DNA of 64,000 bases, from IMG/VR virus record IMGVR_UViG_3300046713_000250, positions 1-64,000 of that record. One strand, 5' to 3'. A program made the position numbers and the translations under genes. Under the pieces are notes generated by a model. The model was given only the letters and a program-made list of their open reading frames with translations. It did no database searches and was not told the origin of the DNA. Of the stretch, positions 1 through 64,000 are shown one piece after another (position 1 is the stretch's first letter; each line of letters opens with the position of its first letter). This DNA comes from a virus.

Positions 1-430
1 AGGTCGGCAGCGTCGTGCCGTTCGCATAGAAGGCCACGCGGTACCACTGGCCGGGCGTGACCGCCTGTGCGGCGGACAGGGCACATGCCTTCATGCCGGT
101 CGACTGCCACGCGGTCGCCTGGTTGCCGGTCGCCGAGAGCAGCACGCCCGCGTCGGTATAGAGCGCGGCGAGGCACTGGTTGGCGGTCAGCGTGGCGCCG
201 GCCGTGACCACGTGCAGATTGATGTTCGTGATCAGCGCGGCGGTCGCCCGGATGCGGACCACCTCGACCCGGCCGGCCGTCGGCAGGATCGTGCCGGCCT
301 GCGTGTCGGCCGGGTCGAAGGTCCAGCCGAGCGCGCCATGGTCGGCCGGCACCGGGACCGGCGAGAATGCCGGAACGCCGCCGCCGAACCGCTCGAAGCC
401 GGTCGTCCCCCGGTCGAGGGACCTGCTCAC
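1..430 (-). CDS. Structural protein, N-terminal part (runs off window)
   Basis: Reads leftward from a GTG at 430 that overlaps the TGA of the preceding gene and has GGAG about 7 nt upstream. The 143 visible codons begin MSRSLDRGTTGFERFGGG and continue as a Thr/Ala/Val-rich, beta-strand-like sequence. It contains TAGRVEVVRIRATAA and a QWYRVAFYANGT segment, as in jelly-roll or carbohydrate-binding-like modules of tail or head surface proteins. It follows the capsid genes and leaves the window at base 1. It may be the same gene as the minus-strand fragment at the right end, which is joined if the map is circular. No specific family recognised. Confidence 0.7.
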   Translation of the reverse strand, partial: MSRSLDRGTTGFERFGGGVPAFSPVPVPADHGALGWTFDPADTQAGTILPTAGRVEVVRIRATAALITNINLHVVTAGATLTANQCLAALYTDAGVLLSATGNQATAWQSTGMKACALSAAQAVTPGQWYRVAFYANGTTLPT

Positions 431-717
431 GAGATGCTCCGGAAGCTGACAGCCGTGGCCTGCGCGCTGATCACCTTGACCACGATGGCCGAGGTGCCGG
501 TGCGCCGGACGCGAGCGCCCGCGCCGATCGCCGCGGGGATCACGTCGAAGTCGTTGCCCGCGACGGTCGGGTCGGCGGGGGTCGCCGTGCCGTCGTGGCT
601 GATGTAGATCTCACCCGCTCCGCTGCGGTTGAGGATCTCGAACCCGGACGAGTTGTCGGTGAGCGTGAACGTCTGCACGGTGTTCGCCGTGAGCGTCAGG
701 TGCCGCGCGTACGCCAT
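427..717 (-). CDS. Small structural protein
   Basis: This 96-residue protein has the start MAYARHLTLTANTVQTFTL and GGAGAGAGC just before the ATG. The sequence is a run of short beta strands rich in Thr, Ser, Ala and Val, with no Cys, signal peptide or membrane segment. Its layout (start, strand-rich body, NRSGAGEIYISHDGT segment) resembles the 106-residue protein at 61048-61368, so the two may be paralogous surface or fibre proteins. It lies between capsid genes and the protein running off the left end. The structural role is inferred from position. Confidence 0.7.
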   Translation of the reverse strand: MAYARHLTLTANTVQTFTLTDNSSGFEILNRSGAGEIYISHDGTATPADPTVAGNDFDVIPAAIGAGARVRRTGTSAIVVKVISAQATAVSFRSIS

Positions 718-766
718 GCTCTCTCCTCAGGAGTGGGGGCGGCGGCAGTCACGCCGCCGCCCGTGC

Positions 767-1171
767 TCACTTGCTCGTCTTGGCGTTGACCGCGTCGATC
801 AGTGCCTGCTTGTTCGGGTACGACGCGGCCTCGTCGGCGGTCATGCCGACCGCCGGGCTGGTCGCGTAGTCCTCCCACGCCGCGCGGCTGTCGCGCGGGT
901 CGGGGCCGGCCGGAGTCTCGGACTCCTGGACCACCGGCTCGGGCGGGCCGAGCGGCTCGGGCACGGCGACCGGCTGCGGGATGTCCGCCACCGGCACGAT
1001 CATGCCCGCGTTCGCCAGTGCGGACCGCTCCCAGTCCTGGACGTACTCCGGGACGTCGTGGCCGCGGTAGACGACCTCTTCCGGGCCGTCCGGCTCGATG
1101 GACGGGCTGCCGTCCGGGTTGAGCTTGTGCTTCTGGAACGCGAGCCGGTCGAACAGTACGACGTGCTTCAT
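767..1171 (-). CDS. Head-associated protein with C-terminal HeH/LEM-like module
   Basis: This 134-residue protein directly follows the major capsid gene and has GGAGACGAAGC before the ATG. The N-terminal half (MKHVVLFDRLAFQKHKLNPDG) is charged. A Pro/Glu-rich linker follows. The last 35 residues form a small helical module: RAAWEDYATS, then GMTADEAASYPNKQALIDAV. Such W-x2-YA...GM...K-x2-LI-x2-V modules occur in phage neck and head proteins and in HeH/LEM-type domains. Two similar modules occur in the protein at 60533-61039. The position suggests a head-completion or decoration role (inference). Confidence 0.65.
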   Translation of the reverse strand: MKHVVLFDRLAFQKHKLNPDGSPSIEPDGPEEVVYRGHDVPEYVQDWERSALANAGMIVPVADIPQPVAVPEPLGPPEPVVQESETPAGPDPRDSRAAWEDYATSPAVGMTADEAASYPNKQALIDAVNAKTSK

Positions 1172-1184
1172 GCTTCGTCTCCGA

Positions 1185-2114
1185 TCAGGTCAGGGTGCCG
1201 ATACCGGTAATCTTGCATCCGGCGCCGGGCTCCTGGACGAACGGGACGACCGGGCGGCGGCCACGGACCAGCCACTCGTCGTTGCCGGCCGGGTTGCGCC
1301 GGGACTGGGTCTCGACGCCGGTGGACGGGTCGCCCGAGTACTCCGGGCTCGGGATCCGCTCGTAGCCGAGCGAGCCGAGAACCCGCGAGTCGACGACGAT
1401 GGCCGTGCCCGCGGTGGGCAGGTTCGGCGTCGGCAGGATGCGCAGCCCGGCGATCTCGACCACGTTGCCGGTGATGCTGGCGGTCTGGCCGTTCTCGCGC
1501 GCCATCGTCGCCAGCACGTTGAAGTTGCCGATGATGTAGGCGTACGCGAAGTCGTCGCACGCCACGGTGTCCGGGTCGTAGCCCTTGTTCGTCGCGCGGA
1601 TCGTGGCCTTGGCCCGGAGCAGGTCGAGCACCGGGTTGGCGGTGGCCAGGGTGTTCCAGGCGACCAGCGCGGCGACCGACGCGGTGACACCGGCGGCGAT
1701 GACCGCGAGCGCGGTCGTGTCGACGGTGAACACGAGGTAATTCACGATCTTCTGAAGGTTGCGCTCCACGGCGTCGCCGCGGAACCGGCCGATCTCCTCG
1801 TCGGTGATCGGCACCTCCTGACCCCACTTGACCGGGTTGGCCACGGCGGCCGTGCCCGTCGGCGCCACCGAGCGCGGGTATTGCCCGCCCGGCGTGACGA
1901 CCTCGGGGGCGCGGGAGGTGTAGATGGACTCATCGGTCTCATACAGGATCGAGGAGCCCTCGACGCGCCCGGACAGCAGCACGTCGGCGATGAAGCGGTT
2001 CTCGGCGATCGTGCGCAGCCGGCGGGCCACGGCGGTCGGGGTGTTGAGGAACCGCGAGATGGTGAGGACGTCGCCCGAAAGGGTCGGAACCGTGGGCGGG
2101 TAGGTGATGGCCAT
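1185..2114 (-). CDS. Major capsid protein, HK97 fold (inferred)
   Basis: This is a 309-residue protein with AAGGAGACC upstream of the ATG. Features typical of actinophage capsid proteins are an N-terminal helical stretch (ARRLRTIAENRFIADVLLSG), a TPGGQYP loop, a central KWGQEVPITDEEI strand and helix, and a long spine-like helix followed by DDFAYAYIIGNFNVLATMARENG. The C-terminal P-domain-like part contains LRILPTPNLPTAGTAIVVDS. It lies after the protease/MuF and decoration genes, the canonical capsid position, and its length suits an HK97 capsid without a delta domain. The assignment rests on synteny and overall pattern. Confidence 0.85.
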   Translation of the reverse strand: MAITYPPTVPTLSGDVLTISRFLNTPTAVARRLRTIAENRFIADVLLSGRVEGSSILYETDESIYTSRAPEVVTPGGQYPRSVAPTGTAAVANPVKWGQEVPITDEEIGRFRGDAVERNLQKIVNYLVFTVDTTALAVIAAGVTASVAALVAWNTLATANPVLDLLRAKATIRATNKGYDPDTVACDDFAYAYIIGNFNVLATMARENGQTASITGNVVEIAGLRILPTPNLPTAGTAIVVDSRVLGSLGYERIPSPEYSGDPSTGVETQSRRNPAGNDEWLVRGRRPVVPFVQEPGAGCKITGIGTLT

Positions 2115-2127
2115 TGGTCAGGTCTCC

Positions 2128-2502
2128 TTACCGGCCCAGGAACCGGATGTTTGCGTCGGTGGCGCCGGTGAGCGCCACCCCGACGAGCTGCCCGAAGGTG
2201 CCCGCCGCGATCGGCGCCACCGTGCCGTTGACGGCGGCGGCCAGGTTGTCGCCGGCCGCGACGGTGCCGGTGCACAGGATCTCGAAGACGTGACCGGCGA
2301 GCGGCCAGACCGGAACCTTGCCGCCGACGGTGGCCTGGTCGTTGCCGGCGTAGCCGACGACCTTGACCGATGCCGCACCGGCCGGGCCGACGGTGCCGTT
2401 CGCCGTGCCGCCGGTGTTCTCCACCAGCCGGGCGCCGGTGACCGCCGCGCTGGCCTGCATGGTGATCGGACCCGGCAGGAAGACGGGAGTGGTCTCAGCC
2501 AT
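2128..2502 (-). CDS. Capsid decoration-like protein (DUF2190-like)
   Basis: This 124-residue Ala/Gly/Val/Thr-rich protein begins MAETTPVFLPGPITMQASAAV. It has short repeating beta motifs such as VGYAGNDQATVGGKVPVWPLAG and TVAAGDNLAAAVNGT, the pattern of small head-stabilising (DUF2190 or gpD-like) proteins. Its ATG overlaps the stop of the protease/MuF gene (TAATG), and the capsid gene follows 13 nt later. No Cys pairs or membrane segments. The function is inferred from sequence style and from its position between the protease and capsid genes. Confidence 0.7.
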   Translation of the reverse strand: MAETTPVFLPGPITMQASAAVTGARLVENTGGTANGTVGPAGAASVKVVGYAGNDQATVGGKVPVWPLAGHVFEILCTGTVAAGDNLAAAVNGTVAPIAAGTFGQLVGVALTGATDANIRFLGR

Positions 2503-4838
2503 TACGCACCGGCCTTTCCGTACACGCCCTCGTAGGCGAGGTCGGACTCGTTCTGGCTGATCTCGGCGCCGAGGAATCCGGCGGCCATGACCGGCACGCT
2601 GTTCTTGGGCATGAGCTCGATGTAGGCCTTGGTCGACGCCGGGTCCTTGTCCCACATCGCCGCGTAGGTGGCCAGCCGCGAGACCGGGAACCGGCCGTCG
2701 TGGACCGCCTTGTCGAGCACCACGTCGCGCTCGTTGCGCTGCATCTGCTCGAAAGCGGTCTGACCCTTGGCGGCCATGGCCACCAGCGCCTTGTAGTTCT
2801 CGGGGTCGATGAGCATCGCGCCACCGGCGTTCGGCGGGATCGCCGTGAGGGTGGCCGCCGGGTCCGGCGTGTTCGGCGGGGTGGCCGAGGCCGCGGCCTG
2901 CGCGGCGAACGCCTCGCTCACCTCGGCGTCGGTGGCGTCGGGACCGAGCCCCAGCGCCTCCCGCATCTTGACTGCGTCCACGGACGCCGCCTCCTTCGGG
3001 TTGGTGGGCCCGGTCGCCGGGTCGGCGTCGGGAGTCTTGGTGGCCACCGGAACCTCGGTCTCGACCGTTGCGGTCGCGGCCTTGGTCTCGAGCACCTTGC
3101 GGATCGCGGCGCCGGCGGGCGACACGTCCGGCGCCACGAGGTCGGTGCCGTCCTCGTTCTTGCGCGCCGCGGCGAGCGCAGCCTTGCGGTCCGCCCAGGT
3201 CGCGGCGGCCTTGGCCACCGCCTTGACGTCCTGGTAGGCGACAGCCACCTCCTGCGGGTCGCCGAAGGTGAACTGCTCGCCGGAGAGCGTGACGGGGATC
3301 CGGTAGTACTTCCCGGTCGCGTCGTCGGCCGCGATCAGCTGCAGCGGATCTACCTGCATCTCGGTGATCCACATCGAGTAACCGGCCGTCTCGTAGTACT
3401 TGCGGCTGATGTCTTCGACGGAGACGGACGCCTTGACGACGCCGCCGGTCTTGGTGCCCATCGGCCCTCCCAGGGTCATGCGGACAGTGGTGGAGATCGG
3501 GGCGGACGCCGCCGAACGGTCGGAGCCGAGGATCGGGACGAGCTGGCCGCGGCACCGGGCGCCCGCCAGGCAGCCGGAGAACTTGCCGGAGCCGTACGCG
3601 GTGATCGCCTCGTCCTCGGATCCGAAGCGGTGCCCGTCGATCGAGCGGCACGGCGCGCAGGCGTTCGTGTCGTTGACCTCGCTGGCGAACCACTCGACGT
3701 CGCCGGTGAACTGCGCGAGGGCCGCGTGCCGGCCGACGTGCTGGGCGGCCGACAGGGCGCCGCCCAGTTGGTCGCGCAGGAACCGGTCGGTCAGCGCGGC
3801 GAGGTGGTCGACGACCTGGCCGGCCACGTGCTTGCCGTCGCCGGTGCCGAGCAACTGCGCCGCGGTGCGACCGGCCGCGGCGGCGGTGCCGACAGCCATG
3901 GCTGCGGCGACCGCGTCGGCGACCTCGCTCAGGTCGTCCTCGGTCAGGGTGACGGCGTCCAGGGTCGTGCCCTGCCTGGCTGCGGCGGCCACCATGTCGT
4001 CAGCCGCGGTCTGCGCCATGACCAGCATCGCGGCGACGAGCAGAGCCGAGCCGGCTGCACCGGTCAGCACCAGCGCGCCGAGGGCGTCCGGGTTGTTGTC
4101 GTCGACCGCCGTCTCGATCTGCGCGGCCAGGTCGGCACGCTGGGTGGCGCTCAGGTCGTCCCACTCGGTCACGAGGTCGTCGAGCTCGCTGTCCCACGCG
4201 GTGCGCAGCGCGGCGAAGTCGACGCCCGACTGCTGCTCGATGTCGGTCAGGCCGCGCGGCTCGGCGGCGACCAGGGTGACCGTGGTCGACAACATCGCCC
4301 GGGCCATCGTGGCGCCGGAGTCGGCGGGGACCGGCTCGGTGAACGCGGCGTAGACGTCCTGCATGCTCTTGAGCACGCCGACGCCCGGCGGCGCCACGCC
4401 GAGCAGGGACAGCGCGGTGATAACGCTCGGGTGCTCGTGGCCGATCTGGCAGACGAACGGGCGCCAGATCTCGATCGACCGGTCCGGGTACGCCGCGGCG
4501 AGCACCGAGAGTCCGTTCTCGTCCGCGTCGGCCAGCCAGGCCGGCATGCCGGTCAGGTCGCCCATCATCTTGGCGCCGTCGAAGCGCATGTTGGCGACCC
4601 AGCCCACGGCCGGCTCGCCGTCCCAGCGGACGCCGCCGGTCGAGTCCGGCTCGGCGTGGCCGAGCTTGATCACGGGATTGCGGACGCCGGGGCAGTCCAT
4701 AGCGGCAACGGCGTTCGTGAAGTCCTCGGCGGTGAACGTCGTCTCGCCGGTGCTGGCCTTCCAGGTGCCGACCGCGGCCAGCTCGATACCGTGCAGGGTG
4801 CGCAGGGCGATCGGCTGGCGGACCGCGATGTCAGCCAC
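2502..4838 (-). CDS. Capsid maturation protease - MuF minor head protein fusion
   Basis: This 778-residue protein has several apparent parts. Residues about 1-170 resemble actinophage prohead proteases: VRNPVIKLGHAEPDS, a GEPAVGWVANMRFDG strand and AAYPDRSIEIWRP, where His and Ser are candidate catalytic residues. Residues about 170-440 are helical and end in a MuF-like segment (WFASEVNDTNACAPCRSIDG, then GSGKFSGCLAGARCRG) with paired Cys. The C-terminal third contains a Pro/Thr-rich, scaffold-like stretch and a helical end. Its ATG overlaps the small gene at 4831-5037. The products are probably cleaved during head assembly (family knowledge). Fusing protease, MuF and scaffold-like regions is uncommon but known. 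Confidence 0.8.
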   Translation of the reverse strand: MADIAVRQPIALRTLHGIELAAVGTWKASTGETTFTAEDFTNAVAAMDCPGVRNPVIKLGHAEPDSTGGVRWDGEPAVGWVANMRFDGAKMMGDLTGMPAWLADADENGLSVLAAAYPDRSIEIWRPFVCQIGHEHPSVITALSLLGVAPPGVGVLKSMQDVYAAFTEPVPADSGATMARAMLSTTVTLVAAEPRGLTDIEQQSGVDFAALRTAWDSELDDLVTEWDDLSATQRADLAAQIETAVDDNNPDALGALVLTGAAGSALLVAAMLVMAQTAADDMVAAAARQGTTLDAVTLTEDDLSEVADAVAAAMAVGTAAAAGRTAAQLLGTGDGKHVAGQVVDHLAALTDRFLRDQLGGALSAAQHVGRHAALAQFTGDVEWFASEVNDTNACAPCRSIDGHRFGSEDEAITAYGSGKFSGCLAGARCRGQLVPILGSDRSAASAPISTTVRMTLGGPMGTKTGGVVKASVSVEDISRKYYETAGYSMWITEMQVDPLQLIAADDATGKYYRIPVTLSGEQFTFGDPQEVAVAYQDVKAVAKAAATWADRKAALAAARKNEDGTDLVAPDVSPAGAAIRKVLETKAATATVETEVPVATKTPDADPATGPTNPKEAASVDAVKMREALGLGPDATDAEVSEAFAAQAAASATPPNTPDPAATLTAIPPNAGGAMLIDPENYKALVAMAAKGQTAFEQMQRNERDVVLDKAVHDGRFPVSRLATYAAMWDKDPASTKAYIELMPKNSVPVMAAGFLGAEISQNESDLAYEGVYGKAGA

Positions 4839-5037
4839 CGCTGGGCGCCTTCGTCCGGCGTAGCCACTCGCGGCGGGCGTGTATGCGCAGGATGTCGGCG
4901 TGCTCCATCAGCGCGTGCAGATGGTCAGGGTCGAACGCGTCCAGCTGCGCGTAAAGCTCGGCGTTGTCGGCCGAGTCCTCCATGACGGCGGTCAGGCAGT
5001 TGACCGCCCGCTCCTCGTACGTGCTCGCGTCACGCAT
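4831..5037 (-). CDS. Small acidic head-operon protein
   Basis: A 68-residue helical protein with an acidic middle (EDSADNAELYAQLDAFDPDH) and a basic end (RIHARREWLRRTKAPSGG). It overlaps the end of the portal gene by 8 nt and the start of the protease/MuF gene by 8 nt, so translation is probably coupled. No known family recognised. The position between portal and protease suggests a head-assembly accessory. Confidence 0.65.
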   Translation of the reverse strand: MRDASTYEERAVNCLTAVMEDSADNAELYAQLDAFDPDHLHALMEHADILRIHARREWLRRTKAPSGG

Positions 5038-6355
5038 TGGCCGGCTCTCCCGCAGGCTGGCCGGCCTTCGGCGCCGGCGCGGGCGGGGCGTTCGGATCGG
5101 TGGCCGGCGGGTTGGGCGGCGCGGGCGGAACGACCGGCTGCGGCTGGGCGGCCTTGCGATCCGCGTCGGTGATCGGCGGCAGGCCGTAGCGCAGCCGGAC
5201 CTCGTTCTCGAGGCCGATGTCCGCGGTCAGCGCCTTGGCCGAAACGAGCGCGGCGATGGCCTCGCTGGTCAGCTCCGGGCGCGTGACGTCCGTGCACATG
5301 ATCTGCGGAGCCGGCTCGTCCTCGCCGAAGTTGATGTCGACCATCTCGATGCTCAGGTCGGTGGCCGGACCGGTGATCTCCTTCGCCGTGGCCGACCAGG
5401 ACATCTGCAGCAGACCGATCACGGTCTCGCCGAGCGCCCGGTTGCCGGTGCTCGCGGTGTCCAGGTTCAGGATCTCGGCGAGCACGCTGGTCGCGATCTG
5501 CGCGTCCAGGTACTCGACGAACGCCTTCGTGTCGGGCACCGAGCCGGACAGTCCGGTCAGGTCGAACTTGAAGCCGTCGGGCAGGCCGATGCCGGACTGG
5601 TCGCCTGCGCGGTAGCCGGCGGCGATGTCGGCGGCGGCGGTCACGTCGGCCGGCGGCGACCCGGGCGGGGCGGTCACGGTCGGCACGCCCATGCCGAAGC
5701 GCCGCGACGACTGGCCCATGACGCGCCACATTTCGTGCTTGAGCAGCCATGGCCCGTACGCCTCGCGCATCAGCGACCGGCCCTGCCAGGCCGAGCCCTC
5801 GCGCTCGTGCGCGTACCAGTGCAGGTCGCGGACGGGGATCATGTCCTCGGCGCCGTACTGGATGATCCCTTGCAGCGAGCCGTCGTCGTTGACCCGGATG
5901 TCGCTGATCGTCTGCGGCAGCCGCTCGGACAGGCCGCCGAGGCGGGCCCGCAGCGGGGTGCCGCCCACGTCGAACCACTTCGCGAACGGCGAGAACCCGA
6001 ACGGCAGCATGAGCAGCGCGAGGCGGATGTGTTCGTCCCAGCGCAGGCCCTTGCGCCGGGCCGGGCCCGGGCCCGCGTCGTCACCCATGATCGGCAGACC
6101 CCACTGGTCAGCGACGAACTGGACGACCTCGTCGCGGCAGCCGGACGGGTTGACCACGTAGGTCGCCGAGCGCAGCGGGTACGTGTAGGCCTTGAGCACC
6201 GCGCTGATCTGCGGGTCGGTGCGCATCCGCGAGTAGGTCTGGACCGACAGCGGGAAGGTCAGCGCGGGCACGTTCTCGAGTAGGTCCATGGCCAGCGCGT
6301 CGTACTGGGCGCCGAGCGTGCCCTCCGGTGTGCGCGGAATTCCGGTGAACGACAT
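5030..6355 (-). CDS. Portal protein (DUF935/Mu gp29-like)
   Basis: This 441-residue protein forms the dodecameric portal ring at the packaging vertex (family knowledge). Recognisable segments are SVQTYSRMRTDPQISAVLKAYTYPLRSATYVV near residues 35-70, LALLMLPFGFSPFAKWFDVGG, and WQGRSLMREAYGPWLLKHEMWRVM. A C-terminal SVLAEILNLDTASTGNRALGE helix follows. These match the DUF935/SPP1-gp6-like portal pattern seen in actinophages. The last 45 residues are a Pro/Ala-rich tail. It sits two genes after the large terminase, interrupted by two plus-strand genes. AGGAGGTGCCCC precedes the ATG. Confidence 0.88.
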   Translation of the reverse strand: MSFTGIPRTPEGTLGAQYDALAMDLLENVPALTFPLSVQTYSRMRTDPQISAVLKAYTYPLRSATYVVNPSGCRDEVVQFVADQWGLPIMGDDAGPGPARRKGLRWDEHIRLALLMLPFGFSPFAKWFDVGGTPLRARLGGLSERLPQTISDIRVNDDGSLQGIIQYGAEDMIPVRDLHWYAHEREGSAWQGRSLMREAYGPWLLKHEMWRVMGQSSRRFGMGVPTVTAPPGSPPADVTAAADIAAGYRAGDQSGIGLPDGFKFDLTGLSGSVPDTKAFVEYLDAQIATSVLAEILNLDTASTGNRALGETVIGLLQMSWSATAKEITGPATDLSIEMVDINFGEDEPAPQIMCTDVTRPELTSEAIAALVSAKALTADIGLENEVRLRYGLPPITDADRKAAQPQPVVPPAPPNPPATDPNAPPAPAPKAGQPAGEPANA

Positions 6356-6372
6356 GGGGCACCTCCTACGAT
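6345..6372 (+). promoter_or_regulatory. Possible promoter for plus-strand pair (leaderless-like)
   Basis: GTGAAC (6345-6350) lies 16 bp before TACGAT (6367-6372), and the ATG at 6379 follows about 6 nt after the -10. Transcription starting there would give a nearly leaderless mRNA, which is common in actinobacteria. It lies within the start region of the divergent portal gene. Moderate to weak evidence. Confidence 0.35.
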
Positions 6373-6378
6373 CAGGGC

Positions 6379-6618
6379 ATGACGGAACATGGGCAGGAAA
6401 CGGGAGACGACACGGTCACCGCGCACCGGTGGATGCGACACGTCGACCCGGAGACCGGCGAGGCCAATCACTGGTGCATCGACGGGGATACCGGGCACCA
6501 CGCCGAGCCGTGCGCGGATGCGGAGAAGCGCACCGGGGACCACGCGGGCGACCCGGCCGAGGTGACCTGGCTGGAGCTCGCCGATCTGCACGCCGTGCCG
6601 GCTCCGGTGCTGGAATGA
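6379..6618 (+). CDS. Small His/Cys-containing protein
   Basis: A 79-residue acidic protein encoded against the late operon. It contains scattered His and Cys (WMRHVDPETGEANHWCIDG, GHHAEPCADAEKRTGDH), compatible with a small metal site. Its TGA overlaps the ATG of the next plus-strand gene (ATGA), so the two form a small cassette inserted between portal and terminase. Function unknown. Confidence 0.65.
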   Translation: MTEHGQETGDDTVTAHRWMRHVDPETGEANHWCIDGDTGHHAEPCADAEKRTGDHAGDPAEVTWLELADLHAVPAPVLE

Positions 6619-7442
6619 ACGTCTACGTCCTGAGCAAGATCTGGCCCGACCCGGACGGCGGGGTAGTGCTGGGCGCCGGAGCCACGATGGAGGACGCGCA
6701 GGAGATCGCCGAACGGTGGACTGAGGGTCCCTTTGAGTGGAGCGAGTGGGAGTCCGACCCAGGACCCGGCGTGCGCGCGCAGCGGTGGACCCGATCGATG
6801 TCGCGGACACCGAACAGGCAGGAGATCGTATGCGTCCCGCTGGCCGGATTCATCGGCGACTGGCCGATCAAGGGGCTGACCACCGAAGGGCTCGCCACCG
6901 CCGTGCCCGCGCTGATGAAGCCTGAAATCGGCGGAGAGGTTCGCAACGACCCACTCGGCATCTTCACCGCAGCGCCGGGTCCCATGCCGACTATCAGCAG
7001 CTGGATCGATCAGGCCAACGCCGTGATCCGTTTCGTGCCGAAGCCTGGCGAGTCGGTTACCTATCCGCGGGCCGGCTCTGACCATGACGCGCGGGATGCG
7101 ATGCACGATGCGATGGAGACGGTGCTGGCCGCGCGGAGATCCACCGAGCGGGCTGGTGGCTACGTCGACCGCATCGACGTCGGGTCCGGCGCCGGCCTCG
7201 ACTACTTCCAGCGGGCCGCCGACACGCTGCCGAAGAAGCCGGGCGGATCGTCGTGGCGGGTGTTCAGCGGCGACTCGATCGCGGGCCTGCGCATCGTCGT
7301 CGACCCGGACATGCGGCCGGACCAGATCAAGATCGGGTCAGTGATCTACGTGATCGGGACGGGCGACAACGGCATCCCTGAGGGGACGATGATCCGGGTC
7401 GACATGGCCGAGGTGGAGCGGCTTACCACTGGGCCCGGCTGA
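6615..7442 (+). CDS. Hypothetical protein of the plus-strand insert
   Basis: This 275-residue protein of unknown family is translated from an ATG overlapping the previous stop. The N-terminal 40 residues (MNVYVLSKIWPDPDGGVVLG) resemble short phage proteins describing a beta-alpha unit. The middle contains KPGESVTYPRAGSDHDARDA and a helical HDAMETVLAARRSTERAGG. The C-terminus is strand-rich with VYVIGTGDNGIPEGTMIRVD. Its last 20 nt overlap the 3' end of the large terminase gene on the other strand. The opposite orientation to all neighbours suggests an independently acquired (moron-type) cassette. Confidence 0.65.
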   Translation: MNVYVLSKIWPDPDGGVVLGAGATMEDAQEIAERWTEGPFEWSEWESDPGPGVRAQRWTRSMSRTPNRQEIVCVPLAGFIGDWPIKGLTTEGLATAVPALMKPEIGGEVRNDPLGIFTAAPGPMPTISSWIDQANAVIRFVPKPGESVTYPRAGSDHDARDAMHDAMETVLAARRSTERAGGYVDRIDVGSGAGLDYFQRAADTLPKKPGGSSWRVFSGDSIAGLRIVVDPDMRPDQIKIGSVIYVIGTGDNGIPEGTMIRVDMAEVERLTTGPG

Positions 7443-9075
7443 GGTCGATCTCGCCGCTCATGCCGGTGCTCGCGCGGTAGGCCTGCTCGGCCGCTGCCTC
7501 GGCCGCGCGGGCCACGCGCTGATCGCGGGTGTTCTCGGACACGTCGCGTGGCGGGGTCCAGTGGGCCGAGGCGATCCGGGCCGCATAGAAGAGCGTGTCG
7601 GCCATGTCGTCGCGCGCCCACATCGGGAAGCCCGCGATCTCGTCCTCCCAGTCGTCGCGCCAGGGCACGTAGTCCGGCCAGTGCACGGTGTGGGCACGGA
7701 CCCGGTTGGCCGCCGGGATGGAGCGCGTGATCTTGTCGGTGTCCGGCGCGACCGGCTGGATCCGCAGACCGAGCTGGGTGGCGTCGCGGACCAGCGTGCT
7801 GGAGATGAACGACTTCTCGACGTAGACGTCCGGGCACGCCCACCGCTTGCACATCGGAGCGACCAGCGTCCAGTGCTCCTCTTCACCGAGGCGAGCCCGC
7901 TTCATGTCCAGCAGCACGAGCCGCCCGTTGCCGGTGATCCCCCACACCGAGACGACCGTGTAGTCCGCGCTGGTCTTCTTGCTCGCCGCCAGGTCGACGG
8001 TGATGAACCGGACCATGTCCGCGACGAAGAAGCGCACGCCCTCGATGTTGATCTGAGCGCCGAGCAGCGCATCATGCCGGGTGCGGTCCGGCTGCATGAA
8101 CGACCAGTAGCGGAAATCCGACCGGGCGAACAGGTTGCCCTCGGCCGCGACCGGCACCTGCATGTAGATCGAATTCCACACGTACATCGACCGCTTGGCC
8201 TTCAGGCCGAGGAACCATCCGGCGGGCCGGTTGCGGACGCTGATCAGCTCGCCGTTCGGGTGGAACACCGACGCACCGTCGCTGCCGCGGACGCGGGCCG
8301 ACGCCTCGTCACGCACCGCGGGGATGCGCAGCACGTTCCACTCGCCGGGCTCCTCGGCCAGCAGCCGGCCGGCCAGGTCGTCGGAGTGCCAGCGGGTCAT
8401 CATCAGCACCACGCGGAACTGATCCGACGCGCGGGTCATGGCGTTCGACTCCCACCAGTCCCAGCAGCGTTTCCGGTACGTGGACGACTCCGCCTCGGCG
8501 CGGCCCTTCAGCGGGTCGTCGATGATCAGCAGGTCCACGGCCTCGGAGGTCAGGCCGCCGTCGATGCCGACCGACAGGACCACGCCGCCCGCAGTGGTCT
8601 CGAACCGGTCGACCGCGCGGCTGTCCGGCGCCAGGGCGATGCCGAGCTCGGGGTGCGCCTCGATCATGCGACGGATCCAGCGGCCCCATCGCTCGGCCTT
8701 CTCGGCGGAGTAGACCACGATCGCGATCCGCAGGCTCGGATCCTGCGCGAGCAGCCAGAGCGGGAACCAGCAGGACGCGCGGGTCGACTTGCCCTCCTGC
8801 GGCGGGACGAAAATCATCTGCCGGCCCGAGGCGCCGCCCGCGTCGGCCAGGTCGACCAGGGCCTCGTCGATGGCGTCCAGTGCCGGCGTCTGCCTGGTCT
8901 TGACGAAGTATGCCTTCGCCAGTGCGCCGGGCGTGGGGTAGCGCTGCCGGAACTCCGAGCGGGACAGCTCAGCCGTCTTGCGCTGCACGTCCTGGATCCG
9001 CTCCAGCTTTCCGATCAAGCTGAGCAGTTCGGCGTCGGAACTCGTCGAGAGCTTCCCGGAGAAGTCGATCGACAT
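7423..9075 (-). CDS. terL: Terminase large subunit
   Basis: This 550-residue ATPase-nuclease packages DNA through the portal. The ATPase half has a Walker A variant VPPQEGKST (near residue 90), Walker B DLLIIDDP (near 185) and a coupling motif LMMTRWHSDDLAG. The RNase H-like nuclease half has ITVDLAASKKTSADYT as the first acidic motif, an internal YVEKSF and a late RDDMADTLFYAARI acidic residue. The length is typical. The start overlaps the 3' end of the small terminase gene by 107 nt in another frame. The gene is recognisable throughout with no frameshift. Confidence 0.93.
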   Translation of the reverse strand: MSIDFSGKLSTSSDAELLSLIGKLERIQDVQRKTAELSRSEFRQRYPTPGALAKAYFVKTRQTPALDAIDEALVDLADAGGASGRQMIFVPPQEGKSTRASCWFPLWLLAQDPSLRIAIVVYSAEKAERWGRWIRRMIEAHPELGIALAPDSRAVDRFETTAGGVVLSVGIDGGLTSEAVDLLIIDDPLKGRAEAESSTYRKRCWDWWESNAMTRASDQFRVVLMMTRWHSDDLAGRLLAEEPGEWNVLRIPAVRDEASARVRGSDGASVFHPNGELISVRNRPAGWFLGLKAKRSMYVWNSIYMQVPVAAEGNLFARSDFRYWSFMQPDRTRHDALLGAQINIEGVRFFVADMVRFITVDLAASKKTSADYTVVSVWGITGNGRLVLLDMKRARLGEEEHWTLVAPMCKRWACPDVYVEKSFISSTLVRDATQLGLRIQPVAPDTDKITRSIPAANRVRAHTVHWPDYVPWRDDWEDEIAGFPMWARDDMADTLFYAARIASAHWTPPRDVSENTRDQRVARAAEAAAEQAYRASTGMSGEIDLSRAQW

Positions 9076-9457
9076 CGCTCTCCCCGATCTGCACCTGGAG
9101 CGGAGCCTTCTCGCCGGTGAGGTCGCCGATCTGGCTGATGATCAGACGCGCCTCGCGCATCATCTTCTCGTCGCCGGCGAGCGCCTTGACCATAGCGACC
9201 TTGAGCAGGTCGGTCAGCCGGTCCAGCGACTCCTGCCGGTAGAGGGCGATCTCGTCGTAGGCGAGCGACTGGTGCTCCTGGAGCAGAGCCTTGACCGCTG
9301 CGTGGGCCGCACTCTTGCCGGAGTAGCCCGCCTCTTCGGCAACGGCATCCCACGTCCACCCAGCCCGGCGGAGCTCAGCCGCGCGGCGCCGCTTCTCGTA
9401 CGTCTCTGCCTGCTTGGCCGGCGGGTGAGTCACGTTGCGTGGCGTCTGGCTGCCCAT
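8969..9457 (-). CDS. terS: Terminase small subunit
   Basis: This 162-residue protein directly precedes the large terminase. An N-terminal helix-turn-helix (RRAAELRRAGWTWDAVAEEAGYSGKSAAHAAV) should bind the packaging site. The helical rest (IALYRQESLDRLTDLLKVAMVKAL) matches the oligomerisation region of terminase small subunits. The ATG at 9457 has AGGAGAGG about 8 nt upstream. A GTG at 9463 is an alternative start. It is the first gene after a promoter candidate at 9480-9508. Confidence 0.85.
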   Translation of the reverse strand: MGSQTPRNVTHPPAKQAETYEKRRRAAELRRAGWTWDAVAEEAGYSGKSAAHAAVKALLQEHQSLAYDEIALYRQESLDRLTDLLKVAMVKALAGDEKMMREARLIISQIGDLTGEKAPLQVQIGESDVDRLLREALDEFRRRTAQLDRKAGADPGRAAQDG

Positions 9458-9479
9458 GAACACACCTCTCCTGCGCGGA

Positions 9480-9508
9480 ATTCTGGCACAGACTTAATCG
9501 TCCGACAA
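9480..9508 (-). promoter_or_regulatory. Candidate promoter of terminase/head operon
   Basis: On the minus strand TTGTCG (9503-9508) and CAGAAT (9480-9485) are separated by 17 bp, just upstream of the terminase small subunit and just downstream of a terminator-like hairpin. This is the only gap of its size between the small-gene cluster and the packaging genes. It lacks the TACAGT -10 and operator half-sites of the other phage promoters, which suits separate (late) control. Confidence 0.5.
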
Positions 9509-9518
9509 ACCTCACCAG

Positions 9519-9539
9519 CGAAAACGGGCCGAACGGCCC
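9519..9539 (-). terminator. Intrinsic terminator after DUF6221-like gene
   Basis: Read on the minus strand, GGGCC-GTTC-GGCCC (9526-9539) is followed by GTTTTCG. It is a short GC stem with a four-T run, placed directly after the stop codon at 9540. It separates the upstream small-gene operon from the packaging promoter. Confidence 0.55.
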
Positions 9540-9899
9540 TCAGGCGCACCACTCTTCCCGCCACCCGTCCTGCCCGGCGTACGGCCGGGCTTCGAGCTGG
9601 GCGAGCCACTGCGCGGTCTCGTTGGTCTCGTCGTCGGCCAGTTCGCTCTCGATCCAGGCGAGCCGTTCCCGCTTGGCCTGGACCTCGGCCAGCACGAACC
9701 GCGGTACGGCAAAGCGGCGGATCATCGCCGCTGCGGCATCGCCAAACGTCGTGGTCGGTAGGGCGCGATCGGTGAGCCAGTCGGCGTCCTCGAAGCCGCC
9801 GTCCTGGCCGCAGTCATCAGCGATGGCAGCCAGCGCCACCTGCTCGTCCACGTCCACGCATCGGCGCACGAACGCAAACAGCTCATCCACGTCGCTCAC
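9540..9899 (-). CDS. DUF6221-like protein
   Basis: This 119-residue protein starts at a GTG whose GTGA overlaps the previous stop. The pattern VDELFAFVRRCVDVDEQVALAA at the N-terminus and RRFAVPRFVLAEVQAKRERLAWIE near residue 80 matches the DUF6221 family. That family is widespread in actinobacteria and their mobile elements and has no known function. Here the usual HIARHDP motif is changed to IRRFAVP. It is the last gene before the terminator and terminase promoter. Confidence 0.7.
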   Translation of the reverse strand: MSDVDELFAFVRRCVDVDEQVALAAIADDCGQDGGFEDADWLTDRALPTTTFGDAAAAMIRRFAVPRFVLAEVQAKRERLAWIESELADDETNETAQWLAQLEARPYAGQDGWREEWCA

Positions 9900-10096
9900 C
9901 GCGTCGCCATCCGGCCATTGACCCACTCCGCATGCGCCCGCATGATCGCGTCCACCGGGTAGAGCGCGGCCCGGCGGCCGCGGCGGCCGTACTCCGTGCC
10001 GACGGTGGCCACGTCCCGCAGGCGCCGGGCCAGCTCGCGGCGCGGGATCGGCGGGCTCATCGCCTGCGCCGCGTCCGAGATCGTCATGCCGCTCAT
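9896..10096 (-). CDS. Small helix-turn-helix protein
   Basis: A 66-residue protein from an ATG overlapping the preceding TGA. The segment ISDAAQAMSPPIPRRELARRLRDV followed by RGRRAALYPVDAIMRAH resembles the winged HTH used by small excisionase/MerR-like phage proteins. It may regulate or act as an architectural DNA-binding protein. No operator identified. Confidence 0.6.
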   Translation of the reverse strand: MSGMTISDAAQAMSPPIPRRELARRLRDVATVGTEYGRRGRRAALYPVDAIMRAHAEWVNGRMATR

Positions 10097-10242
10097 GCCG
10101 ACTGCGCCCCCTGCTCGCGCAACGGCCGGACCGGGCCGTTGTCGATCGCGCCCCAGTCGCACGTCCGGCAGACCAGCGTCGTCGTGCCCGCGAGCACGTA
10201 CAGCACGCGGGTGCGGCAGAGGGAACAGCGGACCTTCTTCAC
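10093..10242 (-). CDS. Zinc-ribbon miniprotein
   Basis: A 49-residue product from a GTG that overlaps the previous stop (AGGTGA). It begins MKKVRCSLCRTRVLYV and has a second knuckle LVCRTCDWG, giving a CxxC...CxxC zinc ribbon with a 17-residue loop. It is translationally coupled on both sides. The function is unknown; zinc ribbons of this size often bind DNA or protein. Confidence 0.65.
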   Translation of the reverse strand: MKKVRCSLCRTRVLYVLAGTTTLVCRTCDWGAIDNGPVRPLREQGAQSA

Positions 10243-10364
10243 CTGCGTCCCCGATCGACCTCGATCTGCCTGAGCTTGTCCAGGACGGCGATGATCACGG
10301 CACCGGTCAGGCCGCCGGTCAGCGCGATCAGGGCGGCGATCTGGAGGAACAGCGTCCAGGTCAC
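10239..10364 (-). CDS. 41-residue single-span membrane protein
   Basis: Starts at a GTG (10364) shortly after the globin gene and ends in a TGA that overlaps the GTG of the zinc-ribbon gene. The sequence MTWTLFLQIAALIALTGG is followed by GAVIIAVLDKLRQI and a basic tail. It therefore has one hydrophobic span of about 25 residues with a cytoplasmic basic end. One of several tiny membrane proteins in this cluster. Function unknown. Confidence 0.6.
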   Translation of the reverse strand: MTWTLFLQIAALIALTGGLTGAVIIAVLDKLRQIEVDRGRR

Positions 10365-10367
10365 GGG

Positions 10368-11339
10368 CTATCCCTGAGTGGCCCGGGGGAAGCGCGGCGC
10401 GACGAATCCCGAGCGGAACTGCTCGGTAAGCATGGCCGCTGCGGCGTAGTCGTACGCCTGACCCCATGCCTCGGTGTACTCGGGCTTCCACTTGCCGCCG
10501 GCGACCCGCACCAGCGTGGTGAACAGCGCATCCTTCACCGCGGCGTACTCCTCCAGCGTCGCGCCGCGGATCGTACCGTCCTGGCGGATGAAGCTCGCGT
10601 GCGCCCGGCCGAACGAGGCGAGTGCCTGATCGAGGTGCTTCATCTTCTCCGCGTCGCCCGGGTCGTACAGGCCGGCCAGCGCGGTCAGCGCCTTGAGCAG
10701 ACGGTCACGCTGGACCGCGCCCTTGTGGTCCGAGCCGAAGTCGCCCTGCGTCGGGTTGCCGGGGAACAGGGTCATCAGCTGCGGATGGGCGCGCAGCAGG
10801 GCCGAGTAAAACAGCCGGACCACCTCGTCGCCCTGGTCGCCGAGCAGCTTCACCGACTCCTGGAGCAGGTCGTTGATACCGGGCATGAAGCCGCGTCCTC
10901 CGCATTCCTGGCAGTCGGTCCGGAACTGGCTGATCAACGGCTGCGGCGGCACCGCCGCGAGGCGCGCGAACGGCGTCTGCCTGACCGGGATCTCGGCGGT
11001 CGTGGCCGCCGGGATGCCCTCGGACGCCCACCGGCGCTCGTCCTCGTCGCCGACGACCGGACCGGCGTACGGCATCTTGGCCGGCTCCTCGTCGTGCACC
11101 ACGCCGAACGATTCGGTCGCCGCCGCCACGTCGGCCATCGACTCGGCCCGGACGATCGCCTGCGGGTCCTGCTCGTCTGGCTCGGCCGGTACGGCCAAGA
11201 CCTCGGTAACGCTCTCGTCGGACATGGTCTCCTGCTTTCGTCTCCCGAACATCCTTCGTCCCATCATCACCAGCGGCGGCACGGTCAGTGCCAGCACGAG
11301 CGCCGCGCCCAGCGCCCATGCCGCCGGATCATCCCACAC
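10368..11339 (-). CDS. Membrane-anchored globin-domain protein
   Basis: This is a 323-residue protein. Residues 8-26 form one membrane span (AWALGAALVLALTVPPLVMM) followed by basic RRMFGRRK. A charged linker and a CQECGGRGF motif (near 155) follow. The rest, about 165-310, has the globin pattern: VVRLFYSALLRAHPQLMTLFP for helices B-C, RDRLLKALTALAG for E, and LASFGRAHASF with a His in the proximal F8 position. KWKPEYTEAWGQAYDYAAAAM follows for G-H. The GTG at 11339 overlaps the previous stop but has no good SD. An in-frame ATG at 11225 has AGGAG at ideal spacing and would give a soluble 285-residue form. In families of this kind the domain binds haem and O2/NO; the phage role is unknown. Confidence 0.82.
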   Translation of the reverse strand: MWDDPAAWALGAALVLALTVPPLVMMGRRMFGRRKQETMSDESVTEVLAVPAEPDEQDPQAIVRAESMADVAAATESFGVVHDEEPAKMPYAGPVVGDEDERRWASEGIPAATTAEIPVRQTPFARLAAVPPQPLISQFRTDCQECGGRGFMPGINDLLQESVKLLGDQGDEVVRLFYSALLRAHPQLMTLFPGNPTQGDFGSDHKGAVQRDRLLKALTALAGLYDPGDAEKMKHLDQALASFGRAHASFIRQDGTIRGATLEEYAAVKDALFTTLVRVAGGKWKPEYTEAWGQAYDYAAAAMLTEQFRSGFVAPRFPRATQG

Positions 11340-11502
11340 GGCGGTGTCGCTGGGCGTTCGTCGGCGGCTTGGTGCCCATTGGGGGCCACCACGGCTGGAC
11401 GTTGAGCCGGCGCATCAGGCGGCGGTCGCGCGGCCGGTCGATCCAGCAGCCGGTCAGGACGCCACCGAGGCCGGTCGGCGGAGAGATCCAATACCAGGAC
11501 AT
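11329..11502 (-). CDS. 57-residue Trp/Arg/Pro-rich protein
   Basis: Starts at an ATG overlapping the stop of the HNH gene (TGATG) and ends inside the start of the globin gene, so it is tightly coupled. The product MSWYWISPPTGLGGVLTGCW is followed by a basic RPRDRRLMRRLN segment and a Pro-rich end. No homologue recognised. Coding is supported by the overlap pattern that all neighbours share. Confidence 0.55.
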   Translation of the reverse strand: MSWYWISPPTGLGGVLTGCWIDRPRDRRLMRRLNVQPWWPPMGTKPPTNAQRHRRVG

Positions 11503-11939
11503 CACTCGTTCAGTTCCTTACGCCACTTGCGGGACCAGCGGGAGGCGTGGAAGAGCTCCCCGAAGTGCGGCACGTCGTCCTGCTTGGCCCGGCCGTCGGT
11601 CGACCACCAGCGGAACGCGTTCAGGTAGCGGCCGTTCAGGAAGCCGAGGCCGTACGCCTGCCAGCCCCGGAAAGCGATCATCTGCTCCGTCTCCGTGAAG
11701 CCGGTCCACACGTGTGCCGGGAGCCGAGCGATCACCTCGTCGGCGGTCGCGTACGGGCAGGCCGCGGCGTAGCCCTCGATGTCGTCGAGCAGGTGATGCA
11801 CCCGGCCGTGCGCGTTCGCGCAGAGAGTGAGTATCTGCGAGTCACCCCCACCGCGGGGGCAGGGTCTGACGTGGTGCGATTCGATGGGGACCTTGTCGTC
11901 GTGCTCGGCATGCACCAGGCAGTCCCGGCCGAGGATCAC
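11502..11939 (-). CDS. HNH endonuclease-like protein
   Basis: This 145-residue protein starts at a GTG overlapping the stop of the preceding tiny membrane gene. The HNH core is visible: DKVPIESHHVRPCPRGG gives the HH pair, SQILTLCANAHGRVHHLL gives the Asn and final His. The C-terminal half is rich in aromatic and basic residues (AFRWWSTDGRAKQ, ASRWSRKWRKEL). HNH proteins encoded a few genes from terminase often nick or cut DNA during packaging in HK97-like phages (family knowledge). A homing or metabolic role is also possible. Confidence 0.78.
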   Translation of the reverse strand: MILGRDCLVHAEHDDKVPIESHHVRPCPRGGGDSQILTLCANAHGRVHHLLDDIEGYAAACPYATADEVIARLPAHVWTGFTETEQMIAFRGWQAYGLGFLNGRYLNAFRWWSTDGRAKQDDVPHFGELFHASRWSRKWRKELNE

Positions 11940-12049
11940 GGCACGACCAGCGAGAGCAGGTAGACGATCGCCACCGACATGACCCCGGCGATAGCGATCA
12001 GGACGATTAGCATCAGCGCGAGAACCAGCGCGAGCAATGAGCCTTTCAA
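11936..12049 (-). CDS. 37-residue single-span membrane protein
   Basis: Starts at a TTG (12049) with AGGTGA about 10 nt upstream; an in-frame stop lies just before, so no longer start exists. The product MKGSLLALVLALMLIVLIAIAG continues VMSVAIVYLLSLVVP and is almost entirely hydrophobic. Its TGA overlaps the GTG of the HNH gene. Function unknown. Confidence 0.5.
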   Translation of the reverse strand: MKGSLLALVLALMLIVLIAIAGVMSVAIVYLLSLVVP

Positions 12050-12126
12050 CGTGATCGGTCACCTACCCACAGTGCTGCACTACCGGCCGGTATGCGCAAG
12101 ACATCGCGTCCAGTACTGCCGCATCG

Positions 12127-12489
12127 TCAGGACATCGGGACGGCATGGCCCGCTTCGAGCAACTCCAGGCCCAGGTCGAAGGTGCTGCCCTGCGGCGTGG
12201 TCACCATGACCTGACCGAGCGTCCGGCCGTGATTGTCCAGCGCGTGGGAGATCAGCGTGACTCGCTCGGGGTGATAGCTGCCGAGGGAATGTGCCCCCGC
12301 GTCGGCCAGCCGGTGGATCACCCAGAGCCGGGCCGCCTCGCCCTCGTCGGTGCTGCGGTCGGGAGCGTGCACGCCGATCAACTGGCACGTGGTCTCGAAG
12401 GTGATGTGCCAGCCGAGATGCAGCCTCAGCGTCAGAGTGTTCGCGTCGACCACGTCCAGCACGGTGGCGGGCACGGTCCGGACGGTCAC
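12127..12489 (-). CDS. Staphylococcal nuclease (SNase)-like protein
   Basis: This 120-residue protein is translated from a GTG overlapping the preceding stop. The fold pattern fits SNase/TNase: VPATVLDVVDANTLTLRLHL, then LIGVHAPDRSTDEGEAARLWV, ISHALDNHGRTLGQVMV and FDLGLELLEAGHAVP. The canonical catalytic Arg and Asp/Glu are only partly evident: DAN replaces DGDT, and GR of NHGR is kept. It may therefore be a weak or inactive nuclease or a nucleic-acid-binding OB-fold. No signal peptide, unlike most secreted thermonucleases. Confidence 0.68.
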   Translation of the reverse strand: MTVRTVPATVLDVVDANTLTLRLHLGWHITFETTCQLIGVHAPDRSTDEGEAARLWVIHRLADAGAHSLGSYHPERVTLISHALDNHGRTLGQVMVTTPQGSTFDLGLELLEAGHAVPMS

Positions 12490-12596
12490 CAGATCACCTG
12501 GATCACCACGTAGGCCACGGCGGCGACGAGGAACGCCGCAGCGACCGCGATGGTCATGCCCTCCTCGGCCGTGAGCAGACGGCGGCGTCGCCTCAT
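12486..12596 (-). CDS. 36-residue membrane protein
   Basis: Begins at an ATG overlapping the previous TGA (AGATGAG). MRRRRRLLTAEEGMTIAVAA is followed by a hydrophobic stretch AAFLVAAVAYVVIQVIW, a basic N-terminus with one C-terminal membrane span. The arrangement predicts a tail-anchored or N-in protein. Unknown function; part of the same overlapping series. Confidence 0.55.
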   Translation of the reverse strand: MRRRRRLLTAEEGMTIAVAAAFLVAAVAYVVIQVIW

Positions 12597-12964
12597 CTGC
12601 TGCACCGGCTTTCCTCGGGCGGGCCCATCCACATATGACCCCCACCCTCGATCTGGCCCAGACATTTCCACAGGACCGCGGCGTCGCCCTCGGGCATCAC
12701 CGTGTCACCCCGGAACGGGGTCGGGCGGCGCGGTACGCAGAGATGCAGGTGGTCGCCGCCGGTGAACGGGCGGACCGGGGTGTCCCACCACTCCTCGGGA
12801 TCGTGGATCTCCAGCGCTCGCGCGGGTAGGACAACTGGCAATCCCGCTGCCGTGGTGACGATGATCAGGTCCCGGCCGGTGCACTCCCAGCCGGGATCAC
12901 GCAGGGACGGACCCGTCGCGCCGCACGGGCGGGACAGCGTCTGCGCCTCGACTGATTCACTCAT
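12593..12964 (-). CDS. Hypothetical protein
   Basis: A 123-residue protein, beta-rich, with RDLIIVTTAAGLPVVLPARALEIH in the middle and a DHLHLCVPRRPTPFRG segment. The end is Cys-containing (EESRCSR). Its start overlaps the stop of the upstream gene and its stop overlaps the downstream start. No family recognised. Confidence 0.6.
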   Translation of the reverse strand: MSESVEAQTLSRPCGATGPSLRDPGWECTGRDLIIVTTAAGLPVVLPARALEIHDPEEWWDTPVRPFTGGDHLHLCVPRRPTPFRGDTVMPEGDAAVLWKCLGQIEGGGHMWMGPPEESRCSR

Positions 12965-13179
12965 GCGCCACCGCTCAATCGGGTCGCCATCGCGTCGGCC
13001 TCGGCGTGCAACTGCTCGGCCGTCCTGTGCAGCCGCTCGATCTCGGCCTGCTCAGTGGGGTGGACCTCCACTTCGCATCCGGCGGCCTCCAGGATGCGGC
13101 GGGCCCTGGTGACCAGGGCCAGATCATGTGGCATGCCCGTGTTCATCGCGTCCAGGACTTTCGTGGTGATACGGACCAT
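12961..13179 (-). CDS. Small coiled-coil protein
   Basis: A 72-residue protein starting at ATG 13179 (GTG 13182 also possible). The first half is MVRITTKVLDAMNTGMPHDL. The second half is a continuous charged helix (EQAEIERLHRTAEQLHAEAD) likely to form a coiled coil. A single Cys is in AAGCEVEVH. Translationally coupled. Function unknown. Confidence 0.6.
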   Translation of the reverse strand: MVRITTKVLDAMNTGMPHDLALVTRARRILEAAGCEVEVHPTEQAEIERLHRTAEQLHAEADAMATRLSGGA

Positions 13180-13784
13180 CACGCCCCGCCGCCCATCATG
13201 GTGTCGTCTCCGAAGATCAGCCGCGCCTCACCCGTCATCCGGCCCGGCTCCAGGCGCGCCCGCGTCGGCGATCCGTCGGAGTCCGTGCAGCCGGGGAAAA
13301 AGCACTTGACCTCACCCTTGCGCTTGAGCATACGCAGGCCGTAGGTGTGGCAGTACGGGCACGCGAGCGGCTGAAGGCCGGGCAAGCTGGGCAGCGCCAC
13401 CCACGGCTCACCCTCGTCGATACCGGGCACCTGATCGGCCTGGCGGACCAGCCGCTCGAGCCCACGGGTCACCCCGCGCAGGATGAACGGCTGAGAAATC
13501 GTCACCATCGCATCCACGATGTCCAGGGCCGCGTGACCGCACACGTCGGCCGGCCGTCGCATCCGCGCGGCGCCGCGCATGGCCCGGGCGTACTCACGGG
13601 CGCCGAAGTACAGGTCGAAGTAGGCGCCGGCGGCCTGCTTGCCCCACGGCTCGGACGACTCGGGCGCGTGCCGGCCGATCGTCCCGGTGTCGGGGCCACC
13701 GTTCTCCGGTTCGACGATCAGCGGATACAGCCGATCGATCCGACCCCGCGCGTCGGACGTCGCCTCGTAGCACCGGTCCGCCAT
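13179..13784 (-). CDS. Zinc-ribbon-containing hypothetical protein
   Basis: This 201-residue protein has its start chosen at ATG 13784 because GGAG lies 6 nt upstream; in-frame ATGs at 13805 and 13817 lack one. The N-terminal two thirds are helical (YFDLYFGAREYARAMRGAAR, DIVDAMVTISQPFILRGVTR). The C-terminal third holds LACPYCHTYGLRM and VKCFFPGCTDSDG, which form a four-Cys zinc ribbon. The layout is typical of phage proteins that inspect nucleic acid, but no family is recognised. Confidence 0.65.
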   Translation of the reverse strand: MADRCYEATSDARGRIDRLYPLIVEPENGGPDTGTIGRHAPESSEPWGKQAAGAYFDLYFGAREYARAMRGAARMRRPADVCGHAALDIVDAMVTISQPFILRGVTRGLERLVRQADQVPGIDEGEPWVALPSLPGLQPLACPYCHTYGLRMLKRKGEVKCFFPGCTDSDGSPTRARLEPGRMTGEARLIFGDDTMMGGGA

Positions 13785-13823
13785 GCTCGTCTCCGTGCGC
13801 GTCATGGCCGCGATCATGGCATG

Positions 13824-14024
13824 TCAGTGCTCCGAACTGCGAGAACCGGGCGGGTACAGGTCGGCGACGATCGTGCGGATGGCCCGGATGTCCTCGATCT
13901 CCAGCACCGGGTGCGGGTCGAGCGGGAAGGCCCGGGCCCGGCAGGCGGCCCGGTCCGGCCAGAAGGTGAAGGTCGCCTCCGGGCAGGTGCACAACGGGTG
14001 CCGGTCGGGCATGTCATGGGTCAT
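13824..14024 (-). CDS. Small Cys/His-containing protein
   Basis: A 66-residue protein from an ATG overlapping the previous stop. It has a CTCPEATFTFWPDRAAC segment, potentially metal binding with the preceding His residues (MTHDMPDRHPLC), and a helical IRAIRTIVADLY. Function unknown. Confidence 0.6.
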   Translation of the reverse strand: MTHDMPDRHPLCTCPEATFTFWPDRAACRARAFPLDPHPVLEIEDIRAIRTIVADLYPPGSRSSEH

Positions 14025-14263
14025 CGGCCAACCGTATGGGTCGCGCACACGGCGTCGGGATGGTCGTACGCGCAGGCACATTGGGTGTCCCAGCCGCGCG
14101 GGTCGGCATCTACGTCCGTGGGGTCTGTCAGCTTGTCGATACGCGCCTGCAGAGCCTGCACGTGGGCCGCAAGCGTCCTGATCGGCTCGGGCAGGTCGGC
14201 CAGCAGGTCGCCCTCGGCGTCGGTGTTGTCGTTCCACCAGTGGTCGTACTCGTCCCACCTCAC
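14021..14263 (-). CDS. Small helical protein
   Basis: An 80-residue protein, MRWDEYDHWWNDNTDAEGDL, then a helix IRTLAAHVQALQARIDKL. The C-terminus holds TQCACAYDHPDAVCATH, three Cys and two His in a short stretch. It follows the HTH gene after a 25-nt gap. Function unknown. Confidence 0.6.
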   Translation of the reverse strand: MRWDEYDHWWNDNTDAEGDLLADLPEPIRTLAAHVQALQARIDKLTDPTDVDADPRGWDTQCACAYDHPDAVCATHTVGR

Positions 14264-14288
14264 CGGCAGACCTCCGTGTGCTCGGGAC

Positions 14289-14576
14289 TCACGCCGCCAT
14301 CCGATCCGGAGTGATCGGAAGGATCCACGAGTCGCCGGAGCGGGAGTCGTAGATCGTGAGCGAGGCGGTCACGTCCAGCGCCTGGGCCAGCCGGACGATC
14401 GTGGAGAACCGCGGATCGGGTACGCGGCCGGTCTCCACGCCGGACAGCCAGGACTGGTCGGCGCCCATCAGTTCTGCGAGATCCTCCTGCGACAGCCCTC
14501 GTTCCGCGCGGACGGCGACCAGCGCCTCGACCACCGCCCGCGTCTCGGGCAGGGAGTAGCCGGCACGGCCCGTCAC
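14289..14576 (-). CDS. XRE-family HTH regulator
   Basis: This 95-residue protein starts at a GTG overlapping the previous stop. The XRE/Cro helix-turn-helix spans about residues 15-65: VAVRAERGLSQEDLAELMG, then WLSGVETGRVPDP and IVRLAQALDV. A beta C-terminus (SLTIYDSRSGDSW) follows, as in HigA-type antitoxin or small repressor proteins. No toxin-like partner is evident in the flanking genes. It is a candidate for recognising the TACTG-N6-CAGTA sites of this phage, but that is a guess. Confidence 0.8.
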   Translation of the reverse strand: MTGRAGYSLPETRAVVEALVAVRAERGLSQEDLAELMGADQSWLSGVETGRVPDPRFSTIVRLAQALDVTASLTIYDSRSGDSWILPITPDRMAA

Positions 14577-14782
14577 GCCGACTCCGGGTGTCGTGGCTTG
14601 GCGGCCGGGTGATGGTCCTTGATGAACACCTGGACGGTGCCGTTCATGTAGGTCTGCCTCGTGTCGAGGTAGCACGAGCCGAACGTGTTGATCACATAGT
14701 CACCCTCGGCCACCTCGACCACCTGCCTGTCGCCGGTCTGGAGATCCTCGACGGTCACCCGGAACCAGTCGGTCACGGTCAC
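14573..14782 (-). CDS. Hypothetical 69-residue protein
   Basis: Starts at a GTG (14782) overlapping the preceding stop. MTVTDWFRVTVEDLQTGDRQ is followed by an all-beta pattern (VVEVAEGDYVINTFGSCYLD). The strand-rich sequence suits a small barrel or OB-like fold. Function unknown. Confidence 0.6.
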   Translation of the reverse strand: MTVTDWFRVTVEDLQTGDRQVVEVAEGDYVINTFGSCYLDTRQTYMNGTVQVFIKDHHPAAKPRHPESA

Positions 14783-15246
14783 CACCTGCCGTGCAGTTCG
14801 TCGCTGATCGCGCGAGTGGCGATCACCTGGCACCGGGCGTTCTCCCAGCGGCACACGTCGTCCGGCTTCGGGCCGTACTGGATGTAGAAGACCCGCTCGG
14901 TCGGGCAGTCCTTCCGATCATCGTATTGATCCTGGACCTTGGCCCACGTCTCGTCGTCGTAGATCGGCTCCTGCTGCTCGCCGAGGAAGTAGCCGAACGA
15001 CTTCATCAGCGTGTCCGCGTCGGCGCGCGGGTTGATCGCATGATCGGTGGCGAAGCACAGTTCGCCCGGCTTGGGCTCCCGGTAGCGTCGCTGCCAGTCG
15101 ATGCCGATCGGCGCGCCGGCCATGCCGAACAGGTAGGTCGCGTACCACTGGGAGCTCATGACCAGGACGCGGAACGGCAGGAATGCCTCGTCCAGGTTGA
15201 GCAGCGGGTCGTCCGTGCGGTCGGTGCCGCGGAGTCGCTCGATCAC
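14779..15246 (-). CDS. Hypothetical 155-residue protein
   Basis: Starts at a GTG that overlaps the preceding stop. Begins MIERLRGTDRTDDPLLNLDE and contains LFGMAGAPIGIDWQRRYREP, FATDHAINPRADADTLMKSF and YFLGEQQEPIYDDETW. The mixture of aromatic and acidic residues suggests a soluble alpha/beta protein. No family recognised. Middle of the coupled small-gene operon. Confidence 0.6.
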   Translation of the reverse strand: MIERLRGTDRTDDPLLNLDEAFLPFRVLVMSSQWYATYLFGMAGAPIGIDWQRRYREPKPGELCFATDHAINPRADADTLMKSFGYFLGEQQEPIYDDETWAKVQDQYDDRKDCPTERVFYIQYGPKPDDVCRWENARCQVIATRAISDELHGRW

Positions 15247-15599
15247 AGCGGGCCCCCGTCCGGGCCGAACAGGACCGCCGGAGTGTCGGGCACCGGCTCG
15301 GGGCCGACCGGCTCGCCGTGCGTGCGGATGAACAGGTTCATCGCCATCATCTGGATCATCTGCGTGACGATCTGCTGCTCCATCGCGTCGCCGGTCGCGA
15401 TCATCGGGTGGATCGCGAGGACGACCTTGTACTTCTCGCCGGTCAACTCGGCGCCGCCCTGACCGATGCGGGTCACCTCCCACCCGAGTTTGCGGATGCG
15501 GAAGGTGTCCGCGGTGCGGATGTCCACCCACGCGCCCGCGCCGTCGAGCACGTCGATCCACTCGCCGTGCCGGTCGCCGCCGATGATCAGCGCCTTCAT
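15243..15599 (-). CDS. Hypothetical 118-residue protein
   Basis: Begins MKALIIGGDRHGEWIDVLDG, then beta segments TFRIRKLGWEVTRIG and YKVVLAIHPMIAT, and a Met-rich helix IVTQMIQMMAMNLF. The first 60 residues have the look of proteins related to common actinophage hypothetical proteins of the MKALIVGG type. Its start overlaps the upstream stop. Confidence 0.6.
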   Translation of the reverse strand: MKALIIGGDRHGEWIDVLDGAGAWVDIRTADTFRIRKLGWEVTRIGQGGAELTGEKYKVVLAIHPMIATGDAMEQQIVTQMIQMMAMNLFIRTHGEPVGPEPVPDTPAVLFGPDGGPL

Positions 15600-15904
15600 G
15601 ATCCGACCGCCGCATCCTCGCCAGCCGGCTCCTCGGCGTCCGGTAGGACCACCTCGACCCACGGGCTCGCCTCGATGTTCACCGTGCGAGTGAACGTCCT
15701 GCGCCGCGTCCCCTCCGGCGAGTCCCTCTTCGCGAAGATCCCAGCGAGTCCGGCCCAGGTCATCCCCGCACCCTTGGCCACCTCGACAGGCTCACTGTCC
15801 ACGGTCGTCCCGTCCGGGTAGACGGTCCGCACCATCCGCTCGGTCCGCTCGGTCCGGCCAGTCGGCACGCCGAACCGTCGGCCGGGCATCTTCTCCGCAC
15901 CCAT
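15596..15904 (-). CDS. Hypothetical 102-residue protein
   Basis: Start at ATG 15904 is supported by GACAGGAGACGAG immediately upstream, part of a duplicated leader. The protein is basic at first (MGAEKMPGRRFGVPTGRTER) and acidic at the end (DAEEPAGEDAAVGS). The middle has beta patterns VRTVYPDGTTVDSEP and RRTFTRTVNIEASPW. Function unknown. Confidence 0.6.
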   Translation of the reverse strand: MGAEKMPGRRFGVPTGRTERTERMVRTVYPDGTTVDSEPVEVAKGAGMTWAGLAGIFAKRDSPEGTRRRTFTRTVNIEASPWVEVVLPDAEEPAGEDAAVGS

Positions 15905-15935
15905 CTCGTCTCCTGTCGTTCGAAGTTGCGGACGC
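15902..15935. repeat. Leader duplication, copy A
   Basis: A 34-bp element (ATG plus its SD GACAGGAGACGAG and upstream CCGCAAC sequence on the minus strand) recurs at 16142-16175 with one mismatch. The copies precede two different genes, so the ribosome-binding region itself was duplicated. Confidence 0.8.
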
Positions 15936-15949
15936 AACCGGTGCGCCCC

Positions 15950-16144
15950 TCATTGCGGCCTCCGGTCGTCCACGGCGATGCCGAAGGTCCGGCAGATCGC
16001 CGTGGCGGTGTTCTCCACCGCGTCGATGCCGCTCCAGCCATGATCGTCGTAGTTCGCCGAAGCGACTTCCTCGCCGCCGACTTCCACGATCACGCCCCGC
16101 CTGTCGCTGTGCTCACGTAGCACGACCTTGCGTTTCTGGGTCAT
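15950..16144 (-). CDS. Hypothetical 64-residue protein
   Basis: Start at ATG 16144 follows the second copy of the duplicated leader. MTQKRKVVLREHSDRRGVIV is followed by VGGEEVASANYDDHGWSGID and a short helix AVENTATAICRTFG. Small alpha/beta protein. Function unknown. A 45-nt gap with the leader copy separates it from the next gene. Confidence 0.6.
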   Translation of the reverse strand: MTQKRKVVLREHSDRRGVIVEVGGEEVASANYDDHGWSGIDAVENTATAICRTFGIAVDDRRPQ

Positions 16145-16491
16145 CTCGTCTCCTGTCGTTCGGAGTTGCGGACGCGCAAGGCCCGCAACTCGGCGTTGAT
16201 GCGGCCGGACCGCAAATCGATCGGGCGCCATACCGCAAAGTCGGCACCTGCGGATTCCAGCTTTGCGGCCCACACCAGCTGCTCGCGGCTGGACCTGCCG
16301 GTTGCGGACTTGAGTTCGCGGAACAGCACACCGCCCGGGCCAGCAATCGTGAGGTCCGGGTAGCCCTTGCCATCGGCCTGCACCGCCGTGCGCCAGCCGC
16401 GGTCCGTCCGGGCCGGGCGGAAGTGCGCGACGTGGTGACCGAGGAGTCGGGCCAGGTCGAGCACGGCGGTGAGCAGGTCATCCTCGGTCAT
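16141..16491 (-). CDS. VRR-NUC-type nuclease (PD-(D/E)XK)
   Basis: This 116-residue protein begins MTEDDLLTAVLDLARLLGHH. The catalytic pattern is clear: a Gly-Tyr-Pro-Asp (GKGYPDLTIAGPGG) acidic residue, then FRELKSATGRSSREQLVW with the ExK pair and following Gln. LESAGADFAVWRPID ends the fold. Stand-alone VRR-NUC proteins are predicted structure-specific or Holliday-junction-like nucleases in phages. The last codons (SERQETR) are encoded by the second copy of the leader duplication and its TGA overlaps the next ATG. Confidence 0.8.
   Translation of the reverse strand: MTEDDLLTAVLDLARLLGHHVAHFRPARTDRGWRTAVQADGKGYPDLTIAGPGGVLFRELKSATGRSSREQLVWAAKLESAGADFAVWRPIDLRSGRINAELRALRVRNSERQETR
16142..16175. 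repeat. Leader duplication, copy B
   Basis: Second copy of the 34-bp leader at 15902-15935, one mismatch. Here it also encodes the C-terminus of the VRR-NUC protein. A shorter related leader (CTCGTCTCCTGTCGT) occurs at 16984-16998, before the secreted protein gene. Confidence 0.8.
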
Positions 16492-16492
16492 G

Positions 16493-16981
16493 TCAGATGA
16501 CCTTCCAGCTACCGATCCGGTCGTTCCAGCCGAAGTTGGCCAGCCGGTAAAGCTGCGTCTGGAGATCGCCCGGGTAGACCACCGACGCGAAGTAGTAGTC
16601 GGATCCAGAGCATGCGTTGGAGTCGTAGAAGTAGATCGTCCGCTGCACGGTGTTGCCACCGGTCCAGTTCAGCAGGATCGACGTGGTGGCGTTGTAGACC
16701 TTGCCGTTGGTCCAGCCCGAGATCCCCGACGTGGGCAGCACGTGACAGACGTTGGCCGCGCCGCTGTACTGCACGTAGATGCCGCCGGCCGCGTTGAAGC
16801 TCTCATAGTTGTAGAAGCAGATGTAGCCGCCGTCGGGGCAGCCGGACACTGAGCGGGCGGGCGCGACCTGCTGCGCAACCTGGGAAACCCGTGCCGGTGT
16901 CGGGCCTGCGCTCGCCGTCACCGTACTTCCCAGCGCGAGCACCAGCGAGGTGACCAGCACGGCCATCAGTCGTTTGATCAT
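16493..16981 (-). CDS. Secreted peptidase-inhibitor I36-like protein
   Basis: This 162-residue protein has a Sec signal peptide (MIKRLMAVLVTSLVLALGST, with cleavage probably after VTASA). The mature part begins after a Gln/Ala/Val linker. SGCPDGGYICFYNYESFNAAGG and VCHVLPTSGI match the beta-gamma-crystallin/I36 pattern common in small secreted streptomycete proteins. The last part includes YFYDSNACSGSDYYF, giving four Cys for disulfides. It could inhibit a host or competitor protease outside the cell. The role in a phage is unclear, so the family call is better supported than the function. Confidence 0.72.
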   Translation of the reverse strand: MIKRLMAVLVTSLVLALGSTVTASAGPTPARVSQVAQQVAPARSVSGCPDGGYICFYNYESFNAAGGIYVQYSGAANVCHVLPTSGISGWTNGKVYNATTSILLNWTGGNTVQRTIYFYDSNACSGSDYYFASVVYPGDLQTQLYRLANFGWNDRIGSWKVI

Positions 16982-17006
16982 GCGTCTCGTCTCCTGTCGT
17001 AGATCT

Positions 17007-17201
17007 TCATCTAACCCCGGTGAAGCATTGCCGGTCCGGGTGTGCGGTCCACATCTTGCGGGGCGGCAGGTGCTTGATCCTGCGATCCAGGCACGGAGTT
17101 GCGGCCTGCGCTCCGCAACCGCACGGGCCGTAGTCCGGCCAGTGCGCCTCGGGCGCCCAGTGCTGGCCGTAGTCGCTGGGCATCTGGCCGGACGCGCTCA
17201 C
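17007..17201 (-). CDS. Small Cys-rich protein
   Basis: A 64-residue protein from a GTG overlapping the previous stop. It has GPCGCGAQAATPCLDRRIKH and a final Cys, a possible zinc site often seen in actinophage proteins with a CxxP...C..D pattern. Function unknown. Confidence 0.6.
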   Translation of the reverse strand: MSASGQMPSDYGQHWAPEAHWPDYGPCGCGAQAATPCLDRRIKHLPPRKMWTAHPDRQCFTGVR

Positions 17202-17389
17202 TCGCCATCCCTCCGCACGCCCGCGCTGATCCAGTCGGCCAGCACGATGCCTGCGAACGCGATCACGCCGAGGACGACCATCAGGACGAACTCGCCCGCC
17301 GTCATGCCGCCGACGGCCACGCCACCGCCGGTAAAGGCGTAGAGCGCGAGGATCGTCATCCGCAGCCAGGTCACGCCGCCGGCGCTCAT
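17198..17389 (-). CDS. 63-residue two-span membrane protein
   Basis: MSAGGVTWLRMTILALYAFT, then GGVAVGGMTAGEFVLMVVLG and VIAFAGIVLADWISAG, two predicted membrane spans with a basic tail. Its ATG overlaps the preceding stop. Could be a holin-like or envelope accessory protein, but it lies far from the lysis genes. Confidence 0.62.
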   Translation of the reverse strand: MSAGGVTWLRMTILALYAFTGGGVAVGGMTAGEFVLMVVLGVIAFAGIVLADWISAGVRRDGE

Positions 17390-17859
17390 GCGTCGTCGCC
17401 CGGGAACGGCAGACCGAGGTCGCGGGCCTGCTTGCGCAGGAACTCCAGCTCCTGCCGTTCTCGCCGAGCGGCGATGGCGGCGAGGCGGTCCAGCTCAGCC
17501 TGCGGAACGATATCTGCGGACACCTTGCGGGCACCCATGTGGATCAGGCCGACCAGCAGTGCGACCAGGGCAATAGCGGCCGTGAACAGCCAGAAGATCG
17601 GCCAGCCCGCGCCCATCATGAGCCCGACGCGGGCCGACTCATCACGATCATCCTGGGTGATCAATGAGCCTTGGACGGATGCCCATCGCTCGCGCTCCTC
17701 AGCGTCCGCCTCCGACTTCACGTAACGAGCTGCATCTCTGCGATCCTTCAACGCGTGGCGCGCGGCGCGCTCTAGGTCGAAGCGGACGAAGCGGCGCGCG
17801 GTCAGCACGGCCACGACCACGTATCCGAGCACGCCAGCCGTCCACGCCAGGCCGATCAC
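17386..17859 (-). CDS. Membrane protein with charged helical arms
   Basis: A 157-residue protein with one N-terminal span (IGLAWTAGVLGYVVVAVLTA), then a charged helix RFDLERAARHALKDRRDAAR. A paired span (VGLMMGAGWPIFWLFTAAIA LVALLVG) and an Arg/Glu-rich C-terminal helix (LAAIAARRERQELEFLRKQ) follow. Function unknown. Confidence 0.65.
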   Translation of the reverse strand: MIGLAWTAGVLGYVVVAVLTARRFVRFDLERAARHALKDRRDAARYVKSEADAEERERWASVQGSLITQDDRDESARVGLMMGAGWPIFWLFTAAIALVALLVGLIHMGARKVSADIVPQAELDRLAAIAARRERQELEFLRKQARDLGLPFPGDDA

Positions 17860-18065
17860 TGATCACCCCACCGGCGCGGGACGCACGGCACGGCCGGCGT
17901 CGGCAGGGGCCGCGGCCAGGGCCACGTCGCCTTGCAGTGGACGCACAGCCACACGCTGCCGTCCCGTTCGATCCGGTGACTGTCGAACACGAGGTCGGCC
18001 GAGGCGGCGCGCATCTCGTCGGCGCGGGTCGGCGCGCGATAGCCGGAGTGATCACTCGTGGCCAT
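17856..18065 (-). CDS. Small Cys protein
   Basis: This 69-residue protein starts at ATG 18065. The motif WLCVHCKATWPWPRPLP ending in VPCVPRRW is a CxxC plus distal Cys pattern. It is common in hypothetical proteins of actinophages and streptomycete prophages. It overlaps its upstream neighbour by 14 nt. Confidence 0.6.
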   Translation of the reverse strand: MATSDHSGYRAPTRADEMRAASADLVFDSHRIERDGSVWLCVHCKATWPWPRPLPTPAVPCVPRRWGDQ

Positions 18066-18231
18066 GGCGTCTCCAGTAGGTCGGCGAGGCCGGGCAGATC
18101 TGACAGCGGGGCAGCGTGCCGGGCTCGGCGCACGGCACCGCGGGATGCTCCGGGGTGGCCGCGCCGGCGCACTTAAGCGGGCCGGGTGGCATGTCCGCCA
18201 GGTCGGGAACGCTCGGGTCAGCCAGCGACAT
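18052..18231 (-). CDS. Small Cys protein
   Basis: A 59-residue protein starting at ATG 18231. It contains KCAGAATPEHPAVPCAEPG and RCQICPASPTYW; four or five Cys could form a zinc site. It ends in WRRHGHE. Unknown function. The start is uncertain because no clear SD is visible. Confidence 0.5.
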   Translation of the reverse strand: MSLADPSVPDLADMPPGPLKCAGAATPEHPAVPCAEPGTLPRCQICPASPTYWRRHGHE

Positions 18232-18484
18232 CGCCGACCCCTGACTCCTTGGGCCGGCAGTGGTAGCCCGCGCCGCGCGCGTGCTCGTTGCCCGTGCCGC
18301 AGAAGCACGAGGCCGGCCGGGCCAGCGCAGCCGCATACGCCTGCTCGAGGCGCTGCACGGCGTCCATCAGCTCGCTGCGGGAGTCCTCGTCCCCTCCGGT
18401 CCTGCGGAACTCGCGGGCCGCGGCGACCACCTCGCGAGCGAGGGCCGCATGCTGCGGCTCGGCCAACTGCGCCCAGTCGCTCAT
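18218..18484 (-). CDS. Helical protein with C-terminal Cys motif
   Basis: An 88-residue protein, MSDWAQLAEPQHAALAREVV, followed by charged helices and SCFCGTGNEHARGAGYHC near the end. The helical body plus zinc-like tail suggests a small regulatory or structural protein. Its ATG overlaps the stop of the preceding gene. Confidence 0.6.
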   Translation of the reverse strand: MSDWAQLAEPQHAALAREVVAAAREFRRTGGDEDSRSELMDAVQRLEQAYAAALARPASCFCGTGNEHARGAGYHCRPKESGVGDVAG

Positions 18485-18756
18485 GACGCCGTCCCGACCA
18501 GGAATTCGAACAGATGCCAGACCAGCGCGCCACCTCGGCCCGCAAGCGCAGTGCCGATGTGGGCGGCATTGTCCGGCAGGGGCTGACCGGTGCCGAATAC
18601 CCGGAAGGTGCGGACCGTCGGCTCCTGCTCGTCCGCTATCGCCCAGATCTCGACGCGATCCGGATTGCGGCAGTCGACGTGCACGATCAGCCCGGAAAGC
18701 TCGATGTCGTGGAGCCGGTCGTCGACCGGCACCTCGTAGCGGTGGACGGCCCTCAC
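18481..18756 (-). CDS. Hypothetical beta-rich protein
   Basis: A 91-residue protein starting at a GTG that overlaps the previous stop. MRAVHRYEVPVDDRLHDIEL is followed by SGLIVHVDCRNPDRVEIWAI and RTFRVFGTGQPLPDNAAHIG. This is the DUF7352-like layout widespread in actinophages (small beta protein with a late ALVWHLFE segment). The family assignment is tentative. Confidence 0.62.
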   Translation of the reverse strand: MRAVHRYEVPVDDRLHDIELSGLIVHVDCRNPDRVEIWAIADEQEPTVRTFRVFGTGQPLPDNAAHIGTALAGRGGALVWHLFEFLVGTAS

Positions 18757-18953
18757 CGCACCAGCACCTCGCCGCCGATCTCGCAGACCGTCGCCCGGAC
18801 CCGGCCCGCAGCCACGTCGCGCGGCTGCTGCTGCGACAGCACCGCCAGCAGGCGACGCCGCTCCGTGTCGGCCTGCGTCCAGTCCATCGGGTCGGACGCG
18901 GCCACCCGCATCCCGTCGGCCGTGTCCAGCTGCACGGTCACCACGATGTGCAT
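18753..18953 (-). CDS. Hypothetical protein, first gene of the small-gene operon
   Basis: A 66-residue protein beginning MHIVVTVQLDTADGMRVAAS, with a helical TQADTERRRLLAVLSQQQPR. It has GAGAGGAG before the ATG and a well-formed promoter at 18976-19005. It heads a series of more than 25 overlapping small genes running down to about 9.5 kb. Confidence 0.65.
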   Translation of the reverse strand: MHIVVTVQLDTADGMRVAASDPMDWTQADTERRRLLAVLSQQQPRDVAAGRVRATVCEIGGEVLVR

Positions 18954-18975
18954 GTGGACTCCTCTCGTTACGGCT

Positions 18976-19005
18976 TACTGTACTCCCGACGGTGATCGGG
19001 GGCAA
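18976..19005 (-). promoter_or_regulatory. Promoter with operator-like site
   Basis: Minus strand: -35 TTGCCC (19000-19005), a 17-bp spacer and -10 TACAGT (18977-18982). GGGAGTACAGTA is embedded as in the plus-strand promoters at 21.48, 38.92 and 47.51 kb. The downstream leader AAGCCGTAACGAGAGGAG also matches. The left half-site is degenerate (CGTCG instead of TACTG). It drives the small-gene operon. Confidence 0.78.
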
Positions 19006-19120
19006 CGCCCGGAACCCGTATCAGCCGTTCGGTCAGAAACGGCCTGAGAGGCCCTGTGCGCCTTCAGAAAGCCTCTGCCCACCCTGACCCCTACGCCAGC
19101 CCCTGAACGGCCCACAGCGG

Positions 19121-19375
19121 CTACGTGGCGTCACGGGTCATTGTGTTCCGCACGCATGCCGCAGTCAGCTTGCGCGTTCCCTCGCACATGCAGCCGTCCG
19201 TGTGGGCCATCTCCACCAACCCCTCATCGACGAGAGCCGCGAGCGCGGAGACCTCTTCGGCGAACTCGCGCTTGACCGCCACCACGATCGGCTCCGTCGC
19301 GTAGTCCTGCGCCCCCGCGTGGCCGGCATGGAACGGCCACGCCTTCCCGCCGTTGCGGCACCTGCGCTCAGTCAT
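19121..19375 (-). CDS. Small Cys protein near origin
   Basis: An 84-residue protein starting at ATG 19375 (MTERRCRNGGKAWPFHAGHA), with GGAG 8 nt upstream; a GTG at 19411 would add 12 residues. Its second half is helical (VAVKREFAEEVSALAALVDE) and ends with a HTDGCMCEG motif. No other gene lies between it and the putative origin. The 167 bp between 18954 and 19120 hold only the promoter at 18976-19005. Confidence 0.6.
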   Translation of the reverse strand: MTERRCRNGGKAWPFHAGHAGAQDYATEPIVVAVKREFAEEVSALAALVDEGLVEMAHTDGCMCEGTRKLTAACVRNTMTRDAT

Positions 19376-19401
19376 CCTTCGACTCCCATCGATGTCTACT
19401 C

Positions 19402-19634
19402 GGTAAGCCACGGCTTACCAATGGGGTTCTGGGGTTCATGAACCCCAAGGGGGTGTCTCTCTGGTTTGCTCGCGCGTTATTTTAATCAAGCTACTCTATA
19501 TCTATATCTATATATATACGCAGGTCAGGCCACGTTTTTTGAGATCTTGGGCTTCACGATCAACTTAGGGCACCCTTACCGTTTTTGCACCCGCCAGAGT
19601 GCCCGATGGGGTTCACGTGAACCCCATGAACCCC
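19402..19634. other. Putative replication origin (iteron palindromes around AT-rich core)
   Basis: A 233-bp non-coding region between a small gene and the DUF3987-like ATPase. It begins with the inverted repeat GGTAAGCC-AC-GGCTTACC (19402-19419). Next come GGGGTTC at 19423-19429 and the palindrome GGGGTTC-AT-GAACCCC (19431-19446). The mirror image lies at the other end: GGGGTTC-ACGT-GAACCCC (19608-19625) and GAACCCC at 19628-19634. In between is the most AT-rich stretch of the window (19476-19520, with repeated TCTATA). Heptamer boxes flanking an AT core next to a helicase gene are typical of phage origins. Origin function is inference. Confidence 0.6.
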
Positions 19635-19639
19635 ACTTT

Positions 19640-21181
19640 TCAAGATCGCTCGTTTGGCATCGAAGAACCCGTTTCCAATCCACCCTCGTCTATCTCGTTG
19701 ATCCACCCGATGGACACTGCGTGCGCCACCGCGGCCTTGAACAGAGGCTTGTCGCGTGACAACTTCTTGTAGATCACGTACGGCTTGACCGACGTGAAGG
19801 GTTCCGGCGCCGCCTCGGCCACGTAGTGATAGATCCGCCGGGCCACCCGCTCGACGTCGGCGCCGATGCCCGCCTTGGCCGTCTCGATCTCCACGGCCTC
19901 GGTGATCCGGGCCGAGCGCTTCTGCTCGGCGATCTGCTCAGCCTGCTGGTCGCGGTAGCGGATCAGCCGGTTGCGGATCGCGCAGGAGACCGACCAGATC
20001 ATGCCGGCCAGGATCCAGTCGTCCCGGTCGACCAGCATCCGGCCGTCGATGTAGCACAGCAGGGCCGACAGTTTGGCCCGCATCAGCGGCTCGTGCGAGT
20101 CCATCGGGTCGAACTCGATGGTGCCGACGTGCTTGCCGTGGATCTGGTGGCGGAACCAGCGGCGCAGCTCGGCCGGGAATTGGATGACCCCGGTCCGACG
20201 CTCCTCGGCCGGCAGCACGATCGCCTCGGGGAATTCGAAGGCCTCGTCGGGCCCGGGCATCTCGGTGTCCTGGGCGCCCAGCCACAGGAACCGCTGCGGG
20301 GTGCCGGGGCCAACCTCGGACAGCATGGTCACGGCCGTCTCCGGCTGGTAGCCGATGATCATGCCGACCGTGTAGCTGCCGTCCGGGACGTACCGCCAGC
20401 GCTCCTCCGACGCGTTGGACTGCGACAGCGCGGCGCCGGACCAGGCCGTCCGCAGGTGTCCGCCCAGCGTGGCGCCGGACCGCTCGTGCATGAGCTTGGT
20501 CAGCACCTCGCCCTCGTCGACGTAGAACCATGCCCGGCCGCGGACCGCCTTGCGCACCTTGACCATGACCGGCTCGGGCACGGCGTTGCGGCCGCGGCCC
20601 TTCATCTCGTACTTGACCGAGCCGTCCGGGTTGGTCGCCTCCACCTCGACGGTGCCCATGAACGTCTCGGCCAGGCCCTCGCCGGTGCTCAGCGACAGCC
20701 CGTCGCGGAAGGTGTCCATGTCGATCGAGCCGTCCGGCCCGCACAACCACGAGGGCATCCGCATCAGCCGCTTGGCCGCCTTGACCGCGTCCGACTTGCC
20801 GATGCCGCTCTTGCTCAGCAGCACCGCGAACAGGCTCATCGTGCCGAGACTCTTGCCGGTGTCGAAGCTGACCTCGGGCCCCAGCGCGCCGGCCACCCTG
20901 GTCAGCACGCAGGCCAGCACGGCGTCGGGATGGGTCTGGCTCTGCCACGCCGCCTGCCGGATCAGCTTGAACACCTCGCGCGAGCCCCAGAACTCCTCGG
21001 GCAGCCGGTAGCGCGCGGCGATGGCCTCCTGGGCGGTCATGTCGGCCGGCGTGGAGCCGACCACGTGCGGTCCGACCTCGTCGCCGTACACGTCGTCGCG
21101 CTCGAGGACGTAGCCGTCCTCGTCGACCCGCTCGCCCGCCCAGAGATCCTCGGCCGCCGAGATCTCCTCCGGCGGCGTCAT
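19640..21181 (-). CDS. DUF3987-like replication ATPase/helicase
   Basis: This 513-residue protein has a Walker A at about residue 125 (LLSKSGIGKSDAVKAAKRL) and a Walker B-like segment WFYVDEGEVLTKLM near 225. An arginine-rich region precedes GTPQRFLWLGAQDTEMP, the pattern of DUF3987/primase-helicase-associated proteins in actinophages. The C-terminal part (DVERVARRIYHYVAE, then FTSVKPYVIYKKLSRDK) looks like a winged HTH. It probably unwinds or primes DNA at the adjacent origin; the motifs are seen, the reaction is inferred. Its ATG overlaps the stop of the FHA gene. Confidence 0.75.
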   Translation of the reverse strand: MTPPEEISAAEDLWAGERVDEDGYVLERDDVYGDEVGPHVVGSTPADMTAQEAIAARYRLPEEFWGSREVFKLIRQAAWQSQTHPDAVLACVLTRVAGALGPEVSFDTGKSLGTMSLFAVLLSKSGIGKSDAVKAAKRLMRMPSWLCGPDGSIDMDTFRDGLSLSTGEGLAETFMGTVEVEATNPDGSVKYEMKGRGRNAVPEPVMVKVRKAVRGRAWFYVDEGEVLTKLMHERSGATLGGHLRTAWSGAALSQSNASEERWRYVPDGSYTVGMIIGYQPETAVTMLSEVGPGTPQRFLWLGAQDTEMPGPDEAFEFPEAIVLPAEERRTGVIQFPAELRRWFRHQIHGKHVGTIEFDPMDSHEPLMRAKLSALLCYIDGRMLVDRDDWILAGMIWSVSCAIRNRLIRYRDQQAEQIAEQKRSARITEAVEIETAKAGIGADVERVARRIYHYVAEAAPEPFTSVKPYVIYKKLSRDKPLFKAAVAHAVSIGWINEIDEGGLETGSSMPNERS

Positions 21182-21450
21182 CCCGTCACCCGCTCCGGCG
21201 TGAACGGCGGCATCCGGGTGCGCCCGATCACCAATACGTCGCCGGAGATGAGCAGGCCCGTACTGCCGCCCGTGAGGCGGACATCGGACGACCCGAGGCG
21301 CTCGATTCCCGTGCCGTTGGTCGACCCGAGGTCCCGCACCGTCCAGACGCAGAAGGCATCCTCGATGAGCACGCAGTGCCGCGGCGAGGCGTACGGATCG
21401 TCGATCACGATGTCGCAGCCCGGGTCGCGCCCGATCGTCACCGTCCTCAC
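21178..21450 (-). CDS. Stand-alone FHA-domain protein
   Basis: This 90-residue protein is a single forkhead-associated domain. MRTVTIGRDPGCDIVIDDP gives the conserved GR, SPRHCVL gives the S-x2-H, and DLGSTNGTGIE gives the N-G pair. FHA domains bind phosphothreonine peptides, usually made by Ser/Thr kinases (family knowledge). No kinase is visible in this window, so host kinases would supply the ligand. Starts at a GTG and is co-translated with the replication ATPase. It is divergent from the promoter at 21465-21494. Confidence 0.85.
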   Translation of the reverse strand: MRTVTIGRDPGCDIVIDDPYASPRHCVLIEDAFCVWTVRDLGSTNGTGIERLGSSDVRLTGGSTGLLISGDVLVIGRTRMPPFTPERVTG

Positions 21451-21464
21451 GACATCACCACGAC

Positions 21465-21494
21465 TTGCGCTCTAGTCATACTGGGAGTACAGTA
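21465..21494 (+). promoter_or_regulatory. Promoter with operator TACTG-N6-CAGTA
   Basis: -35 TTGCGC (21465-21470), a 17-bp spacer and -10 TACAGT (21488-21493). The full operator TACTGGGAGTACAGTA spans 21479-21494. It lies between the divergent FHA gene and the plus-strand gene at 21531 and could control both. The best-formed copies of this element are here and at 38916 and 47512. Confidence 0.85.
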
Positions 21495-21530
21495 AAGGCA
21501 AGACAACGGATGCGACGAAGGAGACCCACG

Positions 21531-21806
21531 ATGCCCAGCTCCCCCGCGATTCAGGAACTGCTCAAGGCGGCCGGCATGAAGGACGCTTACGACGAGGGCG
21601 TGGCCGAGATCATCCGTAAGTACATCCGCAAAGACACTGGGCGCAAGGTTACCAAGACGATCACTTGGCCGGGCACTCCCATCTCGAATCACCCGCTGGT
21701 CTTCACTCCGACGCTCCGCGCCATGGTGGCGTCCGGAGAGTGCAAGCTGGTGGATGTGCCTACGACCCTGCGGCGCAAGGGCTATACGTACGTGACCTTT
21801 GCCTGA
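21531..21806 (+). CDS. Isolated plus-strand protein under phage promoter
   Basis: A 91-residue protein, MPSSPAIQELLKAAGMKDAY, then helical DEGVAEIIRKYIRKDTGRKV and a C-terminal beta end (LRRKGYTYVTFA). AAGGAGACCCACG precedes the ATG. It is the only plus-strand gene in the 9.5-34.3 kb replication arm and is preceded by the phage promoter. Its own promoter inside an opposing operon suggests an early regulator or host-takeover protein (inference). Confidence 0.65.
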   Translation: MPSSPAIQELLKAAGMKDAYDEGVAEIIRKYIRKDTGRKVTKTITWPGTPISNHPLVFTPTLRAMVASGECKLVDVPTTLRRKGYTYVTFA

Positions 21807-21814
21807 TCCACTCT

Positions 21815-22165
21815 TCACCATGCCGGCACCGGCCCGCCCGGGTGGTCGCCGTCTCGCATGTATCGCTCGTCCACCCGCTCACGCCGTCGGTGCACCGCGA
21901 CCGCGTCCTGCCCGGCCGTGGTGACCAGCCGGTACGGCCGGGGCGGGTAGGCGGCGTTCTCCTCGGCACAGCGGATCCGGTAGCCCTGCTGGAGCCCGGC
22001 AGCCCAGGACATCGGCTGAGCGCTCATCTCCGCCTCGGCCGCCTCGTACCCCCACCGCTGCGCCGCGCCCATCAGGAAGACCACCTGATCGCTGTCGAAC
22101 AGCCGGTCGGGGTCGCTCAGGGCGGTGACCAGCCGTGCGACGGCCGATCCGTTATCATTGGTCAC
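21815..22165 (-). CDS. Hypothetical helical protein
   Basis: A 116-residue protein starting MTNDNGSAVARLVTALSDPD and containing RLFDSDQVVFLMGAAQRWGY, followed by EMSAQPMSWAAGLQQGYRIR. The charged end is rich in Arg and Asp. No family recognised. Its end lies 9 nt from the converging plus-strand gene at 21806. Confidence 0.6.
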   Translation of the reverse strand: MTNDNGSAVARLVTALSDPDRLFDSDQVVFLMGAAQRWGYEAAEAEMSAQPMSWAAGLQQGYRIRCAEENAAYPPRPYRLVTTAGQDAVAVHRRRERVDERYMRDGDHPGGPVPAW

Positions 22166-22201
22166 GACAAACCCTTCTGTTGCTCGTCCCGGTGATCAGA
22201 G

Positions 22202-22224
22202 AGCCCGCGTTCCTACCGCGGGCT
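22202..22224. terminator. Hairpin AGCCCGCG/CGCGGGCT
   Basis: An 8-bp GC stem with 7-nt loop, lying between the stop of the 61-residue gene (22234) and the next minus gene start (22165). A TTT tract follows only on the plus strand (22224-22226). It may terminate minus transcripts, but the T tail is weak. Confidence 0.4.
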
Positions 22225-22233
22225 TTCGCCGTC

Positions 22234-22419
22234 TCAGGGGATGTGGACCTCCCAGTCGAGATCGGACAGCATCTCGGCCAGGCTGTGCTGAACGAGGGGC
22301 TCGATGTCATTCGGCCACGCCGCCATCTCTGCGGCGTACTTCGCGAACCGCCGTCTGCGGGCCTTGGAAGATCGCACCCGACCGGCCCGCTGGGCGATCT
22401 CCTCTCGCGTGAGCTGCAT
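22234..22419 (-). CDS. Small basic helical protein
   Basis: A 61-residue protein, MQLTREEIAQRAGRVRSSKA, continuing ARRRRFAKYAAEMAAWPNDI and ending with an acidic SLAEMLSDLDWEVHIP. A strong GGGAGGA lies 5 nt before the ATG. It is preceded by a TATACT -10 overlapping the palindrome at 22445-22459. The basic, helical sequence suits DNA binding. Confidence 0.62.
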   Translation of the reverse strand: MQLTREEIAQRAGRVRSSKARRRRFAKYAAEMAAWPNDIEPLVQHSLAEMLSDLDWEVHIP

Positions 22420-22444
22420 GTATCCTCCCTGGTCAAGCATGGTT

Positions 22445-22463
22445 CTATGGTGACCATAGTATA
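22445..22463 (-). promoter_or_regulatory. Palindromic operator and -10 element
   Basis: CTATGGT-G-ACCATAG (22445-22459) is a perfect 7+1+7 palindrome. On the minus strand TATACT (22458-22463) overlaps its edge and would start transcription at about 22451. The -35 is weak. The site sits immediately upstream of the 61-residue basic protein, so self-regulation is possible. Confidence 0.45.
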
Positions 22464-22485
22464 TCGTCTCCCCCTGATACGGACC

Positions 22486-22507
22486 GACCCCGCACGAAGA
22501 CGGGGTC
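22486..22507 (-). terminator. Hairpin GACCCCG/CGGGGTC
   Basis: A 7-bp stem with 8-nt loop just after the 238-residue Zn/HTH gene (stop at 22554) and before the next promoter. No T tract is visible. It is probably a weak or factor-assisted terminator. Confidence 0.4.
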
Positions 22508-22553
22508 GGGTCAGCGTAAGCACCTGCGCAACATCGACACCACGGCCGACCGG

Positions 22554-23270
22554 TCAGGGTCGCGGGCGCCTCTCCGCCCCGTGCGCATGGTGCGCGGCTC
22601 GCCACTGCGCGTCGGCCAGCCGTCGCAGGTGCCGCTGCTCGCGCCGGCGCACCCGCTCGGCCCGCAGCCGCCGCACGGTCGCCTCGGTGACCCCGATCCG
22701 CTTGCCGATCTCGCCCTTGAACATCGGCCGCATCTGCGCAGTGTGCTCGTCGCGGACCCACTTCTGCTCGAGCCGGATGATCGCGACCATCCGCTCGGCC
22801 CTGGTCGGGCTGTCCGGGAAGCCGTGCAGCATCATCATCACCACGATCGAGCTGACCCCCGCCTTGCCGTAGCGCCACTCCCGCCGCGGGTCGGCCGACA
22901 GCCGTCCGCCGGTCGCTCGCTGGATGCGCCGGATCTCCCGGTCGTACTCCATCGCGTACGCATTGGCCCGGGCCGCCATCCCGACGGCAACCCGCCGGTC
23001 CACCTCGTCCTGCACCGCTCGCAGCGCTTCCGGGCACCGGCATCCGTTCACCTGCGCCGCGTACCGTGTCCCGTGGCTGCGGGCCATGCACTGACCCGCA
23101 GGCCAGGTGGCAGCCTCCTCGCGCAGCGCCCGCTTGCGATCCATCCAGTCCTCGTGCGCCCGAATCGCCGCCGGGTGCCGGCATCCGTGGCTCCACGCGT
23201 TCTGCGTCTGCCCACACCGCGCCCGCGGATTGCACCCGTACGCCACGCGGCCCTCGTCGGTGACCGTCAT
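22554..23270 (-). CDS. Cys-rich DNA-binding protein with HTH
   Basis: This 238-residue protein carries several Cys/His patterns in the first 100 residues: YGCNPRARCGQTQNAWSHGC, AGQCMARSHGTRYAAQVNGC and CRCPEALRAVQ. They read as repeated zinc-binding units. The C-terminal half is basic and helical, with an HTH-like GEIGKRIGVTEATVRRLRAE. Such proteins bind DNA; a role in replication or regulation of the neighbouring origin is inferred. The 60 bp upstream and the 134 bp downstream hold only the hairpin and operator listed. Confidence 0.65.
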   Translation of the reverse strand: MTVTDEGRVAYGCNPRARCGQTQNAWSHGCRHPAAIRAHEDWMDRKRALREEAATWPAGQCMARSHGTRYAAQVNGCRCPEALRAVQDEVDRRVAVGMAARANAYAMEYDREIRRIQRATGGRLSADPRREWRYGKAGVSSIVVMMMLHGFPDSPTRAERMVAIIRLEQKWVRDEHTAQMRPMFKGEIGKRIGVTEATVRRLRAERVRRREQRHLRRLADAQWRAAHHAHGAERRPRP

Positions 23271-23331
23271 CCCTCGTCTCCTCTCGCCGCCGTGCGCGCG
23301 GGGCGGCCCACACCGCCCCGCGCCGTCGCCC

Positions 23332-23589
23332 CTACTTGCCGACCCCGTTCGGGTCGACCTCCCACGCCCCGGTGATGACCAGCCGCCGCATCGCCACGGC
23401 CTGACGGTCCGGGTCCTTGCTGGTCCCGGTCTCGAACTCCACGGCCTTACCCAGCGCGTCCAGCACCGACTTGCCCACCGCGGTCGGCTCGTACGTGCTG
23501 CTGTCGATCAGGCTCTCGGCCTCCAGGATGTCCCCGATCTGCCGCTCCGCCTCGGTCCGCGCGAGCACGTCCTCGTTCGCCTTACGCAT
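23332..23589 (-). CDS. Small hypothetical protein
   Basis: An 85-residue protein, MRKANEDVLARTEAERQIGD, continuing with acidic helices (ESLIDSSTYEPTAVGKSVLD) and AMRRLVITGAWEVDPNGVG. Its start overlaps the MazG-like gene by 8 nt in another frame, so translation is coupled. Function unknown. Confidence 0.6.
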   Translation of the reverse strand: MRKANEDVLARTEAERQIGDILEAESLIDSSTYEPTAVGKSVLDALGKAVEFETGTSKDPDRQAVAMRRLVITGAWEVDPNGVGK

Positions 23590-24496
23590 CCTTCGTCTCC
23601 TTCTCTTGCAGCACGCACACGGTGTACGCGCCCTCGGTCAGATCGAATCCCCGCGTCGCCCCGTACTGCCGAGTCCCGATCACCAACTGATCCGCCGCCA
23701 GCTCCACATCGGCGACCCAGAGCGTGAGTACCTCGCCGCTCCCGTCCTGCAAAGTGATCTCGGGTAGTTCGAGGCCAAACCACTTGCTGATGAAGTGGTC
23801 CACTTCCTCGCTGGTCCACCATCCGCGCAGGTCGTCCGGCATCGCCGCCAGCAGGTCTCGCTTCCGGGTGGTCTTCCCGCCACTGGCCAGGCGCGGATCG
23901 GTCTCCTTGTCTCCGGCGAGCGTGCGCCCGCCGTGCTGCCAGACCCGCGTACGGTTGTACGCGATCTTCCGCACGTACTCCGCCTCGAGGTCGATGCCGT
24001 ACTTGCGGGCGATCGTGTCCAACGTGCGCAGCACCAGCGCGAGCCTGGCCGGGCTGAGCACGGCGTCCGAGATCTCGCGGTGCAGCCACATCATGTGATC
24101 GCCGAACGTGACCACCGACAGGCGGCTGTCCGGCGTGTGCGCGCGGAGATCGGTCAGGCGGTCGTAACCGCTCAGCCGGATCCCGAACACGTCGGCCATG
24201 TCGACCAGCCGGATCAGCACGTCGGCGAACTCCGACCCCACGCCCTCGGGCTTGCCCCTGCCGTGCACGGGGCACGGGTTTCCGGTGTTCGCCTCGTTCC
24301 CGCAGATCGGTTTGGTCGCGTCGGCCAGCCGGTGATCCCGGTAGGCCTCCAGCGCCTCGCCGATCTCGGAATGCAGCAGCGCGATGTAGTCGCCCCATGT
24401 CTGCCCCGGGCAGATCCCGCCGTCGGGAGCCCGCCAGCCGTGCGCGATGTTGACCTCACGGCACTCGGCCATGATCTGTCCCAGCGTCAGCGTCAT
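23582..24496 (-). CDS. MazG-like nucleotide pyrophosphohydrolase with C-terminal extension
   Basis: This 304-residue protein's N-terminal ~110 residues show the all-alpha NTP-pyrophosphatase pattern: ALLHSEIGEALEAYRDHRLA, then GVGSEFADVLIRLVDMADVFG. The acidic EE/ExxD residues of this pattern bind Mg. A CGNEANTGNPCPVHG insertion is present between them. A second similar helical repeat (MMWLHREISDAVLSPARLALV) follows, and the last ~90 residues (EVDHFISKWFGLELPEITLQ) are a separate module. Such enzymes clear modified or excess nucleotides. It lies just after the clamp gene. Confidence 0.72.
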   Translation of the reverse strand: MTLTLGQIMAECREVNIAHGWRAPDGGICPGQTWGDYIALLHSEIGEALEAYRDHRLADATKPICGNEANTGNPCPVHGRGKPEGVGSEFADVLIRLVDMADVFGIRLSGYDRLTDLRAHTPDSRLSVVTFGDHMMWLHREISDAVLSPARLALVLRTLDTIARKYGIDLEAEYVRKIAYNRTRVWQHGGRTLAGDKETDPRLASGGKTTRKRDLLAAMPDDLRGWWTSEEVDHFISKWFGLELPEITLQDGSGEVLTLWVADVELAADQLVIGTRQYGATRGFDLTEGAYTVCVLQEKETKDA

Positions 24497-24499
24497 GGC

Positions 24500-25666
24500 T
24501 CAGCCCCTCAGCTTCAGCGGCATGAGCAGGTGCTGCCACTGCGAGCCCTCGTCGTCGGCCGAGGTCAGCACGACGTGCCAGGGCCGGCCCGGCCGCTTCT
24601 CCTGGTCGCTGAACCGGATCCGCACGATCTCGCCCGGCGCCGAGCCGAGCGCGTCGGCCAGGTACTTCGGGTTGAACGCGAGCGTGTGATCGGGTCCTTG
24701 GTACTGGGCGTCGACCTCCTCCGAGCCCTTCTGCTGGATCTGGTCGGCCTTGGCGTGCACGGTGATCAGGTCGGTGCTCATCACCGCGGCGATCGGCCCG
24801 TCCTTCTCGCGCATCAGCACGGCCCGCTTCATCGGCTGCATCAGGTCGGACACCTTGACCAGCACCTCGTGCGGGAGCTCGTCGGTGAGCAGCGTCGCGA
24901 TGACCTCGCGCATCTGCCACGGCTCGGCGATCTGACGGACGACCACCGACCGGGTGGCCGAGCTCAGCGCGAGCACGTTGGGCCCGAGCCCGACGGTGAT
25001 GTCGTCCGGCCCGATGAACGCGGCCGCCACGTCGGTCATCTGCTGCCCGACGACCAGCGCGTTCTGGATATCGGACTCCTCGGTCCGGATGAACGGTGCC
25101 GCGTCGCGGGTGGCCCGCAGCGAGTCGCTGGCCATTGCGACGACGGACTGCCCGCCGAAGGTCAGGTGGATGCACTGCAGCGCGATCGGCTTGCCCGCGT
25201 CGTGCTCGGTCGCCGCGGCGGCCCGGGCGATCAGGTCGTGGAAGGCCTGCCCACTGACGGTGCCGATCCGCATCGGCGGCACCAGCGTCCCGTCCTGCAC
25301 GCCGGACCAGTCGCCGGCGTCGCCCATCACCGGCACGGTGCCGGTCCACCGGCCGGCCACGATGACCAGGCTGGCCTCGTCGTCCCCGCCCAGCGTGACG
25401 GGCTTGTCGGCGAACGTGGCGACCAGCTGATCCAGCAGCCGCGCCGAGATGATCGCCGACCCCTTGCCCTCGCCGTCGACCGGCACGAGCGCCCGCGCGG
25501 TGATCCCCTCATTGAAGCTCTCGATCGCCAGGCTGCCCGCCCCGTCCACGGTGAGCAGCAGCCCGCCCTGGATCGGCACGGCCGGCTTGCCCGCGGCGAA
25601 CTTCGCCGCCCACTTGACCGCCGCCGCGAACACCTGCGGCTTGGCGGTGACTTCTCCCTCGATCAT
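24500..25666 (-). CDS. dnaN: DNA polymerase sliding clamp (beta subunit-like)
   Basis: This 388-residue protein has the three-domain layout of DnaN. VFAAAVKWAAKFAAGKPAVP begins the first domain, LLTVDGAGSLAIESFNEGIT follows, and GTVSGQAFHDLIARAAAATEH starts the second. FNPKYLADALGSAPGEIVRI and a HLLMPLKLRG C-terminus complete the third. DnaN normally ends in ...MPMRL, and LLMPLKL fits. It should load onto DNA and tether a polymerase, probably the host's, since no polymerase gene is present in this window. Start ATG 25666 has GAGGAG upstream. Confidence 0.88.
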   Translation of the reverse strand: MIEGEVTAKPQVFAAAVKWAAKFAAGKPAVPIQGGLLLTVDGAGSLAIESFNEGITARALVPVDGEGKGSAIISARLLDQLVATFADKPVTLGGDDEASLVIVAGRWTGTVPVMGDAGDWSGVQDGTLVPPMRIGTVSGQAFHDLIARAAAATEHDAGKPIALQCIHLTFGGQSVVAMASDSLRATRDAAPFIRTEESDIQNALVVGQQMTDVAAAFIGPDDITVGLGPNVLALSSATRSVVVRQIAEPWQMREVIATLLTDELPHEVLVKVSDLMQPMKRAVLMREKDGPIAAVMSTDLITVHAKADQIQQKGSEEVDAQYQGPDHTLAFNPKYLADALGSAPGEIVRIRFSDQEKRPGRPWHVVLTSADDEGSQWQHLLMPLKLRG

Positions 25667-26133
25667 CGGTTCTCCTCTCGGTACTGCTCGATCTCGTGCT
25701 TCAGGAACGCCGCCCAGTCCGGGTAGACCTCGGTCGCCGGGTGGCAGTGGAAGACGTGCTCGCGGGGGCCGACGATCACGAGCCGGATCGGCTCCGTACG
25801 CCGGGACAGGTCCCACGGGTGGTTGTCGTAGTAGCTGATCGCCATGCCGTGCTCGATGTGCCGGCCCCCTCGTGCCCCTTCGCCGGTGAACGACACGATT
25901 GCGTCGGCACCGGACAGGTCCTCGATGTCGCGCTGCCCGTACTCCCACGCCTTGCTGACCGCCTCGGGAGTATCGAGCCCGCCCGCCGAGAATCCGGCGT
26001 CCAGTCCCTCCTGCGGGTCGGTCAGCCACCGCGAGGTAACCCGGTCGGCGCCGAAGAGCATCTCGAACAGTTCATCGGCATACGCCTCCAGCTCAGCCCG
26101 CCGCGCGTACGCGCCTGCGAAGTAGTAGCGCAT
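25663..26133 (-). CDS. Nucleoside 2-deoxyribosyltransferase-like protein
   Basis: This 156-residue protein begins MRYYFAGAYARRAELEAYAD. The family signature is visible as YYFAGA at the N-terminus, DLSGADAIVSFTGEGARGGRH for the strand with the acidic residue, and IEHGMAISYYDN for the following active-site Glu/His region. Family members act on deoxynucleosides or modify/turn over bases. It lies between a DNA methyltransferase and the clamp gene, so a nucleotide-metabolism role fits. Its start overlaps the methyltransferase stop. Confidence 0.72.
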   Translation of the reverse strand: MRYYFAGAYARRAELEAYADELFEMLFGADRVTSRWLTDPQEGLDAGFSAGGLDTPEAVSKAWEYGQRDIEDLSGADAIVSFTGEGARGGRHIEHGMAISYYDNHPWDLSRRTEPIRLVIVGPREHVFHCHPATEVYPDWAAFLKHEIEQYREENR

Positions 26134-27110
26134 CACGCCTCCGCCGCGTCGAACAGCGTCAGCGCGCCGGCGGTCGCCTCGGCCCGCTTCATGTTGGCTA
26201 CCGCGGCGGCGAAGTAGCTGGGCTTCAGTTCGATGCCCATCCCGATCCGGCCGTTCTTGACCGCCACGTACGGTTCACTGCCGATGCCCGCGAACGGCGT
26301 GAACACGGTCTCGCCCGGATTGGACCACAGCCGCACGCACCGCTCGATCAGGTCCAGTTGCAGCGGGCAGATGTGCCGCTCGTCGGCCGACTCCCTGCCG
26401 GCCGCGACGTTGAGCGTGTTGGACTCGCGGATGTCGTACCAGCATCCGTTCGGGATCGCGATGCCCTCGGACTCCATGGCCGCGAGCTCGCCGTCCTCGT
26501 CGTTGCCGCGCCAGATCGGCCGGGCCCACTGGATCCACTCGTCGTTGGTCACGTCGGTCTTGACCGGCTGCTCGATCTCGCCGGGCTTGCGGAACAGCAG
26601 CAGGTAGTCGGCCAGCGCCGGGCGGGACTTGGCCGAGTCCTTGTTCTTCTGCACGAACATCAGCGCCTGCGCCTTGGTCCGGATGGCCTGCGCCTGCGGG
26701 TCCTTGTCGATGGTGACCTCGCCGTGGAAGATCCAGCCGCCGTCCTGGTAGGCCCGGATGACCTCGCCGCGGAAGTCGGTCAGCCCGACGATGCCGTGCA
26801 TGGTCTTGGTGGTCGTGAGCTGCTGGACGTGCACCGCGTTGATCCGCCCAGGCTTGGTGACCCGCAGCATCTCGGAGATCACGAATGAATAATGTGAAAA
26901 GAATTCGGCCCGGCTGCCGGAGTTGCCGAGGTCGCGAATGGAGGGCGAGTACGTGTACAAACTGGCGAAAGGCGGCGAATAAATCGCCAGATCAATCGAG
27001 CTATCGGCCAGTTCAGCCAGCCGCTCGCAGCTGTCGCCCAGCATCAATCGCCAGCCCGCGCCCTCTTCCTCGGCCGTGATGTACGGGTCGTCCGTGATGT
27101 TCGCGGTCAT
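26133..27110 (-). CDS. DNA (N4/N6)-methyltransferase
   Basis: This 325-residue protein begins at ATG 27110 with GAGAGGAACC just upstream; an earlier in-frame ATG at 27134 lies before the SD. Motif IV SPPF (IDLAIYSPPFASLYTYSPS) appears near residue 45 and motif I FTPFAGIGSEPYVAVKNG near 285. This IV-before-I order is that of the beta-class enzymes. SPPF rather than DPPY is more typical of N4-cytosine enzymes. The helical middle (WARPIWRG, CWYDIRESNTLNVAAGRE) matches phage DNA methylases often paired with a helicase. It may protect phage DNA from restriction. The segment at about 26,880-27,000 is unusually AT-rich. Confidence 0.88.
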   Translation of the reverse strand: MTANITDDPYITAEEEGAGWRLMLGDSCERLAELADSSIDLAIYSPPFASLYTYSPSIRDLGNSGSRAEFFSHYSFVISEMLRVTKPGRINAVHVQQLTTTKTMHGIVGLTDFRGEVIRAYQDGGWIFHGEVTIDKDPQAQAIRTKAQALMFVQKNKDSAKSRPALADYLLLFRKPGEIEQPVKTDVTNDEWIQWARPIWRGNDEDGELAAMESEGIAIPNGCWYDIRESNTLNVAAGRESADERHICPLQLDLIERCVRLWSNPGETVFTPFAGIGSEPYVAVKNGRIGMGIELKPSYFAAAVANMKRAEATAGALTLFDAAEA

Positions 27111-27130
27111 GGTCGGTTCCTCTCGGTTGA

Positions 27131-27262
27131 TCATCGCGTCACGCTGATTCGCAAGACTGTTCGTAGCCATGTGATCTCGATCCACCATGTTGTTTCGACT
27201 GCATGGCGATCCCGTCCCGACCGGATCAGAGGTATCGCGCCGCCGATCACTGCGTACTCCAT
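27131..27262 (-). CDS. Possible small ORF between helicase and methyltransferase
   Basis: A 43-residue ORF (MEYAVIGGAIPLIRSGRDRH) that overlaps the helicase 3' end and stops just before the methyltransferase SD. It has no clear SD and its composition is not distinctive. It fills the only sizable gap between the two genes. The coding status is doubtful. Confidence 0.25.
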   Translation of the reverse strand: MEYAVIGGAIPLIRSGRDRHAVETTWWIEITWLRTVLRISVTR

Positions 27263-28542
27263 TCCGACCGCATGGCAGCGACCATGCCGTCCACGAGCTT
27301 GTCGGCCTGCCGGCCCTTGCGCGAGACGTTGTCGGCGATCTGGGACTCGAGGTGCGAGAGCACGGCGTGCACCTCGACCTCGCGCTTCTGGCCGAACCGC
27401 CACGAGCGCCGAATCGCCTGGAACCACATCTCCCACGAGTCATTCATGCCGACGAAGATCTGCCGCGCGCAGTGCTGAAAGTTGAGCCCCATAGCCGACA
27501 TCGACGGCTTGGTGATCAGGTACGAGATCGTCCCGTCCGCGAATCCGAGGTAGGCCGCGGCCTTCTCCTCCGGCGTCCACGAGCCGAGCACGTTGACCGA
27601 TCCGGGCAGCGCCTTCTCCAGCGCGGCGGCTTCGTCATTGAGCCCGGTCCAGAGCAGCCACGGCTCGCCCGGCTCGGCCTTGACCAGTTCGACCGCCCGC
27701 TCCACCCGTGCGGCCAGCGTCTCCCGCCGGACCTGCGCCCGCCCGCCGACGCCGCCGATCTCGGCCCGGAACAACTGGCCGTCGGGGGCCTCCATGTCGA
27801 CGTGCACGATCTCCGGAATGATCCGCAGTTCAGGCAGGATATAGCCGTCGTCCGGATACCCGATGTCGCTGGGCGTCCGCAGGGCCATGGCCCACGAGGT
27901 CATCCACCGGTACATCGGCTCGACGGCGTGCCGCTTGAGTCGCCAGCCCGCATCGTCGTGCACGAAGTACGCGGCCAGCATCTCGGTCCGCGGCATGACG
28001 CCGAGGAATTCAGCCTGGTTGGTCAGCTCCTCGGGGTCGTTCGGGGCCGGTGTGGCCGTGCACGTCAGCCGGGCCCGGACCGGGGCGAAGTGCTGGATCA
28101 GCCGGGTTCGGGTCTTGCCGTCGGACTGCTTGATGATCGACGCCTCGTCCAGCGCGACCGCGTCCAGCCGGTCGGGGGCGAAGTGCTCCACCATCTCGTA
28201 GTTGGTGATCCAGATGCCCGGGCCGGACGCAGCGGCGTCGTCCCGCACGTAGTGCGCTTCCACCCCGATCGCCGCAGCTTCCCGCGCGGTCTGCTCGCAC
28301 ACGGCCAGCGGCGCGACGATCAGCGATCGCCGCCCGGACAGCCGGGACCATTCGAGCTGGGCTCGCGTCTTGCCGAGCCCGGTGGACCACCACAGCGCCG
28401 CCCGCCCCTTGCGCACCGCCCACGCTGTCCCCTCGCGCTGCCAGTCGCTCAGCGCCGAGCTGACCACGGCGGCCGAGACGTCGGACCCGTAGGTGCCGTG
28501 CCGCCGCTGCTTGCCTGCCAGGAAGTCGGCGTACGCCGTCAT
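27247..28542 (-). CDS. SNF2/DEAD-type helicase
   Basis: A 431-residue SF2 helicase. Motif Q/I: LSDWQREGTAWAVRKGRAAL, then WWSTGLGKTRAQLEWS as the Walker A. Motif II is LDAVALDEASIIKQ (DEAS in place of DEAH/DEAD). Motif III is TCTATPAPN. The C-terminal RecA domain includes YLITKPSMSAMGLNFQHC and motif VI QAIRRSWRFGQKREVEVH. It is adjacent to a DNA methyltransferase, a common phage pair. It likely aids replication or recombination; partners are unknown. ATG overlaps the previous stop. Confidence 0.9.
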   Translation of the reverse strand: MTAYADFLAGKQRRHGTYGSDVSAAVVSSALSDWQREGTAWAVRKGRAALWWSTGLGKTRAQLEWSRLSGRRSLIVAPLAVCEQTAREAAAIGVEAHYVRDDAAASGPGIWITNYEMVEHFAPDRLDAVALDEASIIKQSDGKTRTRLIQHFAPVRARLTCTATPAPNDPEELTNQAEFLGVMPRTEMLAAYFVHDDAGWRLKRHAVEPMYRWMTSWAMALRTPSDIGYPDDGYILPELRIIPEIVHVDMEAPDGQLFRAEIGGVGGRAQVRRETLAARVERAVELVKAEPGEPWLLWTGLNDEAAALEKALPGSVNVLGSWTPEEKAAAYLGFADGTISYLITKPSMSAMGLNFQHCARQIFVGMNDSWEMWFQAIRRSWRFGQKREVEVHAVLSHLESQIADNVSRKGRQADKLVDGMVAAMRSEWSTQ

Positions 28543-28787
28543 CGCTTCTCCGCCGCGGCCCAGCGCCGGAACGCCGCCGCGCTGGAGATGCTGACGGGCT
28601 TCTCGCCCTTGACCAGGCCCAGCCGCTCGGCGCTCTGCTCAGGAGTCTCGCCGACGAACACGGTAACCGCGTCGTTGAGCACCCGCGTCATGTCGACGTC
28701 GTAGCCCGCGCGCCGCATCGCCTCGGCCTTGGCCAGTCCCGCGTCCCAGGCCTCGTCGTCCGTGCATCGGAAGTTCTTCTTCACCAC
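28539..28787 (-). CDS. Small helical protein downstream of palindrome
   Basis: An 82-residue protein whose best start is the GTG pair at 28787/28784 with AGGGG 3-6 nt upstream. A longer reading from 28823 begins inside the large palindrome and is unlikely. The product (VKKNFRCTDDEAWDAGLAKA, AEAMRRAGYDVDMTRVLNDA, then VFVGETPEQSAERLG) looks like a ribbon-helix-helix-type or helical regulator. Function unknown. Confidence 0.6.
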   Translation of the reverse strand: MVKKNFRCTDDEAWDAGLAKAEAMRRAGYDVDMTRVLNDAVTVFVGETPEQSAERLGLVKGEKPVSISSAAAFRRWAAAEKR

Positions 28788-28808
28788 TTTCCCCTCTCGG
28801 TCATAAAA

Positions 28809-28840
28809 GAACTGTACCCCCATTATCGGGGGTACAGTTC
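28809..28840 (-). terminator. Long GC-rich palindrome, terminator and/or operator
   Basis: GAACTGTACCCCC and GGGGGTACAGTTC form perfect 13-bp arms around a 6-nt loop. On the minus strand the right arm is followed by TTTTAT, so it fits an intrinsic terminator for the 90-residue gene ending at 28866. The arms also contain the ACTGTA half-site of the phage promoters. GATAAT in the minus-strand loop lies 18 bp after TTGTGC, so a promoter could coexist here. The function is ambiguous. Confidence 0.6.
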
Positions 28841-28865
28841 CCTCAGCACAAGCCCGAACGGCTCC

Positions 28866-29138
28866 CTACTTGGCCGCCTCGTACTTCCGGCAGGTGTACA
28901 TTTCCCGCCCAAGCGCCGAGGTGCGCTCGCCCCACTCCTGCGGCGTCCGGTTCTCGAACAGCGCCACGTCCAGCAGTGGGCACGCCGACTTCTCCGGCCC
29001 GGCCCCGAACTGCTCATCGCGCACGCACGGCGCCGCGTCCCGCGAGCACCAGCCGGCCATCCACGCCTCGCCCTCGGTCCCGTTGCTGAACGGTGCCGCC
29101 GGTCGCGACCGCTCGAGCACGTCGTCGTAGGCCGGCAT
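28866..29138 (-). CDS. Conserved-type Cys protein
   Basis: A 90-residue protein starting at ATG 29138 with GGGTGAG upstream (ATG 29150 also possible). MPAYDDVLERSRPAAPFSNG, then EGEAWMAGWCSRDAAPCVRD and KSACPLLDVALFENRTPQEW. The SNGTEGEAWM...C...C...CPLL pattern is recurrent in actinophage hypothetical proteins. It probably binds zinc. Followed by the palindrome at 28809-28840. Confidence 0.65.
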   Translation of the reverse strand: MPAYDDVLERSRPAAPFSNGTEGEAWMAGWCSRDAAPCVRDEQFGAGPEKSACPLLDVALFENRTPQEWGERTSALGREMYTCRKYEAAK

Positions 29139-29142
29139 CGTC

Positions 29143-29526
29143 TCACCCATGGCCAGCCACCGGCGGCAAGAACGTCGCGAGTCGTTCCTCCAGTCCCTCG
29201 ATCGTCCCGTACGCGGCAACGAGGGAGGCGTCCATCCGCATCGTCTGCGCAGCCGCGTCGGCGGTCAGCCCGCGCTGCACCTCCAATTGCCGCCTCAGGT
29301 CGGCGATCAGCCGCTCCTGCGCAGCGCTGCCCTGATCGGCCGCGGCCAGCAGGCAGACCGCCGAGAGGATCACCTCAGTGGCGGCCCGCCCGAACCGTGC
29401 CTGCATGATGCGCAGCGCCTCCGTGTTGCCGGTGCACTGCACAAGCCCGCACTTCGTCTGATCGTGGTGGAGTTGCCAGGTAGCTGCCAGCCTGGCCAGC
29501 ATCTCGACGTTATCCTCGTGGCTCAT
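29143..29526 (-). CDS. Hypothetical helical protein
   Basis: A 127-residue protein, MSHEDNVEMLARLAATWQLH, with two Cys near the start (CGLVQCTG). It continues with helical segments (RFGRAATEVILSAVCLLAAA, AQERLIADLRRQLEVQRG). Its start overlaps the ERF stop. Function unknown; the position suggests an accessory to recombination. Confidence 0.6.
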   Translation of the reverse strand: MSHEDNVEMLARLAATWQLHHDQTKCGLVQCTGNTEALRIMQARFGRAATEVILSAVCLLAAADQGSAAQERLIADLRRQLEVQRGLTADAAAQTMRMDASLVAAYGTIEGLEERLATFLPPVAGHG

Positions 29527-30332
29527 ACCTGCGTCCCCCTCGTCCGGGCCGCGCCGACCCGCTGCACGAGGTCGATGAGCCGGACCTTGTCCATCCCGGG
29601 CGGCTCGACCTCGGTCACGCCGAGCGCGCGGTTACTGGTCAGTTCGGCCTTGATCTGCTGGAGGCGCTGGATCGACACTGTGTCGTCCAGGATCGCGGCC
29701 GCGTACTCCTCAGCGCTCGGAGCTTTGGGCTCGCCGAGCTCGTATTGCGTGCCGTGCTCAGGGTCCATGGCAGGCTGATCAGTGGGGATCGCGAGGCCGG
29801 CGACGTACATCGTGCGCTCAGCGACCGACTGGGCCTTCATCGACGACTTGTCCCCCGTGTCGAAGGCCTCGCCCATCGTCTCGATGGTGAAGCTGTCCCC
29901 CCCGAGCCGGTCGCCCCGAGGCCCGAAGACGGCGAAGTTGACCGTGGCCCGGCAGTACGTCATCAGCCCGCCGCCGGAGCGCGAGACCGTGGAGTACTCG
30001 GCCGTGGTGCTAACCGGGAAAACCATGACGCCGTGCTTGCGCAGGGCCGGCCCGACGGCGTTACGAACCGCGTCGATCCCGCGGAAGTTGTACTTGTCGG
30101 CCCGCCCCGTCTTGCCGATCCACTGGACCTCGCCCATGACCCGCGACCACGCGATGTGCACCGGCACGTCAAGCTCGGCCGCGATGGGTGAATCCTCCAC
30201 GTCCGGCGCCGAGGCCCGCGGCGCCACTCCGGCATGCCCACCGGTCACCTGGTGCACCAACTGCGGATGGTCCGCCGACGACAGCCCCGCTTCCGCCCGT
30301 GCCGTCTCGGCCCTGCTCTTCAGATCACTCAC
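29523..30332 (-). CDS. ERF-family single-strand annealing protein
   Basis: This 269-residue protein starts at a GTG with AGGAGACG upstream. The ERF core spans residues ~75-185: KYNFRGIDAVRNAVGPALRK, GVMVFPVSTTAEYST and DTGDKSSMKAQSVAERTMYV. The family promotes RecA-independent annealing for phage recombination and genome circularisation. The C-terminal third is a helical tail. The YqaJ exonuclease, its usual partner, lies three genes upstream, and a DnaQ-like nuclease is adjacent. Confidence 0.85.
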   Translation of the reverse strand: MSDLKSRAETARAEAGLSSADHPQLVHQVTGGHAGVAPRASAPDVEDSPIAAELDVPVHIAWSRVMGEVQWIGKTGRADKYNFRGIDAVRNAVGPALRKHGVMVFPVSTTAEYSTVSRSGGGLMTYCRATVNFAVFGPRGDRLGGDSFTIETMGEAFDTGDKSSMKAQSVAERTMYVAGLAIPTDQPAMDPEHGTQYELGEPKAPSAEEYAAAILDDTVSIQRLQQIKAELTSNRALGVTEVEPPGMDKVRLIDLVQRVGAARTRGTQV

Positions 30333-30344
30333 TCTCGTCTCCTC

Positions 30345-31208
30345 TCACACCGTCGTGTCGACGGTCTCGAATCTCTCGTCCTCGCCCAGCGGCTGGAGCG
30401 GCCATGCGGTCGACACCTTGTCCGGGTCGGCCGTGCCCGTCTTCCGGAAGTACTCGCGCAGCCCCTCGGCCTGCGTCTTCTTCCACTCCACCTGCGCACC
30501 GTGCAGGCTGACCAGGTCCAGCGCTCCCAGGTTGTAGAACGCCTCGGCAATCTCCATCGGCCGCTTCCGGTCGAGGTAGAGATCGCACACCGCGCTGATC
30601 GGCATGGCGCACCGGTTGGCGATGGTGATGGCGATCCGCAGCGCGGCGATCACGTCGGCCGTGGCCCCGTGCGCCGCGCCCTTGGCCATCGGCACGCCGT
30701 AGAACTTCGCCGCGTCCTCCAGTCGCCGCGAGCCCTTGCGGTAGGTGTCGATCGCCTTGTCCAGTACCAGCGTGTCGATCACCGGGAACGGGCCGCCGAA
30801 CGCCTTGCCGTCGGCGCCGACCATCATCACGAAGTCCGTCCCCGGCTCCAGTTCCAGCCACCCCGCCCCGATTCGCCGCATCTCTCGATCGAGCAGCGTC
30901 AGGTCGTAGATGATGTTGTGCCCGACGACGGGGATCTCGGCGCACGCCAGCTCGGCGATCGTCGCGGCGATCTGCGCGATCCCGACCTCGCGCAGCACGC
31001 CCTCCTCCCGCGCCCGCTCGGTGGTGATCCCGTGCACGTCGATCGCCTCCTGCGGGATGTCCCGCTCGGGCTGGATCATCAGCTCCATCGGGTTGGGCGG
31101 GTTGCCCGGCGTCATCAGCACCATGGCCCCCGTGATGATCCGCGCCTCGGTCGGCACCGGTCCGTCCGTCTCCGTATCAAATCCGAGCGCCGCACCTGTC
31201 CACCACAT
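30345..31208 (-). CDS. DnaQ-like 3'-5' exonuclease
   Basis: This 287-residue protein shows the Exo motifs: ALGFDTETDGPVPTEARI (DxE), VHGITTERAREEG, and PVVGHNIIYDLTLLDREMR (Exo II with Asp). Exo III follows as GAAHGATADVIAALRIA (H...D). This is the epsilon/RNase T-type exonuclease family. It may remove 3' ends during repair or recombination with the neighbouring ERF protein. A 130-residue C-terminal extension (EAFYNLGALDLVSLHGAQVE) with an EWKKTQAEGLREYFRKTG segment is shared by several phage enzymes. Confidence 0.88.
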   Translation of the reverse strand: MWWTGAALGFDTETDGPVPTEARIITGAMVLMTPGNPPNPMELMIQPERDIPQEAIDVHGITTERAREEGVLREVGIAQIAATIAELACAEIPVVGHNIIYDLTLLDREMRRIGAGWLELEPGTDFVMMVGADGKAFGGPFPVIDTLVLDKAIDTYRKGSRRLEDAAKFYGVPMAKGAAHGATADVIAALRIAITIANRCAMPISAVCDLYLDRKRPMEIAEAFYNLGALDLVSLHGAQVEWKKTQAEGLREYFRKTGTADPDKVSTAWPLQPLGEDERFETVDTTV

Positions 31209-31390
31209 CAGTGCCGCCCCCCTCGCGGTTGCAGCAGCAGCACGGCCAGCCCGCCGAGCGACGCACCTGTCACGATGACGAGCGACGCCACGTAATGCCC
31301 AGCCGACGCGCTGGCCGCAGCTCCGATGAACGCGATCACAAACAGCGCCATCATCGCCACGCCGACCGCCTCCGAGTCCCGCCGGCTCAC
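31208..31390 (-). CDS. 60-residue two-span membrane protein
   Basis: Starts at a GTG (31390) that overlaps the previous stop. MSRRDSEAVGVAMMALFVIA continues FIGAAASASAGHYVASLVIV and TGASLGGLAVLLL. Two membrane spans with a short loop and a basic end (QPRGGRH). It overlaps the exonuclease start. Function unknown. Confidence 0.6.
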   Translation of the reverse strand: MSRRDSEAVGVAMMALFVIAFIGAAASASAGHYVASLVIVTGASLGGLAVLLLQPRGGRH

Positions 31391-32133
31391 GGATGCGCCT
31401 CGCCCGAGCATCCGCACGCGGGGATCTCGCACATCGGATCGCCCCCGGTCTTCTGCCACGGCTGCGTCCCGTCACCCTGGACCGTCAGCCCAGCGGTCAG
31501 CGCCCGATAGAGCACCGACTCCCGGACCGCACGCTGCGGGTCGTTCAGCGCGATGTGCTGGGCCTTGCTCGCGACCCGGTCCAGAGCGCTCTGCGCCCCG
31601 TCCCCGCCGTCGTGGGTGTCGGCGTAGAAGATCGCCTCGCTCGCGATGGCCAGTGCATGCCCCGTGGCGTTGCGCATCACCAGTGCCGCCGTGTTGTACC
31701 GGTGTCCCGGGCTCATGTCCGCAATCCTGGCCCACTCGCCGGTCTTGCGCCGCCACCATTCGCCCTGGCCGAGCATCGCGCTCGCGGTATCCAGCACCCG
31801 GCCATCCGGCGTGGTCCGCGATGCGATCCGCGCGGCAATACGGCCCTCCCGCTCGGCCCGCTCGGCCAGGATCGCTTCGACCGGCCGGACGATCCCGGCC
31901 TCGATCTCCTGGATCAGGATGGTCAGCGCGCCGCGGTCGGACTGGTGCGAACACGGCGCCATCATCGTGCCCTGCGCGCAGCACCCGAACCACGGCGGCG
32001 CCGTCGGGTCCTGCCCTCGCGCGGCCTCGCAGTCCGCCAGCCGCCCTCCGCACCCGTTGCACGGCGCATCGTCCCGGATCAGCTTTCGCCGCGCCCGGAT
32101 CAGTTCGGGGTCCACCCCGATGACCTGCTTCAT
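31387..32133 (-). CDS. Cys-cluster protein in recombination operon
   Basis: A 248-residue protein with a Cys-rich N-terminal region (DDAPCNGCGGRLADCEAARG, FGCCAQGTMMAPCSHQ), a helical centre, and a Cys-rich end (MCEIPACGCSGEAH). The two clusters could bind zinc or iron-sulfur. The middle (VEAILAERAEREGRIAARIA, WARIADMSPGHRYNTAALVM) is helical and charged. It lies between the YqaJ-like exonuclease and the DnaQ-like exonuclease. Unknown function. Confidence 0.6.
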   Translation of the reverse strand: MKQVIGVDPELIRARRKLIRDDAPCNGCGGRLADCEAARGQDPTAPPWFGCCAQGTMMAPCSHQSDRGALTILIQEIEAGIVRPVEAILAERAEREGRIAARIASRTTPDGRVLDTASAMLGQGEWWRRKTGEWARIADMSPGHRYNTAALVMRNATGHALAIASEAIFYADTHDGGDGAQSALDRVASKAQHIALNDPQRAVRESVLYRALTAGLTVQGDGTQPWQKTGGDPMCEIPACGCSGEAHP

Positions 32134-33242
32134 CTCGTCTCCTTCTCGACCTTGTAGGCCTTGCTGAGGTAGATCGTGTGGCTGTGCGTCTCGCTGACCA
32201 CCTCGGGATCGTCGTATGCGTCCGGGTACTTCTCCTTGAGCTTGTCGAGGTCGACGTTGGTCTTGGTGGTCGGCCCGAGCCGGTACGCCAGCTCACCGGA
32301 GAACGTGACGAACTCCTTGCCGTCGGCCAGTTGCCGCAGCCGGGCGACACACCGCTTCCGCTCGGCCTCGGCGTCGCTCTTGGCCCGGGCGGCCTGCGCG
32401 TACGCCATGACCTCGCCGACGCCCTCGATGTCCAGCGTGCCGACCCGCTCCGGGTGCGTCGCCTCGTCCAGCGCGATCATCTTGTCCGGTTTCTCGGACA
32501 CGTCCCACGGCGGCTCGATCCCCGCGAGCAGGTGCTCGGTCCGGAACCGGTCGACCTCGCCGACCACGTAGTCCATGACCTTCTTCTCACGGTCGGCGTA
32601 GACGATGCCCTGTTTCAGTACGTTGCCGCCGACGAGGCAGGCGTAGTGCGCGTGCGGGTATCCGGTGACGTAGAGCTGATGCAGGATCTGCGCGTAGATC
32701 CTGTCCGGGATCTCCTTGTGCCACCGCGACGCCGAAGCGAACCCGACGTTCTTGACCTCCAGCAGGCACTCGCCGTGCCCGGCGCCGAGCTGGATCGGCC
32801 CCTTGCGGGTGACCGGACACTCCCGGACCCGTCGGTCGATCGTCGATTGATGCCACGGCGCGCCGTCCCGCGCGACCAGCCCGATCTCGTCGATGACGGC
32901 CCGGTTGCGCCGGCACCACTCCAGCGCGATCGGAGCCTCCAGCAGGTGTCCCCAGGTCATCGGCTCCGTCACCTCAGGACGGATGTCGTACACCTTCGCT
33001 CTGTATACATGGGCCGGCGTGTCGACGCCCTCCAGGTCGAGGATCGACGGCACTTCCGACGACCCGATCCGGTAGCCGAGTCGTTGCCGCTCCTCCGCCG
33101 ACCAGCCGCTCAGGCTTCCGGGGTAATCGGCCGGAACCATCGGCTCCCGCCAGCGCCGGGCCTTCAGCCACTCCTCGCCACCCAGGCTCTCGGGATGCAG
33201 CACGAGCCGCCCGGTCGGCGTGATCAGATCTCCCACGTTCAT
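32130..33242 (-). CDS. YqaJ-family recombination exonuclease
   Basis: This 370-residue protein has the lambda-exonuclease fold pattern. RLGYRIGSSEVPSILDLEGV is the IGSS motif. EPMTWGHLLEAPIALEWCR is the following helix with Glu, and HGECLLEVKNVGFAS supplies the ExK. IPDRIYAQILHQLYVTGYPH completes the core near residue 215. It should degrade one strand of duplex ends to feed the ERF protein. The C-terminus (AERKRCVARLRQLADG, TKTNVDLDKLKEKYP) is a helical module. ATG overlaps the upstream stop. Confidence 0.88.
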   Translation of the reverse strand: MNVGDLITPTGRLVLHPESLGGEEWLKARRWREPMVPADYPGSLSGWSAEERQRLGYRIGSSEVPSILDLEGVDTPAHVYRAKVYDIRPEVTEPMTWGHLLEAPIALEWCRRNRAVIDEIGLVARDGAPWHQSTIDRRVRECPVTRKGPIQLGAGHGECLLEVKNVGFASASRWHKEIPDRIYAQILHQLYVTGYPHAHYACLVGGNVLKQGIVYADREKKVMDYVVGEVDRFRTEHLLAGIEPPWDVSEKPDKMIALDEATHPERVGTLDIEGVGEVMAYAQAARAKSDAEAERKRCVARLRQLADGKEFVTFSGELAYRLGPTTKTNVDLDKLKEKYPDAYDDPEVVSETHSHTIYLSKAYKVEKETR

Positions 33243-33382
33243 CGTCCCCTCACGCTCCATCGATCCCCGCGCAGGTCCCGGTGCGCGCCGAGGTGCGCCC
33301 GGAACCGCACGCACCGGTACCGGTCGCCGTACTTGTTCATCGCCGCGTACACGTACTCCCGGCAGCGCAGCACCCTCGGCAT
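33239..33382 (-). CDS. 47-residue Cys/His miniprotein
   Basis: Starts at ATG 33382 (overlapping the previous TGA as TGATG) and ends at a TGA overlapping the exonuclease ATG. MPRVLRCREYVYAAMNKYGD continues YRCVRFRAHLGAHRDLRGDR. Two Cys and two His are spaced like a small zinc finger (C...C...H...H). It is below the size of many gene calls, but overlapping starts and stops on both sides support it. Confidence 0.55.
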   Translation of the reverse strand: MPRVLRCREYVYAAMNKYGDRYRCVRFRAHLGAHRDLRGDRWSVRGR

Positions 33383-33843
33383 CACCACGCCACCTCTCCG
33401 GCCGGAAAGGAGATGTTGTCCGGGTCATGAAACGCCTTGGCAAAAGCGATGGCGGTGTGATCGTCGCGGTCACTGACGCCATGCCACAGGGTCGCCGCTT
33501 CCCACCCGGCCCGGTAGCTCGACGAGAACCGCGGCGGCAGGTAGCCCAGCGACACGAGCACCTCGATCCCCTGCGCCACCGTCCACCGGTCGTTGACCTT
33601 CATCCCGCCGAACTCGCGCTTGCGCCCGATGGTCATCTCGGCGTACAGCCCGTCGTCCCCGCGCATGAAGTCGATCGACACCTGCCGACCATCCCGGCCC
33701 ACCTCGGACCACTGCGCGAATCGCCCGAGGTTCCCGTGCGCCCGCCAGAAGTCCACGTCGTGGTTGCGCCGCCACTCCACGATCTCCCGCAGCAACGCGA
33801 TCTCGTCGACCGTCAGCCTGCGGACCTCGATCTCGTCGCTCAT
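33382..33843 (-). CDS. Hypothetical protein
   Basis: A 153-residue acidic alpha/beta protein, MSDEIEVRRLTVDEIALLRE, with IDFMRGDDGLYAEMTIGRKR and VAQGIEVLVSLGYLPPRFSS. No family recognised. It is the second gene after the divergent control region; the stop overlaps the next gene's start. Confidence 0.6.
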   Translation of the reverse strand: MSDEIEVRRLTVDEIALLREIVEWRRNHDVDFWRAHGNLGRFAQWSEVGRDGRQVSIDFMRGDDGLYAEMTIGRKREFGGMKVNDRWTVAQGIEVLVSLGYLPPRFSSSYRAGWEAATLWHGVSDRDDHTAIAFAKAFHDPDNISFPAGEVAW

Positions 33844-33844
33844 C

Positions 33845-34219
33845 TCAGCTCCCCTGGATCGTGTGCGGCCGACGGACCCAGCCGCCGACGCGGGCGTGCG
33901 TGCCGAGGATGGACTCGCACCGGGTCCGGAACGTCTCGGCGGTGGCCATCACCCGCCACCCGACCGGGATGCTGGTGACAACCCCCGGCGCGACCTGCTG
34001 CCCGTGGATCACGATGGGCATGTGCGTGACCGTGACCATCTTGGCGGACGGGTAGCCGTGCACCCACATGGTCTCGGTGTACTCGCCGCTGCGCCCCGCG
34101 ATGACCCGGGTGAGCAGCGCGGTGAACGCGGGCACGATCATCGGCTCCACGTCGTCCGGGCTGTCCAGCTCACCGGTCCCCCACGCGTCGGACAGTGCGC
34201 CGAACTCGTCGTCTGCCAT
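33845..34219 (-). CDS. Hypothetical protein, first gene of leftward arm
   Basis: A 124-residue protein, MADDEFGALSDAWGTGELDS, with a mostly beta middle (MWVHGYPSAKMVTVTHMPIV, VTSIPVGWRVMATAE). SD is GAGGGGAGAGGG. Its promoter region (34240-34267) contains a version of the phage operator. As the first gene it may be an early protein. Function unknown. Confidence 0.6.
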   Translation of the reverse strand: MADDEFGALSDAWGTGELDSPDDVEPMIVPAFTALLTRVIAGRSGEYTETMWVHGYPSAKMVTVTHMPIVIHGQQVAPGVVTSIPVGWRVMATAETFRTRCESILGTHARVGGWVRRPHTIQGS

Positions 34220-34239
34220 CTGAAACCCTCTCCCCTCGG

Positions 34240-34267
34240 TTCGTACGTACAGTATCCACTAACGCAA
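34240..34267 (-). promoter_or_regulatory. Leftward promoter of control region
   Basis: Minus strand: TTGCGT (34262-34267), a 16-bp spacer and TACGAA (34240-34245). A TACTGTACGTA operator-like sequence (34246-34256 on the plus strand reads TACGTACAGTA) lies in the spacer. It precedes the leftward gene at 34219. The -10 is a poor match, so confidence is moderate. Confidence 0.5.
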
Positions 34268-34271
34268 GCCC

Positions 34272-34301
34272 TTGCACAACCAGTCCGCCATATGGCACAG
34301 T
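34272..34301 (+). promoter_or_regulatory. Rightward promoter candidate of control region
   Basis: TTGCAC (34272-34277) lies 18 bp before CACAGT (34296-34301), about 48 nt upstream of the HTH gene. GCAAG-CC-CTTGC (34264-34275), a palindrome, sits between the two divergent promoters. The -10 is degenerate. This is the divide between the two arms of the genome. Confidence 0.45.
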
Positions 34302-34348
34302 GAGGAAGTCGAAACACACAGACCGAGGCACCGACGAAGGGAGGGCGT

Positions 34349-34666
34349 ATGCCGGGCACCGAACGGGTGCGGCCCGCCGAGACGCGAGAGATGCGGCTCA
34401 TCAGCCGCCTGATCGAGATGAGCTCGGAGGTGTCGGACACCTCGCTGGCCCAGTTCATCGCGCGGCGCCGTCACCCCGAGGCCGGCCCGAATTCCTGGAA
34501 CGAGATCAGCCACGCGCTGACGCCGGTCATCTTCGGCGAGTTCGTCACCGAGGGCACCATCCGCAAGTGGGCCGCTGCGTACGGCATCCCGGACCGCGGC
34601 CCCCGGATCAAAATCACCACCCGCGAGTACGCCTCCGGTCTCAAGGCCGCTGGCATCTCGCTCTAG
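34349..34666 (+). CDS. Putative HTH regulator at the divergent switch
   Basis: A 105-residue protein from an ATG with AGGGAGGGCG upstream. Its helical sequence (ETREMRLISRLIEMSSEVSD, LAQFIARRRHPEAGPN) leads to an HTH-like segment NEISHALTPVIFGEFVTEGT IRKWAAAYGIPDRG. It lies first on the rightward arm next to divergent promoters, where many phages encode a switch repressor or activator. The regulator function is inferred. Confidence 0.6.
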   Translation: MPGTERVRPAETREMRLISRLIEMSSEVSDTSLAQFIARRRHPEAGPNSWNEISHALTPVIFGEFVTEGTIRKWAAAYGIPDRGPRIKITTREYASGLKAAGISL

Positions 34667-34738
34667 ACGCATCCGCGAGGATGGGTACCACAACTGAATA
34701 GGTGACCGTCGCCCACGGACGACATGCAGGCGGTCACC

Positions 34739-34808
34739 GCGCGCGTAACTCAACGGCAGAGTGCCCGGACTGTACCGGGAAGTACCGGTTCAATTCCGGT
34801 CGCGCGCA
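34739..34808 (+). tRNA. tRNA-like gene, anticodon unclear
   Basis: Folds as acceptor GCGCGCG/CGCGCGC, D-arm ACTC/GAGT with a 7-nt loop, anticodon stem CCCGG/CCGGG, 4-nt variable region, T-arm ACCGG-TTCAATT-CCGGT and discriminator A. All stems are perfect. The anticodon loop is only 6 nt (ACTGTA), so the anticodon cannot be assigned. Reading T33 gives GTA (Tyr); TGT is another possibility. A deletion of one nucleotide from a normal loop would explain it. Expression as a working tRNA is doubtful. Confidence 0.6.
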
Positions 34809-34935
34809 CGATCAAGTAGCAACCGCACCACGTCGCAATCTCGAAGGTGAGCGGGCGCGAACGATCGCCGAGGACGGAAGGCAGATGCCGTGACGGATCG
34901 GAGAGACGATCTGGCAGCTCGGGACAGACGAGCAC

Positions 34936-35014
34936 GAGGGGCGGAGCGGAACTGGCGAAAGCCGGCGCATCGCCAGCGAGGGAATGGCCGGTGAGCTAGC
35001 CATCTCCGCCCCTC
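34936..35014 (+). ncRNA. Structured RNA: three-way junction between two tRNAs
   Basis: P1 is GAGGGGCGGAG (34936-34946) with CTCCGCCCCTC (35004-35014), 11 perfect pairs. Inside are P2 CTGGCGA/TCGCCAG (34952-34958 with 34970-34976) and P3 ATGGC/GCCAT (34984-34988 with 34999-35003). P3 ends exactly where P1 resumes. Upstream, GATCG-GAGAGA-CGATC and GCTCG-GGACAGA-CGAGC are further hairpins. It is a compact three-way junction with no ORF and is not a recognised RNA family. It could be a tRNA-precursor processing element or a functional ncRNA. Strand assumed from the tRNAs. Confidence 0.45.
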
Positions 35015-35019
35015 ACCTG

Positions 35020-35150
35020 TCCCGTGTGGCGCAGTGGACAGCGCACCGCCTACCTGATGAGGCAGATTGCGTAAGCCCTCAGACGATGGCCCGGCCTGAT
35101 CGACCGGGAAGCTGAGGCGGAGGTCGCCGGTTCGAATCCGGCCACGGGCA
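35020..35150 (+). tRNA. tRNA-like gene with 58-nt insertion in anticodon loop
   Basis: Acceptor CCCGTG/CACGGG with a T-C mismatch at the outer pair, D-arm GCGC/GCGC with loop AGTGGACA, anticodon stem CCGCC (35046-35050) and GGCGG (35116-35120). Variable region AGGTC, T-arm GCCGG-TTCGAAT-CCGGC, discriminator A. Everything is canonical except 65 nt between the two anticodon-stem strands, where 7 are expected. The insert has a stem CCTCAG/CTGAGG enclosing CCCGG-CCTGATCGA-CCGGG. It could be an intron, a processed insert or a broken tRNA. The anticodon is unknown. Confidence 0.6.
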
Positions 35151-35151
35151 C

Positions 35152-35202
35152 GAGGGGCGGGGGTCAAACCTTGTTCCGGCGGATCTACGCCGGCCGCCCC
35201 TC
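35152..35202 (+). ncRNA. Second GAGGGGCGG stem module after tRNA
   Basis: GAGGGGCGG (35152-35160) pairs with CCGCCCCTC (35194-35202) around an inner hairpin CCGGCG-GATCTA-CGCCGG (35176-35193) that abuts the outer stem. The flank GCACGAGGGGCGG and CCGCCCCTCACC recur at 34932-34944 and 35006-35017. The module therefore exists in two copies, each after a tRNA-like or tRNA-related 3' end. The role is unknown. Confidence 0.45.
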
Positions 35203-35274
35203 ACCCAAAATGGCCCGGGCCGGGCGCCAACCGAGGGCGCGTCTGGCTCGGGCTTCTTGCCGAGGGGAGCCGGT

Positions 35275-35517
35275 ATGGGCAGGGACTTCATCATCGACGG
35301 CACCGGGCGAGTGGTCCGCGCCGGTGACCGCGTGATTGTCAGGCCGCTGACGCTGGTCGACAATCACGGGCCGGGCGTGCTGGTGGAGATCTGCGGCGAA
35401 TACGTGGCGATCGTGCGGCTGGACTGCGGAGTCGACGAGGAGACCTTGCTGGTCCGGATTCGTCGCGAGGACGACAACGAGGAGTCCGGCGGTAGCCCGC
35501 TCTGGTCATGGCGTTAG
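35275..35517 (+). CDS. Small beta-rich protein
   Basis: An 80-residue protein starting at ATG 35275 with GAGGGGAG upstream. MGRDFIIDGTGRVVRAGDRV is followed by IVRPLTLVDNHGPGVLVEIC and VAIVRLDCGVDEETLLVRIR, a small beta-barrel pattern (KOW/SH3-like). An acidic tail follows (EDDNEESGG). It is first after the tRNA cluster and could bind RNA, but this is inference. Confidence 0.6.
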   Translation: MGRDFIIDGTGRVVRAGDRVIVRPLTLVDNHGPGVLVEICGEYVAIVRLDCGVDEETLLVRIRREDDNEESGGSPLWSWR

Positions 35518-35532
35518 CGTGGGAGTACAGTA
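35511..35532 (+). promoter_or_regulatory. Degenerate promoter/operator copy
   Basis: GCGTGGGAGTACAGTAAG retains the right half of the phage operator and the -10 TACAGT (35526-35531), but the left half-site and -35 (TGGTCA) are poor. It lies over the end of the previous gene and 25 nt upstream of the 63-residue gene. It may be a weaker member of the regulon. Confidence 0.5.
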
Positions 35533-35556
35533 AGAGCAAATCCGAGGGGAGAGCAC

Positions 35557-35748
35557 ATGCCGACACAGGAGAGGTGCGCCGCGAAGGTCGGCGAGCCGTT
35601 CCGCATGCACGAGTGCGGCGCGCCGGTGGAGTACGTGGCCATCCACGACCCGGTGTACCGCGGCCTGGTCATGGCGACGAGCACGGGGTGGTATCACCTC
35701 GACCCGCACCACGGCCACCACGCCGTCCCGGAGTCGTGGGTCAAGTGA
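35557..35748 (+). CDS. Small His/Cys protein
   Basis: A 63-residue protein, MPTQERCAAKVGEPFRMHEC, then GAPVEYVAIHDPVYRGLVMA and a His-rich WYHLDPHHGHHAVPES. The Cys-x-His pairs suggest metal binding. SD GAGGGGAGAG. Its TGA overlaps the next GTG (GTGA). Confidence 0.6.
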   Translation: MPTQERCAAKVGEPFRMHECGAPVEYVAIHDPVYRGLVMATSTGWYHLDPHHGHHAVPESWVK

Positions 35749-36377
35749 CCACGCCACGCTTTGAGATTCGCCCGATGGTCGGCTGGAACAAGCCGAAGAC
35801 CGAGTACCCGCGCCGCGCCACCTTCCGGACCAAGTGGCAGGTCACGATCGACTTGCTCAAACGCGAGGTGGGTCTGCTCGATGGCGAGGTGATCGCCACT
35901 CAGATCGACATCACCGATGCCGACCTGCGCCGCGACGGTCTGATCCGGGCCAATACCCGCGTCGGTTTCCAGGGCGTACAGATCAGCTTCGACTCAGTGC
36001 ACGGCCCGCTCACCTACGCCACCGACGCCTTCGATCACTGGCAGGACAACGTCCGTGCCATCGCGCTGGGCCTGCAAGCCTTGCGCGCCGTCGACCGTTA
36101 CGGCATCACTCGCTCGGGCGAGCAGTACCGCGGCTGGAACGCCATCGCGGCCAAGCCGATGGAGGACACTCTCACCGTCGAATCGGCCCGGCTGGTCATG
36201 GCCGATGCGCTCAGTGTGTCCGCTGCCCTGATCGCCGACGAACTGGTGACCAGGGATGGCATCGGGCGCGTCTACAAGCTCGCGGCCAAGAAGCATCACC
36301 CCGACGTGGGCGGTAGCGAGGCGGTCATGCGCCTGATCACCAAGGCCCGCGACGTGCTGCTGGCAGCGGCGAGATGA
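35745..36377 (+). CDS. Protein with C-terminal J-domain-like HPD motif
   Basis: This 210-residue protein from an overlapping GTG has a 150-residue N-terminal region of beta-alpha pattern (MTTPRFEIRPMVGWNKPKTE, TYATDAFDHWQDNVRAIALG). The last 40 residues (VYKLAAKKHHPDVGGSEAVM, then ITKARDVLLA) form the J-domain helix II/HPD/helix III pattern. J proteins stimulate host DnaK (family knowledge). The motif is HHPDVGGS, as in many phage DnaJ-like proteins. No DnaK gene is in the window, so a host partner is presumed. Confidence 0.7.
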   Translation: MTTPRFEIRPMVGWNKPKTEYPRRATFRTKWQVTIDLLKREVGLLDGEVIATQIDITDADLRRDGLIRANTRVGFQGVQISFDSVHGPLTYATDAFDHWQDNVRAIALGLQALRAVDRYGITRSGEQYRGWNAIAAKPMEDTLTVESARLVMADALSVSAALIADELVTRDGIGRVYKLAAKKHHPDVGGSEAVMRLITKARDVLLAAAR

Positions 36378-36688
36378 CCTGCCTCGTCTGCACCCTGCCG
36401 TCGACCATGCTCTACCGCGACGCGTGCGAGCGCTGCAACACGATCCGGCTGCGTGCTGCCCGCGAGTTCATCCACGCCGCCGAGGCGGTCCGGCTGATGT
36501 CCCGCGCGGGCATGCGGGTCACCGCCCAGCGCCGTCGCCCGCCGATCGGCCGCAACCGGCTGGAGCACGCCGTCAACCGGCTGCACCGCGCCGACCAGGA
36601 ATGCGTCCGGCTGCTGTTGTGGCCGGCAGAGAGGTCCACCATCAGGCCCCCGTGGTTCTACGGGGACGAGAGGAGCAACACCGCATGA
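36374..36688 (+). CDS. Zinc-knuckle protein
   Basis: This 104-residue protein starts MTCLVCTLPSTMLYRDACER with CNTIRLRAAREF: two CxxC pairs, a zinc ribbon. The helix that follows (HAAEAVRLMSRAGMRVTAQR) is basic, and the end is Arg-rich. Likely nucleic-acid binding; no family name assigned. It overlaps its neighbours on both sides (ATGA). Confidence 0.65.
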   Translation: MTCLVCTLPSTMLYRDACERCNTIRLRAAREFIHAAEAVRLMSRAGMRVTAQRRRPPIGRNRLEHAVNRLHRADQECVRLLLWPAERSTIRPPWFYGDERSNTA

Positions 36689-37380
36689 TCACCATCCCGA
36701 CCACCGAGCTGATCGGCGGCATTCAGGACATGCTGCCCATCGTGCTCGACGACAAGTCCGACCTCGCCGGTCTCGCGATCGAGTGGGACGGCGAGGCCCT
36801 GCATTTCACGGCCTACGACGTGTTCGCCGCGGCCACCGTCGCATGGTTCCCCGGCGAGGGCGCCGAGGGCGAGGTCGACGACGACGAGGACGACATCCAC
36901 TGGGGCGGCGACGACAGCCCCTGGCGCACCTGGATCTACCTCGACGCGGCCAAGGAGATCGTCAAGCTGTTCAAGCTGCCGGCCAAGCTCTGGCGCACGC
37001 CGGTCACCCTCAAGTGCACGCCCGTCGGCGACCTGCTGATCGAGCGCATCGACAGCCCGCGCGGCAACCGCGAGCTCCGCGTGCCCGGCGACCCGGACAA
37101 GGCGCGGCGCGACATCCCCCACATCGAGGCGATCCGGCACCCGCAGGGCATCGGGATCAACGGCTATCCCGATCCGGTCAGCTTCTTCCACGCCCGCCTC
37201 GGCGCGTTCGGCGCCGCTCGCGCGCACGGAACGCTGACCATGACGTTCGGCGCTGTCGACAACCCGGTCGCCGTCGCGATGGGCAGCCGGTACGCAGGCT
37301 TCATCTACCCGACCGGAGCCAAGAACGTCCGCCCATTCAACTTCCTGCGCGACGGTGCGGGCGTGCTGGCCGACCACTGA
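36685..37380 (+). CDS. Second sliding-clamp-like protein (tentative)
   Basis: This 231-residue protein begins MITIPTTELIGGIQDMLPIV, followed by LAIEWDGEALHFTAYDVFAA. The C-terminal end (TLTMTFGAVDNPVAVAMGSR, then YAGFIYPTGAKNV) resembles the terminal strand of DnaN (compare the clamp at 24500-25666). There is one clamp-like module rather than three, and an acidic loop (VDDDEDDIHWGGDDS) is inserted. It may be a decoy or specialised clamp. The similarity is weak and the call is tentative. Confidence 0.4.
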   Translation: MITIPTTELIGGIQDMLPIVLDDKSDLAGLAIEWDGEALHFTAYDVFAAATVAWFPGEGAEGEVDDDEDDIHWGGDDSPWRTWIYLDAAKEIVKLFKLPAKLWRTPVTLKCTPVGDLLIERIDSPRGNRELRVPGDPDKARRDIPHIEAIRHPQGIGINGYPDPVSFFHARLGAFGAARAHGTLTMTFGAVDNPVAVAMGSRYAGFIYPTGAKNVRPFNFLRDGAGVLADH

Positions 37381-37392
37381 CCCCGGACACAC

Positions 37393-37422
37393 GAACGGGG
37401 CGGTCGTGGGGCCGCCCCGTTC
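37393..37422 (+). terminator. Hairpin after clamp-like gene
   Basis: GAACGGGGCGG and CCGCCCCGTTC make 11 perfect pairs around an 8-nt loop, 13 nt after the stop codon at 37380. No T tract follows. It is likely a terminator or attenuator between this operon segment and the following membrane protein gene. Confidence 0.6.
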
Positions 37423-37476
37423 GCCGAGAGGAGATCCGGGTTCACCGTGATCTCTAGAGGAGCTTCGATCGTACCC

Positions 37477-38523
37477 ATGACCACTGACTCTCTGCTCACC
37501 GACGTTCTGGACCGCCTCGCCCGCATCGACTGGCCCGCGGTCCTGCTGGTCGCCGTCCCGGCCGCGCTGGCGCTGGTCGTGGTGTTCGCCCTGACCTCCA
37601 AGAAGCCGGACCGCCGGGTCGCGCTGATCGCCACCACGATCGGGCTGACCTGGATGGCGCAGGGCATGTGGCAGGCCGCGACGACCGTCTACCACGTGCC
37701 GGCCCTGTTCGCCGGCGTGCTGTTCCTGCTCTTCGAGACGTTCATGCTCTCAGCGATGCTGCGGGCCAACCGCTTCCGCACCGACCACGAGCGCCGCGCC
37801 CGCCCGGTGCGCTTCGTCTGGTCGCTGGCGGTGATCGGCGGCACGGTGGTCGCGCTGGCCGAGGGTTGGCATCAGGCGCCGCTGCGCTTCGTCGTCCCGC
37901 TGCTGGTCGCCTGGAACTGGCACCTGGACCTTACCGGCGACGACGACCCGGAGAAGCAGCAACCGACCTCGTGGCGCTGGACGCCGCGGCGCCTGTTGCT
38001 GGCCCTCGGCGCGCTGGAGCCGACCAAGCGCGACGCGGTGACAATCGACCGCGAGCGGCTGACCGCCCGGATGACGATGCTCTCGTTCCGCCTGTCCCGC
38101 GGCGACTCCACGGTCTCCGATCTGCTGCGCCGCGACGTGCGCCTGGCCAAGCTGGCGCTGTCCGCCGACGACGCCATCGTCGCCGACATGCACACCCGGC
38201 TGGCCCGGGCCGAAGGCGTACTGAAGCCGCCCGCGCCGGCCAAGCCGAAGAGCACGCTCGAGATCCCGCGCCGAGAGATCATCCTCCCCCGCGAGGGAAC
38301 CCAGGGCGTGCACGTCCGCGACGGCCAGGTGCTGCGCGGTACCGATCTCAAGGCCGACGCCCTCGTGGTGATGTGGTCGTCGATGTCCGCCGACCGCCCT
38401 CGCGGCATGACGATCGCGGAGCTGGCCGCCCACTACGACCCGCCGCTCAAGCAGCGCACCGCCGAGCAGTTCGCCGCCGACGCGCGCCGGACGAACGGCC
38501 ACGACCTCACCGGAAGGCCCTGA
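37477..38523 (+). CDS. Multi-span membrane protein (DUF2637/Spd-like)
   Basis: This 348-residue protein starts at ATG 37477; a GTG at 37447 is an alternative. About five membrane spans cover residues 15-150, for example WPAVLLVAVPAALALVVVF and FAGVLFLLFETFMLSA. The C-terminal ~190 residues are cytoplasmic, with a long charged helix (LAKLALSADDAIVADMHTRLAR) and HYDPPLKQRTAEQF. Membrane proteins with a DUF2637-type pattern accompany TraB translocases in actinomycete plasmids and AICEs. Here the translocase lies 3 kb downstream. A spread (Spd)-like role is inference. Confidence 0.6.
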   Translation: MTTDSLLTDVLDRLARIDWPAVLLVAVPAALALVVVFALTSKKPDRRVALIATTIGLTWMAQGMWQAATTVYHVPALFAGVLFLLFETFMLSAMLRANRFRTDHERRARPVRFVWSLAVIGGTVVALAEGWHQAPLRFVVPLLVAWNWHLDLTGDDDPEKQQPTSWRWTPRRLLLALGALEPTKRDAVTIDRERLTARMTMLSFRLSRGDSTVSDLLRRDVRLAKLALSADDAIVADMHTRLARAEGVLKPPAPAKPKSTLEIPRREIILPREGTQGVHVRDGQVLRGTDLKADALVVMWSSMSADRPRGMTIAELAAHYDPPLKQRTAEQFAADARRTNGHDLTGRP

Positions 38524-38524
38524 C

Positions 38525-38764
38525 ATGGAGATCGCTTTCTACCTCCGCCAGGTCATCAGCCAGGGAGAGAAGTGGACCCGCACCGAGGGGTGGCCCACCG
38601 CCGAGTGCATCCCCCGCAAGGGTGAACTCGTCAGGGTGACCGTGACGGCCAACGATGGCGCGCTGGTCCAGCGGGAGATGCGCGTGGTCGAGGTACTTCA
38701 CACCGGCCCGCGCACCGTGCAGGTCTACCTCGTCCCGACCAGCGTCAAGGCTGGGTCCCTCTAG
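38525..38764 (+). CDS. Small beta-rich protein
   Basis: A 79-residue protein, MEIAFYLRQVISQGEKWTRT, then VRVTVTANDGALVQREMRVV and VQVYLVPTSVKAG. All-beta pattern with no Cys pair. Starts immediately after the membrane protein stop. Followed by two hairpins. Confidence 0.6.
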   Translation: MEIAFYLRQVISQGEKWTRTEGWPTAECIPRKGELVRVTVTANDGALVQREMRVVEVLHTGPRTVQVYLVPTSVKAGSL

Positions 38765-38842
38765 ACCTGACAGGCCTGTGGCATCGTCCCCTGTCCGATG
38801 CCTTGGTTAGCGCCCCATCCCGAGGCGTGGCCGATTCGGGTA

Positions 38843-38881
38843 GCGGACCCCCGCTGAGTTGCGACCTCAGCGGGGGTCCGC
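38843..38881 (+). terminator. Strong terminator hairpin
   Basis: GCGGACCCCCGCTGAG and CTCAGCGGGGGTCCGC form 16 perfect pairs around a 7-nt loop. A weaker hairpin (GGCATCG/CGATGCC, 38780-38802, followed by TTGGTT) precedes it. The stretch 38765-38957 thus holds two terminators and the promoter at 38902; nothing else is seen there. Confidence 0.72.
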
Positions 38882-38901
38882 GCCATCTGGCCATCCCAGG
38901 G

Positions 38902-38931
38902 TTGCGCTCCCTTTCTACTGGGAGTACAGTA
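38902..38931 (+). promoter_or_regulatory. Promoter with operator TACTG-N6-CAGTA
   Basis: -35 TTGCGC (38902-38907), a 17-bp spacer and -10 TACAGT (38925-38930). The full operator TACTGGGAGTACAGTA spans 38916-38931 and the leader AAGGTTATCGAGAG follows. It is nearly identical in layout to 47498-47527. Transcript begins just before the ATG at 38958. Confidence 0.85.
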
Positions 38932-38957
38932 AGGTTATCGAGAGCAAGGGGGACGAG

Positions 38958-39260
38958 ATGTACACCTCGGGTCGCACGGTCAAGAGCACCGCCCGCAAGC
39001 TGAACACGGGCCTTACGGTCCAGAAGGCCACCCGCGACGCGCGCCGGATCGTCGAGCAGGTAATGCCGAGCATCGGCGTAACGGTCGATTCCCGGATTGG
39101 TTGGGATCTCGATGCCAACCGCGAGACCGTGGTCACCACGATCACCTACCCGCGCGACCACGCGGCACGGCACCTGCTCGTCAAGACGCTGGCGCTCCGC
39201 ATCGATGGGGCGTCCCTGGTCGACACCGACTCCCGCATCACGATCACCCGGATGGTGTGA
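38958..39260 (+). CDS. Hypothetical protein under phage promoter
   Basis: A 100-residue basic protein, MYTSGRTVKSTARKLNTGLT, then TRDARRIVEQVMPSIGVTVD and VVTTITYPRDHAARHLLVKT. SD AAGGGGGACGAG. It is the first gene of an accessory operon. The basic, alpha/beta sequence fits a small nucleic-acid-binding protein. No family recognised. Confidence 0.6.
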   Translation: MYTSGRTVKSTARKLNTGLTVQKATRDARRIVEQVMPSIGVTVDSRIGWDLDANRETVVTTITYPRDHAARHLLVKTLALRIDGASLVDTDSRITITRMV

Positions 39261-39261
39261 G

Positions 39262-39540
39262 ATGGCCCGCCTGTTCGTCACCAACGACAACCAGACTGCC
39301 CGCGTCGAGATCACTCCCGACGACCACGACGGGGCGTCGTACGTCGCCATCTGCCCCGGTCACGCGACCGGCCGCGGTCTCGACCACGACAACCTCGTCC
39401 ACGACACGCACGAGATGTGGAGCCTGGAGGACACGATCGAGGTCGCCTCGATCCACGTGGACGCGTGCACCCGCTGCGCCGACCCCGACTGCCGTACCCC
39501 TGGCCGCCACGACGCGGGCCACCGCTGCCGCAAGAACTGA
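39262..39540 (+). CDS. Small Cys/His protein
   Basis: A 92-residue protein, MARLFVTNDNQTARVEITPD, with YVAICPGHATGRGLDHDNLV and a C-terminal CTRCADPDCRTPGRHDAGHR cluster, likely to bind zinc. One nt after the previous stop. Function unknown. Confidence 0.6.
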   Translation: MARLFVTNDNQTARVEITPDDHDGASYVAICPGHATGRGLDHDNLVHDTHEMWSLEDTIEVASIHVDACTRCADPDCRTPGRHDAGHRCRKN

Positions 39541-39550
39541 GGAGACGACC

Positions 39551-39970
39551 ATGGCCACCGTGCCCAACTGGATCGCCAAGGCGGTCATCTACGAGAGCCT
39601 CGACTACGGCCGTCGAGCCCGCGTCATCCCGACGACCGGATGGCGCGCCACCAAGACTCAGGTCATCGTCACCTACGACGGTCCGCGCGGACCCAGCGAG
39701 CGCCGGTTCAGGCTGGCCGACCTTCGGGAGGTGCGCAGCCAGAATGCATGGCACGGCAATCTGGCTAGCCTGGCTGACCCCTCCGAAGATCGGGTAGTGG
39801 AGGCTCGCGCCGAAATGGTCCGCAGTTCTGCGGTGGCCACGCTGAAGAAGGTCATTGAGGACACGCGCCTCGACGCTTCCGCGATGGACGCCGAAGCGCT
39901 GGTGCTCGCCATCGGCCGCATCCAGCGCGCGGCCACCAAAGCGCTCGCCGCGCTCGCGGACGTGCTCTGA
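39551..39970 (+). CDS. Hypothetical helical protein
   Basis: A 139-residue protein, MATVPNWIAKAVIYESLDYG, with a small beta region (TQVIVTYDGPRGPSERRFRL). A long C-terminal helix follows (DAEALVLAIGRIQRAATKAL). GGAGACGACC precedes the ATG. It ends at the start of the GIY-YIG gene (TGATG overlap). Function unknown. Confidence 0.6.
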   Translation: MATVPNWIAKAVIYESLDYGRRARVIPTTGWRATKTQVIVTYDGPRGPSERRFRLADLREVRSQNAWHGNLASLADPSEDRVVEARAEMVRSSAVATLKKVIEDTRLDASAMDAEALVLAIGRIQRAATKALAALADVL

Positions 39971-40560
39971 TGGCCGCGCGCCCGATCTACGGCTACGTCT
40001 ACGAGCTGATTCTGGCCGGCCAGTCCGACACCGATCACTCGTATGTCGGCATGACCACCACGACGATCCACCGCCGCGTACACGGATCGAGCGGCCACAC
40101 CTCGGCCGGGGACGTGGCGCACGATCCGTGGAAGGCCGGCATCCTGCCCGGCCGCGACGGCTACCGCTGCCTGGAGATCGTGCGCAGCACCGGCGACATG
40201 GGCGAGGATGACCGCGCTCTCCGTCGCGCCGAGGCGTTCTGGATCGACCGACTGCGCCCTGTCTACAACGACGTGCGCCCGGTCCGGCCGGCCGGTGAGC
40301 GCATCCCGCGTTCCCGCCGGCCTCCCGCCAGTCCGGCTCCGAACCGTATCGCCGGGCGACGCCGCCGCCGCAAGGTCGGCAAGCCGATCGCGCTGGCCCT
40401 GCTCATCGCCGCGTGCACCTACCTGTCCGCCCGCGGTCTGCTCATGATGCAACTGCCCTGGCCGCAGGTCCCGTGGGTGGGCGCGCCGGTGCTCGGCGTC
40501 GCGCTCGGCTGGTCCGCCTTCTGGCGCGTCCACCGCGCCCTTAGGAAGTTGGTTCGCTGA
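39970..40560 (+). CDS. GIY-YIG nuclease-like domain with membrane tail
   Basis: This 196-residue protein's residues 1-100 have the GIY-YIG pattern: PIYGYVYELILAG for GIY, HSYVGMTTTTIHRRV for YIG and Arg, and RRAEAFWIDRLRPVYNDVRP for Glu and Asn. The domain cleaves DNA, as in UvrC or homing enzymes (family knowledge). A basic linker (RIAGRRRRRKVGKP) and two membrane spans (ALALLIAACTYLSARG, GAPVLGVALGWSAFWR) follow. A membrane-anchored GIY-YIG is unusual. The C-terminus is basic. Confidence 0.7.
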   Translation: MAARPIYGYVYELILAGQSDTDHSYVGMTTTTIHRRVHGSSGHTSAGDVAHDPWKAGILPGRDGYRCLEIVRSTGDMGEDDRALRRAEAFWIDRLRPVYNDVRPVRPAGERIPRSRRPPASPAPNRIAGRRRRRKVGKPIALALLIAACTYLSARGLLMMQLPWPQVPWVGAPVLGVALGWSAFWRVHRALRKLVR

Positions 40561-40748
40561 TGAACGAGATTGAGCACGTCGGTGGAGTGGCCTGGTATCA
40601 GGCGCCCATCCCTCGTAAGTGGCATCGGTGTCGCGCGCAAACTCGTGGCTGGGTCCGCCTCTACGGGGTCGAGCGCTGCGCCTGCGGTGCCATTCGGCTC
40701 AACGGCCGGGTGTGGATGGAGCGCAACACCCGTTTTGTTGTGCCCTAA
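40560..40748 (+). CDS. 62-residue zinc-ribbon-like protein
   Basis: A small protein with RKWHRCRAQTRGWVRLYGVE followed by RCACGAIRLNGRVWMERN. The CxxxxxC...CxC pattern and the ERC.CGA.R...W..RN segment are recurrent in actinophage and prophage small proteins. It starts at an ATG overlapping the GIY-YIG stop. Function unknown. Confidence 0.65.
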   Translation: MNEIEHVGGVAWYQAPIPRKWHRCRAQTRGWVRLYGVERCACGAIRLNGRVWMERNTRFVVP

Positions 40749-40767
40749 AACGGACAGCCGCGCCCAC

Positions 40768-40797
40768 GTGACTCACACGCGCCCTGTCTGGCATACT
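40768..40797 (+). promoter_or_regulatory. Leaderless promoter candidate
   Basis: GTGACT (40768-40773), an 18-bp spacer and CATACT (40792-40797), with the ATG at 40804 about 7 nt after the -10. Start and TSS would coincide, giving leaderless mRNA. It precedes the operon with the BldC-like regulator and TraB/FtsK-like translocase. Confidence 0.45.
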
Positions 40798-40803
40798 GGG
40801 CTC

Positions 40804-41025
40804 ATGACTGACGACGCGTCTCGATTGACCGATATCAACGTACATCCGACCTATCAGGCAAGCTTGCGCCTGACGTGCGGCGCGACCGTCCACATCACCG
40901 TGCTGGACGGCGAGATCCTGACTGACATCCGCGACGACAATGGCCACCCGGTCGGCGTGCGGATTTCCGGCATCGAGGCGGCCGAGATCGCGTCGATGCT
41001 GAACGCCGCCGACCGGAACTGCTGA
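40804..41025 (+). CDS. Small protein upstream of BldC-like gene
   Basis: A 73-residue protein, MTDDASRLTDINVHPTYQAS, then LRLTCGATVHITVLDGEILT and VRISGIEAAEIASMLNAADR. Beta-rich with one Cys. The stop overlaps the BldC-like ATG (TGATG). No SD, consistent with a leaderless mRNA. Function unknown. Confidence 0.6.
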   Translation: MTDDASRLTDINVHPTYQASLRLTCGATVHITVLDGEILTDIRDDNGHPVGVRISGIEAAEIASMLNAADRNC

Positions 41026-41234
41026 TGAACACTGACGCCCTAGGCGGCGATCCGCTGCTCACCCCCGCCGAGGTGGCCTCGCTGTTCCGGGTGGATCCCA
41101 AGACGGTGAACCGGTGGGCGAAGGCCGGTCGTATCCGCAGTATCCGCACGCTGGGCGGTCATCGCCGCTACCGCGAGTCCGAGGTTCGTGCGCTGCTGGA
41201 AGGCGAGCAAGATGGCGACCAAGACCCACGCTGA
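41025..41234 (+). CDS. BldC-like MerR-type HTH regulator
   Basis: This 69-residue protein, LLTPAEVASLFRVDPKTVNR followed by WAKAGRIRSIRTLGGHRRYR and ESEVRALLEG, is very close to the actinobacterial developmental regulator BldC (compared by memory of the family). BldC is a small MerR-like DNA-binding protein that coats DNA repeats to control gene expression. The winged helix and the GGHRRYR wing are intact. It ends inside the start of the translocase gene. An excisionase-like role is the alternative. Confidence 0.85.
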   Translation: MNTDALGGDPLLTPAEVASLFRVDPKTVNRWAKAGRIRSIRTLGGHRRYRESEVRALLEGEQDGDQDPR

Positions 41235-43569
41235 GACCGCGCCGCGCTCGGGCGGCTCGCTCATGCACCAGCCGCGCCGGTTCGCCGGTCTGTTCCTCGC
41301 CCCGCTGGCCGGCCTGCCGGCCGCGTGGCTGATCCACGTCTGGACGTCCGGCATCGACCTGCACGCCGGACCGATCAATTGGACGGTGCCGGTCGGGCCT
41401 GCCGCCGAGCCGATCGCGATCACCCTGCTGGCGTGGGTGACCATCGGCATGTGCTGGGTGGCGTGGCACTTCACCGCCCACCGCGAGACCCCGAAGCGGG
41501 TCGCGCTCGCCGCGTCGGTCGGCATCCTCGGCATCCTCTTCGAGATCAACGTCGGCACGGGCCCCGACTACTGGTGGTCGCCGCTGTTCGTCGCCGCCGG
41601 CTGGGCGGTCGCCGTGACGTGGTCGCTGGCCCGGCTCGACGTCGCCCGCAACGACCGGCACGGCGAGGTGGAGGAGAAGGAGGACGGCCTGGCCAAGAAG
41701 CTGGGCATCAGCAAGCTGACCCGCTTCTTCCCGAAGGTCGTGCGCGACGAGAAGACCGGCGAGCCCATCCGCATCGACATCGCCACCCACCACGCGCCCG
41801 GCGAGACGGTCGCCGTGATGCAGGACGGTCTCGGCTCGCTGGAGTCGGTCGCCCAGGGCCCGCCCGGCATGTCCACCGCCGTCGGCGACCCGGACCGCGC
41901 CGACCGCTCGACGACCACGCTGCTGCTGAAGAATCCGTTCCGCAATCACATCCCGGTCGGCCCGCCCACCTCGCCCGGCGGGAGCATCGCCGACCTGTCC
42001 TCCGTCGCCGACTACGCCGACGGCAAGCCTGCGTTCGTCACCACGGCCGCGGGCAAACACATGGCCAGCTCGACCTCGTACGCCCTGATCGGCATGACCC
42101 GCTCCGGCAAGACCGGCACCGAGACGCAACTGCTCACCGAGTGGGGCTCGCGGATCGACTGGGTCTGCCTCTACCTCAACCAGGCGAAGGGTCTCCAGGA
42201 CATCCGCCCCCTGCTGCCGATCATCGAGGCGGCGGTCATCGCGGAGGACGGCGAAGCCGGCGTCGGCGACTACCTGATCGCGTTCGGCCAGTTGCGCGCC
42301 ATGATGACCTACCGCCAGCAGGAGCTCGCCCGATTCGCCGTCTCGGCCTGGTCGCCGCGCTGCTGCGATCCGAACCCCGACCGGCGCCCGACCGCGCTGA
42401 TCGGCGGTCGCCGCGTGCCGATGGATCCCATGCCGTTCCTGACTGCGCACGTCGGCGAGGCGGACTCGATCCTCGCCTCGGGCCGGGCCTCGAGCGAGTC
42501 GGTATACATCGCCAGCAAGGGCCTGTCGCTCGGCGTCAACACCGGCTGGTCGCTGCAGCGCCCGGACTGGAAGGCGATGCCGACCGACCTGCGGGCGAAC
42601 ATCGGCCTGTGGTTCGTGCACGGCATGAACAACACCGACGAGGAGGACTTCGTCCTCGACCAGGACGTCCGGATGGCGGGCGCACACCCCGGGAAATGGG
42701 GTCAGCGCAAGCCTGGCCAGCACATCATGACCGGCCCCGGAATCGACGAGGCGCGTTTCCCGATCGCCCTCAAGACGCGCTTTCTCGTCGGCGATGCCGA
42801 GGATGAGCACGGCCGCCCGATCGATTTCGACACGCTCAATGACCGGTACATGGCCGAGATGCTGCGCCGCAATATCGCCAGCGCCCCGGGAATGGCGCGC
42901 CTCGATCGCGGCTCGGCCGACGCGACCGACGGATGGTGGGACGCGCAGGCCGCAAAGACGGTGGATCTGCGGGCCCGCATGCTCGATCCGCAATCCGCAA
43001 CCGAGTCCGCAACCGCACCCCGCAACGTCGTGCACCTTGCGGACCGCACCCCGCAACCCGCAACCGACGATGCGGACGACATCGACCCGGAGGAGATGGA
43101 CGAGATGATCGCAGAGTTCGAGCAGGACGTTGCGGAGACGACGGAGGTGGGCGGCATCGAGCTCTACGGCAACGACGACGACACCGAGGCGATCCGGGCG
43201 ATGGACACCCGCGTCGAATTCCGCCCGCCGGACATGGACGACGACCCGCTCGCCGACAGCGCCGAGGACGACAAGCCGGCCGCAGTCAGCGCCGAGCAGG
43301 CCCGCGCCGAGGTCCGCGCCACGCTGGTCCGGATGCTGGCCGACAAGCGTTACGCCGATCGGAAGGTGCCCGGCACGGCGATCGTCACGCCGGCTCAGAT
43401 CTTCGGCGAGCTCGGCCTGCGTTCCCGGCCGTGGGTCTCGGCGCAGCTGACCGACATGCTGATGGACGGTGGCTCGGTCGCCGACGGCGTGATCATCGAG
43501 CGGCACGGCGACCCCCGGAAGGGTCAGTACCGCATCCGGCCGACCTCCGGCGACGATCACTCCCAGTGA
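41212..43569 (+). CDS. TraB/FtsK-like DNA translocase
   Basis: This is a 785-residue protein. N-terminal membrane region (residues ~20-145): LFLAPLAGLPAAWLIHVW, AITLLAWVTIGMCWVAWH and WWSPLFVAAGWAVAVTW. Walker A is LIGMTRSGKTGTETQLL (near 305); RIDWVCLYLNQAKG and FFRNHIPVGP lie nearby. The C-terminus (about 690-780) contains TPAQIFGELGLRSRPWVS AQLTDMLMDGGS, a winged-helix DNA-binding module as in TraB/FtsK gamma. This family moves double-stranded DNA between cells in streptomycete plasmids and AICEs. ATG at 41212 lies inside the BldC-like gene. An acidic linker lies between motor and wing. Confidence 0.82.
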   Translation: MATKTHAETAPRSGGSLMHQPRRFAGLFLAPLAGLPAAWLIHVWTSGIDLHAGPINWTVPVGPAAEPIAITLLAWVTIGMCWVAWHFTAHRETPKRVALAASVGILGILFEINVGTGPDYWWSPLFVAAGWAVAVTWSLARLDVARNDRHGEVEEKEDGLAKKLGISKLTRFFPKVVRDEKTGEPIRIDIATHHAPGETVAVMQDGLGSLESVAQGPPGMSTAVGDPDRADRSTTTLLLKNPFRNHIPVGPPTSPGGSIADLSSVADYADGKPAFVTTAAGKHMASSTSYALIGMTRSGKTGTETQLLTEWGSRIDWVCLYLNQAKGLQDIRPLLPIIEAAVIAEDGEAGVGDYLIAFGQLRAMMTYRQQELARFAVSAWSPRCCDPNPDRRPTALIGGRRVPMDPMPFLTAHVGEADSILASGRASSESVYIASKGLSLGVNTGWSLQRPDWKAMPTDLRANIGLWFVHGMNNTDEEDFVLDQDVRMAGAHPGKWGQRKPGQHIMTGPGIDEARFPIALKTRFLVGDAEDEHGRPIDFDTLNDRYMAEMLRRNIASAPGMARLDRGSADATDGWWDAQAAKTVDLRARMLDPQSATESATAPRNVVHLADRTPQPATDDADDIDPEEMDEMIAEFEQDVAETTEVGGIELYGNDDDTEAIRAMDTRVEFRPPDMDDDPLADSAEDDKPAAVSAEQARAEVRATLVRMLADKRYADRKVPGTAIVTPAQIFGELGLRSRPWVSAQLTDMLMDGGSVADGVIIERHGDPRKGQYRIRPTSGDDHSQ

Positions 43570-43580
43570 TCAAACACCCG

Positions 43581-43707
43581 CTGACACCGACGAAGGTGTC
43601 AGGGGTCGCCGGTCGCCTCTTTTCCTTAAGGGAATCCCAGGGTGTCAGTCGATCTCTGACACCTCCTGACACCGGCCTGACGCGTGACCTGACACACGCC
43701 TGACAGC
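43581..43707. repeat. CTGAC repeat array downstream of translocase (clt-like)
   Basis: CTGACACC-N6-GGTGTCAG (43581-43602) and GGTGTCAG-N7-CTGACACC (43641-43663) are inverted repeats. Direct copies follow at 43666 (CTGACACC), 43677 (CTGACGCG), 43689 (CTGACACA) and 43700 (CTGACAGC). Starts at 43656, 43666, 43677, 43689 and 43700 are 10-12 bp apart, one helical turn. Streptomycete TraB proteins recognise short repeats in the clt locus near traB (family knowledge). The array lies in the 170-bp gap before the next gene, which holds no other feature. Confidence 0.72.
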
Positions 43708-43739
43708 AACGCACCGTGATCAAACGAGAGGGGACGATC

Positions 43740-44102
43740 GTGGCTGACGAGATGCTTCCGTGGCTCGTGGCACCGAGGAACAAGGCCGAGTTCAACGACC
43801 TGGAGCGGCGCATGTCCGCGCTGAGCAACGAGATCTACACCAAGCTCCAGGTCATCTCGGCGCAGACAAACCACCGCCTGCGCACGCCCAAGACCGGCAG
43901 CAAGTGGGCGCAGAAGCTGGCGTGGGCCCGCGTAGATCTGCGTGCCTACGCCCGCTCGGTGACCAAGCCGATGGGCCAGTGCGCCGCCGCCGCCGAGGCG
44001 ATGGGCAAGGCCTTCCGCCTGTCGCACGAGCGCTTCTACACCATCCACGCCACCGCCGCGCCGCGCTCCGGCGGCCGCGGTTCCGGCTTCGACTTCGACT
44101 GA
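43740..44102 (+). CDS. Small helical protein after the repeat array
   Basis: A 120-residue protein starting at a GTG with GAGAGGGGACG upstream. MADEMLPWLVAPRNKAEFND is followed by a basic helical body (KTGSKWAQKLAWARVDLRAY) and a Gly/Arg-rich end (RSGGRGSGFDFD). Its position next to the translocase and repeats suggests an accessory of DNA transfer or partition. No family recognised. Confidence 0.6.
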   Translation: MADEMLPWLVAPRNKAEFNDLERRMSALSNEIYTKLQVISAQTNHRLRTPKTGSKWAQKLAWARVDLRAYARSVTKPMGQCAAAAEAMGKAFRLSHERFYTIHATAAPRSGGRGSGFDFD

Positions 44103-44110
44103 GGAGCCCC

Positions 44111-44398
44111 ATGGATCTGTTCGAGCTGATCGAGGCGGTCATCTACCTGTCTGCGGATGTCCGTGCGTCCGCAGAGGTGCCCGCAGACGAGATGTCCGCA
44201 AGCCGCAAAGCCACCGAGGCCGTCGCGATCGAGCACGGCGTGCCGCCCGAGCGTGCGGCCGAGGTTGCGGAGGAGACGGAGCGGACGCTCACCGAGTTTG
44301 CGGACGCCCTGCACGCCGCCGGCCGGGCCGCCGAGAAGGTCAAGGCACTGTCCGAGAAGCACGCCGAGGAATTGAGGAAGCATGTCCAATCCATCTGA
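44111..44398 (+). CDS. Helical protein
   Basis: A 95-residue protein, MDLFELIEAVIYLSADVRAS, then a charged helix (RAAEVAEETERTLTEFADAL HAAG) and an end with KVKALSEKHAEELRKHVQSI. Starts 8 nt after the previous stop and overlaps the next gene by 17 nt. Probably coiled-coil. Unknown function. Confidence 0.6.
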   Translation: MDLFELIEAVIYLSADVRASAEVPADEMSASRKATEAVAIEHGVPPERAAEVAEETERTLTEFADALHAAGRAAEKVKALSEKHAEELRKHVQSI

Positions 44399-44753
44399 CA
44401 CCATCCGACTCCTGCACGACCTCGAGGCCACGGCCGAAGCTATTCGCGACATTCAGCGCCGGATTGAGGCGATCATTACGGAGGTCAAGGGAAACGAGGA
44501 CAACGACATCGCCGACCGTCTCGCGAAATCCGCCATCGCTGCGGGAATGCCGCCGGCCCGCGCGTTCGGTTATGCCGAGGAATACACGGCCAGGACGGCC
44601 AGTGCCAGAACGCATCTCGGCACGTTGGTGGAGCACGGGACCCGTGCGTCGGACGCCGTCACGGCACTCATCCACATCGCCACCGTCGTCCCCCATCGCT
44701 GCCCGAACCCGGGCACGGCCCTCGGCCGGCCCGCACTGGTGCTGACGAACTGA
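44382..44753 (+). CDS. Helical protein
   Basis: A 123-residue protein, MSNPSDTIRLLHDLEATAEA, continuing with IRDIQRRIEAIITEVKGNED and AEEYTARTASARTHLGTLVE. Continuous helices with a hydrophobic C-terminal part (AVTALIHIATVVPHRCPNP). It overlaps the preceding gene. Function unknown. Confidence 0.6.
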   Translation: MSNPSDTIRLLHDLEATAEAIRDIQRRIEAIITEVKGNEDNDIADRLAKSAIAAGMPPARAFGYAEEYTARTASARTHLGTLVEHGTRASDAVTALIHIATVVPHRCPNPGTALGRPALVLTN

Positions 44754-44807
44754 CCAAGCCGCCAAACGCCTAGCCCACCAAGCACGACTCGCATCCGGGG
44801 AGACACC

Positions 44808-45002
44808 GTGACCGCCTACAACCTGCCGGACGCTTCAAGGCTCTGGCCCTGCTGGCGAATGGCACACGCCGTGACGCGCGAGCGAGACCGGGGTTGGGTC
44901 GGCGTCGGCCCGCCCTGGACCTACCTGTGCTCGGACGTCGAGCGCGACCCGCCAGCCCGCCGCGCCGGCCACCAAGCCCTCACGCCAGGAGAAACCACGT
45001 GA
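44808..45002 (+). CDS. Small protein
   Basis: A 64-residue protein starting at a GTG with GGGGAGACACC upstream. MTAYNLPDASRLWPCWRMAH, then RERDRGWVGVGPPWTYLCSD; two Cys and Trp-rich. It ends with an overlap to the next GTG. Function unknown. Confidence 0.55.
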   Translation: MTAYNLPDASRLWPCWRMAHAVTRERDRGWVGVGPPWTYLCSDVERDPPARRAGHQALTPGETT

Positions 45003-45259
45003 CAACAGACCCGATGCCCGTCTTCACGATCAAGGCCAAGGACAAGCTCGCCCTACGCGCCGTCGACGCGTACCGCGTTCTCTGCGAAGGGCTGGGGCTG
45101 GACGAGCAGGCCCGGGAGGTTGAACGGGCCTACACCGAGATGGCCGAGTGGCGTCAGCGCAACCCCGGTGAGATCAAGCTGCCCGACCACAAGCACGTAC
45201 CGGCCCAGCCCGCGGCCGACCACCACGCCCGCCTCGCCGCCGGAACGGAGGAGGGCTGA
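44999..45259 (+). CDS. Small hypothetical protein
   Basis: An 86-residue protein, MTTDPMPVFTIKAKDKLALR, then AVDAYRVLCEGLGLDEQARE and VERAYTEMAEWRQRNPGEIK. Small helical protein found in many actinophages in this general form. GTG start overlaps the previous stop. Confidence 0.6.
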   Translation: MTTDPMPVFTIKAKDKLALRAVDAYRVLCEGLGLDEQAREVERAYTEMAEWRQRNPGEIKLPDHKHVPAQPAADHHARLAAGTEEG

Positions 45260-45260
45260 C

Positions 45261-45467
45261 ATGGCCGACACTGCCGCGATCGTCCGGCTCATGAAACACG
45301 CCGCCGACCGGCTCGCCGAAGAGGACGCGCAGGAGATTGCGTCGCTCGGGACCAGATCGGAACGTGTCGAACTGGCGGCATCCGCAGCGATCGCCATGGC
45401 CTACGCCGAGGCGATCCTGCGGACCGTGGCGGCCGCGCTCGACGAGACGCCCGAGGTGACCCCGTGA
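45261..45467 (+). CDS. Small hypothetical protein
   Basis: A 68-residue helical protein, MADTAAIVRLMKHAADRLAE, then SERVELAASAAIAMAYAEAI. Coupled to the preceding gene (1 nt apart). Its stop overlaps a GTG of a short ORF that reads MTDLRDRLATR and stops. Function unknown. Confidence 0.58.
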   Translation: MADTAAIVRLMKHAADRLAEEDAQEIASLGTRSERVELAASAAIAMAYAEAILRTVAAALDETPEVTP

Positions 45468-45499
45468 CCGACCTGCGCGACCGGCTCGCCACGCGATGA
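45464..45499 (+). pseudogene. Truncated relic ORF
   Basis: GTG overlapping the preceding TGA opens an 11-codon frame, MTDLRDRLATR, then TGA. MTDLRDRLA is a frequent start of small actinophage proteins, so a longer gene may have been lost here. The next 63 bp contain no gene. Confidence 0.35.
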
Positions 45500-45562
45500 C
45501 GGGGCGCTGACGACGCTCCGTGTTCTAATGGAGACACCGAGGGGAGACGAGAGGTAACCGGG

Positions 45563-45940
45563 ATGCTGAGCAAGGAAGAGTGGAACGCCACGTCGGAGCG
45601 GGCCGCGGCCGCCAAGTACGGCGAGCGGCACGCGGGATGGCTCCGCTTCCGGCGCTTCGGCGCCGTACCTACCGGCATCGTGATCGGTGCCGGCGCGCTC
45701 GGCCTCGGCGCGTGGTGGCTGTTCGCCCATGTGCTCGTCCCACTCTTCACCGGCTCGGGCCCCGGTCTCGGACACCTGCCGATCGGCTTCATCCTGGTCG
45801 TAGCCATCGTCTTCATCGGCACGGTCGCCGCCTGGCGGGTAGCGGTCCCCTCGGCGCCGTTTCTGATCGTCCGCGGCCTGCTGACCGTTCTCGTCTGGCT
45901 CGGCCTGGGCGCGTACGCGGTGGCGCTGCTCGCCTCCTGA
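45563..45940 (+). CDS. Membrane protein, three spans
   Basis: A 125-residue protein, MLSKEEWNATSERAAAAKYG, then a basic helix (HAGWLRFRRFG). Three spans follow: GIVIGAGALGLGAWWLFAHV, LPIGFILVVAIVFIGTVAAW and LIVRGLLTVLVWLGLGAYAV. GAGGTAACCGGG precedes the ATG. Possible holin-like or transfer-related membrane protein, but far from the lysis genes. Followed by a strong hairpin. Confidence 0.62.
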   Translation: MLSKEEWNATSERAAAAKYGERHAGWLRFRRFGAVPTGIVIGAGALGLGAWWLFAHVLVPLFTGSGPGLGHLPIGFILVVAIVFIGTVAAWRVAVPSAPFLIVRGLLTVLVWLGLGAYAVALLAS

Positions 45941-45953
45941 TTCACCTGTACTT

Positions 45954-45988
45954 GAAGCCCCTGCCACCGACCCCCAGGCAGGGGCTTC
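45954..45988 (+). terminator. Strong terminator hairpin
   Basis: GAAGCCCCTGCC and GGCAGGGGCTTC form 12 perfect pairs around an 11-nt loop, followed by GTCATG. It lies 14 nt after the stop of the membrane protein gene. No T tract, typical for high-GC actinobacterial terminators. Confidence 0.7.
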
Positions 45989-46052
45989 GTCATGCGCGAG
46001 GCCGCACTGTATGCCCGATGCCCTATCATCAGAGCACCGAGAGGAGCACACC

Positions 46053-46481
46053 ATGACCACCAGCCTCGTCCCGCGCGAGCTCCCGATCGTTGGCCCCGCC
46101 GATCAGGTCCGCCGCACGCTCGAGACCCAGCGCCGGCAGGGCCGCCTCGTCACCGCGCCCCGCGACATCGCGCTGCGACGTAACCGCGACGGCTCGGTGA
46201 CCGCGCTGGTGACGGTGCTGGTCGACGAGCGTCTCTCGTTCCGCAAGGCCCACCCGGTCGCCTTCCGTGCGGCGATCGCCGGTGGTGCCGTCCTCGTCCT
46301 GCTGGCCGGCGGCGTCGCGCTGGCCTACGCCACCCTCCGCACGCTCAGCCACGCGCTCGACCGACCGGCCATGCTCGGCGCGGTGGTCATCGCCGCCGGC
46401 CTCGGCCTGGCGTTCCTGAGCAAGGGCAAGGGCCGCGACTGCCCGGGCGTGGTCGTGCATTGCCGCGACCACAAGCACTAG
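46053..46481 (+). CDS. Two-span membrane protein
   Basis: A 142-residue protein, MTTSLVPRELPIVGPADQVR, with a basic N-terminal region. Two hydrophobic spans follow: AAIAGGAVLVLLAGGVALAY and AMLGAVVIAAGLGLAFLS. A C-terminal GRDCPGVVVHCRDHKH motif with Cys/His could bind metal. ATG follows GAGAGGAG; a TATCAT -10-like element lies upstream (46024-46029). Function unknown. Confidence 0.6.
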   Translation: MTTSLVPRELPIVGPADQVRRTLETQRRQGRLVTAPRDIALRRNRDGSVTALVTVLVDERLSFRKAHPVAFRAAIAGGAVLVLLAGGVALAYATLRTLSHALDRPAMLGAVVIAAGLGLAFLSKGKGRDCPGVVVHCRDHKH

Positions 46482-46582
46482 ACTGGCGCCGACTAGTTCA
46501 TAGCGGTGTGGGCAAGTCTCTCAGCGACCTCTGATCTCCGGATCGGGGGTCGTTGTGCATGGTCGGGTGCATGATGGTGGCC

Positions 46583-47494
46583 ATGACCCAGCCCACGCCT
46601 TACCGCTACCGGATCGAGCCCGGGCTCGACCACGACGTCGTCCGGCCCGACGGCCAGTTGTACGGCCTCGGCCGGCACGTCAACCACGACCCGCGCTCGC
46701 GCCGCTTCCCGTTCCGCAGCGCTCCTCTCGACCTGTCCGTCACCGTCTTCCACCAGCGCCACATTCCGATCTTCGACCAGGGCAACCTCGGCTCGTGCAC
46801 CGGCAACGCCGCCCTCGGCATCCTGGCGACCGGCCCGTACTGGGACGCCGAGCCGGACTCGTGGCACGTCAACGGCCCGCTCAGCAACGTCACCCGGATC
46901 CCATGGAACGAGGACGGGGCAGTGCATCTCTACTCCGCATTCACTGCGGCCGACGACTACCCCGGCACGTATCCGCCGAACGACACCGGATCGGACGGCC
47001 TGACCGCGGCGAAGGTGCTGACCGGCCTCGGCATCGTTCCTGGCTACCAGCACACGTTCTCGCTGACCGACGCGCTGACCGCGCTCCAGCACTTCCCGCT
47101 GCTGGTCGGCACCGAGTGGCTAGACAACATGTTCTACCCGGACGCGTACGGCCGGATCAAGGCGACGGGCCCGGTCGACGGTGGGCATGAATGGATCGTG
47201 GACGAGTTCGTCCCGGCCGGCCGGCTCCCGTACGCAGGCCCGTTCCCGCTGAACGCCAAGCAGGACTTCATCGGAGGCACGACGAGTTGGGGCACGTCGT
47301 TCGGTCTCGACGGCCGCTTCTACCTGTCGGTGGCCGACTTCGGCAAACTCCTCAAGGCCGACGGCGACGTGATCGTGCTGATCCCGCCGAACGCCCCCGC
47401 GCCGGATCCCGACCCGGCACCCTCACCGGCCGACGCGGCGGACGCGGCCCTCGCCACCGCGATGCGTGCCTGGCTGACGGCGAAGGGACTCTAG
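46583..47494 (+). CDS. Papain-like (C1) cysteine peptidase-like protein
   Basis: This 303-residue protein contains DQGNLGSCTGNAALGILA (near residue 70), the Q...C segment of the C1 active site. VDGGHEWIVDEFVP (near 195) holds the His, and GTTSWGTSFGLDGRFYLSV has Ser where papains have Asn-Ser-Trp-Gly. No signal peptide is visible, so it acts inside the cell or is delivered at infection. The N-terminus (YRYRIEPGLDHDVVRPDGQL) and a Pro/Asp-rich C-terminal tail are accessory. The papain fold is clear; activity is likely but unproven. Confidence 0.72.
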   Translation: MTQPTPYRYRIEPGLDHDVVRPDGQLYGLGRHVNHDPRSRRFPFRSAPLDLSVTVFHQRHIPIFDQGNLGSCTGNAALGILATGPYWDAEPDSWHVNGPLSNVTRIPWNEDGAVHLYSAFTAADDYPGTYPPNDTGSDGLTAAKVLTGLGIVPGYQHTFSLTDALTALQHFPLLVGTEWLDNMFYPDAYGRIKATGPVDGGHEWIVDEFVPAGRLPYAGPFPLNAKQDFIGGTTSWGTSFGLDGRFYLSVADFGKLLKADGDVIVLIPPNAPAPDPDPAPSPADAADAALATAMRAWLTAKGL

Positions 47495-47497
47495 CCC

Positions 47498-47527
47498 TTG
47501 CGTCTCTCTTGTACTGGGAGTACAGTA
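47498..47527 (+). promoter_or_regulatory. Promoter with operator TACTG-N6-CAGTA
   Basis: -35 TTGCGT (47498-47503), a 17-bp spacer and -10 TACAGT (47521-47526). The full operator TACTGGGAGTACAGTA spans 47512-47527 and the leader AAGGATAACGAGAGAGAGG follows. It drives the two small genes at 47553 and 47765. Confidence 0.85.
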
Positions 47528-47552
47528 AGGATAACGAGAGAGAGGGACGGAC

Positions 47553-47768
47553 ATGGCCAAGGGTAATTGCTCCCCGTATCCGATCGGGACCGTAGTCAAG
47601 GTGGCCGACTTCTGCGCCAGCGAAGTGCCCGCCCACATGATCGGCGAGATCTACGAGATCGTGGACATCCTCCGGGCCACGGTCGAACTGGTGCCTGCGT
47701 CCGGCGGTCCGAACATCCGGATCACGCCGATCGTGCTCACCCGTGTGGACACGGGGTCCTTCCGATGA
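47553..47768 (+). CDS. Small beta-rich protein under phage promoter
   Basis: A 71-residue protein, MAKGNCSPYPIGTVVKVADF, then CASEVPAHMIGEIYEIVDIL and a C-terminal strand. SD GAGAGAGGGACGG. The start ATG is 26 nt after the -10. Resembles small SH3/KOW-like barrels. Function unknown. Confidence 0.62.
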   Translation: MAKGNCSPYPIGTVVKVADFCASEVPAHMIGEIYEIVDILRATVELVPASGGPNIRITPIVLTRVDTGSFR

Positions 47769-47986
47769 GCAGCAGCGTGATCACCCAGTGCGGCAACGAC
47801 AACCACGAGCACCAGACCGAGATCGGTCACGACGGTGAGCCGCTCGACCACCTGGAGCCGATGATCTGCTCGCACTGCAAACGGCCCGCCCACTACGACT
47901 TCGGCATCGAGGACTACCGTCACGACGACGGGTCCGCGTCCTGCTTCCTGATGCAGCCCAGCGCGTCCCCTTGCCAGCCCGTCTGA
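47765..47986 (+). CDS. Small zinc-ribbon protein
   Basis: A 73-residue protein with ITQCGNDNHEHQTEIGHDG, then MICSHCKRPAHYDFGIEDYR: Cys/His pairs of a zinc site. The last Cys residues (SASCFLMQPSASPCQPV) may be disulfides or metal ligands. Overlaps the preceding stop. Followed by the convergence terminator. Confidence 0.6.
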   Translation: MSSSVITQCGNDNHEHQTEIGHDGEPLDHLEPMICSHCKRPAHYDFGIEDYRHDDGSASCFLMQPSASPCQPV

Positions 47987-47997
47987 TCGCATGAAGA

Positions 47998-48032
47998 AAC
48001 CGCCCCCGGACCGGAAGGTCACGGGGGCGGTT
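47998..48032. terminator. Bidirectional terminator between the two arms
   Basis: AACCGCCCCCG and CGGGGGCGGTT form 11 perfect pairs around a 13-nt loop, in the gap between the end of the plus arm (47986) and the minus lysis genes (48060). On the minus strand a TTTCTTC tract follows. This is the convergence point of the two transcription arms. Confidence 0.75.
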
Positions 48033-48059
48033 CCTGTTCCGAGTCGTGGCGAGGGTCGC

Positions 48060-48365
48060 CTACTTGACGGGCACGCTACCCGATGCGGGCACCGGAACCT
48101 CGCCGGTCGCGGCCGGGTAGGTAGGCAGCTTGGCCAGCCCGAGCAGCCAGCCGAACGCGGGCACCTTGGTCTCCAGCGTCCGTACCACCAAGTAGTACGC
48201 GCCGATCACGACGCCGGTGAACGCCTGCACCAGGCCCGCCGAGGTCGCGTCGTCGATCACGAAGTGCGCGTTCTTCGCCAGCCACGCGATGCCGACGCCG
48301 ACCGCGGTCGCGACGAAGGTCCGGACCAGCGATGCGCCGAGGTCCCGGACGGTAGGTGTAGCCAT
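48060..48365 (-). CDS. Holin-like membrane protein
   Basis: This 101-residue protein begins MATPTVRDLGASLVRTFVAT, with two spans (FVATAVGVGIAWLAKNAHFV, QAFTGVVIGAYYLVVRTL) and a third short hydrophobic part. It matches the phage holin-type pattern of two or three spans, an N-terminal charged region and a Pro-rich C-terminus. It is the last gene of the lysis block. The holin role is inferred from position. Confidence 0.62.
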   Translation of the reverse strand: MATPTVRDLGASLVRTFVATAVGVGIAWLAKNAHFVIDDATSAGLVQAFTGVVIGAYYLVVRTLETKVPAFGWLLGLAKLPTYPAATGEVPVPASGSVPVK

Positions 48366-48379
48366 GGCTTACGCCTCCT

Positions 48380-48967
48380 TCACGCGCGCCCGATGCGCGC
48401 GAGCACAGTGCCGGCCTTGAGCAGGCCGAGCGAGATGAGCACGCCGATCACACCGGGCAGGCTGACCGGCAGGGCGAGCACCGTCATGCCGAGCACGGCG
48501 GGCAGGTCACGCAGGAAGCTCCGCCCGTACGCCCGCCGCGAGTTGAACAACGACGCCCACCGCACCGCCGCCCACATCGTCCAGCGCTTCGCCCACGGCA
48601 CGCCGAGGTCTTCCATCACCCGCCGGAAGATCCCGTCGCAGTCCCGCGAGTTCGCCGGTGGCCACTTCAGTCGATCCGGATTCACCGGATCCCTACCCTG
48701 CGGCGTTCCCCATTCCGATGTCCAGGTGGCTAGCGAGACCAACAGCCAGTCGTGCAGCACGGCCGCGCGGGTGTAGGCGCCGTACGGCGAGACCTCCCAG
48801 TGCAGGAATCGCGGGATGGTCGCGAAGTCCGTGACGAACCCGGCCGGCACGACGAAGGCCTCACCCTTGGTGCCGGTCCAGGACAGCGACATGGTCAGCG
48901 CCCAGGTGGTCGCCGTGACCGAGACGATGCGCAGTTGATCGCTGAAGGCGTCCGGTCTGATCGTCAC
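48380..48967 (-). CDS. DUF1353-family phage protein
   Basis: This 195-residue protein shows EAFVVPAGFVTDFATIPRFL, the family signature, then AYTRAAVLHDWLLVSL with the HD pair. DCDGIFRRVMEDLGVPWAKR follows with the Asp-x3-Phe motif. The C-terminal third (LRDLPAVLGMTVLALPVSLP) is hydrophobic with one or two spans. DUF1353 proteins accompany lysis or tail modules in many phages. The function is not established. Confidence 0.75.
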   Translation of the reverse strand: MTIRPDAFSDQLRIVSVTATTWALTMSLSWTGTKGEAFVVPAGFVTDFATIPRFLHWEVSPYGAYTRAAVLHDWLLVSLATWTSEWGTPQGRDPVNPDRLKWPPANSRDCDGIFRRVMEDLGVPWAKRWTMWAAVRWASLFNSRRAYGRSFLRDLPAVLGMTVLALPVSLPGVIGVLISLGLLKAGTVLARIGRA

Positions 48968-48979
48968 GCCGCCATCCTC

Positions 48980-49477
48980 TCACTTTCGCCTGTTCAGCCT
49001 GGTGAGCGTGACCTCGGGCGGACCGCCGTTGATCGCCCGCAGCAGCTCCTCCACCTGCGGCGAGGCCGCGTCGCTGATGCCGTCGGCGTGTGCCTTGCGG
49101 ACCACCCGGACGATCCAGTCCATGAGTCGGTCGGTCAGTTCGGTGACCTCGCGCAGACGCCGCTCGGCGCCCTCGGCCCGGCGGTTGGCGCCGTCCGCCG
49201 CGTCGGTCGCCGCCTTGGCCGCACGCTCGGCGTGCCCGGCCGCCTCCGACGCGCCGCGCGCCTCGATCTTCGCCGCCGTCGCCTCACTCATCGCCTGCTG
49301 TGTCCACGCAAGCTGCCGCTTGGCAAGCTCGGCCTCCTCGGTGACCGCGTTCGCCTTCCGCGCGTTCCGGTAGACCATGAAGCCGACGACCAGCGCGACG
49401 GCGGCGGACAGGATCGTCGGGATCCAGGTCTGCGCAACGCCGGGCGCCGGAGGGACGGTAGCGGCCAGCAGGGTCAT
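48980..49477 (-). CDS. Membrane-anchored coiled-coil protein
   Basis: This 165-residue protein starts MTLLAATVPPAPGVAQTWIP with one span (TILSAAVALVVGFMVYRNA). A long Ala/Glu/Arg heptad helix follows (TAAKIEARGASEAAGHAERA, AAKAATDAADGANRRAEGAE). The C-terminus includes DWIVRVVRKAHADGISD. It looks like a spanin- or anchor-type protein of the lysis block. Its ATG overlaps the preceding stop. Confidence 0.6.
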   Translation of the reverse strand: MTLLAATVPPAPGVAQTWIPTILSAAVALVVGFMVYRNARKANAVTEEAELAKRQLAWTQQAMSEATAAKIEARGASEAAGHAERAAKAATDAADGANRRAEGAERRLREVTELTDRLMDWIVRVVRKAHADGISDAASPQVEELLRAINGGPPEVTLTRLNRRK

Positions 49478-49899
49478 CGGGGTTCCTCGTCGGTCGGCAT
49501 CACGGGCGACGGCTCGGGCCATCCGGCGATGACCCAGACCATCGCGGCCACGACCAGCCAGATGATCGAGGAAACCCACCCCCGATCAACGCCTCCGAAC
49601 ATCCATGAGGCGAAACTGGTCAGTGACCAACTGATCTTCAATACGGTGGCCGTAAGGTACCCGATGGCGTCGTTGCGCAGGAACGCCGAAACGATCAGGA
49701 TCGCCGCGACCACCAGCCACACTCCACCCCAGACCCACAGCGGTGCGAAGTGCTCCCGCCACACAACCGCCGCCGAGCCGAGCGAATCGGCGGACGGCCC
49801 GATCAGGCTGGCACCGTACGCGATGTCGACGACGGAAAGGATGAGCAGGATGGCGCCGCGGCGCCCGATGCGCAAGGCAGGCATCCGGGCCCAGGTCAT
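49474..49899 (-). CDS. Four-span membrane protein in lysis block
   Basis: This 141-residue protein begins MTWARMPALRIGRRGAILLI. Spans at about residues 15-35 (AILLILSVVDIAYGASLI), 52-72 (PLWVWGGVWLVVAAILIVSA), 80-100 (IGYLTATVLKISWSLTSFAS) and 110-130 (WVSSIIWLVVAAMVWVIAG). The basic N-terminus is cytoplasmic. Together with the 48060 gene it is a holin candidate. It lies next to the lysin. Confidence 0.68.
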   Translation of the reverse strand: MTWARMPALRIGRRGAILLILSVVDIAYGASLIGPSADSLGSAAVVWREHFAPLWVWGGVWLVVAAILIVSAFLRNDAIGYLTATVLKISWSLTSFASWMFGGVDRGWVSSIIWLVVAAMVWVIAGWPEPSPVMPTDEEPR

Positions 49900-49906
49900 C
49901 GCCCCG

Positions 49907-50995
49907 TCACTTCGGCTGGATCCGGCCGGCCAGCTCGTCCAGCACCTGATCGGCCACGTCCGCCGGAATGGCCGCAGCGATGGCCGCAGGCGTCAGCCCC
50001 GACGCGGTGATCGCCCGTCCGAGAACTTCGGGGGTGAGCCCGGCCAGGATGCCCGCGACGATCTGGCCTTCGTCGACCAAGTCCTTGCCCGCCAGTTCGC
50101 CGACGGTGCTCTCGACGCGCAGCACGTGCGACCCGATCTTGCCGACAAGTTGATAGAGCGTGGTCGTGCCGCCGTCGATCGTATCGGGTACGCCTTGGGA
50201 ACTGGCGTCGTGGCCGATCTTCGACTCGGGGAGTCCGCCCTTGGCGGCCGGCTGCTGGCCGACCGCGAAGAATTCGCCCAGTTCGGCCTGCACGGCAGCG
50301 CGTACGGCCTTGACGTCGTCAGCGTTCACGATGATCCTCTCTTGTGTCCAGCCAGGGGCAAGCAACGTGGTCAGTTCAGCCAGCGTGCCCCGATAGGCGT
50401 TGGCGTCGCAGGTGGTCTGTCCGCCGATGACAGCCGACGAGGTGTACTGGAGGATCGACGACGGCTTGCCGCCGTACGGTGCCCACTGCTTGGCGCTGTC
50501 GCCCGGATAGAGACTCTTGAACGACCCGGAGCCGGTCACGTACTTCGACGACCACAGCGGGTACTTGAAGCCGGAGATGTCCCCGTATACCCAATCGGGT
50601 AGGTACCCGATCGGCATCAGCTTGGGCATCTTCGCCCGTAGCCGGTCGCAGAATACGTTGACCTCGGCCACCGACGGCACCGTGCCCGGATCGCCGTTCC
50701 ACTTCTCGCAGTCGGCCTGCAGAATGAACGGACCGTCGCGCCATCCCGGGCACTGGCTGTCGAGCCGCGCCAGGAAGGCATCGGCCCGCGCGGTCGGCGA
50801 GCCCGGATACAGCACCCAGTAGGCACCCAGCAGCACGCGATCGCGGTACCCCCGAACGTAGGTCCACCACTGCGCAAGCTCAGCGTCGTTGCTGTCGCCG
50901 CCCGCCTTGTGCGTCTGGAAGACGATGCCGTCAGCGAACATCGGCCGGGTGTCGGGCGCATCGTAGTGAGAGATATCAGACCCGAAGATGGTCAT
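49907..50995 (-). CDS. GH25 muramidase endolysin
   Basis: This 362-residue protein has the GH25 lysozyme pattern: MTIFGSDISHYDAPDTRPMF for the N-terminal strand with catalytic Asp, VLLGAYWVLYPGSPTARAD, FILQADCEKWNGD with the Asp-Glu pair, and SSKYVTGSGSF. The fold ends with SSILQYTSSAVIGGQTTCDANAY. The last ~150 residues (AVRAAVQAELGEFFAVGQ, LVDEGQIVAGILAGL) are helical repeats, perhaps cell-wall binding. It cleaves host peptidoglycan at lysis. No signal peptide, so export needs a holin. Confidence 0.88.
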   Translation of the reverse strand: MTIFGSDISHYDAPDTRPMFADGIVFQTHKAGGDSNDAELAQWWTYVRGYRDRVLLGAYWVLYPGSPTARADAFLARLDSQCPGWRDGPFILQADCEKWNGDPGTVPSVAEVNVFCDRLRAKMPKLMPIGYLPDWVYGDISGFKYPLWSSKYVTGSGSFKSLYPGDSAKQWAPYGGKPSSILQYTSSAVIGGQTTCDANAYRGTLAELTTLLAPGWTQERIIVNADDVKAVRAAVQAELGEFFAVGQQPAAKGGLPESKIGHDASSQGVPDTIDGGTTTLYQLVGKIGSHVLRVESTVGELAGKDLVDEGQIVAGILAGLTPEVLGRAITASGLTPAAIAAAIPADVADQVLDELAGRIQPK

Positions 50996-51035
50996 GGTGG
51001 TCCCTCCTAAGTGGGCTGAGGTGCATGCTTACGGC

Positions 51036-51863
51036 ATGAGAACTCGCCGAACACTGGTCGTGACCGCGGCCGTAGTCCCGCTCCTGCTGCTCACCGACAC
51101 CGCCCCCGCGATGGCCACGACATGCACGACCCCGGGCCCGGTCGCCCACCGGGGCGGTACCGAGCGGTACGTCGAGAACACCCGCAACGCGTTCCGCCAG
51201 GCAGGCAACTCCGGGGTCGGATTCTGGGAGACCGACGTGCGGTTCACCTCGGACGACGTTCCGGTGATCATGCACGACGAGACCGTCGACCGGACCACCA
51301 ACGGCACGGGCGCGGTCGCCGACCTGACCTACGCCCAGATCGCCACCCTGCGCACCGCCGACGACCAGTCGGTCCCGACGCTGGCCGACATCATGAACGA
51401 TCAGAGCGTGGACAAGGCGTACATGTTCGTCGAGCCGAAGGTCATGCCCACCGAGGCGCAGTGGGCGACGTTCATCGCCGCGTTGACCGGCCGGCTCGGC
51501 GCGGGCGGCCCGAAGCCGGCCCTCGAGTCGTTCGACACGGCCGTGCTCGATCAGGTCGCCACCCGGCTGCCCGGCTACACCCGCGCGCTCGACCAGTCGG
51601 TGGGCGACGCTGACCCGGCGGACATCACCCCGCACGCGACGATCCTGCTCAAGCACCACGACGCGATCACCGGCACCCGGCTGACCAAATGGGTCGGCGC
51701 CGGGCTGCGGGTCTACGCGTGGGCCGATCCGGCCGCCGGTGACGACAGCGGCGAGTGGGCACGCATGGCGACCTACCGGGATTCTTCCGGAAAGCTTCTG
51801 GTCTCGGGTTTCATCACCGGCAAGCCCGCCGCCTACGTGGCCTGGCGTGCCACCGCCTGCTAG
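51036..51863 (+). CDS. Secreted glycerophosphodiester phosphodiesterase (GDPD)
   Basis: This 275-residue protein has a signal peptide (RTLVVTAAVVPLLLLTDTAPAM, cleavage probably after AMA). PVAHRGGTERYVENTRNAFR is the HRG motif near residue 37, followed by FWETDVRFTSDDVPVIMHDE with the metal-binding Glu/Asp and DE. VDRTTNGTGAVADLTYAQI and the later FVEPKVM lie on the TIM barrel. Family members hydrolyse glycerophosphodiesters, including teichoic-acid-type polymers. It stands alone on the plus strand between lysin and tail genes and converges with the tail gene (stop codons overlap). An independently transcribed, moron-like gene. Confidence 0.85.
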   Translation: MRTRRTLVVTAAVVPLLLLTDTAPAMATTCTTPGPVAHRGGTERYVENTRNAFRQAGNSGVGFWETDVRFTSDDVPVIMHDETVDRTTNGTGAVADLTYAQIATLRTADDQSVPTLADIMNDQSVDKAYMFVEPKVMPTEAQWATFIAALTGRLGAGGPKPALESFDTAVLDQVATRLPGYTRALDQSVGDADPADITPHATILLKHHDAITGTRLTKWVGAGLRVYAWADPAAGDDSGEWARMATYRDSSGKLLVSGFITGKPAAYVAWRATAC

Positions 51864-52465
51864 GCGATCTCGTACGTGAACGTCCCGCTGAGGTAGTCGT
51901 TGGCGCCCCACGCGCCGGGCGCGCCGCTGGCCACGTTGCTGCCCGACGTGGTCAGCGCCGCCATCGTCGTCGATCCCGACGAGGCGAACCATGTGACGGT
52001 GGCGACCGAGCCGCCGGACCGGACGACGCCACCGGCCGTGTTCGGAACGCCGCCGGTGATGGCGGACGACGCCGTGAACGGCAGCGCGACGAGGTACTGC
52101 CCACTGCCCGCGTTGGTGCCGGACGTGCCGAACGCGATCGAGAACCGCAGCGTGCACCACTTGCCGCCCCACAGCGAAAAGCGGCCGTTCTGCCCGCCGC
52201 CGGATCCGAGCGTCGGGTTGGTCGTCACCGCGGTCAGCGTGGGGGTCCACCCGCCGGTGATGACCTGACCGAAGTACAGCCACGCGACAGCCGAGGTGCT
52301 GTAGCACGCGTACCGGTTCGTGTCCGTCTCGAAGATGGTCATGCCGTTGTTCGGCGAGCCCGGCCGGGTGCCCGACGTGCACTGGATGACGCACTGTTCC
52401 ATCAGGTAGTCGTTCAGGTCGGTGTCCGGGAGCACGCTCCCGTTGGTAAAGACCTTGAATGGCAT
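51860..52465 (-). CDS. Minor tail / tip protein
   Basis: This 201-residue protein starts MPFKVFTNGSVLPDTDLNDY and LMEQCVIQCTSGTRPGSPNN. The remainder is Ser/Thr/Gly-rich beta (WTPTLTAVTTNPTLGSGGGQ, TFTYEIA at the end). The N-terminal ~80 residues match the short N-terminal domain of actinophage minor tail proteins (VLPDTDLNDYLMEQ). It is the last tail gene before the lysis block. Confidence 0.7.
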   Translation of the reverse strand: MPFKVFTNGSVLPDTDLNDYLMEQCVIQCTSGTRPGSPNNGMTIFETDTNRYACYSTSAVAWLYFGQVITGGWTPTLTAVTTNPTLGSGGGQNGRFSLWGGKWCTLRFSIAFGTSGTNAGSGQYLVALPFTASSAITGGVPNTAGGVVRSGGSVATVTWFASSGSTTMAALTTSGSNVASGAPGAWGANDYLSGTFTYEIA

Positions 52466-52474
52466 GGTGCGCTC

Positions 52475-53758
52475 CTACCAGGCGATGACGCTCTGTCCGA
52501 TGACGCCCTGCGTGGCAGAGCCGATGACGAAGAAGGGCAGCTTGCTGACCGGCTGCAGGTCGAAGGTGGTCAGCGTCTGCTTGCTCTTGGCGTTCCACGT
52601 GTGGCTGATGCCCTGGACGTAGAGCTCCCGCGAGTCGACGATCGACCCGTACGGCTGCGCGGGCGGCCGCCGGACCACGGTGACCCGGTCGCCCAGTACC
52701 CGGCCGAACTGCTGATCCAGCGTCGGCACGCCGATCTGCTCGAGCGCCGAGTTGAGCGTGATCCCGGAGAACCGGAAGGTCGGCTTCACGTCCGCGGCCA
52801 GCACGTAGCTCGCCCACGACAGCGCCGAACTGTCGAGCGTCAGCTTGAGCGCCGACTCCTCGACCGTGTAGGCCGTGCCGTAGAGCCCGATGCTGGTCGC
52901 GTCCTGCGCGATCTGGACGTTGGTCGAGCCGTCGATGGTGGCCTTGACGCGGTTGTGCATGCCGGTCTTGTCCCACGCGGTGACCGGCCGGCCGACGTAC
53001 GGGATCTCGCCGCCGGCCCGGTTGCTGCCGAAGGTGGCCTGCGAGGTGGCCGACCGCGCATCGGTCTGGATCGCGTGCCGGCCGCGCAGGAACATCACGC
53101 CGTCGGGCTGCTGGTAGAACTCGCCGATCTCGGCCTTGACCGCGTCCTGGATCATCTCCAGCCCGGGCGACCCGAACGAGGTCGCCTGGAGGATCTCGCT
53201 GGTCGCGCCGAGCGACCGCAGGCCGGCGGGCCAGGTCATCGCGTCGAGCACGCGGGTGACCCGCGCCGTGACGCTCTCGTTCGCGCCGACCGGGGACACG
53301 AGCGTGTCCGTGGCCTGGTTGAGCAGGATGAACCCGTCGGTCGCGGTGATCGTGACGATGCCGACCGTCGGCGAGGTGGCGTCCGGGTCCCACGAGTCGA
53401 TGAACCCGTAGAACACCGGCTGGATCGTGCCGCTCGGCAACATGTACCGCAGGCGCAGGATGACGCCCGGCCCGGTCAGCCCGGCCGCCTCGAGAACGTA
53501 CGGGTCGAGCGCGCCGTCCATGTTGAGCAGCTTCACCGTCGCCGTGCCGGCGTTGTACGTGATCAGCGGCCCGGCCGTGCGGTCGCTGGTGCGCGAGACG
53601 CTGATCTCCTGCTTGCGGGTGGACAGGTCGGCCAGCATGTTCGCCGTGCCGATCAGGTTGGTGCCGATGATGCCCTGACTCGCCGAGCCGACGATGAACG
53701 TGGTCGTCGGGATGGTCGCGCCGATGGCCAGCCCGACCTCGACGATCCAGCCGGTCAC
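52475..53758 (-). CDS. Minor tail protein
   Basis: This 427-residue protein starts at a GTG that overlaps the tape measure stop. The sequence is beta-rich and typical of a distal tail/baseplate protein: ISVSRTSDRTAGPLITYNAG, TVKLLNMDGALDPYVLEAAG, GVIVTITATDGF. A DWD-type domain (EIGEFYQQPDGVMFLRGRHA) follows. The repeated IVGSASQGIIGTNLIGTAN at the N-terminus and VIGSATQGVIGQSVIAW at the end are the same short motif at both termini. Placement after the tape measure supports a tail-tip role. Confidence 0.72.
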   Translation of the reverse strand: MTGWIVEVGLAIGATIPTTTFIVGSASQGIIGTNLIGTANMLADLSTRKQEISVSRTSDRTAGPLITYNAGTATVKLLNMDGALDPYVLEAAGLTGPGVILRLRYMLPSGTIQPVFYGFIDSWDPDATSPTVGIVTITATDGFILLNQATDTLVSPVGANESVTARVTRVLDAMTWPAGLRSLGATSEILQATSFGSPGLEMIQDAVKAEIGEFYQQPDGVMFLRGRHAIQTDARSATSQATFGSNRAGGEIPYVGRPVTAWDKTGMHNRVKATIDGSTNVQIAQDATSIGLYGTAYTVEESALKLTLDSSALSWASYVLAADVKPTFRFSGITLNSALEQIGVPTLDQQFGRVLGDRVTVVRRPPAQPYGSIVDSRELYVQGISHTWNAKSKQTLTTFDLQPVSKLPFFVIGSATQGVIGQSVIAW

Positions 53759-56700
53759 GGCTTCCGCCAGGCCGCGCCGTTCGCGTTCTCGAACGCCTGG
53801 ATCGCGATCACCGCCTGCCGGCCCACCTCGACCGGGTGCGCACCGGCCGCGACGTTGATGGTGATCTGGTAGGTCCGCGATCCGCCGCGGCCGGAGGGAT
53901 CCACGTATTCGGTGCGGCCGGACATGTTGGCGCCGAGCGTGCCGGACGGCCAGAGCCCGCCCTTGTCGAACAGCCGTACCGGCGGGAAGTCGATGAGCCC
54001 GCCGGACGCCCGTGCCGCCCCGGTGTTGGCGAACTGCGTGAACCGGCGAGCCCGGGCCCCGATCCGGACGCCGGACGATCCGGTCGACTCGAACGGCATG
54101 CCCGCGATCTGGCCGGCCATGTGGCCGACGGACGCCGACGCCGGACTCTGGCCCGGGTGCGACCAGCCGGCCATCAGCGTGCCGAGCTTCTGCCGGGTGT
54201 CGAACCACCGACCGGGCAGGCTCTCGGTGGAGAACGTGTGGCTGTACGGGTTGTTGCCCTTGAGGATGTTGTACGCCGCGCTGACGATTCCGGAGCAGTC
54301 GTAGCCGCGCGGTCCGGCCGACGCCCAGATGTAGGGCTTGCCCGCCTGGTTCTGCACGAACGCCCGGGCCTGCACGGCGCGCTGCACGTTGTTGAGCGAC
54401 CCGGAGACCGGACCGCCGATGCCGGTGATCCAGCCGATTGCCGAGCCGAGGAACTTCTTGGCCGAGCCGATCAGGAAATCCTTGATCATGCCGACGCCGG
54501 GGATCTGGTTGAGCAGCGCCTCAAATGGCTTGCGGATGGTCGCGCCCGGATTGGTCAGCGCACCCCACACGTCCTTGGTCCAGCCGACGAGCCCGCCGTC
54601 GGCGAACGCCCAGCCCTCCGACCCGTCGCCGGGATACTGGGCGAGCGGCCGACCGAGGTAGCGGGAGATCCCCGCGGCGCCGCCCTTCATTCCGGCGTTG
54701 ACCCACTTGAGCAGCGGGAGCGCCTTGGCCGTGTCCTGCGCGTTGACCACGTACTCGCCGCCGGCCAGCTTCACCGCGCCGACGCCGGGGATCGTGGCCG
54801 GCGCCAGCCGGTTGTCGACGGCCGACGGCGCACCGGCAATCTTCCCGCCGGTCGCGTAGGCGGGTAGCTGCCCGCCGGTCGCGAAGCCCTTGATCGGCTC
54901 GACGCGGTCCTTCACGCCGACGATCGACGCCGCCTTGTTCAGGCCGTTGATGAACGGGTTGATCACGTGGTTGACCACGAACGTCACGGGCGCCTTTGCC
55001 GCAGCCTGCACGGCGCTCCATGCCTTGGAGATGAGCGAGACGCCGGTCTGGAAGCCCTTGACCACGGTGCCCTTGATGAAGCCGACGAACGCGTCGAACA
55101 CCGGCTTGATCTTCGTGTTGTAGATGATGGAGAAGCCGAGCGCCAGCGTGTTCCACGCGTTGCGGACTGCGGCGAAGATCGGCGCGATGTAGTTGCGGTA
55201 CCACCCGGCGACGGTGTTCGCCACGGCGTTGAAGATCCTGACGAACGTCGCCCGCAGGAATTCGACCGTTGCCAGCACCGGGCCGACCACGTAGGTCCGG
55301 AAGGCGTTGAACACCGCCTTGATGATGTTCCACCATGGGATCACCACGTAGTCGCGGATGTAGTTGAAGACCGCGGTGAACACCGTCTTGAGGAAGTTCA
55401 CCGCCGCGCCGACCACCACGCGCACCACGTCCGAGAACAACTTGAAGACGATCTGCACGGCGAGCCACCAGATCTCGACGACCTTCTTGATCCCGTTGAA
55501 CACGGGCTCGAAGATGTTGTGCCACAGCCACATGGCGATGCCCGCGACGAACTTGAACTCGGCCACGATGATCGCGATGTAGGTCTTCACCGCGGCGACC
55601 ACGAAGCTGATGGCCGCCTGGATGCCGTGCCAGACCGGTTCGATCACGTTGTGCCAGAGCCACAGCCCGGCGGCCGCGATCGCGTCCCACGCCTTCTTGA
55701 TCGCGGGCCACGCGACGTTGACGATCCAGTCGACGGTCGCGCCGATCGCCACCTTAATCGCGCCCCACACCGCCTGCACGATGTTGCGGAAGGCCTCGCT
55801 GTGCTTGTACGCATAGACGATCCCGGCCACGAGCGCGGCGATGGCAATGATGACCAGCGCGATCGGGTTGGCGTCCATCACGAGGTTGAACGCCGCCTGA
55901 ACCCCGGTCCAGATCTTGGTGAGCGTCGTGACGATCTGGATCGACTTGATGTAGGCGAGGATGCCGCCGGCCGCCTGGACGCCGATCGCGAGATTGGCCA
56001 GTTTCTGCACGGCGAGGAAGGCCACCACCGCGCCCGCGACTATCTTGACCACTGTGGCGTGCTTGGCCAGATACCCCGACAGCACGGTGATCGCCGGGGT
56101 CAGCTTGGTGATGACGGTGGCTGCGATGCCCGCGAAGATGGGCAGCAACGGGGCCGCCGCGACGACGACCTGAGACAGCGGGCCGGCAAGCCCGGCGATC
56201 GCGGGTCCGAGCACCTGCAAGCTCTGCGCCAGCGCGGGCAGCACCGCGCCCAGCGAGGTGCGCAGCGCGGTGCCGAACTGCGCGAGGGTCGAGAAGATCG
56301 CATCGAGGGCAGCCGTGCCCTGCACGCTCTTGAGGAACGCCGCCGCCTCGCCGGTCAGCAGGCGCAGGTTGGTCAGCAGGTCGCTGCCGCTCTTGTTCGC
56401 CGCGGTGAACACGCTCTGGATGACCGAGCCGACATTGAGGACGATGCCCACCAGTTGCTTGAGCGTGGTGATGCCGGCCTGGAAGAACTTCGAGATCTCG
56501 CCCGACTTGGCCGCGCCCTGGATGAACGCGCCCACCTTGATCGCCAGATTGGTGAAGCCCTGCGCCAGCCCCGGCAGCTTGCCCGCCGTCGAGTTGACCA
56601 CCGCAGCGAACGCCTTCACCAGCGGATCGATCGATCCGCGCAACAGGATGGCCGCCACCCGGGTGTTCTTGAACGTGGACGTGACGGCCGCGAACACCTG

Positions 56701-57438
56701 GCTGCGGCGCGCGGTCTGGGTGAACTGCTCGGCCAGCCCGCCCAGCGGCCCGGCGAGGTTGGACATCTGCGTCTTGAGCAGAGGAAGGTACTTGTCGGCC
56801 AGCGGCTTGATGTCGTCGGTCAGCGGCCGGAAGAATCGCTCGGCCACCGACTGACGCAGCGCATCGATCTTCGGCTTGAGCCCGACGATCACCTTCGTGA
56901 ACCGCTGCGCCGACGGCGGTAGCGCATCCAGCGCCTTCTTCGCCTGCTGGGACGTGCCGGTCAACCCGGCGTTGATCGCCTTGCCAACGCCGGACGTGGC
57001 CACCTTGAACGTGCTGAGCGCGGCACCGGCGGCGCCGAGCACGGCGGGCAGACCGGCCACCACCCCGGCCGCCGGGGCCAGTGCGGCGGTCAGGTGCAGC
57101 ACGCCGGGCGTCGCGACTAGGGCGGCGCCACCAAGAAGGGTGTACTTGGCGGATATCAGTGAGAGCGCCTTGCTGAACGCGCCGGATGACCCGCTGGATT
57201 CTTTGCCCAGGCTCTTGCTGAACGAGCGCCCGGTCTTGGTGCCGGCCTCCGTGCCGACCTTCTCCGAGTCCTTGACGAACTTGCCGCGCGAATCGCGCAG
57301 CCTGCCGTCGGAGCCGCGGGTGAAGCCGTCGCCGAAGGCTTTGCCGGCATCCTCGCCGGCCTTGTCACCCTCCTTGATGAACTCGCTCTTGTCGACCTGC
57401 GGCCGGACACGAACGAACGCGGAGGCAAGAGCCACCAT
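53755..57438 (-). CDS. Tape measure protein with C-terminal NlpC/P60-like domain
   Basis: This 1,227-residue protein sets tail length. Residues 1-110 are charged with an Arg/Lys/Ser region (FSKSLGKESSGSSGAFSKAL). The middle has long helical and hydrophobic segments (ALVIIAIAALVAGIVYAYKH) and several W-rich repeats (LWHNVIEPVWHGIQAAISFV). A papain-like NlpC/P60 module occupies roughly residues 1035-1145: AGKPYIWASAGPRGYDCSG IVSAAYN with the Cys, then SVGHMAGQIAGMPFES with the His. This could cut peptidoglycan at entry. Length predicts a long flexible tail. Overlaps both flanking genes. Confidence 0.92.
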   Translation of the reverse strand: MVALASAFVRVRPQVDKSEFIKEGDKAGEDAGKAFGDGFTRGSDGRLRDSRGKFVKDSEKVGTEAGTKTGRSFSKSLGKESSGSSGAFSKALSLISAKYTLLGGAALVATPGVLHLTAALAPAAGVVAGLPAVLGAAGAALSTFKVATSGVGKAINAGLTGTSQQAKKALDALPPSAQRFTKVIVGLKPKIDALRQSVAERFFRPLTDDIKPLADKYLPLLKTQMSNLAGPLGGLAEQFTQTARRSQVFAAVTSTFKNTRVAAILLRGSIDPLVKAFAAVVNSTAGKLPGLAQGFTNLAIKVGAFIQGAAKSGEISKFFQAGITTLKQLVGIVLNVGSVIQSVFTAANKSGSDLLTNLRLLTGEAAAFLKSVQGTAALDAIFSTLAQFGTALRTSLGAVLPALAQSLQVLGPAIAGLAGPLSQVVVAAAPLLPIFAGIAATVITKLTPAITVLSGYLAKHATVVKIVAGAVVAFLAVQKLANLAIGVQAAGGILAYIKSIQIVTTLTKIWTGVQAAFNLVMDANPIALVIIAIAALVAGIVYAYKHSEAFRNIVQAVWGAIKVAIGATVDWIVNVAWPAIKKAWDAIAAAGLWLWHNVIEPVWHGIQAAISFVVAAVKTYIAIIVAEFKFVAGIAMWLWHNIFEPVFNGIKKVVEIWWLAVQIVFKLFSDVVRVVVGAAVNFLKTVFTAVFNYIRDYVVIPWWNIIKAVFNAFRTYVVGPVLATVEFLRATFVRIFNAVANTVAGWYRNYIAPIFAAVRNAWNTLALGFSIIYNTKIKPVFDAFVGFIKGTVVKGFQTGVSLISKAWSAVQAAAKAPVTFVVNHVINPFINGLNKAASIVGVKDRVEPIKGFATGGQLPAYATGGKIAGAPSAVDNRLAPATIPGVGAVKLAGGEYVVNAQDTAKALPLLKWVNAGMKGGAAGISRYLGRPLAQYPGDGSEGWAFADGGLVGWTKDVWGALTNPGATIRKPFEALLNQIPGVGMIKDFLIGSAKKFLGSAIGWITGIGGPVSGSLNNVQRAVQARAFVQNQAGKPYIWASAGPRGYDCSGIVSAAYNILKGNNPYSHTFSTESLPGRWFDTRQKLGTLMAGWSHPGQSPASASVGHMAGQIAGMPFESTGSSGVRIGARARRFTQFANTGAARASGGLIDFPPVRLFDKGGLWPSGTLGANMSGRTEYVDPSGRGGSRTYQITINVAAGAHPVEVGRQAVIAIQAFENANGAAWRKP

Positions 57439-58252
57439 CAGCTCTCACCTCCGCTGTCGTCCACGCCCATGCGAAGCACACGGTTGGCCTGGTTGTTCAT
57501 CTCGCCCCACCCGTAGATCTGCTCGTCGATCTGCTGCCGCTGGTCCGCTTCCAGACCTTGGGTCAACATCGCGTAGGCGGCATTGAGCGCCACCCGCAGC
57601 GGCATGTCGTCTAGCGGCCCAGATCCGCTACGGGCGTCAGCCCAGCCACATCGGGGTGCATGACCTGCGAGGACGAGGCGGCCCTCGAACTCGCCGAAGT
57701 TGTCCGCGATCCACCCGAGGAGAGCTCTCGCGGCTTGGTAGGGCGGGCGGCCATGATCTCCATTGCCCGGTTGACGAAGTCCATGATCTCGTCGCCGTCG
57801 GCCAGTTCGTCCTCGGCGAGGTCTAGAAAACGGTTCCACTCCTTCTCGTCGCGCAGCTTCTTGCCGTTGACGTCGACCTGCTGCTGACCGTGCTCGTCCA
57901 GCAGCGGCGGGCGGTGGACGACCGACCGGATGAGCGAGTGCATCGCGGCCAGGCCCTCCATGTCATCGGAGTCGAGCCCACGATTGGCTGCGGCGCCGAA
58001 CCGGATCATCGGCGCGAGGCCGACCTTGTCCGCCAGCCGGAACTTCTCGCCGTAGAACTCGAGGTAGTCGCCGTCCGGATCGAGCACGACCCCCTCGGCC
58101 GCAGCCTGCGCGTCGCGCGAGGTCGGCTCGGCCATCGGCGTATCGCGCGGAAGCGTGGTGTAGTACGGCTGGCCGGCCGACGGCTGGTCCGGCATGTCGA
58201 CCCACGGCGGGGGCGGCCACGTACCGCCGGCGTTCATCTGGACATCAGCCAC
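57438..58252 (-). CDS. Tail assembly chaperone G-T fusion by -1 frameshift
   Basis: The second chaperone frame (57438-57839) has no good start and overlaps the first (57611-58252) in the -1 frame. This is the universal gpG/gpGT arrangement before tape measure. The fusion adds QAARALLGWIADNFGEFEGR and LNAAYAMLTQGLEADQRQQI to the first protein. A canonical slippery heptamer is not obvious between about 57,650 and 57,830. The frameshift is inferred from overlap, order and frame offset; the exact site is unknown. Confidence 0.7.
57611..58252 (-). CDS. Tail assembly chaperone (gpG-like)
   Basis: This 213-residue protein begins MADVQMNAGGTWPPPPWVDM. The centre is the chaperone domain: GDYLEFYGEKFRLADKVGLA, then FGAAANRGLDSDDMEGLAAM and LAEDELADGDEIMDFVNRAM. 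The 3' end reads out to a poorly conserved Ser/Arg stretch in frame 0. It lies between the tail tube and the tape measure genes. Made in excess over the G-T fusion (family knowledge). Confidence 0.82.
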   Translation of the reverse strand: MADVQMNAGGTWPPPPWVDMPDQPSAGQPYYTTLPRDTPMAEPTSRDAQAAAEGVVLDPDGDYLEFYGEKFRLADKVGLAPMIRFGAAANRGLDSDDMEGLAAMHSLIRSVVHRPPLLDEHGQQQVDVNGKKLRDEKEWNRFLDLAEDELADGDEIMDFVNRAMEIMAARPTKPRELSSGGSRTTSASSRAASSSQVMHPDVAGLTPVADLGR

Positions 58253-58826
58253 GGTTGGTACCCGCCGCAGCGAAGTAGATCGGCTGCGAGGACGCGTCCG
58301 GCTCGAAGGTGAACGTCAGCGGGAGGCTGGCGTTGTCCGCGCCCTTCTTGCGCTGGATGCCCACCGACCCGGTCTGGAAGGTCTGCATCCCCCACCAGCG
58401 CTCGGTGCCGTCCACCGCCTCCCATCCGATCTGCTGGCGGACCTCGGCGCCGATCTGCGGCAGCGTGAACGTGGTCAGCAGCGTGGTGCCCGCGCCGGAG
58501 GTCGCCTTGGTGCCGCCGTTGAACGCGCGCTTGTAGTTGGTCAGGTGGATCTGCATGACCTCGAACTCGGCCGTGATGGTGCGACCGGTCACGACGTTGA
58601 GCAGCGGGTCGACGTACTCGGCCGCCTCCACCGCGTCGGTGTCGATGCCGATGTTCAGGGTGTGGCCCTCGCGGGTGACGCCCCACAGGTTCCAGCCGAC
58701 GGGCCAGGTGTCGGTGAACACCGAGCCGACGACGGTGTTGGTCGGCGCCGACACGCCGAGGTCGGACACGTAGAGATATCCGGCGCCGAAACTGAGTGCG
58801 CCCTTCGGGACTGTCACCGCTGGCAT
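58245..58826 (-). CDS. Major tail (tube) protein
   Basis: This 193-residue protein, MPAVTVPKGALSFGAGYLYV, continues VVGSVFTDTWPVGWNLWGVT and IDTDAVEAAEYVDPLLNVVT. The strand-rich fold with GRTITAEFEVMQIHLTNYKR and a long final strand (PLTFTFEPDASSQPIYFA) matches siphovirus tail tube proteins. It is located just before the chaperones. Its stop overlaps the chaperone start. Confidence 0.85.
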   Translation of the reverse strand: MPAVTVPKGALSFGAGYLYVSDLGVSAPTNTVVGSVFTDTWPVGWNLWGVTREGHTLNIGIDTDAVEAAEYVDPLLNVVTGRTITAEFEVMQIHLTNYKRAFNGGTKATSGAGTTLLTTFTLPQIGAEVRQQIGWEAVDGTERWWGMQTFQTGSVGIQRKKGADNASLPLTFTFEPDASSQPIYFAAAGTNRG

Positions 58827-58992
58827 GGATCACTCCTCAGATCAAAGCCCCCGAGGGGCGTACTGAAGACCCGCACCTCTCGTGAGGCCGGGTGGCTAAG
58901 GTGGTGGGCAAAGTGCCCGGTGTAACCCGCGCAGGTTGAGCGAAGCAACCAGCGCCGCCCCCGGCGGACCGCGTGGCGGTCATCGGGCCCGA

Positions 58993-59064
58993 CCCGGGCT
59001 AGCTCAGTGGAGAGCGCTCGCCGAACGCAGGGGCGAAAGGTTGGGTTCGACTCCCCGCCTGGGA
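58993..59064 (+). tRNA. Degenerate tRNA-like sequence
   Basis: CCCGGGC/GCCTGGG acceptor (one G-U), D-arm GCTC/GAGC, anticodon stem TCGCC/GGCGA with a 9-nt loop (GAACGCAGG), a TTCGACT T-loop, and discriminator A. The T-stem is only partly paired and the anticodon loop is too long, so the anticodon is unclear (ACG possible). It lies between the tail tube gene start and a plus-strand gene. Probably a decayed tRNA. The remaining 58827-59230 holds no gene; a hairpin CGCTCCGG/CCGGAGCG lies at about 59189-59208. Confidence 0.5.
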
Positions 59065-59230
59065 CGACAGCTAAAATGTCAGCAATGTGGTCGGCTGTAT
59101 CCGCGATGAAGCCGACAGGTGTCGCAGGGGCACCGGGCGCGGCTCGCATCCCCTCCGGGCGGTAGACCAGCATCTATTGCCGCCGAGCGCTCCGGTCCGC
59201 CGGAGCGTTCGTGCTGTCTACGCTGGGCAG

Positions 59231-59431
59231 ATGGAGACGATCGTTCAATTCCTCGGGCGTGGTGACACGTTCATGGCCCACGGCCAGTTGCACACCATAA
59301 AGCACCGGTGCCGAGACGGCGCACGGCGCAAGGTGCTGGTCATCGGCGAGCGCGCGGACGGCAACTACTTCGAGGCCGAGTTCGATTGGGGCGAGACCGT
59401 CGACACGCTGGAACCTGCGGTTACGCTGTAG
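59231..59431 (+). CDS. Small plus-strand protein
   Basis: A 66-residue protein beginning METIVQFLGRGDTFMAHGQL with HTIKHRCRDGARRKVLVIGE and a beta end. TACGCT (59219-59224) lies 7 nt before the ATG, so the transcript could be leaderless. It is on the opposite strand to the tail operon. The 147 bp after it (59432-59578) show no gene. Coding is plausible but not certain. Confidence 0.5.
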   Translation: METIVQFLGRGDTFMAHGQLHTIKHRCRDGARRKVLVIGERADGNYFEAEFDWGETVDTLEPAVTL

Positions 59432-59578
59432 GTCCGCCCGGGGCGCGCAAGCGGGTCGTCAACGCCGGTACCGGCGAGCGGCGAACCTAGGGAAGGCGTT
59501 GGCAAGTCGACTGGACGGCGGCGACGGCCGTGGACCGACTGATACTGCGGCGACCGGAACGATGGGGACCTCGGGCCG

Positions 59579-59674
59579 CTAGCCGGTCATCCACGTGTTG
59601 ATGATCGCGAGCGTCACCAGCAGGGCCAGCAGCGCGCAGATCAGGACGAGCCACACCCACGTCCGGTTGCTCAC
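59579..59674 (-). CDS. 31-residue membrane miniprotein
   Basis: Starts at a GTG that overlaps the previous stop. MSNRTWVWLVLICALLALLV continues TLAIINTWMTG, almost one membrane span with a short tail. It lies at the end of a neck/tail operon segment. Small proteins of this kind occur in phage structural operons, with unknown function. Confidence 0.5.
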   Translation of the reverse strand: MSNRTWVWLVLICALLALLVTLAIINTWMTG

Positions 59675-60099
59675 GCGGGCCGGATCCGCACGGTCCAGTT
59701 GAGCAGCAGCCGCGGCCGGTCGCCGTCGGGCACATATGCCGGCCCCTGGATGTCGTCGACCGCGTAGATGACCGCTCCCGTGACCGCGGTCTCGCGGCCC
59801 TCGAGCTGCGTGCTCAGCTCCTCGGCCAGCGCGGTAGCGGCGAGCCCGGCGGCCTCGCGGGTGTCCGCGTAGATCTGCGCCGACATGGCCGCGAGCATGT
59901 CCGGGCTCTCCGGCGAGTCCGCGCTGCGGAACGAGATGCCCTCTTCCAGGTACGCGTACGCCGCAGGCGCCCCACCCGAGATCTTCTTCAGGTGCGCGCC
60001 CTGCTGGAGCGGATGCCCGACGCCGACCAGCGTGGCCGTGCGCGAGTTGATCCATTCCCGCATCACGCCCACCGCATCGGCGTAGGTCCGCGCGGTCAC
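59671..60099 (-). CDS. Tail terminator / head-tail joining protein
   Basis: This 142-residue protein is translated from a GTG overlapping the previous stop. MTARTYADAVGVMREWINSR, then SAQIYADTREAAGLAATALA, continues to ALAEELSTQLEGRETAVTGA and NWTVRIRPA. The helix plus strand layout suits tail terminator proteins in this operon position. A direct family match is not claimed. Confidence 0.65.
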   Translation of the reverse strand: MTARTYADAVGVMREWINSRTATLVGVGHPLQQGAHLKKISGGAPAAYAYLEEGISFRSADSPESPDMLAAMSAQIYADTREAAGLAATALAEELSTQLEGRETAVTGAVIYAVDDIQGPAYVPDGDRPRLLLNWTVRIRPA

Positions 60100-60530
60100 C
60101 GGAACACGCGCCCCACGAGGTCGGCCAGCGCCGCTCGGCACCACGGGTAGGGCGGCGTACCGGGGTGATCGACGCGGTAGCCGAACACGTTGCCGTGTGA
60201 GTCGCGCAGCGGGTAGCCCGGCCCCTTCGGCTCGATCACGTGAGGAGCGGTGCCGAGCTCAAGTCCTAGGGGGTAGGGGTAGCCCTCCGGCGTCTCGGCA
60301 TCCGAGCCGATGTCGCGGTACGGGCCGGCCTCGTCCCGGCCGCGCTCGACGTGGATACGGTCGCGCGCGTAGCCGGCCGGCCGGCCGTTGCTGCCGTCGG
60401 CCGAGACCGGGATGCGCCGCTTCTGGCCGCCGGCCACGATGACCGCGGCCTGGTCCAGCCAGTCCTCGGACAGGCCGAGCACGCCGACCTCCCAGCGCGG
60501 GTCCATGACCACCACGACGTCGCGCGCCAC
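60096..60530 (-). CDS. Head-tail connector-like protein
   Basis: This 144-residue protein from a GTG begins MARDVVVVMDPRWEVGVLGL. A mixed fold (IVAGGQKRRIPVSADGSNGR) is followed by HVIEPKGPGYPLRDSHGNVF and HPGTPPYPWCRAALADLVGR. HxGTxPxxxxRxAL is a pattern of HK97 gp10-like neck proteins. It precedes the tail terminator-like gene. Structural role likely. Confidence 0.72.
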   Translation of the reverse strand: MARDVVVVMDPRWEVGVLGLSEDWLDQAAVIVAGGQKRRIPVSADGSNGRPAGYARDRIHVERGRDEAGPYRDIGSDAETPEGYPYPLGLELGTAPHVIEPKGPGYPLRDSHGNVFGYRVDHPGTPPYPWCRAALADLVGRVFR

Positions 60531-60532
60531 GG

Positions 60533-61039
60533 TCAGCCCTGACTCGCCTCGGTGGCCGCGACGGCCACGGTGTCACCCGGCTGCGGCGCGTACGCCTGCA
60601 GGTCGGCCTTGGTGGTCGTGTCGGCGTACGCCCACGTCTCGTCGGCGCCCATCCGCGCGGCGTACGCCTGCCACTCGGCCTTCTTGGCGGTATCGGCCGG
60701 CCGCACGGGCTGCTCGCCCTGCTCGCTGACGCCCACCGCCTCGAGGTCCTCCTGGCTGGTCTCGGCCGCCTGCTGCGCGTCCATGCCGTTGGCGACCGCC
60801 CACGACTCCCACGTCGCCCGGTTGTCGGCCTCGGTCGGGCGGCGCGGGGTGGGGGCAACGGCGGGCTCGTCGGCAGGCAGGTCGCCCTCGACCACGTCCG
60901 CGTCCGGATCGTTGGCGGTGCCGACGGTCAGCGACCACGCGTCCACGACCGACGCCATGATCGGCTGGCCGCGGTGGTAGCCGTAGACGCTGGTGCCCGG
61001 TGCCAGGATGCTGCGCAGCGCGGTGTACTCGTTGGCCAT
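60533..61039 (-). CDS. Head-associated protein with two HeH/LEM-like modules
   Basis: This 168-residue protein starts MANEYTALRSILAPGTSVYG; residues 75-165 hold two modules. NRATWESWAVANGMDAQQAA AETSQEDLEAVGV and KKAEWQAYAARMGADETWAY ADTTTKADLQAY are similar to each other and to the 767-1171 protein. HeH-like modules often bind DNA or protein partners at the head neck. The N-terminal portion is a beta domain. Unknown function. Confidence 0.65.
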   Translation of the reverse strand: MANEYTALRSILAPGTSVYGYHRGQPIMASVVDAWSLTVGTANDPDADVVEGDLPADEPAVAPTPRRPTEADNRATWESWAVANGMDAQQAAETSQEDLEAVGVSEQGEQPVRPADTAKKAEWQAYAARMGADETWAYADTTTKADLQAYAPQPGDTVAVAATEASQG

Positions 61040-61047
61040 GACGTCTC

Positions 61048-61368
61048 CTAGGTGTTCGTGATGTAGTAGGTGACCTCGGCCGCCGTGCCGTTGATCGCCA
61101 CGGCTACCCGGCCGCTGGCGTCGCCGGTGAGCGGGTCGATGCGCGACTGGTAGGCCGCGCCGGCCGCGATGGTGAGCACGCGGCTGGAGATGGACAGGCC
61201 CTGATCCGTCTTGTTGTTGGTCAGGGTGACGGTGTGCGAGCCCGCGCCGCCGTTGACCCACAGGACGGTGGATCCGGCGGGGACGGTGTCCGCGCTCGCG
61301 GTTCCCGTGCGCTTGGTCAGCGTGCCGCCGGTGATGCTGTCCACCGAGTCCGCAGCGAAGTCGGTCAT
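61048..61368 (-). CDS. Small structural protein
   Basis: This 106-residue protein is Thr/Ala/Ser-rich with all-beta character: VLWVNGGAGSHTVTLTNNKT, then SISSRVLTIAAGAAYQSRID. It resembles the 96-residue protein at 427-717 in pattern and size. Perhaps a surface or neck protein. It lies between neck genes. Confidence 0.62.
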   Translation of the reverse strand: MTDFAADSVDSITGGTLTKRTGTASADTVPAGSTVLWVNGGAGSHTVTLTNNKTDQGLSISSRVLTIAAGAAYQSRIDPLTGDASGRVAVAINGTAAEVTYYITNT

Positions 61369-61383
61369 CGATCCTCCAAGATC

Positions 61384-62121
61384 CTAGAGATAGCTGTCGC
61401 CCCACGGCACCGGATCGGGTCCCCTGAGCACGGGTACGGCGTTGAGCGTGGTGCTGCCGGTGTTGTCGACGGCGGACGTGAGCACCTTCAGGTCGGCCTG
61501 CGCCTGGCGCATCAGGTCGGCTGCCCGGGCCACCGTCTCGGCGTCGCGGGCGAACGCGCGGCAGAGCGTGGCGGCCGCCCATGTCGCGGCGACCGAGCGG
61601 GCCATGCGCGGCAGCGTGCCGGTCAGCGTGCCGAAGCCGGCGCCGACTATCGACACGGCGATGTCGATGTGCCGCTGGGCCTGCTCGTCGGTCGGCGAGG
61701 TGTAGCCGGTGAACGTGCCGAGGTAGACCTGCGAGCCGGGGATGGTCGGGTCGATCGTCAGATAGGGCACGTGGTCGGCCACGTCCGACAGGAACGGCGA
61801 CCACGACGGCCGGGTGCTGGTGCCCGGCAGGGGAGCGACGTTGTAGACCTTCGGCGTAACCGAGGCGCCGGTACCGGTCACCTTCCACACGGCCAGCCAG
61901 TCGCCGGCGGCGGCCAGCACCGTGCCCGACACCGTGCCGTCGTCGGTCGCGTAGAACTGCGCGGTCTTCTCGTCGCCCACCCACGCGCCGGGCGTGACCG
62001 CGATCGACGTGCCGTCCGGGCGCTGCAGCGTCACGGTGGCGACCGTGGATCCGTCGGGCGTGACGCCCAGCTTGAGCCGGCTGGTGATCGGGTCGCCCAG
62101 GTCGTACACCGTCTGCGGCAT
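61384..62121 (-). CDS. Ig-like/neck protein
   Basis: This 245-residue protein has an N-terminal Ig-like half (VYDLGDPITSRLKLGVTPDG, then STVATVTLQRPDGTSIAVTP). A helical C-terminal part follows (DEQAQRHIDIAVSIVGAGFG, DAETVARAADLMRQAQADLK). The combination suggests a head-tail connector with a surface domain. Its ATG overlaps the preceding stop. Confidence 0.68.
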   Translation of the reverse strand: MPQTVYDLGDPITSRLKLGVTPDGSTVATVTLQRPDGTSIAVTPGAWVGDEKTAQFYATDDGTVSGTVLAAAGDWLAVWKVTGTGASVTPKVYNVAPLPGTSTRPSWSPFLSDVADHVPYLTIDPTIPGSQVYLGTFTGYTSPTDEQAQRHIDIAVSIVGAGFGTLTGTLPRMARSVAATWAAATLCRAFARDAETVARAADLMRQAQADLKVLTSAVDNTGSTTLNAVPVLRGPDPVPWGDSYL

Positions 62122-63281
62122 CAGTACACTCCCGTCGCGCTGGCGTAGACCGGATCGCCGGTCACAGTGCCGACGGCCGGATCGCCCGTCGCCTTGGATG
62201 TCGCCGGGTCGCCGGTCACCGCAGGCCGGCCCGTGATCAGGCTCGGTACGAAGAAGAGCGAGTCCGCCGCCGAGCCGCTGTCGTTCAGGGACTTCAGGAC
62301 GAACGCGTTGTCCTGCCCGACCACGGTGTCCACCGCGTGCCCGGTGTCGGTGAGTGCCAGCGTGACCTGCACGCTGAGCGTGTCGGCAGCGGAGCCCGCG
62401 TCCGCCAGCGGTGCCGCGACCGAGGTCACCGCCAGCGTGGTGGCCGCCGAGCCGGTGTCGGCCAGGGCCGGCGCCACACTCACGCCGAGCGCGTCGGCGC
62501 CGGATCCGGCGTCGGCCAGCGATGCCGACGCGGTAGCCGTCAGCGTCTCGGCAGACGCCCCGGTGTCGGCAAGGGCCTTGTTCGTGCCGAGACCGTTGTC
62601 GATCGCGTCCGACGCGGCGCCGGTGTCGGCGAGCGGAACGGTCGCGGTGGCGGTCAGCGAGTCGGCCGCCGCCGCGCTGTCGGCGAGCGAGGCGGTGACG
62701 CTCGCGATCAACGACTCGGCGGAAGATGCCGCGTCCGCCAGCGGTGCCGCGGCGGTAGCGGTCAGCGACTGGGCGGCCGACCCGGTGTCCGCGAGCGGGA
62801 CGGCCGCAGTTACCGCCAGCGCGTCGGCGCCGGTCGCCGTGTCGGCGAGCGGGACCGTCGCCGTGACGGTGAGCGTGTCGGCCGCCGAGCCGGTGTCGGT
62901 CAGCGACTTGGTCGTGCCGAGCCCGTTGTCCAGGACGTCGGACGCCGCGCCGGCGTCGGCGAGCGGAGCCGCGACCGTGACCGTCAGGGAATCAACGGCC
63001 GATCCGGCGTCGGCCAGCGGCGCGGCAACCGTGGCCGCCAGCGCCTCGGCGCTCGAGCTCGTGTCCGCCAGCGGCGTGGCTGCGGCTGCGGTCAGTGCCT
63101 CGGTCCCGGCGCCGGCGTCGGCGTGCGGGACGGCTGCGGTAGCCGTGAGCGCCTCGGCCTCGGACCCGGAGTCGGCCAGCGATATGGCTGTCGGTCCGGT
63201 GACCGGCTGGGTGTAAATGACCGAGTGGCGGGTGCCCGCAGTGCCCTGCTGCGGAAGTGGATATCGGACGAGGTTGCTCAC
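62121..63281 (-). CDS. LADTGSAAD-repeat structural protein
   Basis: This 386-residue protein has about 18 imperfect repeats of ~17 residues with consensus PLADTGSAADSLTVTAA, at residues ~30-335. N-terminal MSNLVRYPLPQQGTAGTRHS and C-terminal repeats TGDPAVGTVTGDPVY flank them. It is low-complexity, Ala/Asp/Thr/Ser-rich, and negatively charged. Such repeat proteins decorate the virion or form flexible fibres (inference). Its DNA is correspondingly repetitive. Confidence 0.72.
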   Translation of the reverse strand: MSNLVRYPLPQQGTAGTRHSVIYTQPVTGPTAISLADSGSEAEALTATAAVPHADAGAGTEALTAAAATPLADTSSSAEALAATVAAPLADAGSAVDSLTVTVAAPLADAGAASDVLDNGLGTTKSLTDTGSAADTLTVTATVPLADTATGADALAVTAAVPLADTGSAAQSLTATAAAPLADAASSAESLIASVTASLADSAAAADSLTATATVPLADTGAASDAIDNGLGTNKALADTGASAETLTATASASLADAGSGADALGVSVAPALADTGSAATTLAVTSVAAPLADAGSAADTLSVQVTLALTDTGHAVDTVVGQDNAFVLKSLNDSGSAADSLFFVPSLITGRPAVTGDPATSKATGDPAVGTVTGDPVYASATGVY

Positions 63282-63300
63282 CAGCTACCTCCTCCGGCTG

Positions 63301-63747
63301 TCACTCATCCCACGTGAGCGAAACGTCGCAGATCTGCCCGGTTCCCGTCAGCACCGACAGCACGATGCCGTCGCCCGTCGTGTTCGGGATGATCAGGCCA
63401 CCGGCGGGACCGCCGAACGTCCAGATGATCCCGGAGCCGATGGCGGCGCCCAGCGACGCGACCCGCAGGTTTCCGGTCGCGAAGGTGGGCGCCACCGTCC
63501 AGGTGTCCTTCGGCGTCGCCAGTGCCGCCTGCGCCGAATCGGACTCGTAGACCGCGGTCTGCGCCGTTCCCGACGTGCCCGCCGCGGTGACCCGGCGCAG
63601 CGCGACCGCGCAGGCCGTGGCGGTCGTGTTGAACACGCCGACCTCGACCAGCCGTGGTCGGCACGTGGCCACCGACATCAGGCCGCCGATCGGCAAGGTT
63701 GTCGAGCCCGCACCAGTCGTACGCCACGCCGCGGAGAAACGCGCCAT
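63301..63747 (-). CDS. Structural protein
   Basis: A 148-residue protein, MARFSAAWRTTGAGS, with Thr/Val/Ala-rich strands: ACAVALRRVTAAGTSGTAQT, then SGIIWTFGGPAGGLIIPNTT. Beta-rich; it resembles head or tail fibre surface proteins. It lies after the fragment at the right end. No family assigned. Confidence 0.65.
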   Translation of the reverse strand: MARFSAAWRTTGAGSTTLPIGGLMSVATCRPRLVEVGVFNTTATACAVALRRVTAAGTSGTAQTAVYESDSAQAALATPKDTWTVAPTFATGNLRVASLGAAIGSGIIWTFGGPAGGLIIPNTTGDGIVLSVLTGTGQICDVSLTWDE

Positions 63748-63756
63748 CAGATCGTC

Positions 63757-64000
63757 CTAACGTCGGGGGGCCATGACCAGGATCGGCGGGATGGCGGGCG
63801 CACCGCCGGAGTCCTGGACCTCGATGGCGGCGATGACCCAGGTCATACCGGTCGGCGCGGACAGGCCGTAGCTCTGACTGCCGGTGCCCGTGCTGCTCTG
63901 GTAGGCGTGGTAGTCCACGCCGTTTGCCCCGGCGTGATCATCGCGGAGTCCGACCTGGGTGGCGGAGGCCAAGTAGGCCCTGGTTGCCGGGTCGACCGAG
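63757..64000 (-). CDS. Structural protein, C-terminal fragment (runs off window)
   Basis: The gene enters from beyond the right end. The 81 visible codons include SVDPATRAYLASATQVGLRD and YHAYQSSTGTGSQSYGLSAP, and end at GGAPAIPPILVMAPRR. It is Ser/Thr/Gly-rich. If the genome is circular it may be the continuation of the gene truncated at base 1; the frames would then require a missing gap of 3n+1 nt. Confidence 0.6.
   Translation of the reverse strand, partial: SVDPATRAYLASATQVGLRDDHAGANGVDYHAYQSSTGTGSQSYGLSAPTGMTWVIAAIEVQDSGGAPAIPPILVMAPRR

What the first reader, a model, noticed from the sequence alone, without database searches (positions are those of the whole stretch)
35020..35150. tRNA with a 58-nt structured insertion in the anticodon loop
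Acceptor, D-arm, anticodon stem, variable region and T-arm are canonical, but 65 nt separate the anticodon-stem strands. The insert has nested stems CCTCAG/CTGAGG and CCCGG/CCGGG. Bacterial tRNA introns are group I and larger than 200 nt, so a 58-nt insert would be an unusual intron, a permuted RNA or a decayed gene. Its perfect flanking stems argue against simple decay.
Basis: seen in the sequence. Interest (0 to 1): 0.7.

Follow-up and report, generated by a model that had tools for sequence, protein, structure and literature searches.

The report
tRNA-shaped phage RNA, rebuilt anticodon arm
A bacterial virus carries a gene that looks like a transfer RNA, but where it should read the genetic code there is a conserved branched RNA structure instead, so it is probably a tRNA-shaped regulatory, decoy or processing RNA rather than a working tRNA with an intron.

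Summary
Window 35020-35150 is a covariance-model tRNA (44.8 bits, gathering 29) with 65 nt between the anticodon-stem strands. It is not a random insertion. A phage with almost no protein similarity (L015/L014) carries the same inserted tRNA, with compensatory changes in the acceptor and D stems. Its insert is conserved outside one variable hairpin, while the DNA around it is mostly unrelated.

It is unlikely to be an intron. Every contiguous excision leaving a 6-9 nt loop puts A or G at position 33, in both phages, never the near-universal U33. The shared 1:72 mismatch is U:C. No RtcB and no group I intron were found.

I read it as a tRNA-like noncoding RNA: tRNA ends and core, with the anticodon arm replaced by a three-way junction. 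Arms seem exchangeable: the neighbouring tRNA-like gene carries a hairpin like the insert's second hairpin, while its homologue in the nearest relative has a different arm. phiC31-like Streptomyces phages carry a mostly unannotated tRNA-like gene with a covarying enlarged anticodon arm. The same locus holds an RNA motif absent from Rfam 15, usually found near tRNAs in phages and plasmids. Function is inferred; only two independent members of this exact RNA are known.

The parts
35020..35150 (+). tRNA-like RNA (here 'tRNA2'): canonical acceptor, D and T arms, replaced anticodon arm
   Evidence: RF00005 44.8 bits; homologue L015 9845-9970
35020..35020 (+). U1, mismatched with C72 (35149); the mismatch is kept in the relative
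35046..35051 (+). 5' strand CCGCCU of the anticodon stem, root of the junction
35115..35120 (+). 3' strand AGGCGG of the anticodon stem (AGGUGG in the relative)
35052..35114 (+). insert forming the inferred three-way junction
35054..35082 (+). insert hairpin 1: CUG/CAG plus GGC/GCC with an AUGA bulge; tip replaced in the relative
35090..35108 (+). insert hairpin 2: CCCGG - CCUGAUCGA - CCGGG; UGAUC conserved in the loop
34739..34808 (+). tRNA1: tRNA-like gene with a 6-nt anticodon loop; its arm resembles insert hairpin 2
   Evidence: 54.9 bits, ARAGORN, similarity tests
34863..34911 (+). conserved RNA motif GCCGAGGACGG..GCCGUGAC + hairpin GAUCG-GAGAGA-CGAUC
34796..34932 (+). block 86% identical to L011 929-1064, in a phage sharing few proteins with this one
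34936..35014 (+). hairpin GAGGGGCGGAG/CTCCGCCCCTC in front of tRNA2
35152..35202 (+). second copy of that hairpin (GAGGGGCGG/CCGCCCCTC) behind tRNA2

Best explanation
tRNA2 is a structured noncoding RNA built on a tRNA scaffold, not a tRNA gene awaiting splicing. Shown by sequence: tRNA acceptor, D and T arms; an anticodon stem that opens into two hairpins; the same architecture in a second phage with almost no protein similarity; no excision that gives U33. Inferred: host RNase P, RNase Z and CCA-adding enzyme trim it like a tRNA; it stays unspliced; the tRNA body gives stability and docking to tRNA-binding proteins; the branched arm is the effector part. Most likely use: a phage RNA that engages a host tRNA-handling or tRNA-cutting enzyme (decoy or inhibitor), or that punctuates and matures the noncoding transcript in which it sits. 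I cannot choose between these two from sequence.
For: Same inserted tRNA in L015/L014; the covariance model built on both scores them 165 and 146 bits (by construction). Compensatory pairs C2-G71 to U-A and G12-C23 to U-A; sliding the partners drops pairing from 96.8% to under 48%. Conserved insert: 8/8 and 27/35 identical outside hairpin 1, which itself is replaced by another hairpin. The two phages share one weak protein match over 13 kb. No excision leaving 6-9 nt yields U33. U1:C72 mismatch kept. The tRNA1 arm resembles insert hairpin 2 of both phages (p 0.0003 and 0.001), whereas L003 carries another arm on the same scaffold, so arms appear swapped on a kept scaffold. Parallel case: phiC31-like phages keep a tRNA-like gene with an enlarged, covarying anticodon arm (15 both-side changes versus 5.4 shuffled, 0/500 reach it).
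Against: Only two independent members; inside the insert no pair changes on both sides, apart from the wholesale change of hairpin 1. Folding energy is not better than shuffles. No promoter was recognised in front of the locus. No expression or processing data. Some neighbouring tRNA-like sequences in L011 and L015 look scrambled, as decay would give. The similarity tests were chosen after seeing the match, so their p values are optimistic.
Confidence: 0.62

Rival explanations
1. It is tRNA recombination debris: a decaying tRNA array in which tRNA pieces were joined, kept alike in two phages by recent exchange rather than by selection.
For: Insert resembles the 5' part of tRNA1 and contains a 13-nt near-copy of the neighbouring motif (D3); L011 and L015 hold other scrambled tRNA-like pieces.
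Against: Compensatory changes in two tRNA stems and one GC to GU in the anticodon stem; differences concentrated in one hairpin that stays a hairpin; conserved single-stranded segments.
Confidence: 0.22
2. It is a real intron, removed by an unknown enzyme or by itself, giving tRNA-Arg(CCU).
For: ARAGORN places a 58-nt (53-nt in L015) intron at the canonical 37/38 site; the position is conserved.
Against: The product would have A33, not U33, in both phages; a U1:C72 mismatch; no RtcB found in the phage; no group I intron in Rfam; no small bacterial tRNA introns of this kind are known to me.
Confidence: 0.07
3. It is a Ro60-associated Y RNA (YrlA type) or another permuted tRNA mimic.
For: tRNA-mimicking noncoding RNAs of this kind are described in bacteria and phages (Chen et al. 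2014, cited in PMC9569102; own knowledge for the phage part); permuted halves do occur in Mycobacterium phage Rey.
Against: Halves are in normal order with the acceptor at the ends; no TROVE/Ro60 gene in these phages; no Rfam Y RNA match.
Confidence: 0.03
4. It is an attachment site (attP) that resembles a host tRNA 3' half.
For: The 3' half is highly conserved (34/36) and shares 26 or more exact bases with other phages.
Against: No tyrosine integrase in any of the phages; the 5' half covaries too; serine integrases were not searched.
Confidence: 0.03

Closest known systems
Phage tRNAs with mutated anticodon loops that resist anticodon nucleases (van den Berg et al. 2023, PMC10264068)
   Same: Phage-encoded, tRNA body kept, anticodon loop changed
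   Different: Those are mutations in decodable tRNAs; here the whole loop is replaced by a branched structure and U33 is absent
YrlA / bacterial Y RNAs (Chen et al. 2014, cited in PMC9569102; details from own knowledge)
   Same: Noncoding RNA with a tRNA-like domain joined to another module
   Different: Circularly permuted order and linkage to Ro60; neither is seen here
tRNA-like gene of phiC31-like Streptomyces phages (NC_001978 31424-31510; annotated as tRNA-Gly in Lilbooboo)
   Same: tRNA ends and core, anticodon arm enlarged and covarying
   Different: Shorter single arm with an internal loop, no evident sequence relation to the insert; no function found in the papers searched
GOLLD RNA near tRNA arrays (RF02032; found in phage Rey; co-localisation with tRNA clusters in mycobacteria, PMC9569102)
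   Same: Structured phage noncoding RNA among tRNA genes
   Different: No GOLLD match in this window
Archaeal and eukaryotic tRNA introns (PMC4090602)
   Same: Position 37/38
   Different: Spliced by a protein endonuclease and leave a decodable loop; here no decodable loop can result

Membership tests
Functional elongator tRNA | Cloverleaf acceptor, D and T arms | tested here: met
Functional elongator tRNA | 7-nt anticodon loop with U33, directly or after one excision | tested here: not met
Functional elongator tRNA | Paired 1:72 | tested here: not met
   U1:C72 in both phages
Group I intron in a tRNA | Catalytic core recognised by Rfam models | tested here: not met
   the insert is also only 58-65 nt
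Protein-spliced tRNA intron (BHB type) | Bulge-helix-bulge at the splice sites | tested here: inconclusive
   one internal bulge in hairpin 1, not at the exon borders, by inspection
Protein-spliced tRNA intron (BHB type) | RtcB-type ligase in the phage | tested here: not met
   (a host enzyme is possible)
YrlA Y RNA | Circularly permuted tRNA-like domain | tested here: not met
   normal order of halves
YrlA Y RNA | Encoded with Ro60 (TROVE) | tested here: not met
tRNA-like noncoding RNA (broad class) | tRNA scaffold conserved while decoding is lost | tested here: met
   two members only
tRNA-like noncoding RNA (broad class) | Transcribed and processed by tRNA enzymes | not testable with these tools
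   needs RNA from infected cells

The most novel reading that the evidence does not exclude
Actinobacterial phages carry a class of tRNA-scaffold RNAs whose anticodon arms are interchangeable effector modules, moved between scaffolds and phages together with a motif absent from Rfam that lies near tRNAs, and used against host tRNA-directed defence or to mature a noncoding transcript.
Probability: 0.3. Interest if true: 0.78.

Novelty: new variant of a known kind. Interest (0 to 1): 0.55.

Why it matters
Annotation tools call such genes tRNAs, tRNAs with introns, or miss them: the phiC31-like examples are mostly unannotated. If they are noncoding RNAs, counts of phage tRNAs and codon-compensation arguments include non-decoding molecules, and a possible counter-defence RNA sits unnoticed in model phages. 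The phiC31-like case makes the question testable in a laboratory Streptomyces strain.

Tried and rejected
Hammerhead core: CUGAUGA is present in the window, but the GAAA segment is missing, the relative reads CUGAUGG, and Rfam gives no match. Exact-match scans for the 3' and 5' halves in viral contigs and for the 5' half in genomes found nothing relevant; the two genome hits are not tRNAs and lie in what look like coding sequences. Two gapped patterns in viral contigs returned only L014/L015 as true relatives; the other hits are ordinary tRNAs or unrelated sequence. Model search of 396 Actinomycetota genomes was empty, a weak test because few candidates per genome were scored. The third ARAGORN hit, 38828-38921, is a hairpin of terminator type, not a tRNA.

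Full report
What is there. The window is 64 kb of a 65.6-kb virus record at about 69% G+C, with a tape-measure gene related to those of Gordonia, Streptomyces and Mycobacterium phages. Between the coding sequence ending at 34666 and the next one (from about 35277) lies a stretch of about 600 bases with no recognised gene and two tRNA-like sequences. tRNA1 (34739-34808) scores 54.9 bits; tRNA2 (35020-35150) scores 44.8 bits with 65 nt between its anticodon-stem strands.

Relatives. The nearest relative (L003, a 66.5-kb contig) keeps tRNA1 with a different anticodon arm and lacks tRNA2. A 22-base pattern from between the two tRNAs led to other viral contigs. One of them, L015 (and L014, the same phage), carries tRNA2 with its insert. 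Over 13 kb the L015 locus shares a single weak protein match with the window, so the RNA moved independently or outlasted the rest. A gapped pattern over the whole viral collection found no further true relatives.

Comparison. In the two-sequence alignment the 5' half is 28/32 identical, the 3' half 34/36, the first insert segment 8/8, the segment from hairpin 1 to the 3' half 27/35, and hairpin 1 only 5/20. Hairpin 1 is a short bulged hairpin in the window and a long perfect one in L015. Two tRNA stem pairs change on both sides and one anticodon-stem pair changes from GC to GU; sliding the partners by one base drops pairing from 96.8% to under 48%. U1:C72 is unpaired in both. Two sequences cannot give a statistical covariation test: 111 of 500 shuffles reach the observed values.

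Why not an intron. Every contiguous excision that leaves a loop of 6 to 9 bases was enumerated for both phages: position 33 is A or G in all. U33 is close to universal in decoding tRNAs (established knowledge). Rfam finds no group I intron and the phage has no RtcB. The genes were read as DNA only, so splicing is unlikely on this evidence but was not tested.

Arms as modules. The arm of tRNA1 in the window, GCCCGGACTGTACCGGGAAG, resembles insert hairpin 2 of the window (p 0.0003, for tRNA1 against the whole insert) and of L015 (p 0.001, for the arm alone), while L003 has another arm on the same tRNA1 body. Other tRNA-like genes of these phages also depart from a normal decoding loop: an A33 loop on a seven-pair stem in L006, an eight-base loop in L015 at 9434. 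L003's version of tRNA1 does have U33, on a mismatched stem.

A parallel in known phages. BLAST with the L015 sequence led to phiC31 and its relatives. They share a tRNA-like gene, annotated as tRNA-Gly in Lilbooboo and without annotation in the others examined. Its anticodon arm is enlarged with an inner hairpin, except in phiBT1, where it is short. Over eight sequences the tRNA with its enlarged arm shows 15 both-side changes against 5.4 in shuffles, none of 500 reaching it, including changes in both arm helices. Replacement of the anticodon arm on a kept tRNA body is therefore seen more than once in actinophages.

The locus. tRNA2 lies between two copies of a GAGGGGCGG/CCGCCCCTC hairpin. 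Between the tRNAs is a motif, GCCGAGGACGG..GCCGUGAC followed by a hairpin with loop GAGAGA. It recurs in L003, L010, L011, L012 and L015, in Leclercia and Acetobacter plasmids and in Caulobacter phages CcrPW and CcrColossus. In L010, the plasmids and the Caulobacter phages tRNA genes lie nearby. The stem of its hairpin differs while pairing holds (by inspection). It is absent from Rfam 15 at the thresholds used and from 396 Actinomycetota genomes.

Mechanism. Shown: scaffold, replaced arm, conservation in a second phage, no U33. Inferred: tRNA-type end processing, no splicing, an effector arm. Phage tRNAs with altered anticodon loops are proposed to escape host anticodon nucleases (PMC10264068); a tRNA body without a cleavable anticodon loop could act as a decoy, or could serve as a processing signal for the flanking noncoding RNA. 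I give the scaffold-RNA reading 0.62 and decay 0.22.

Limits. The similarity tests were made after the match was seen.

Noticed in passing
window 34863-34911; also L003, L010, L011, L012, L015, L050, L051, L052, L053: RNA motif GCCGAGGACGG..GCCGUGAC plus a GAGAGA-loop hairpin, with tRNA genes nearby in most phages and plasmids that carry it; absent from Rfam 15.
   Followed up: partly
L022 952-1038 (phiC31), L023, L043-L046, L048, L049: tRNA-like gene of phiC31-like phages with an enlarged, covarying anticodon arm, mostly unannotated; phiBT1 (L047) has a short arm.
   Followed up: yes
L021 about 1496-1570 (Mycobacterium phage Rey); L042 (Xanthomonas phage Olaya): A tRNA 3' half is followed within a few bases by a 5' half with complementary acceptor sequence, as in a circularly permuted tRNA or Y RNA.
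   Followed up: partly
window 34739-34808: tRNA1 has a 6-nt anticodon loop (ACTGTA); ARAGORN cannot assign an amino acid.
   Followed up: yes
window about 35521-35534 and 38916-38934; L003 10920-10938 and 11652-11670: Repeated TACTGGGAGTACAGTAAGG-like sequence in front of genes, possibly an operator or promoter element.
   Followed up: no
window 38828-38921: ARAGORN tRNA-Arg call that is really a GC-rich hairpin after a gene, probably a terminator.
   Followed up: yes
L006 1500-1573 (- strand): Second tRNA-like gene of the L003 phage: seven-pair anticodon stem and A33.
   Followed up: partly
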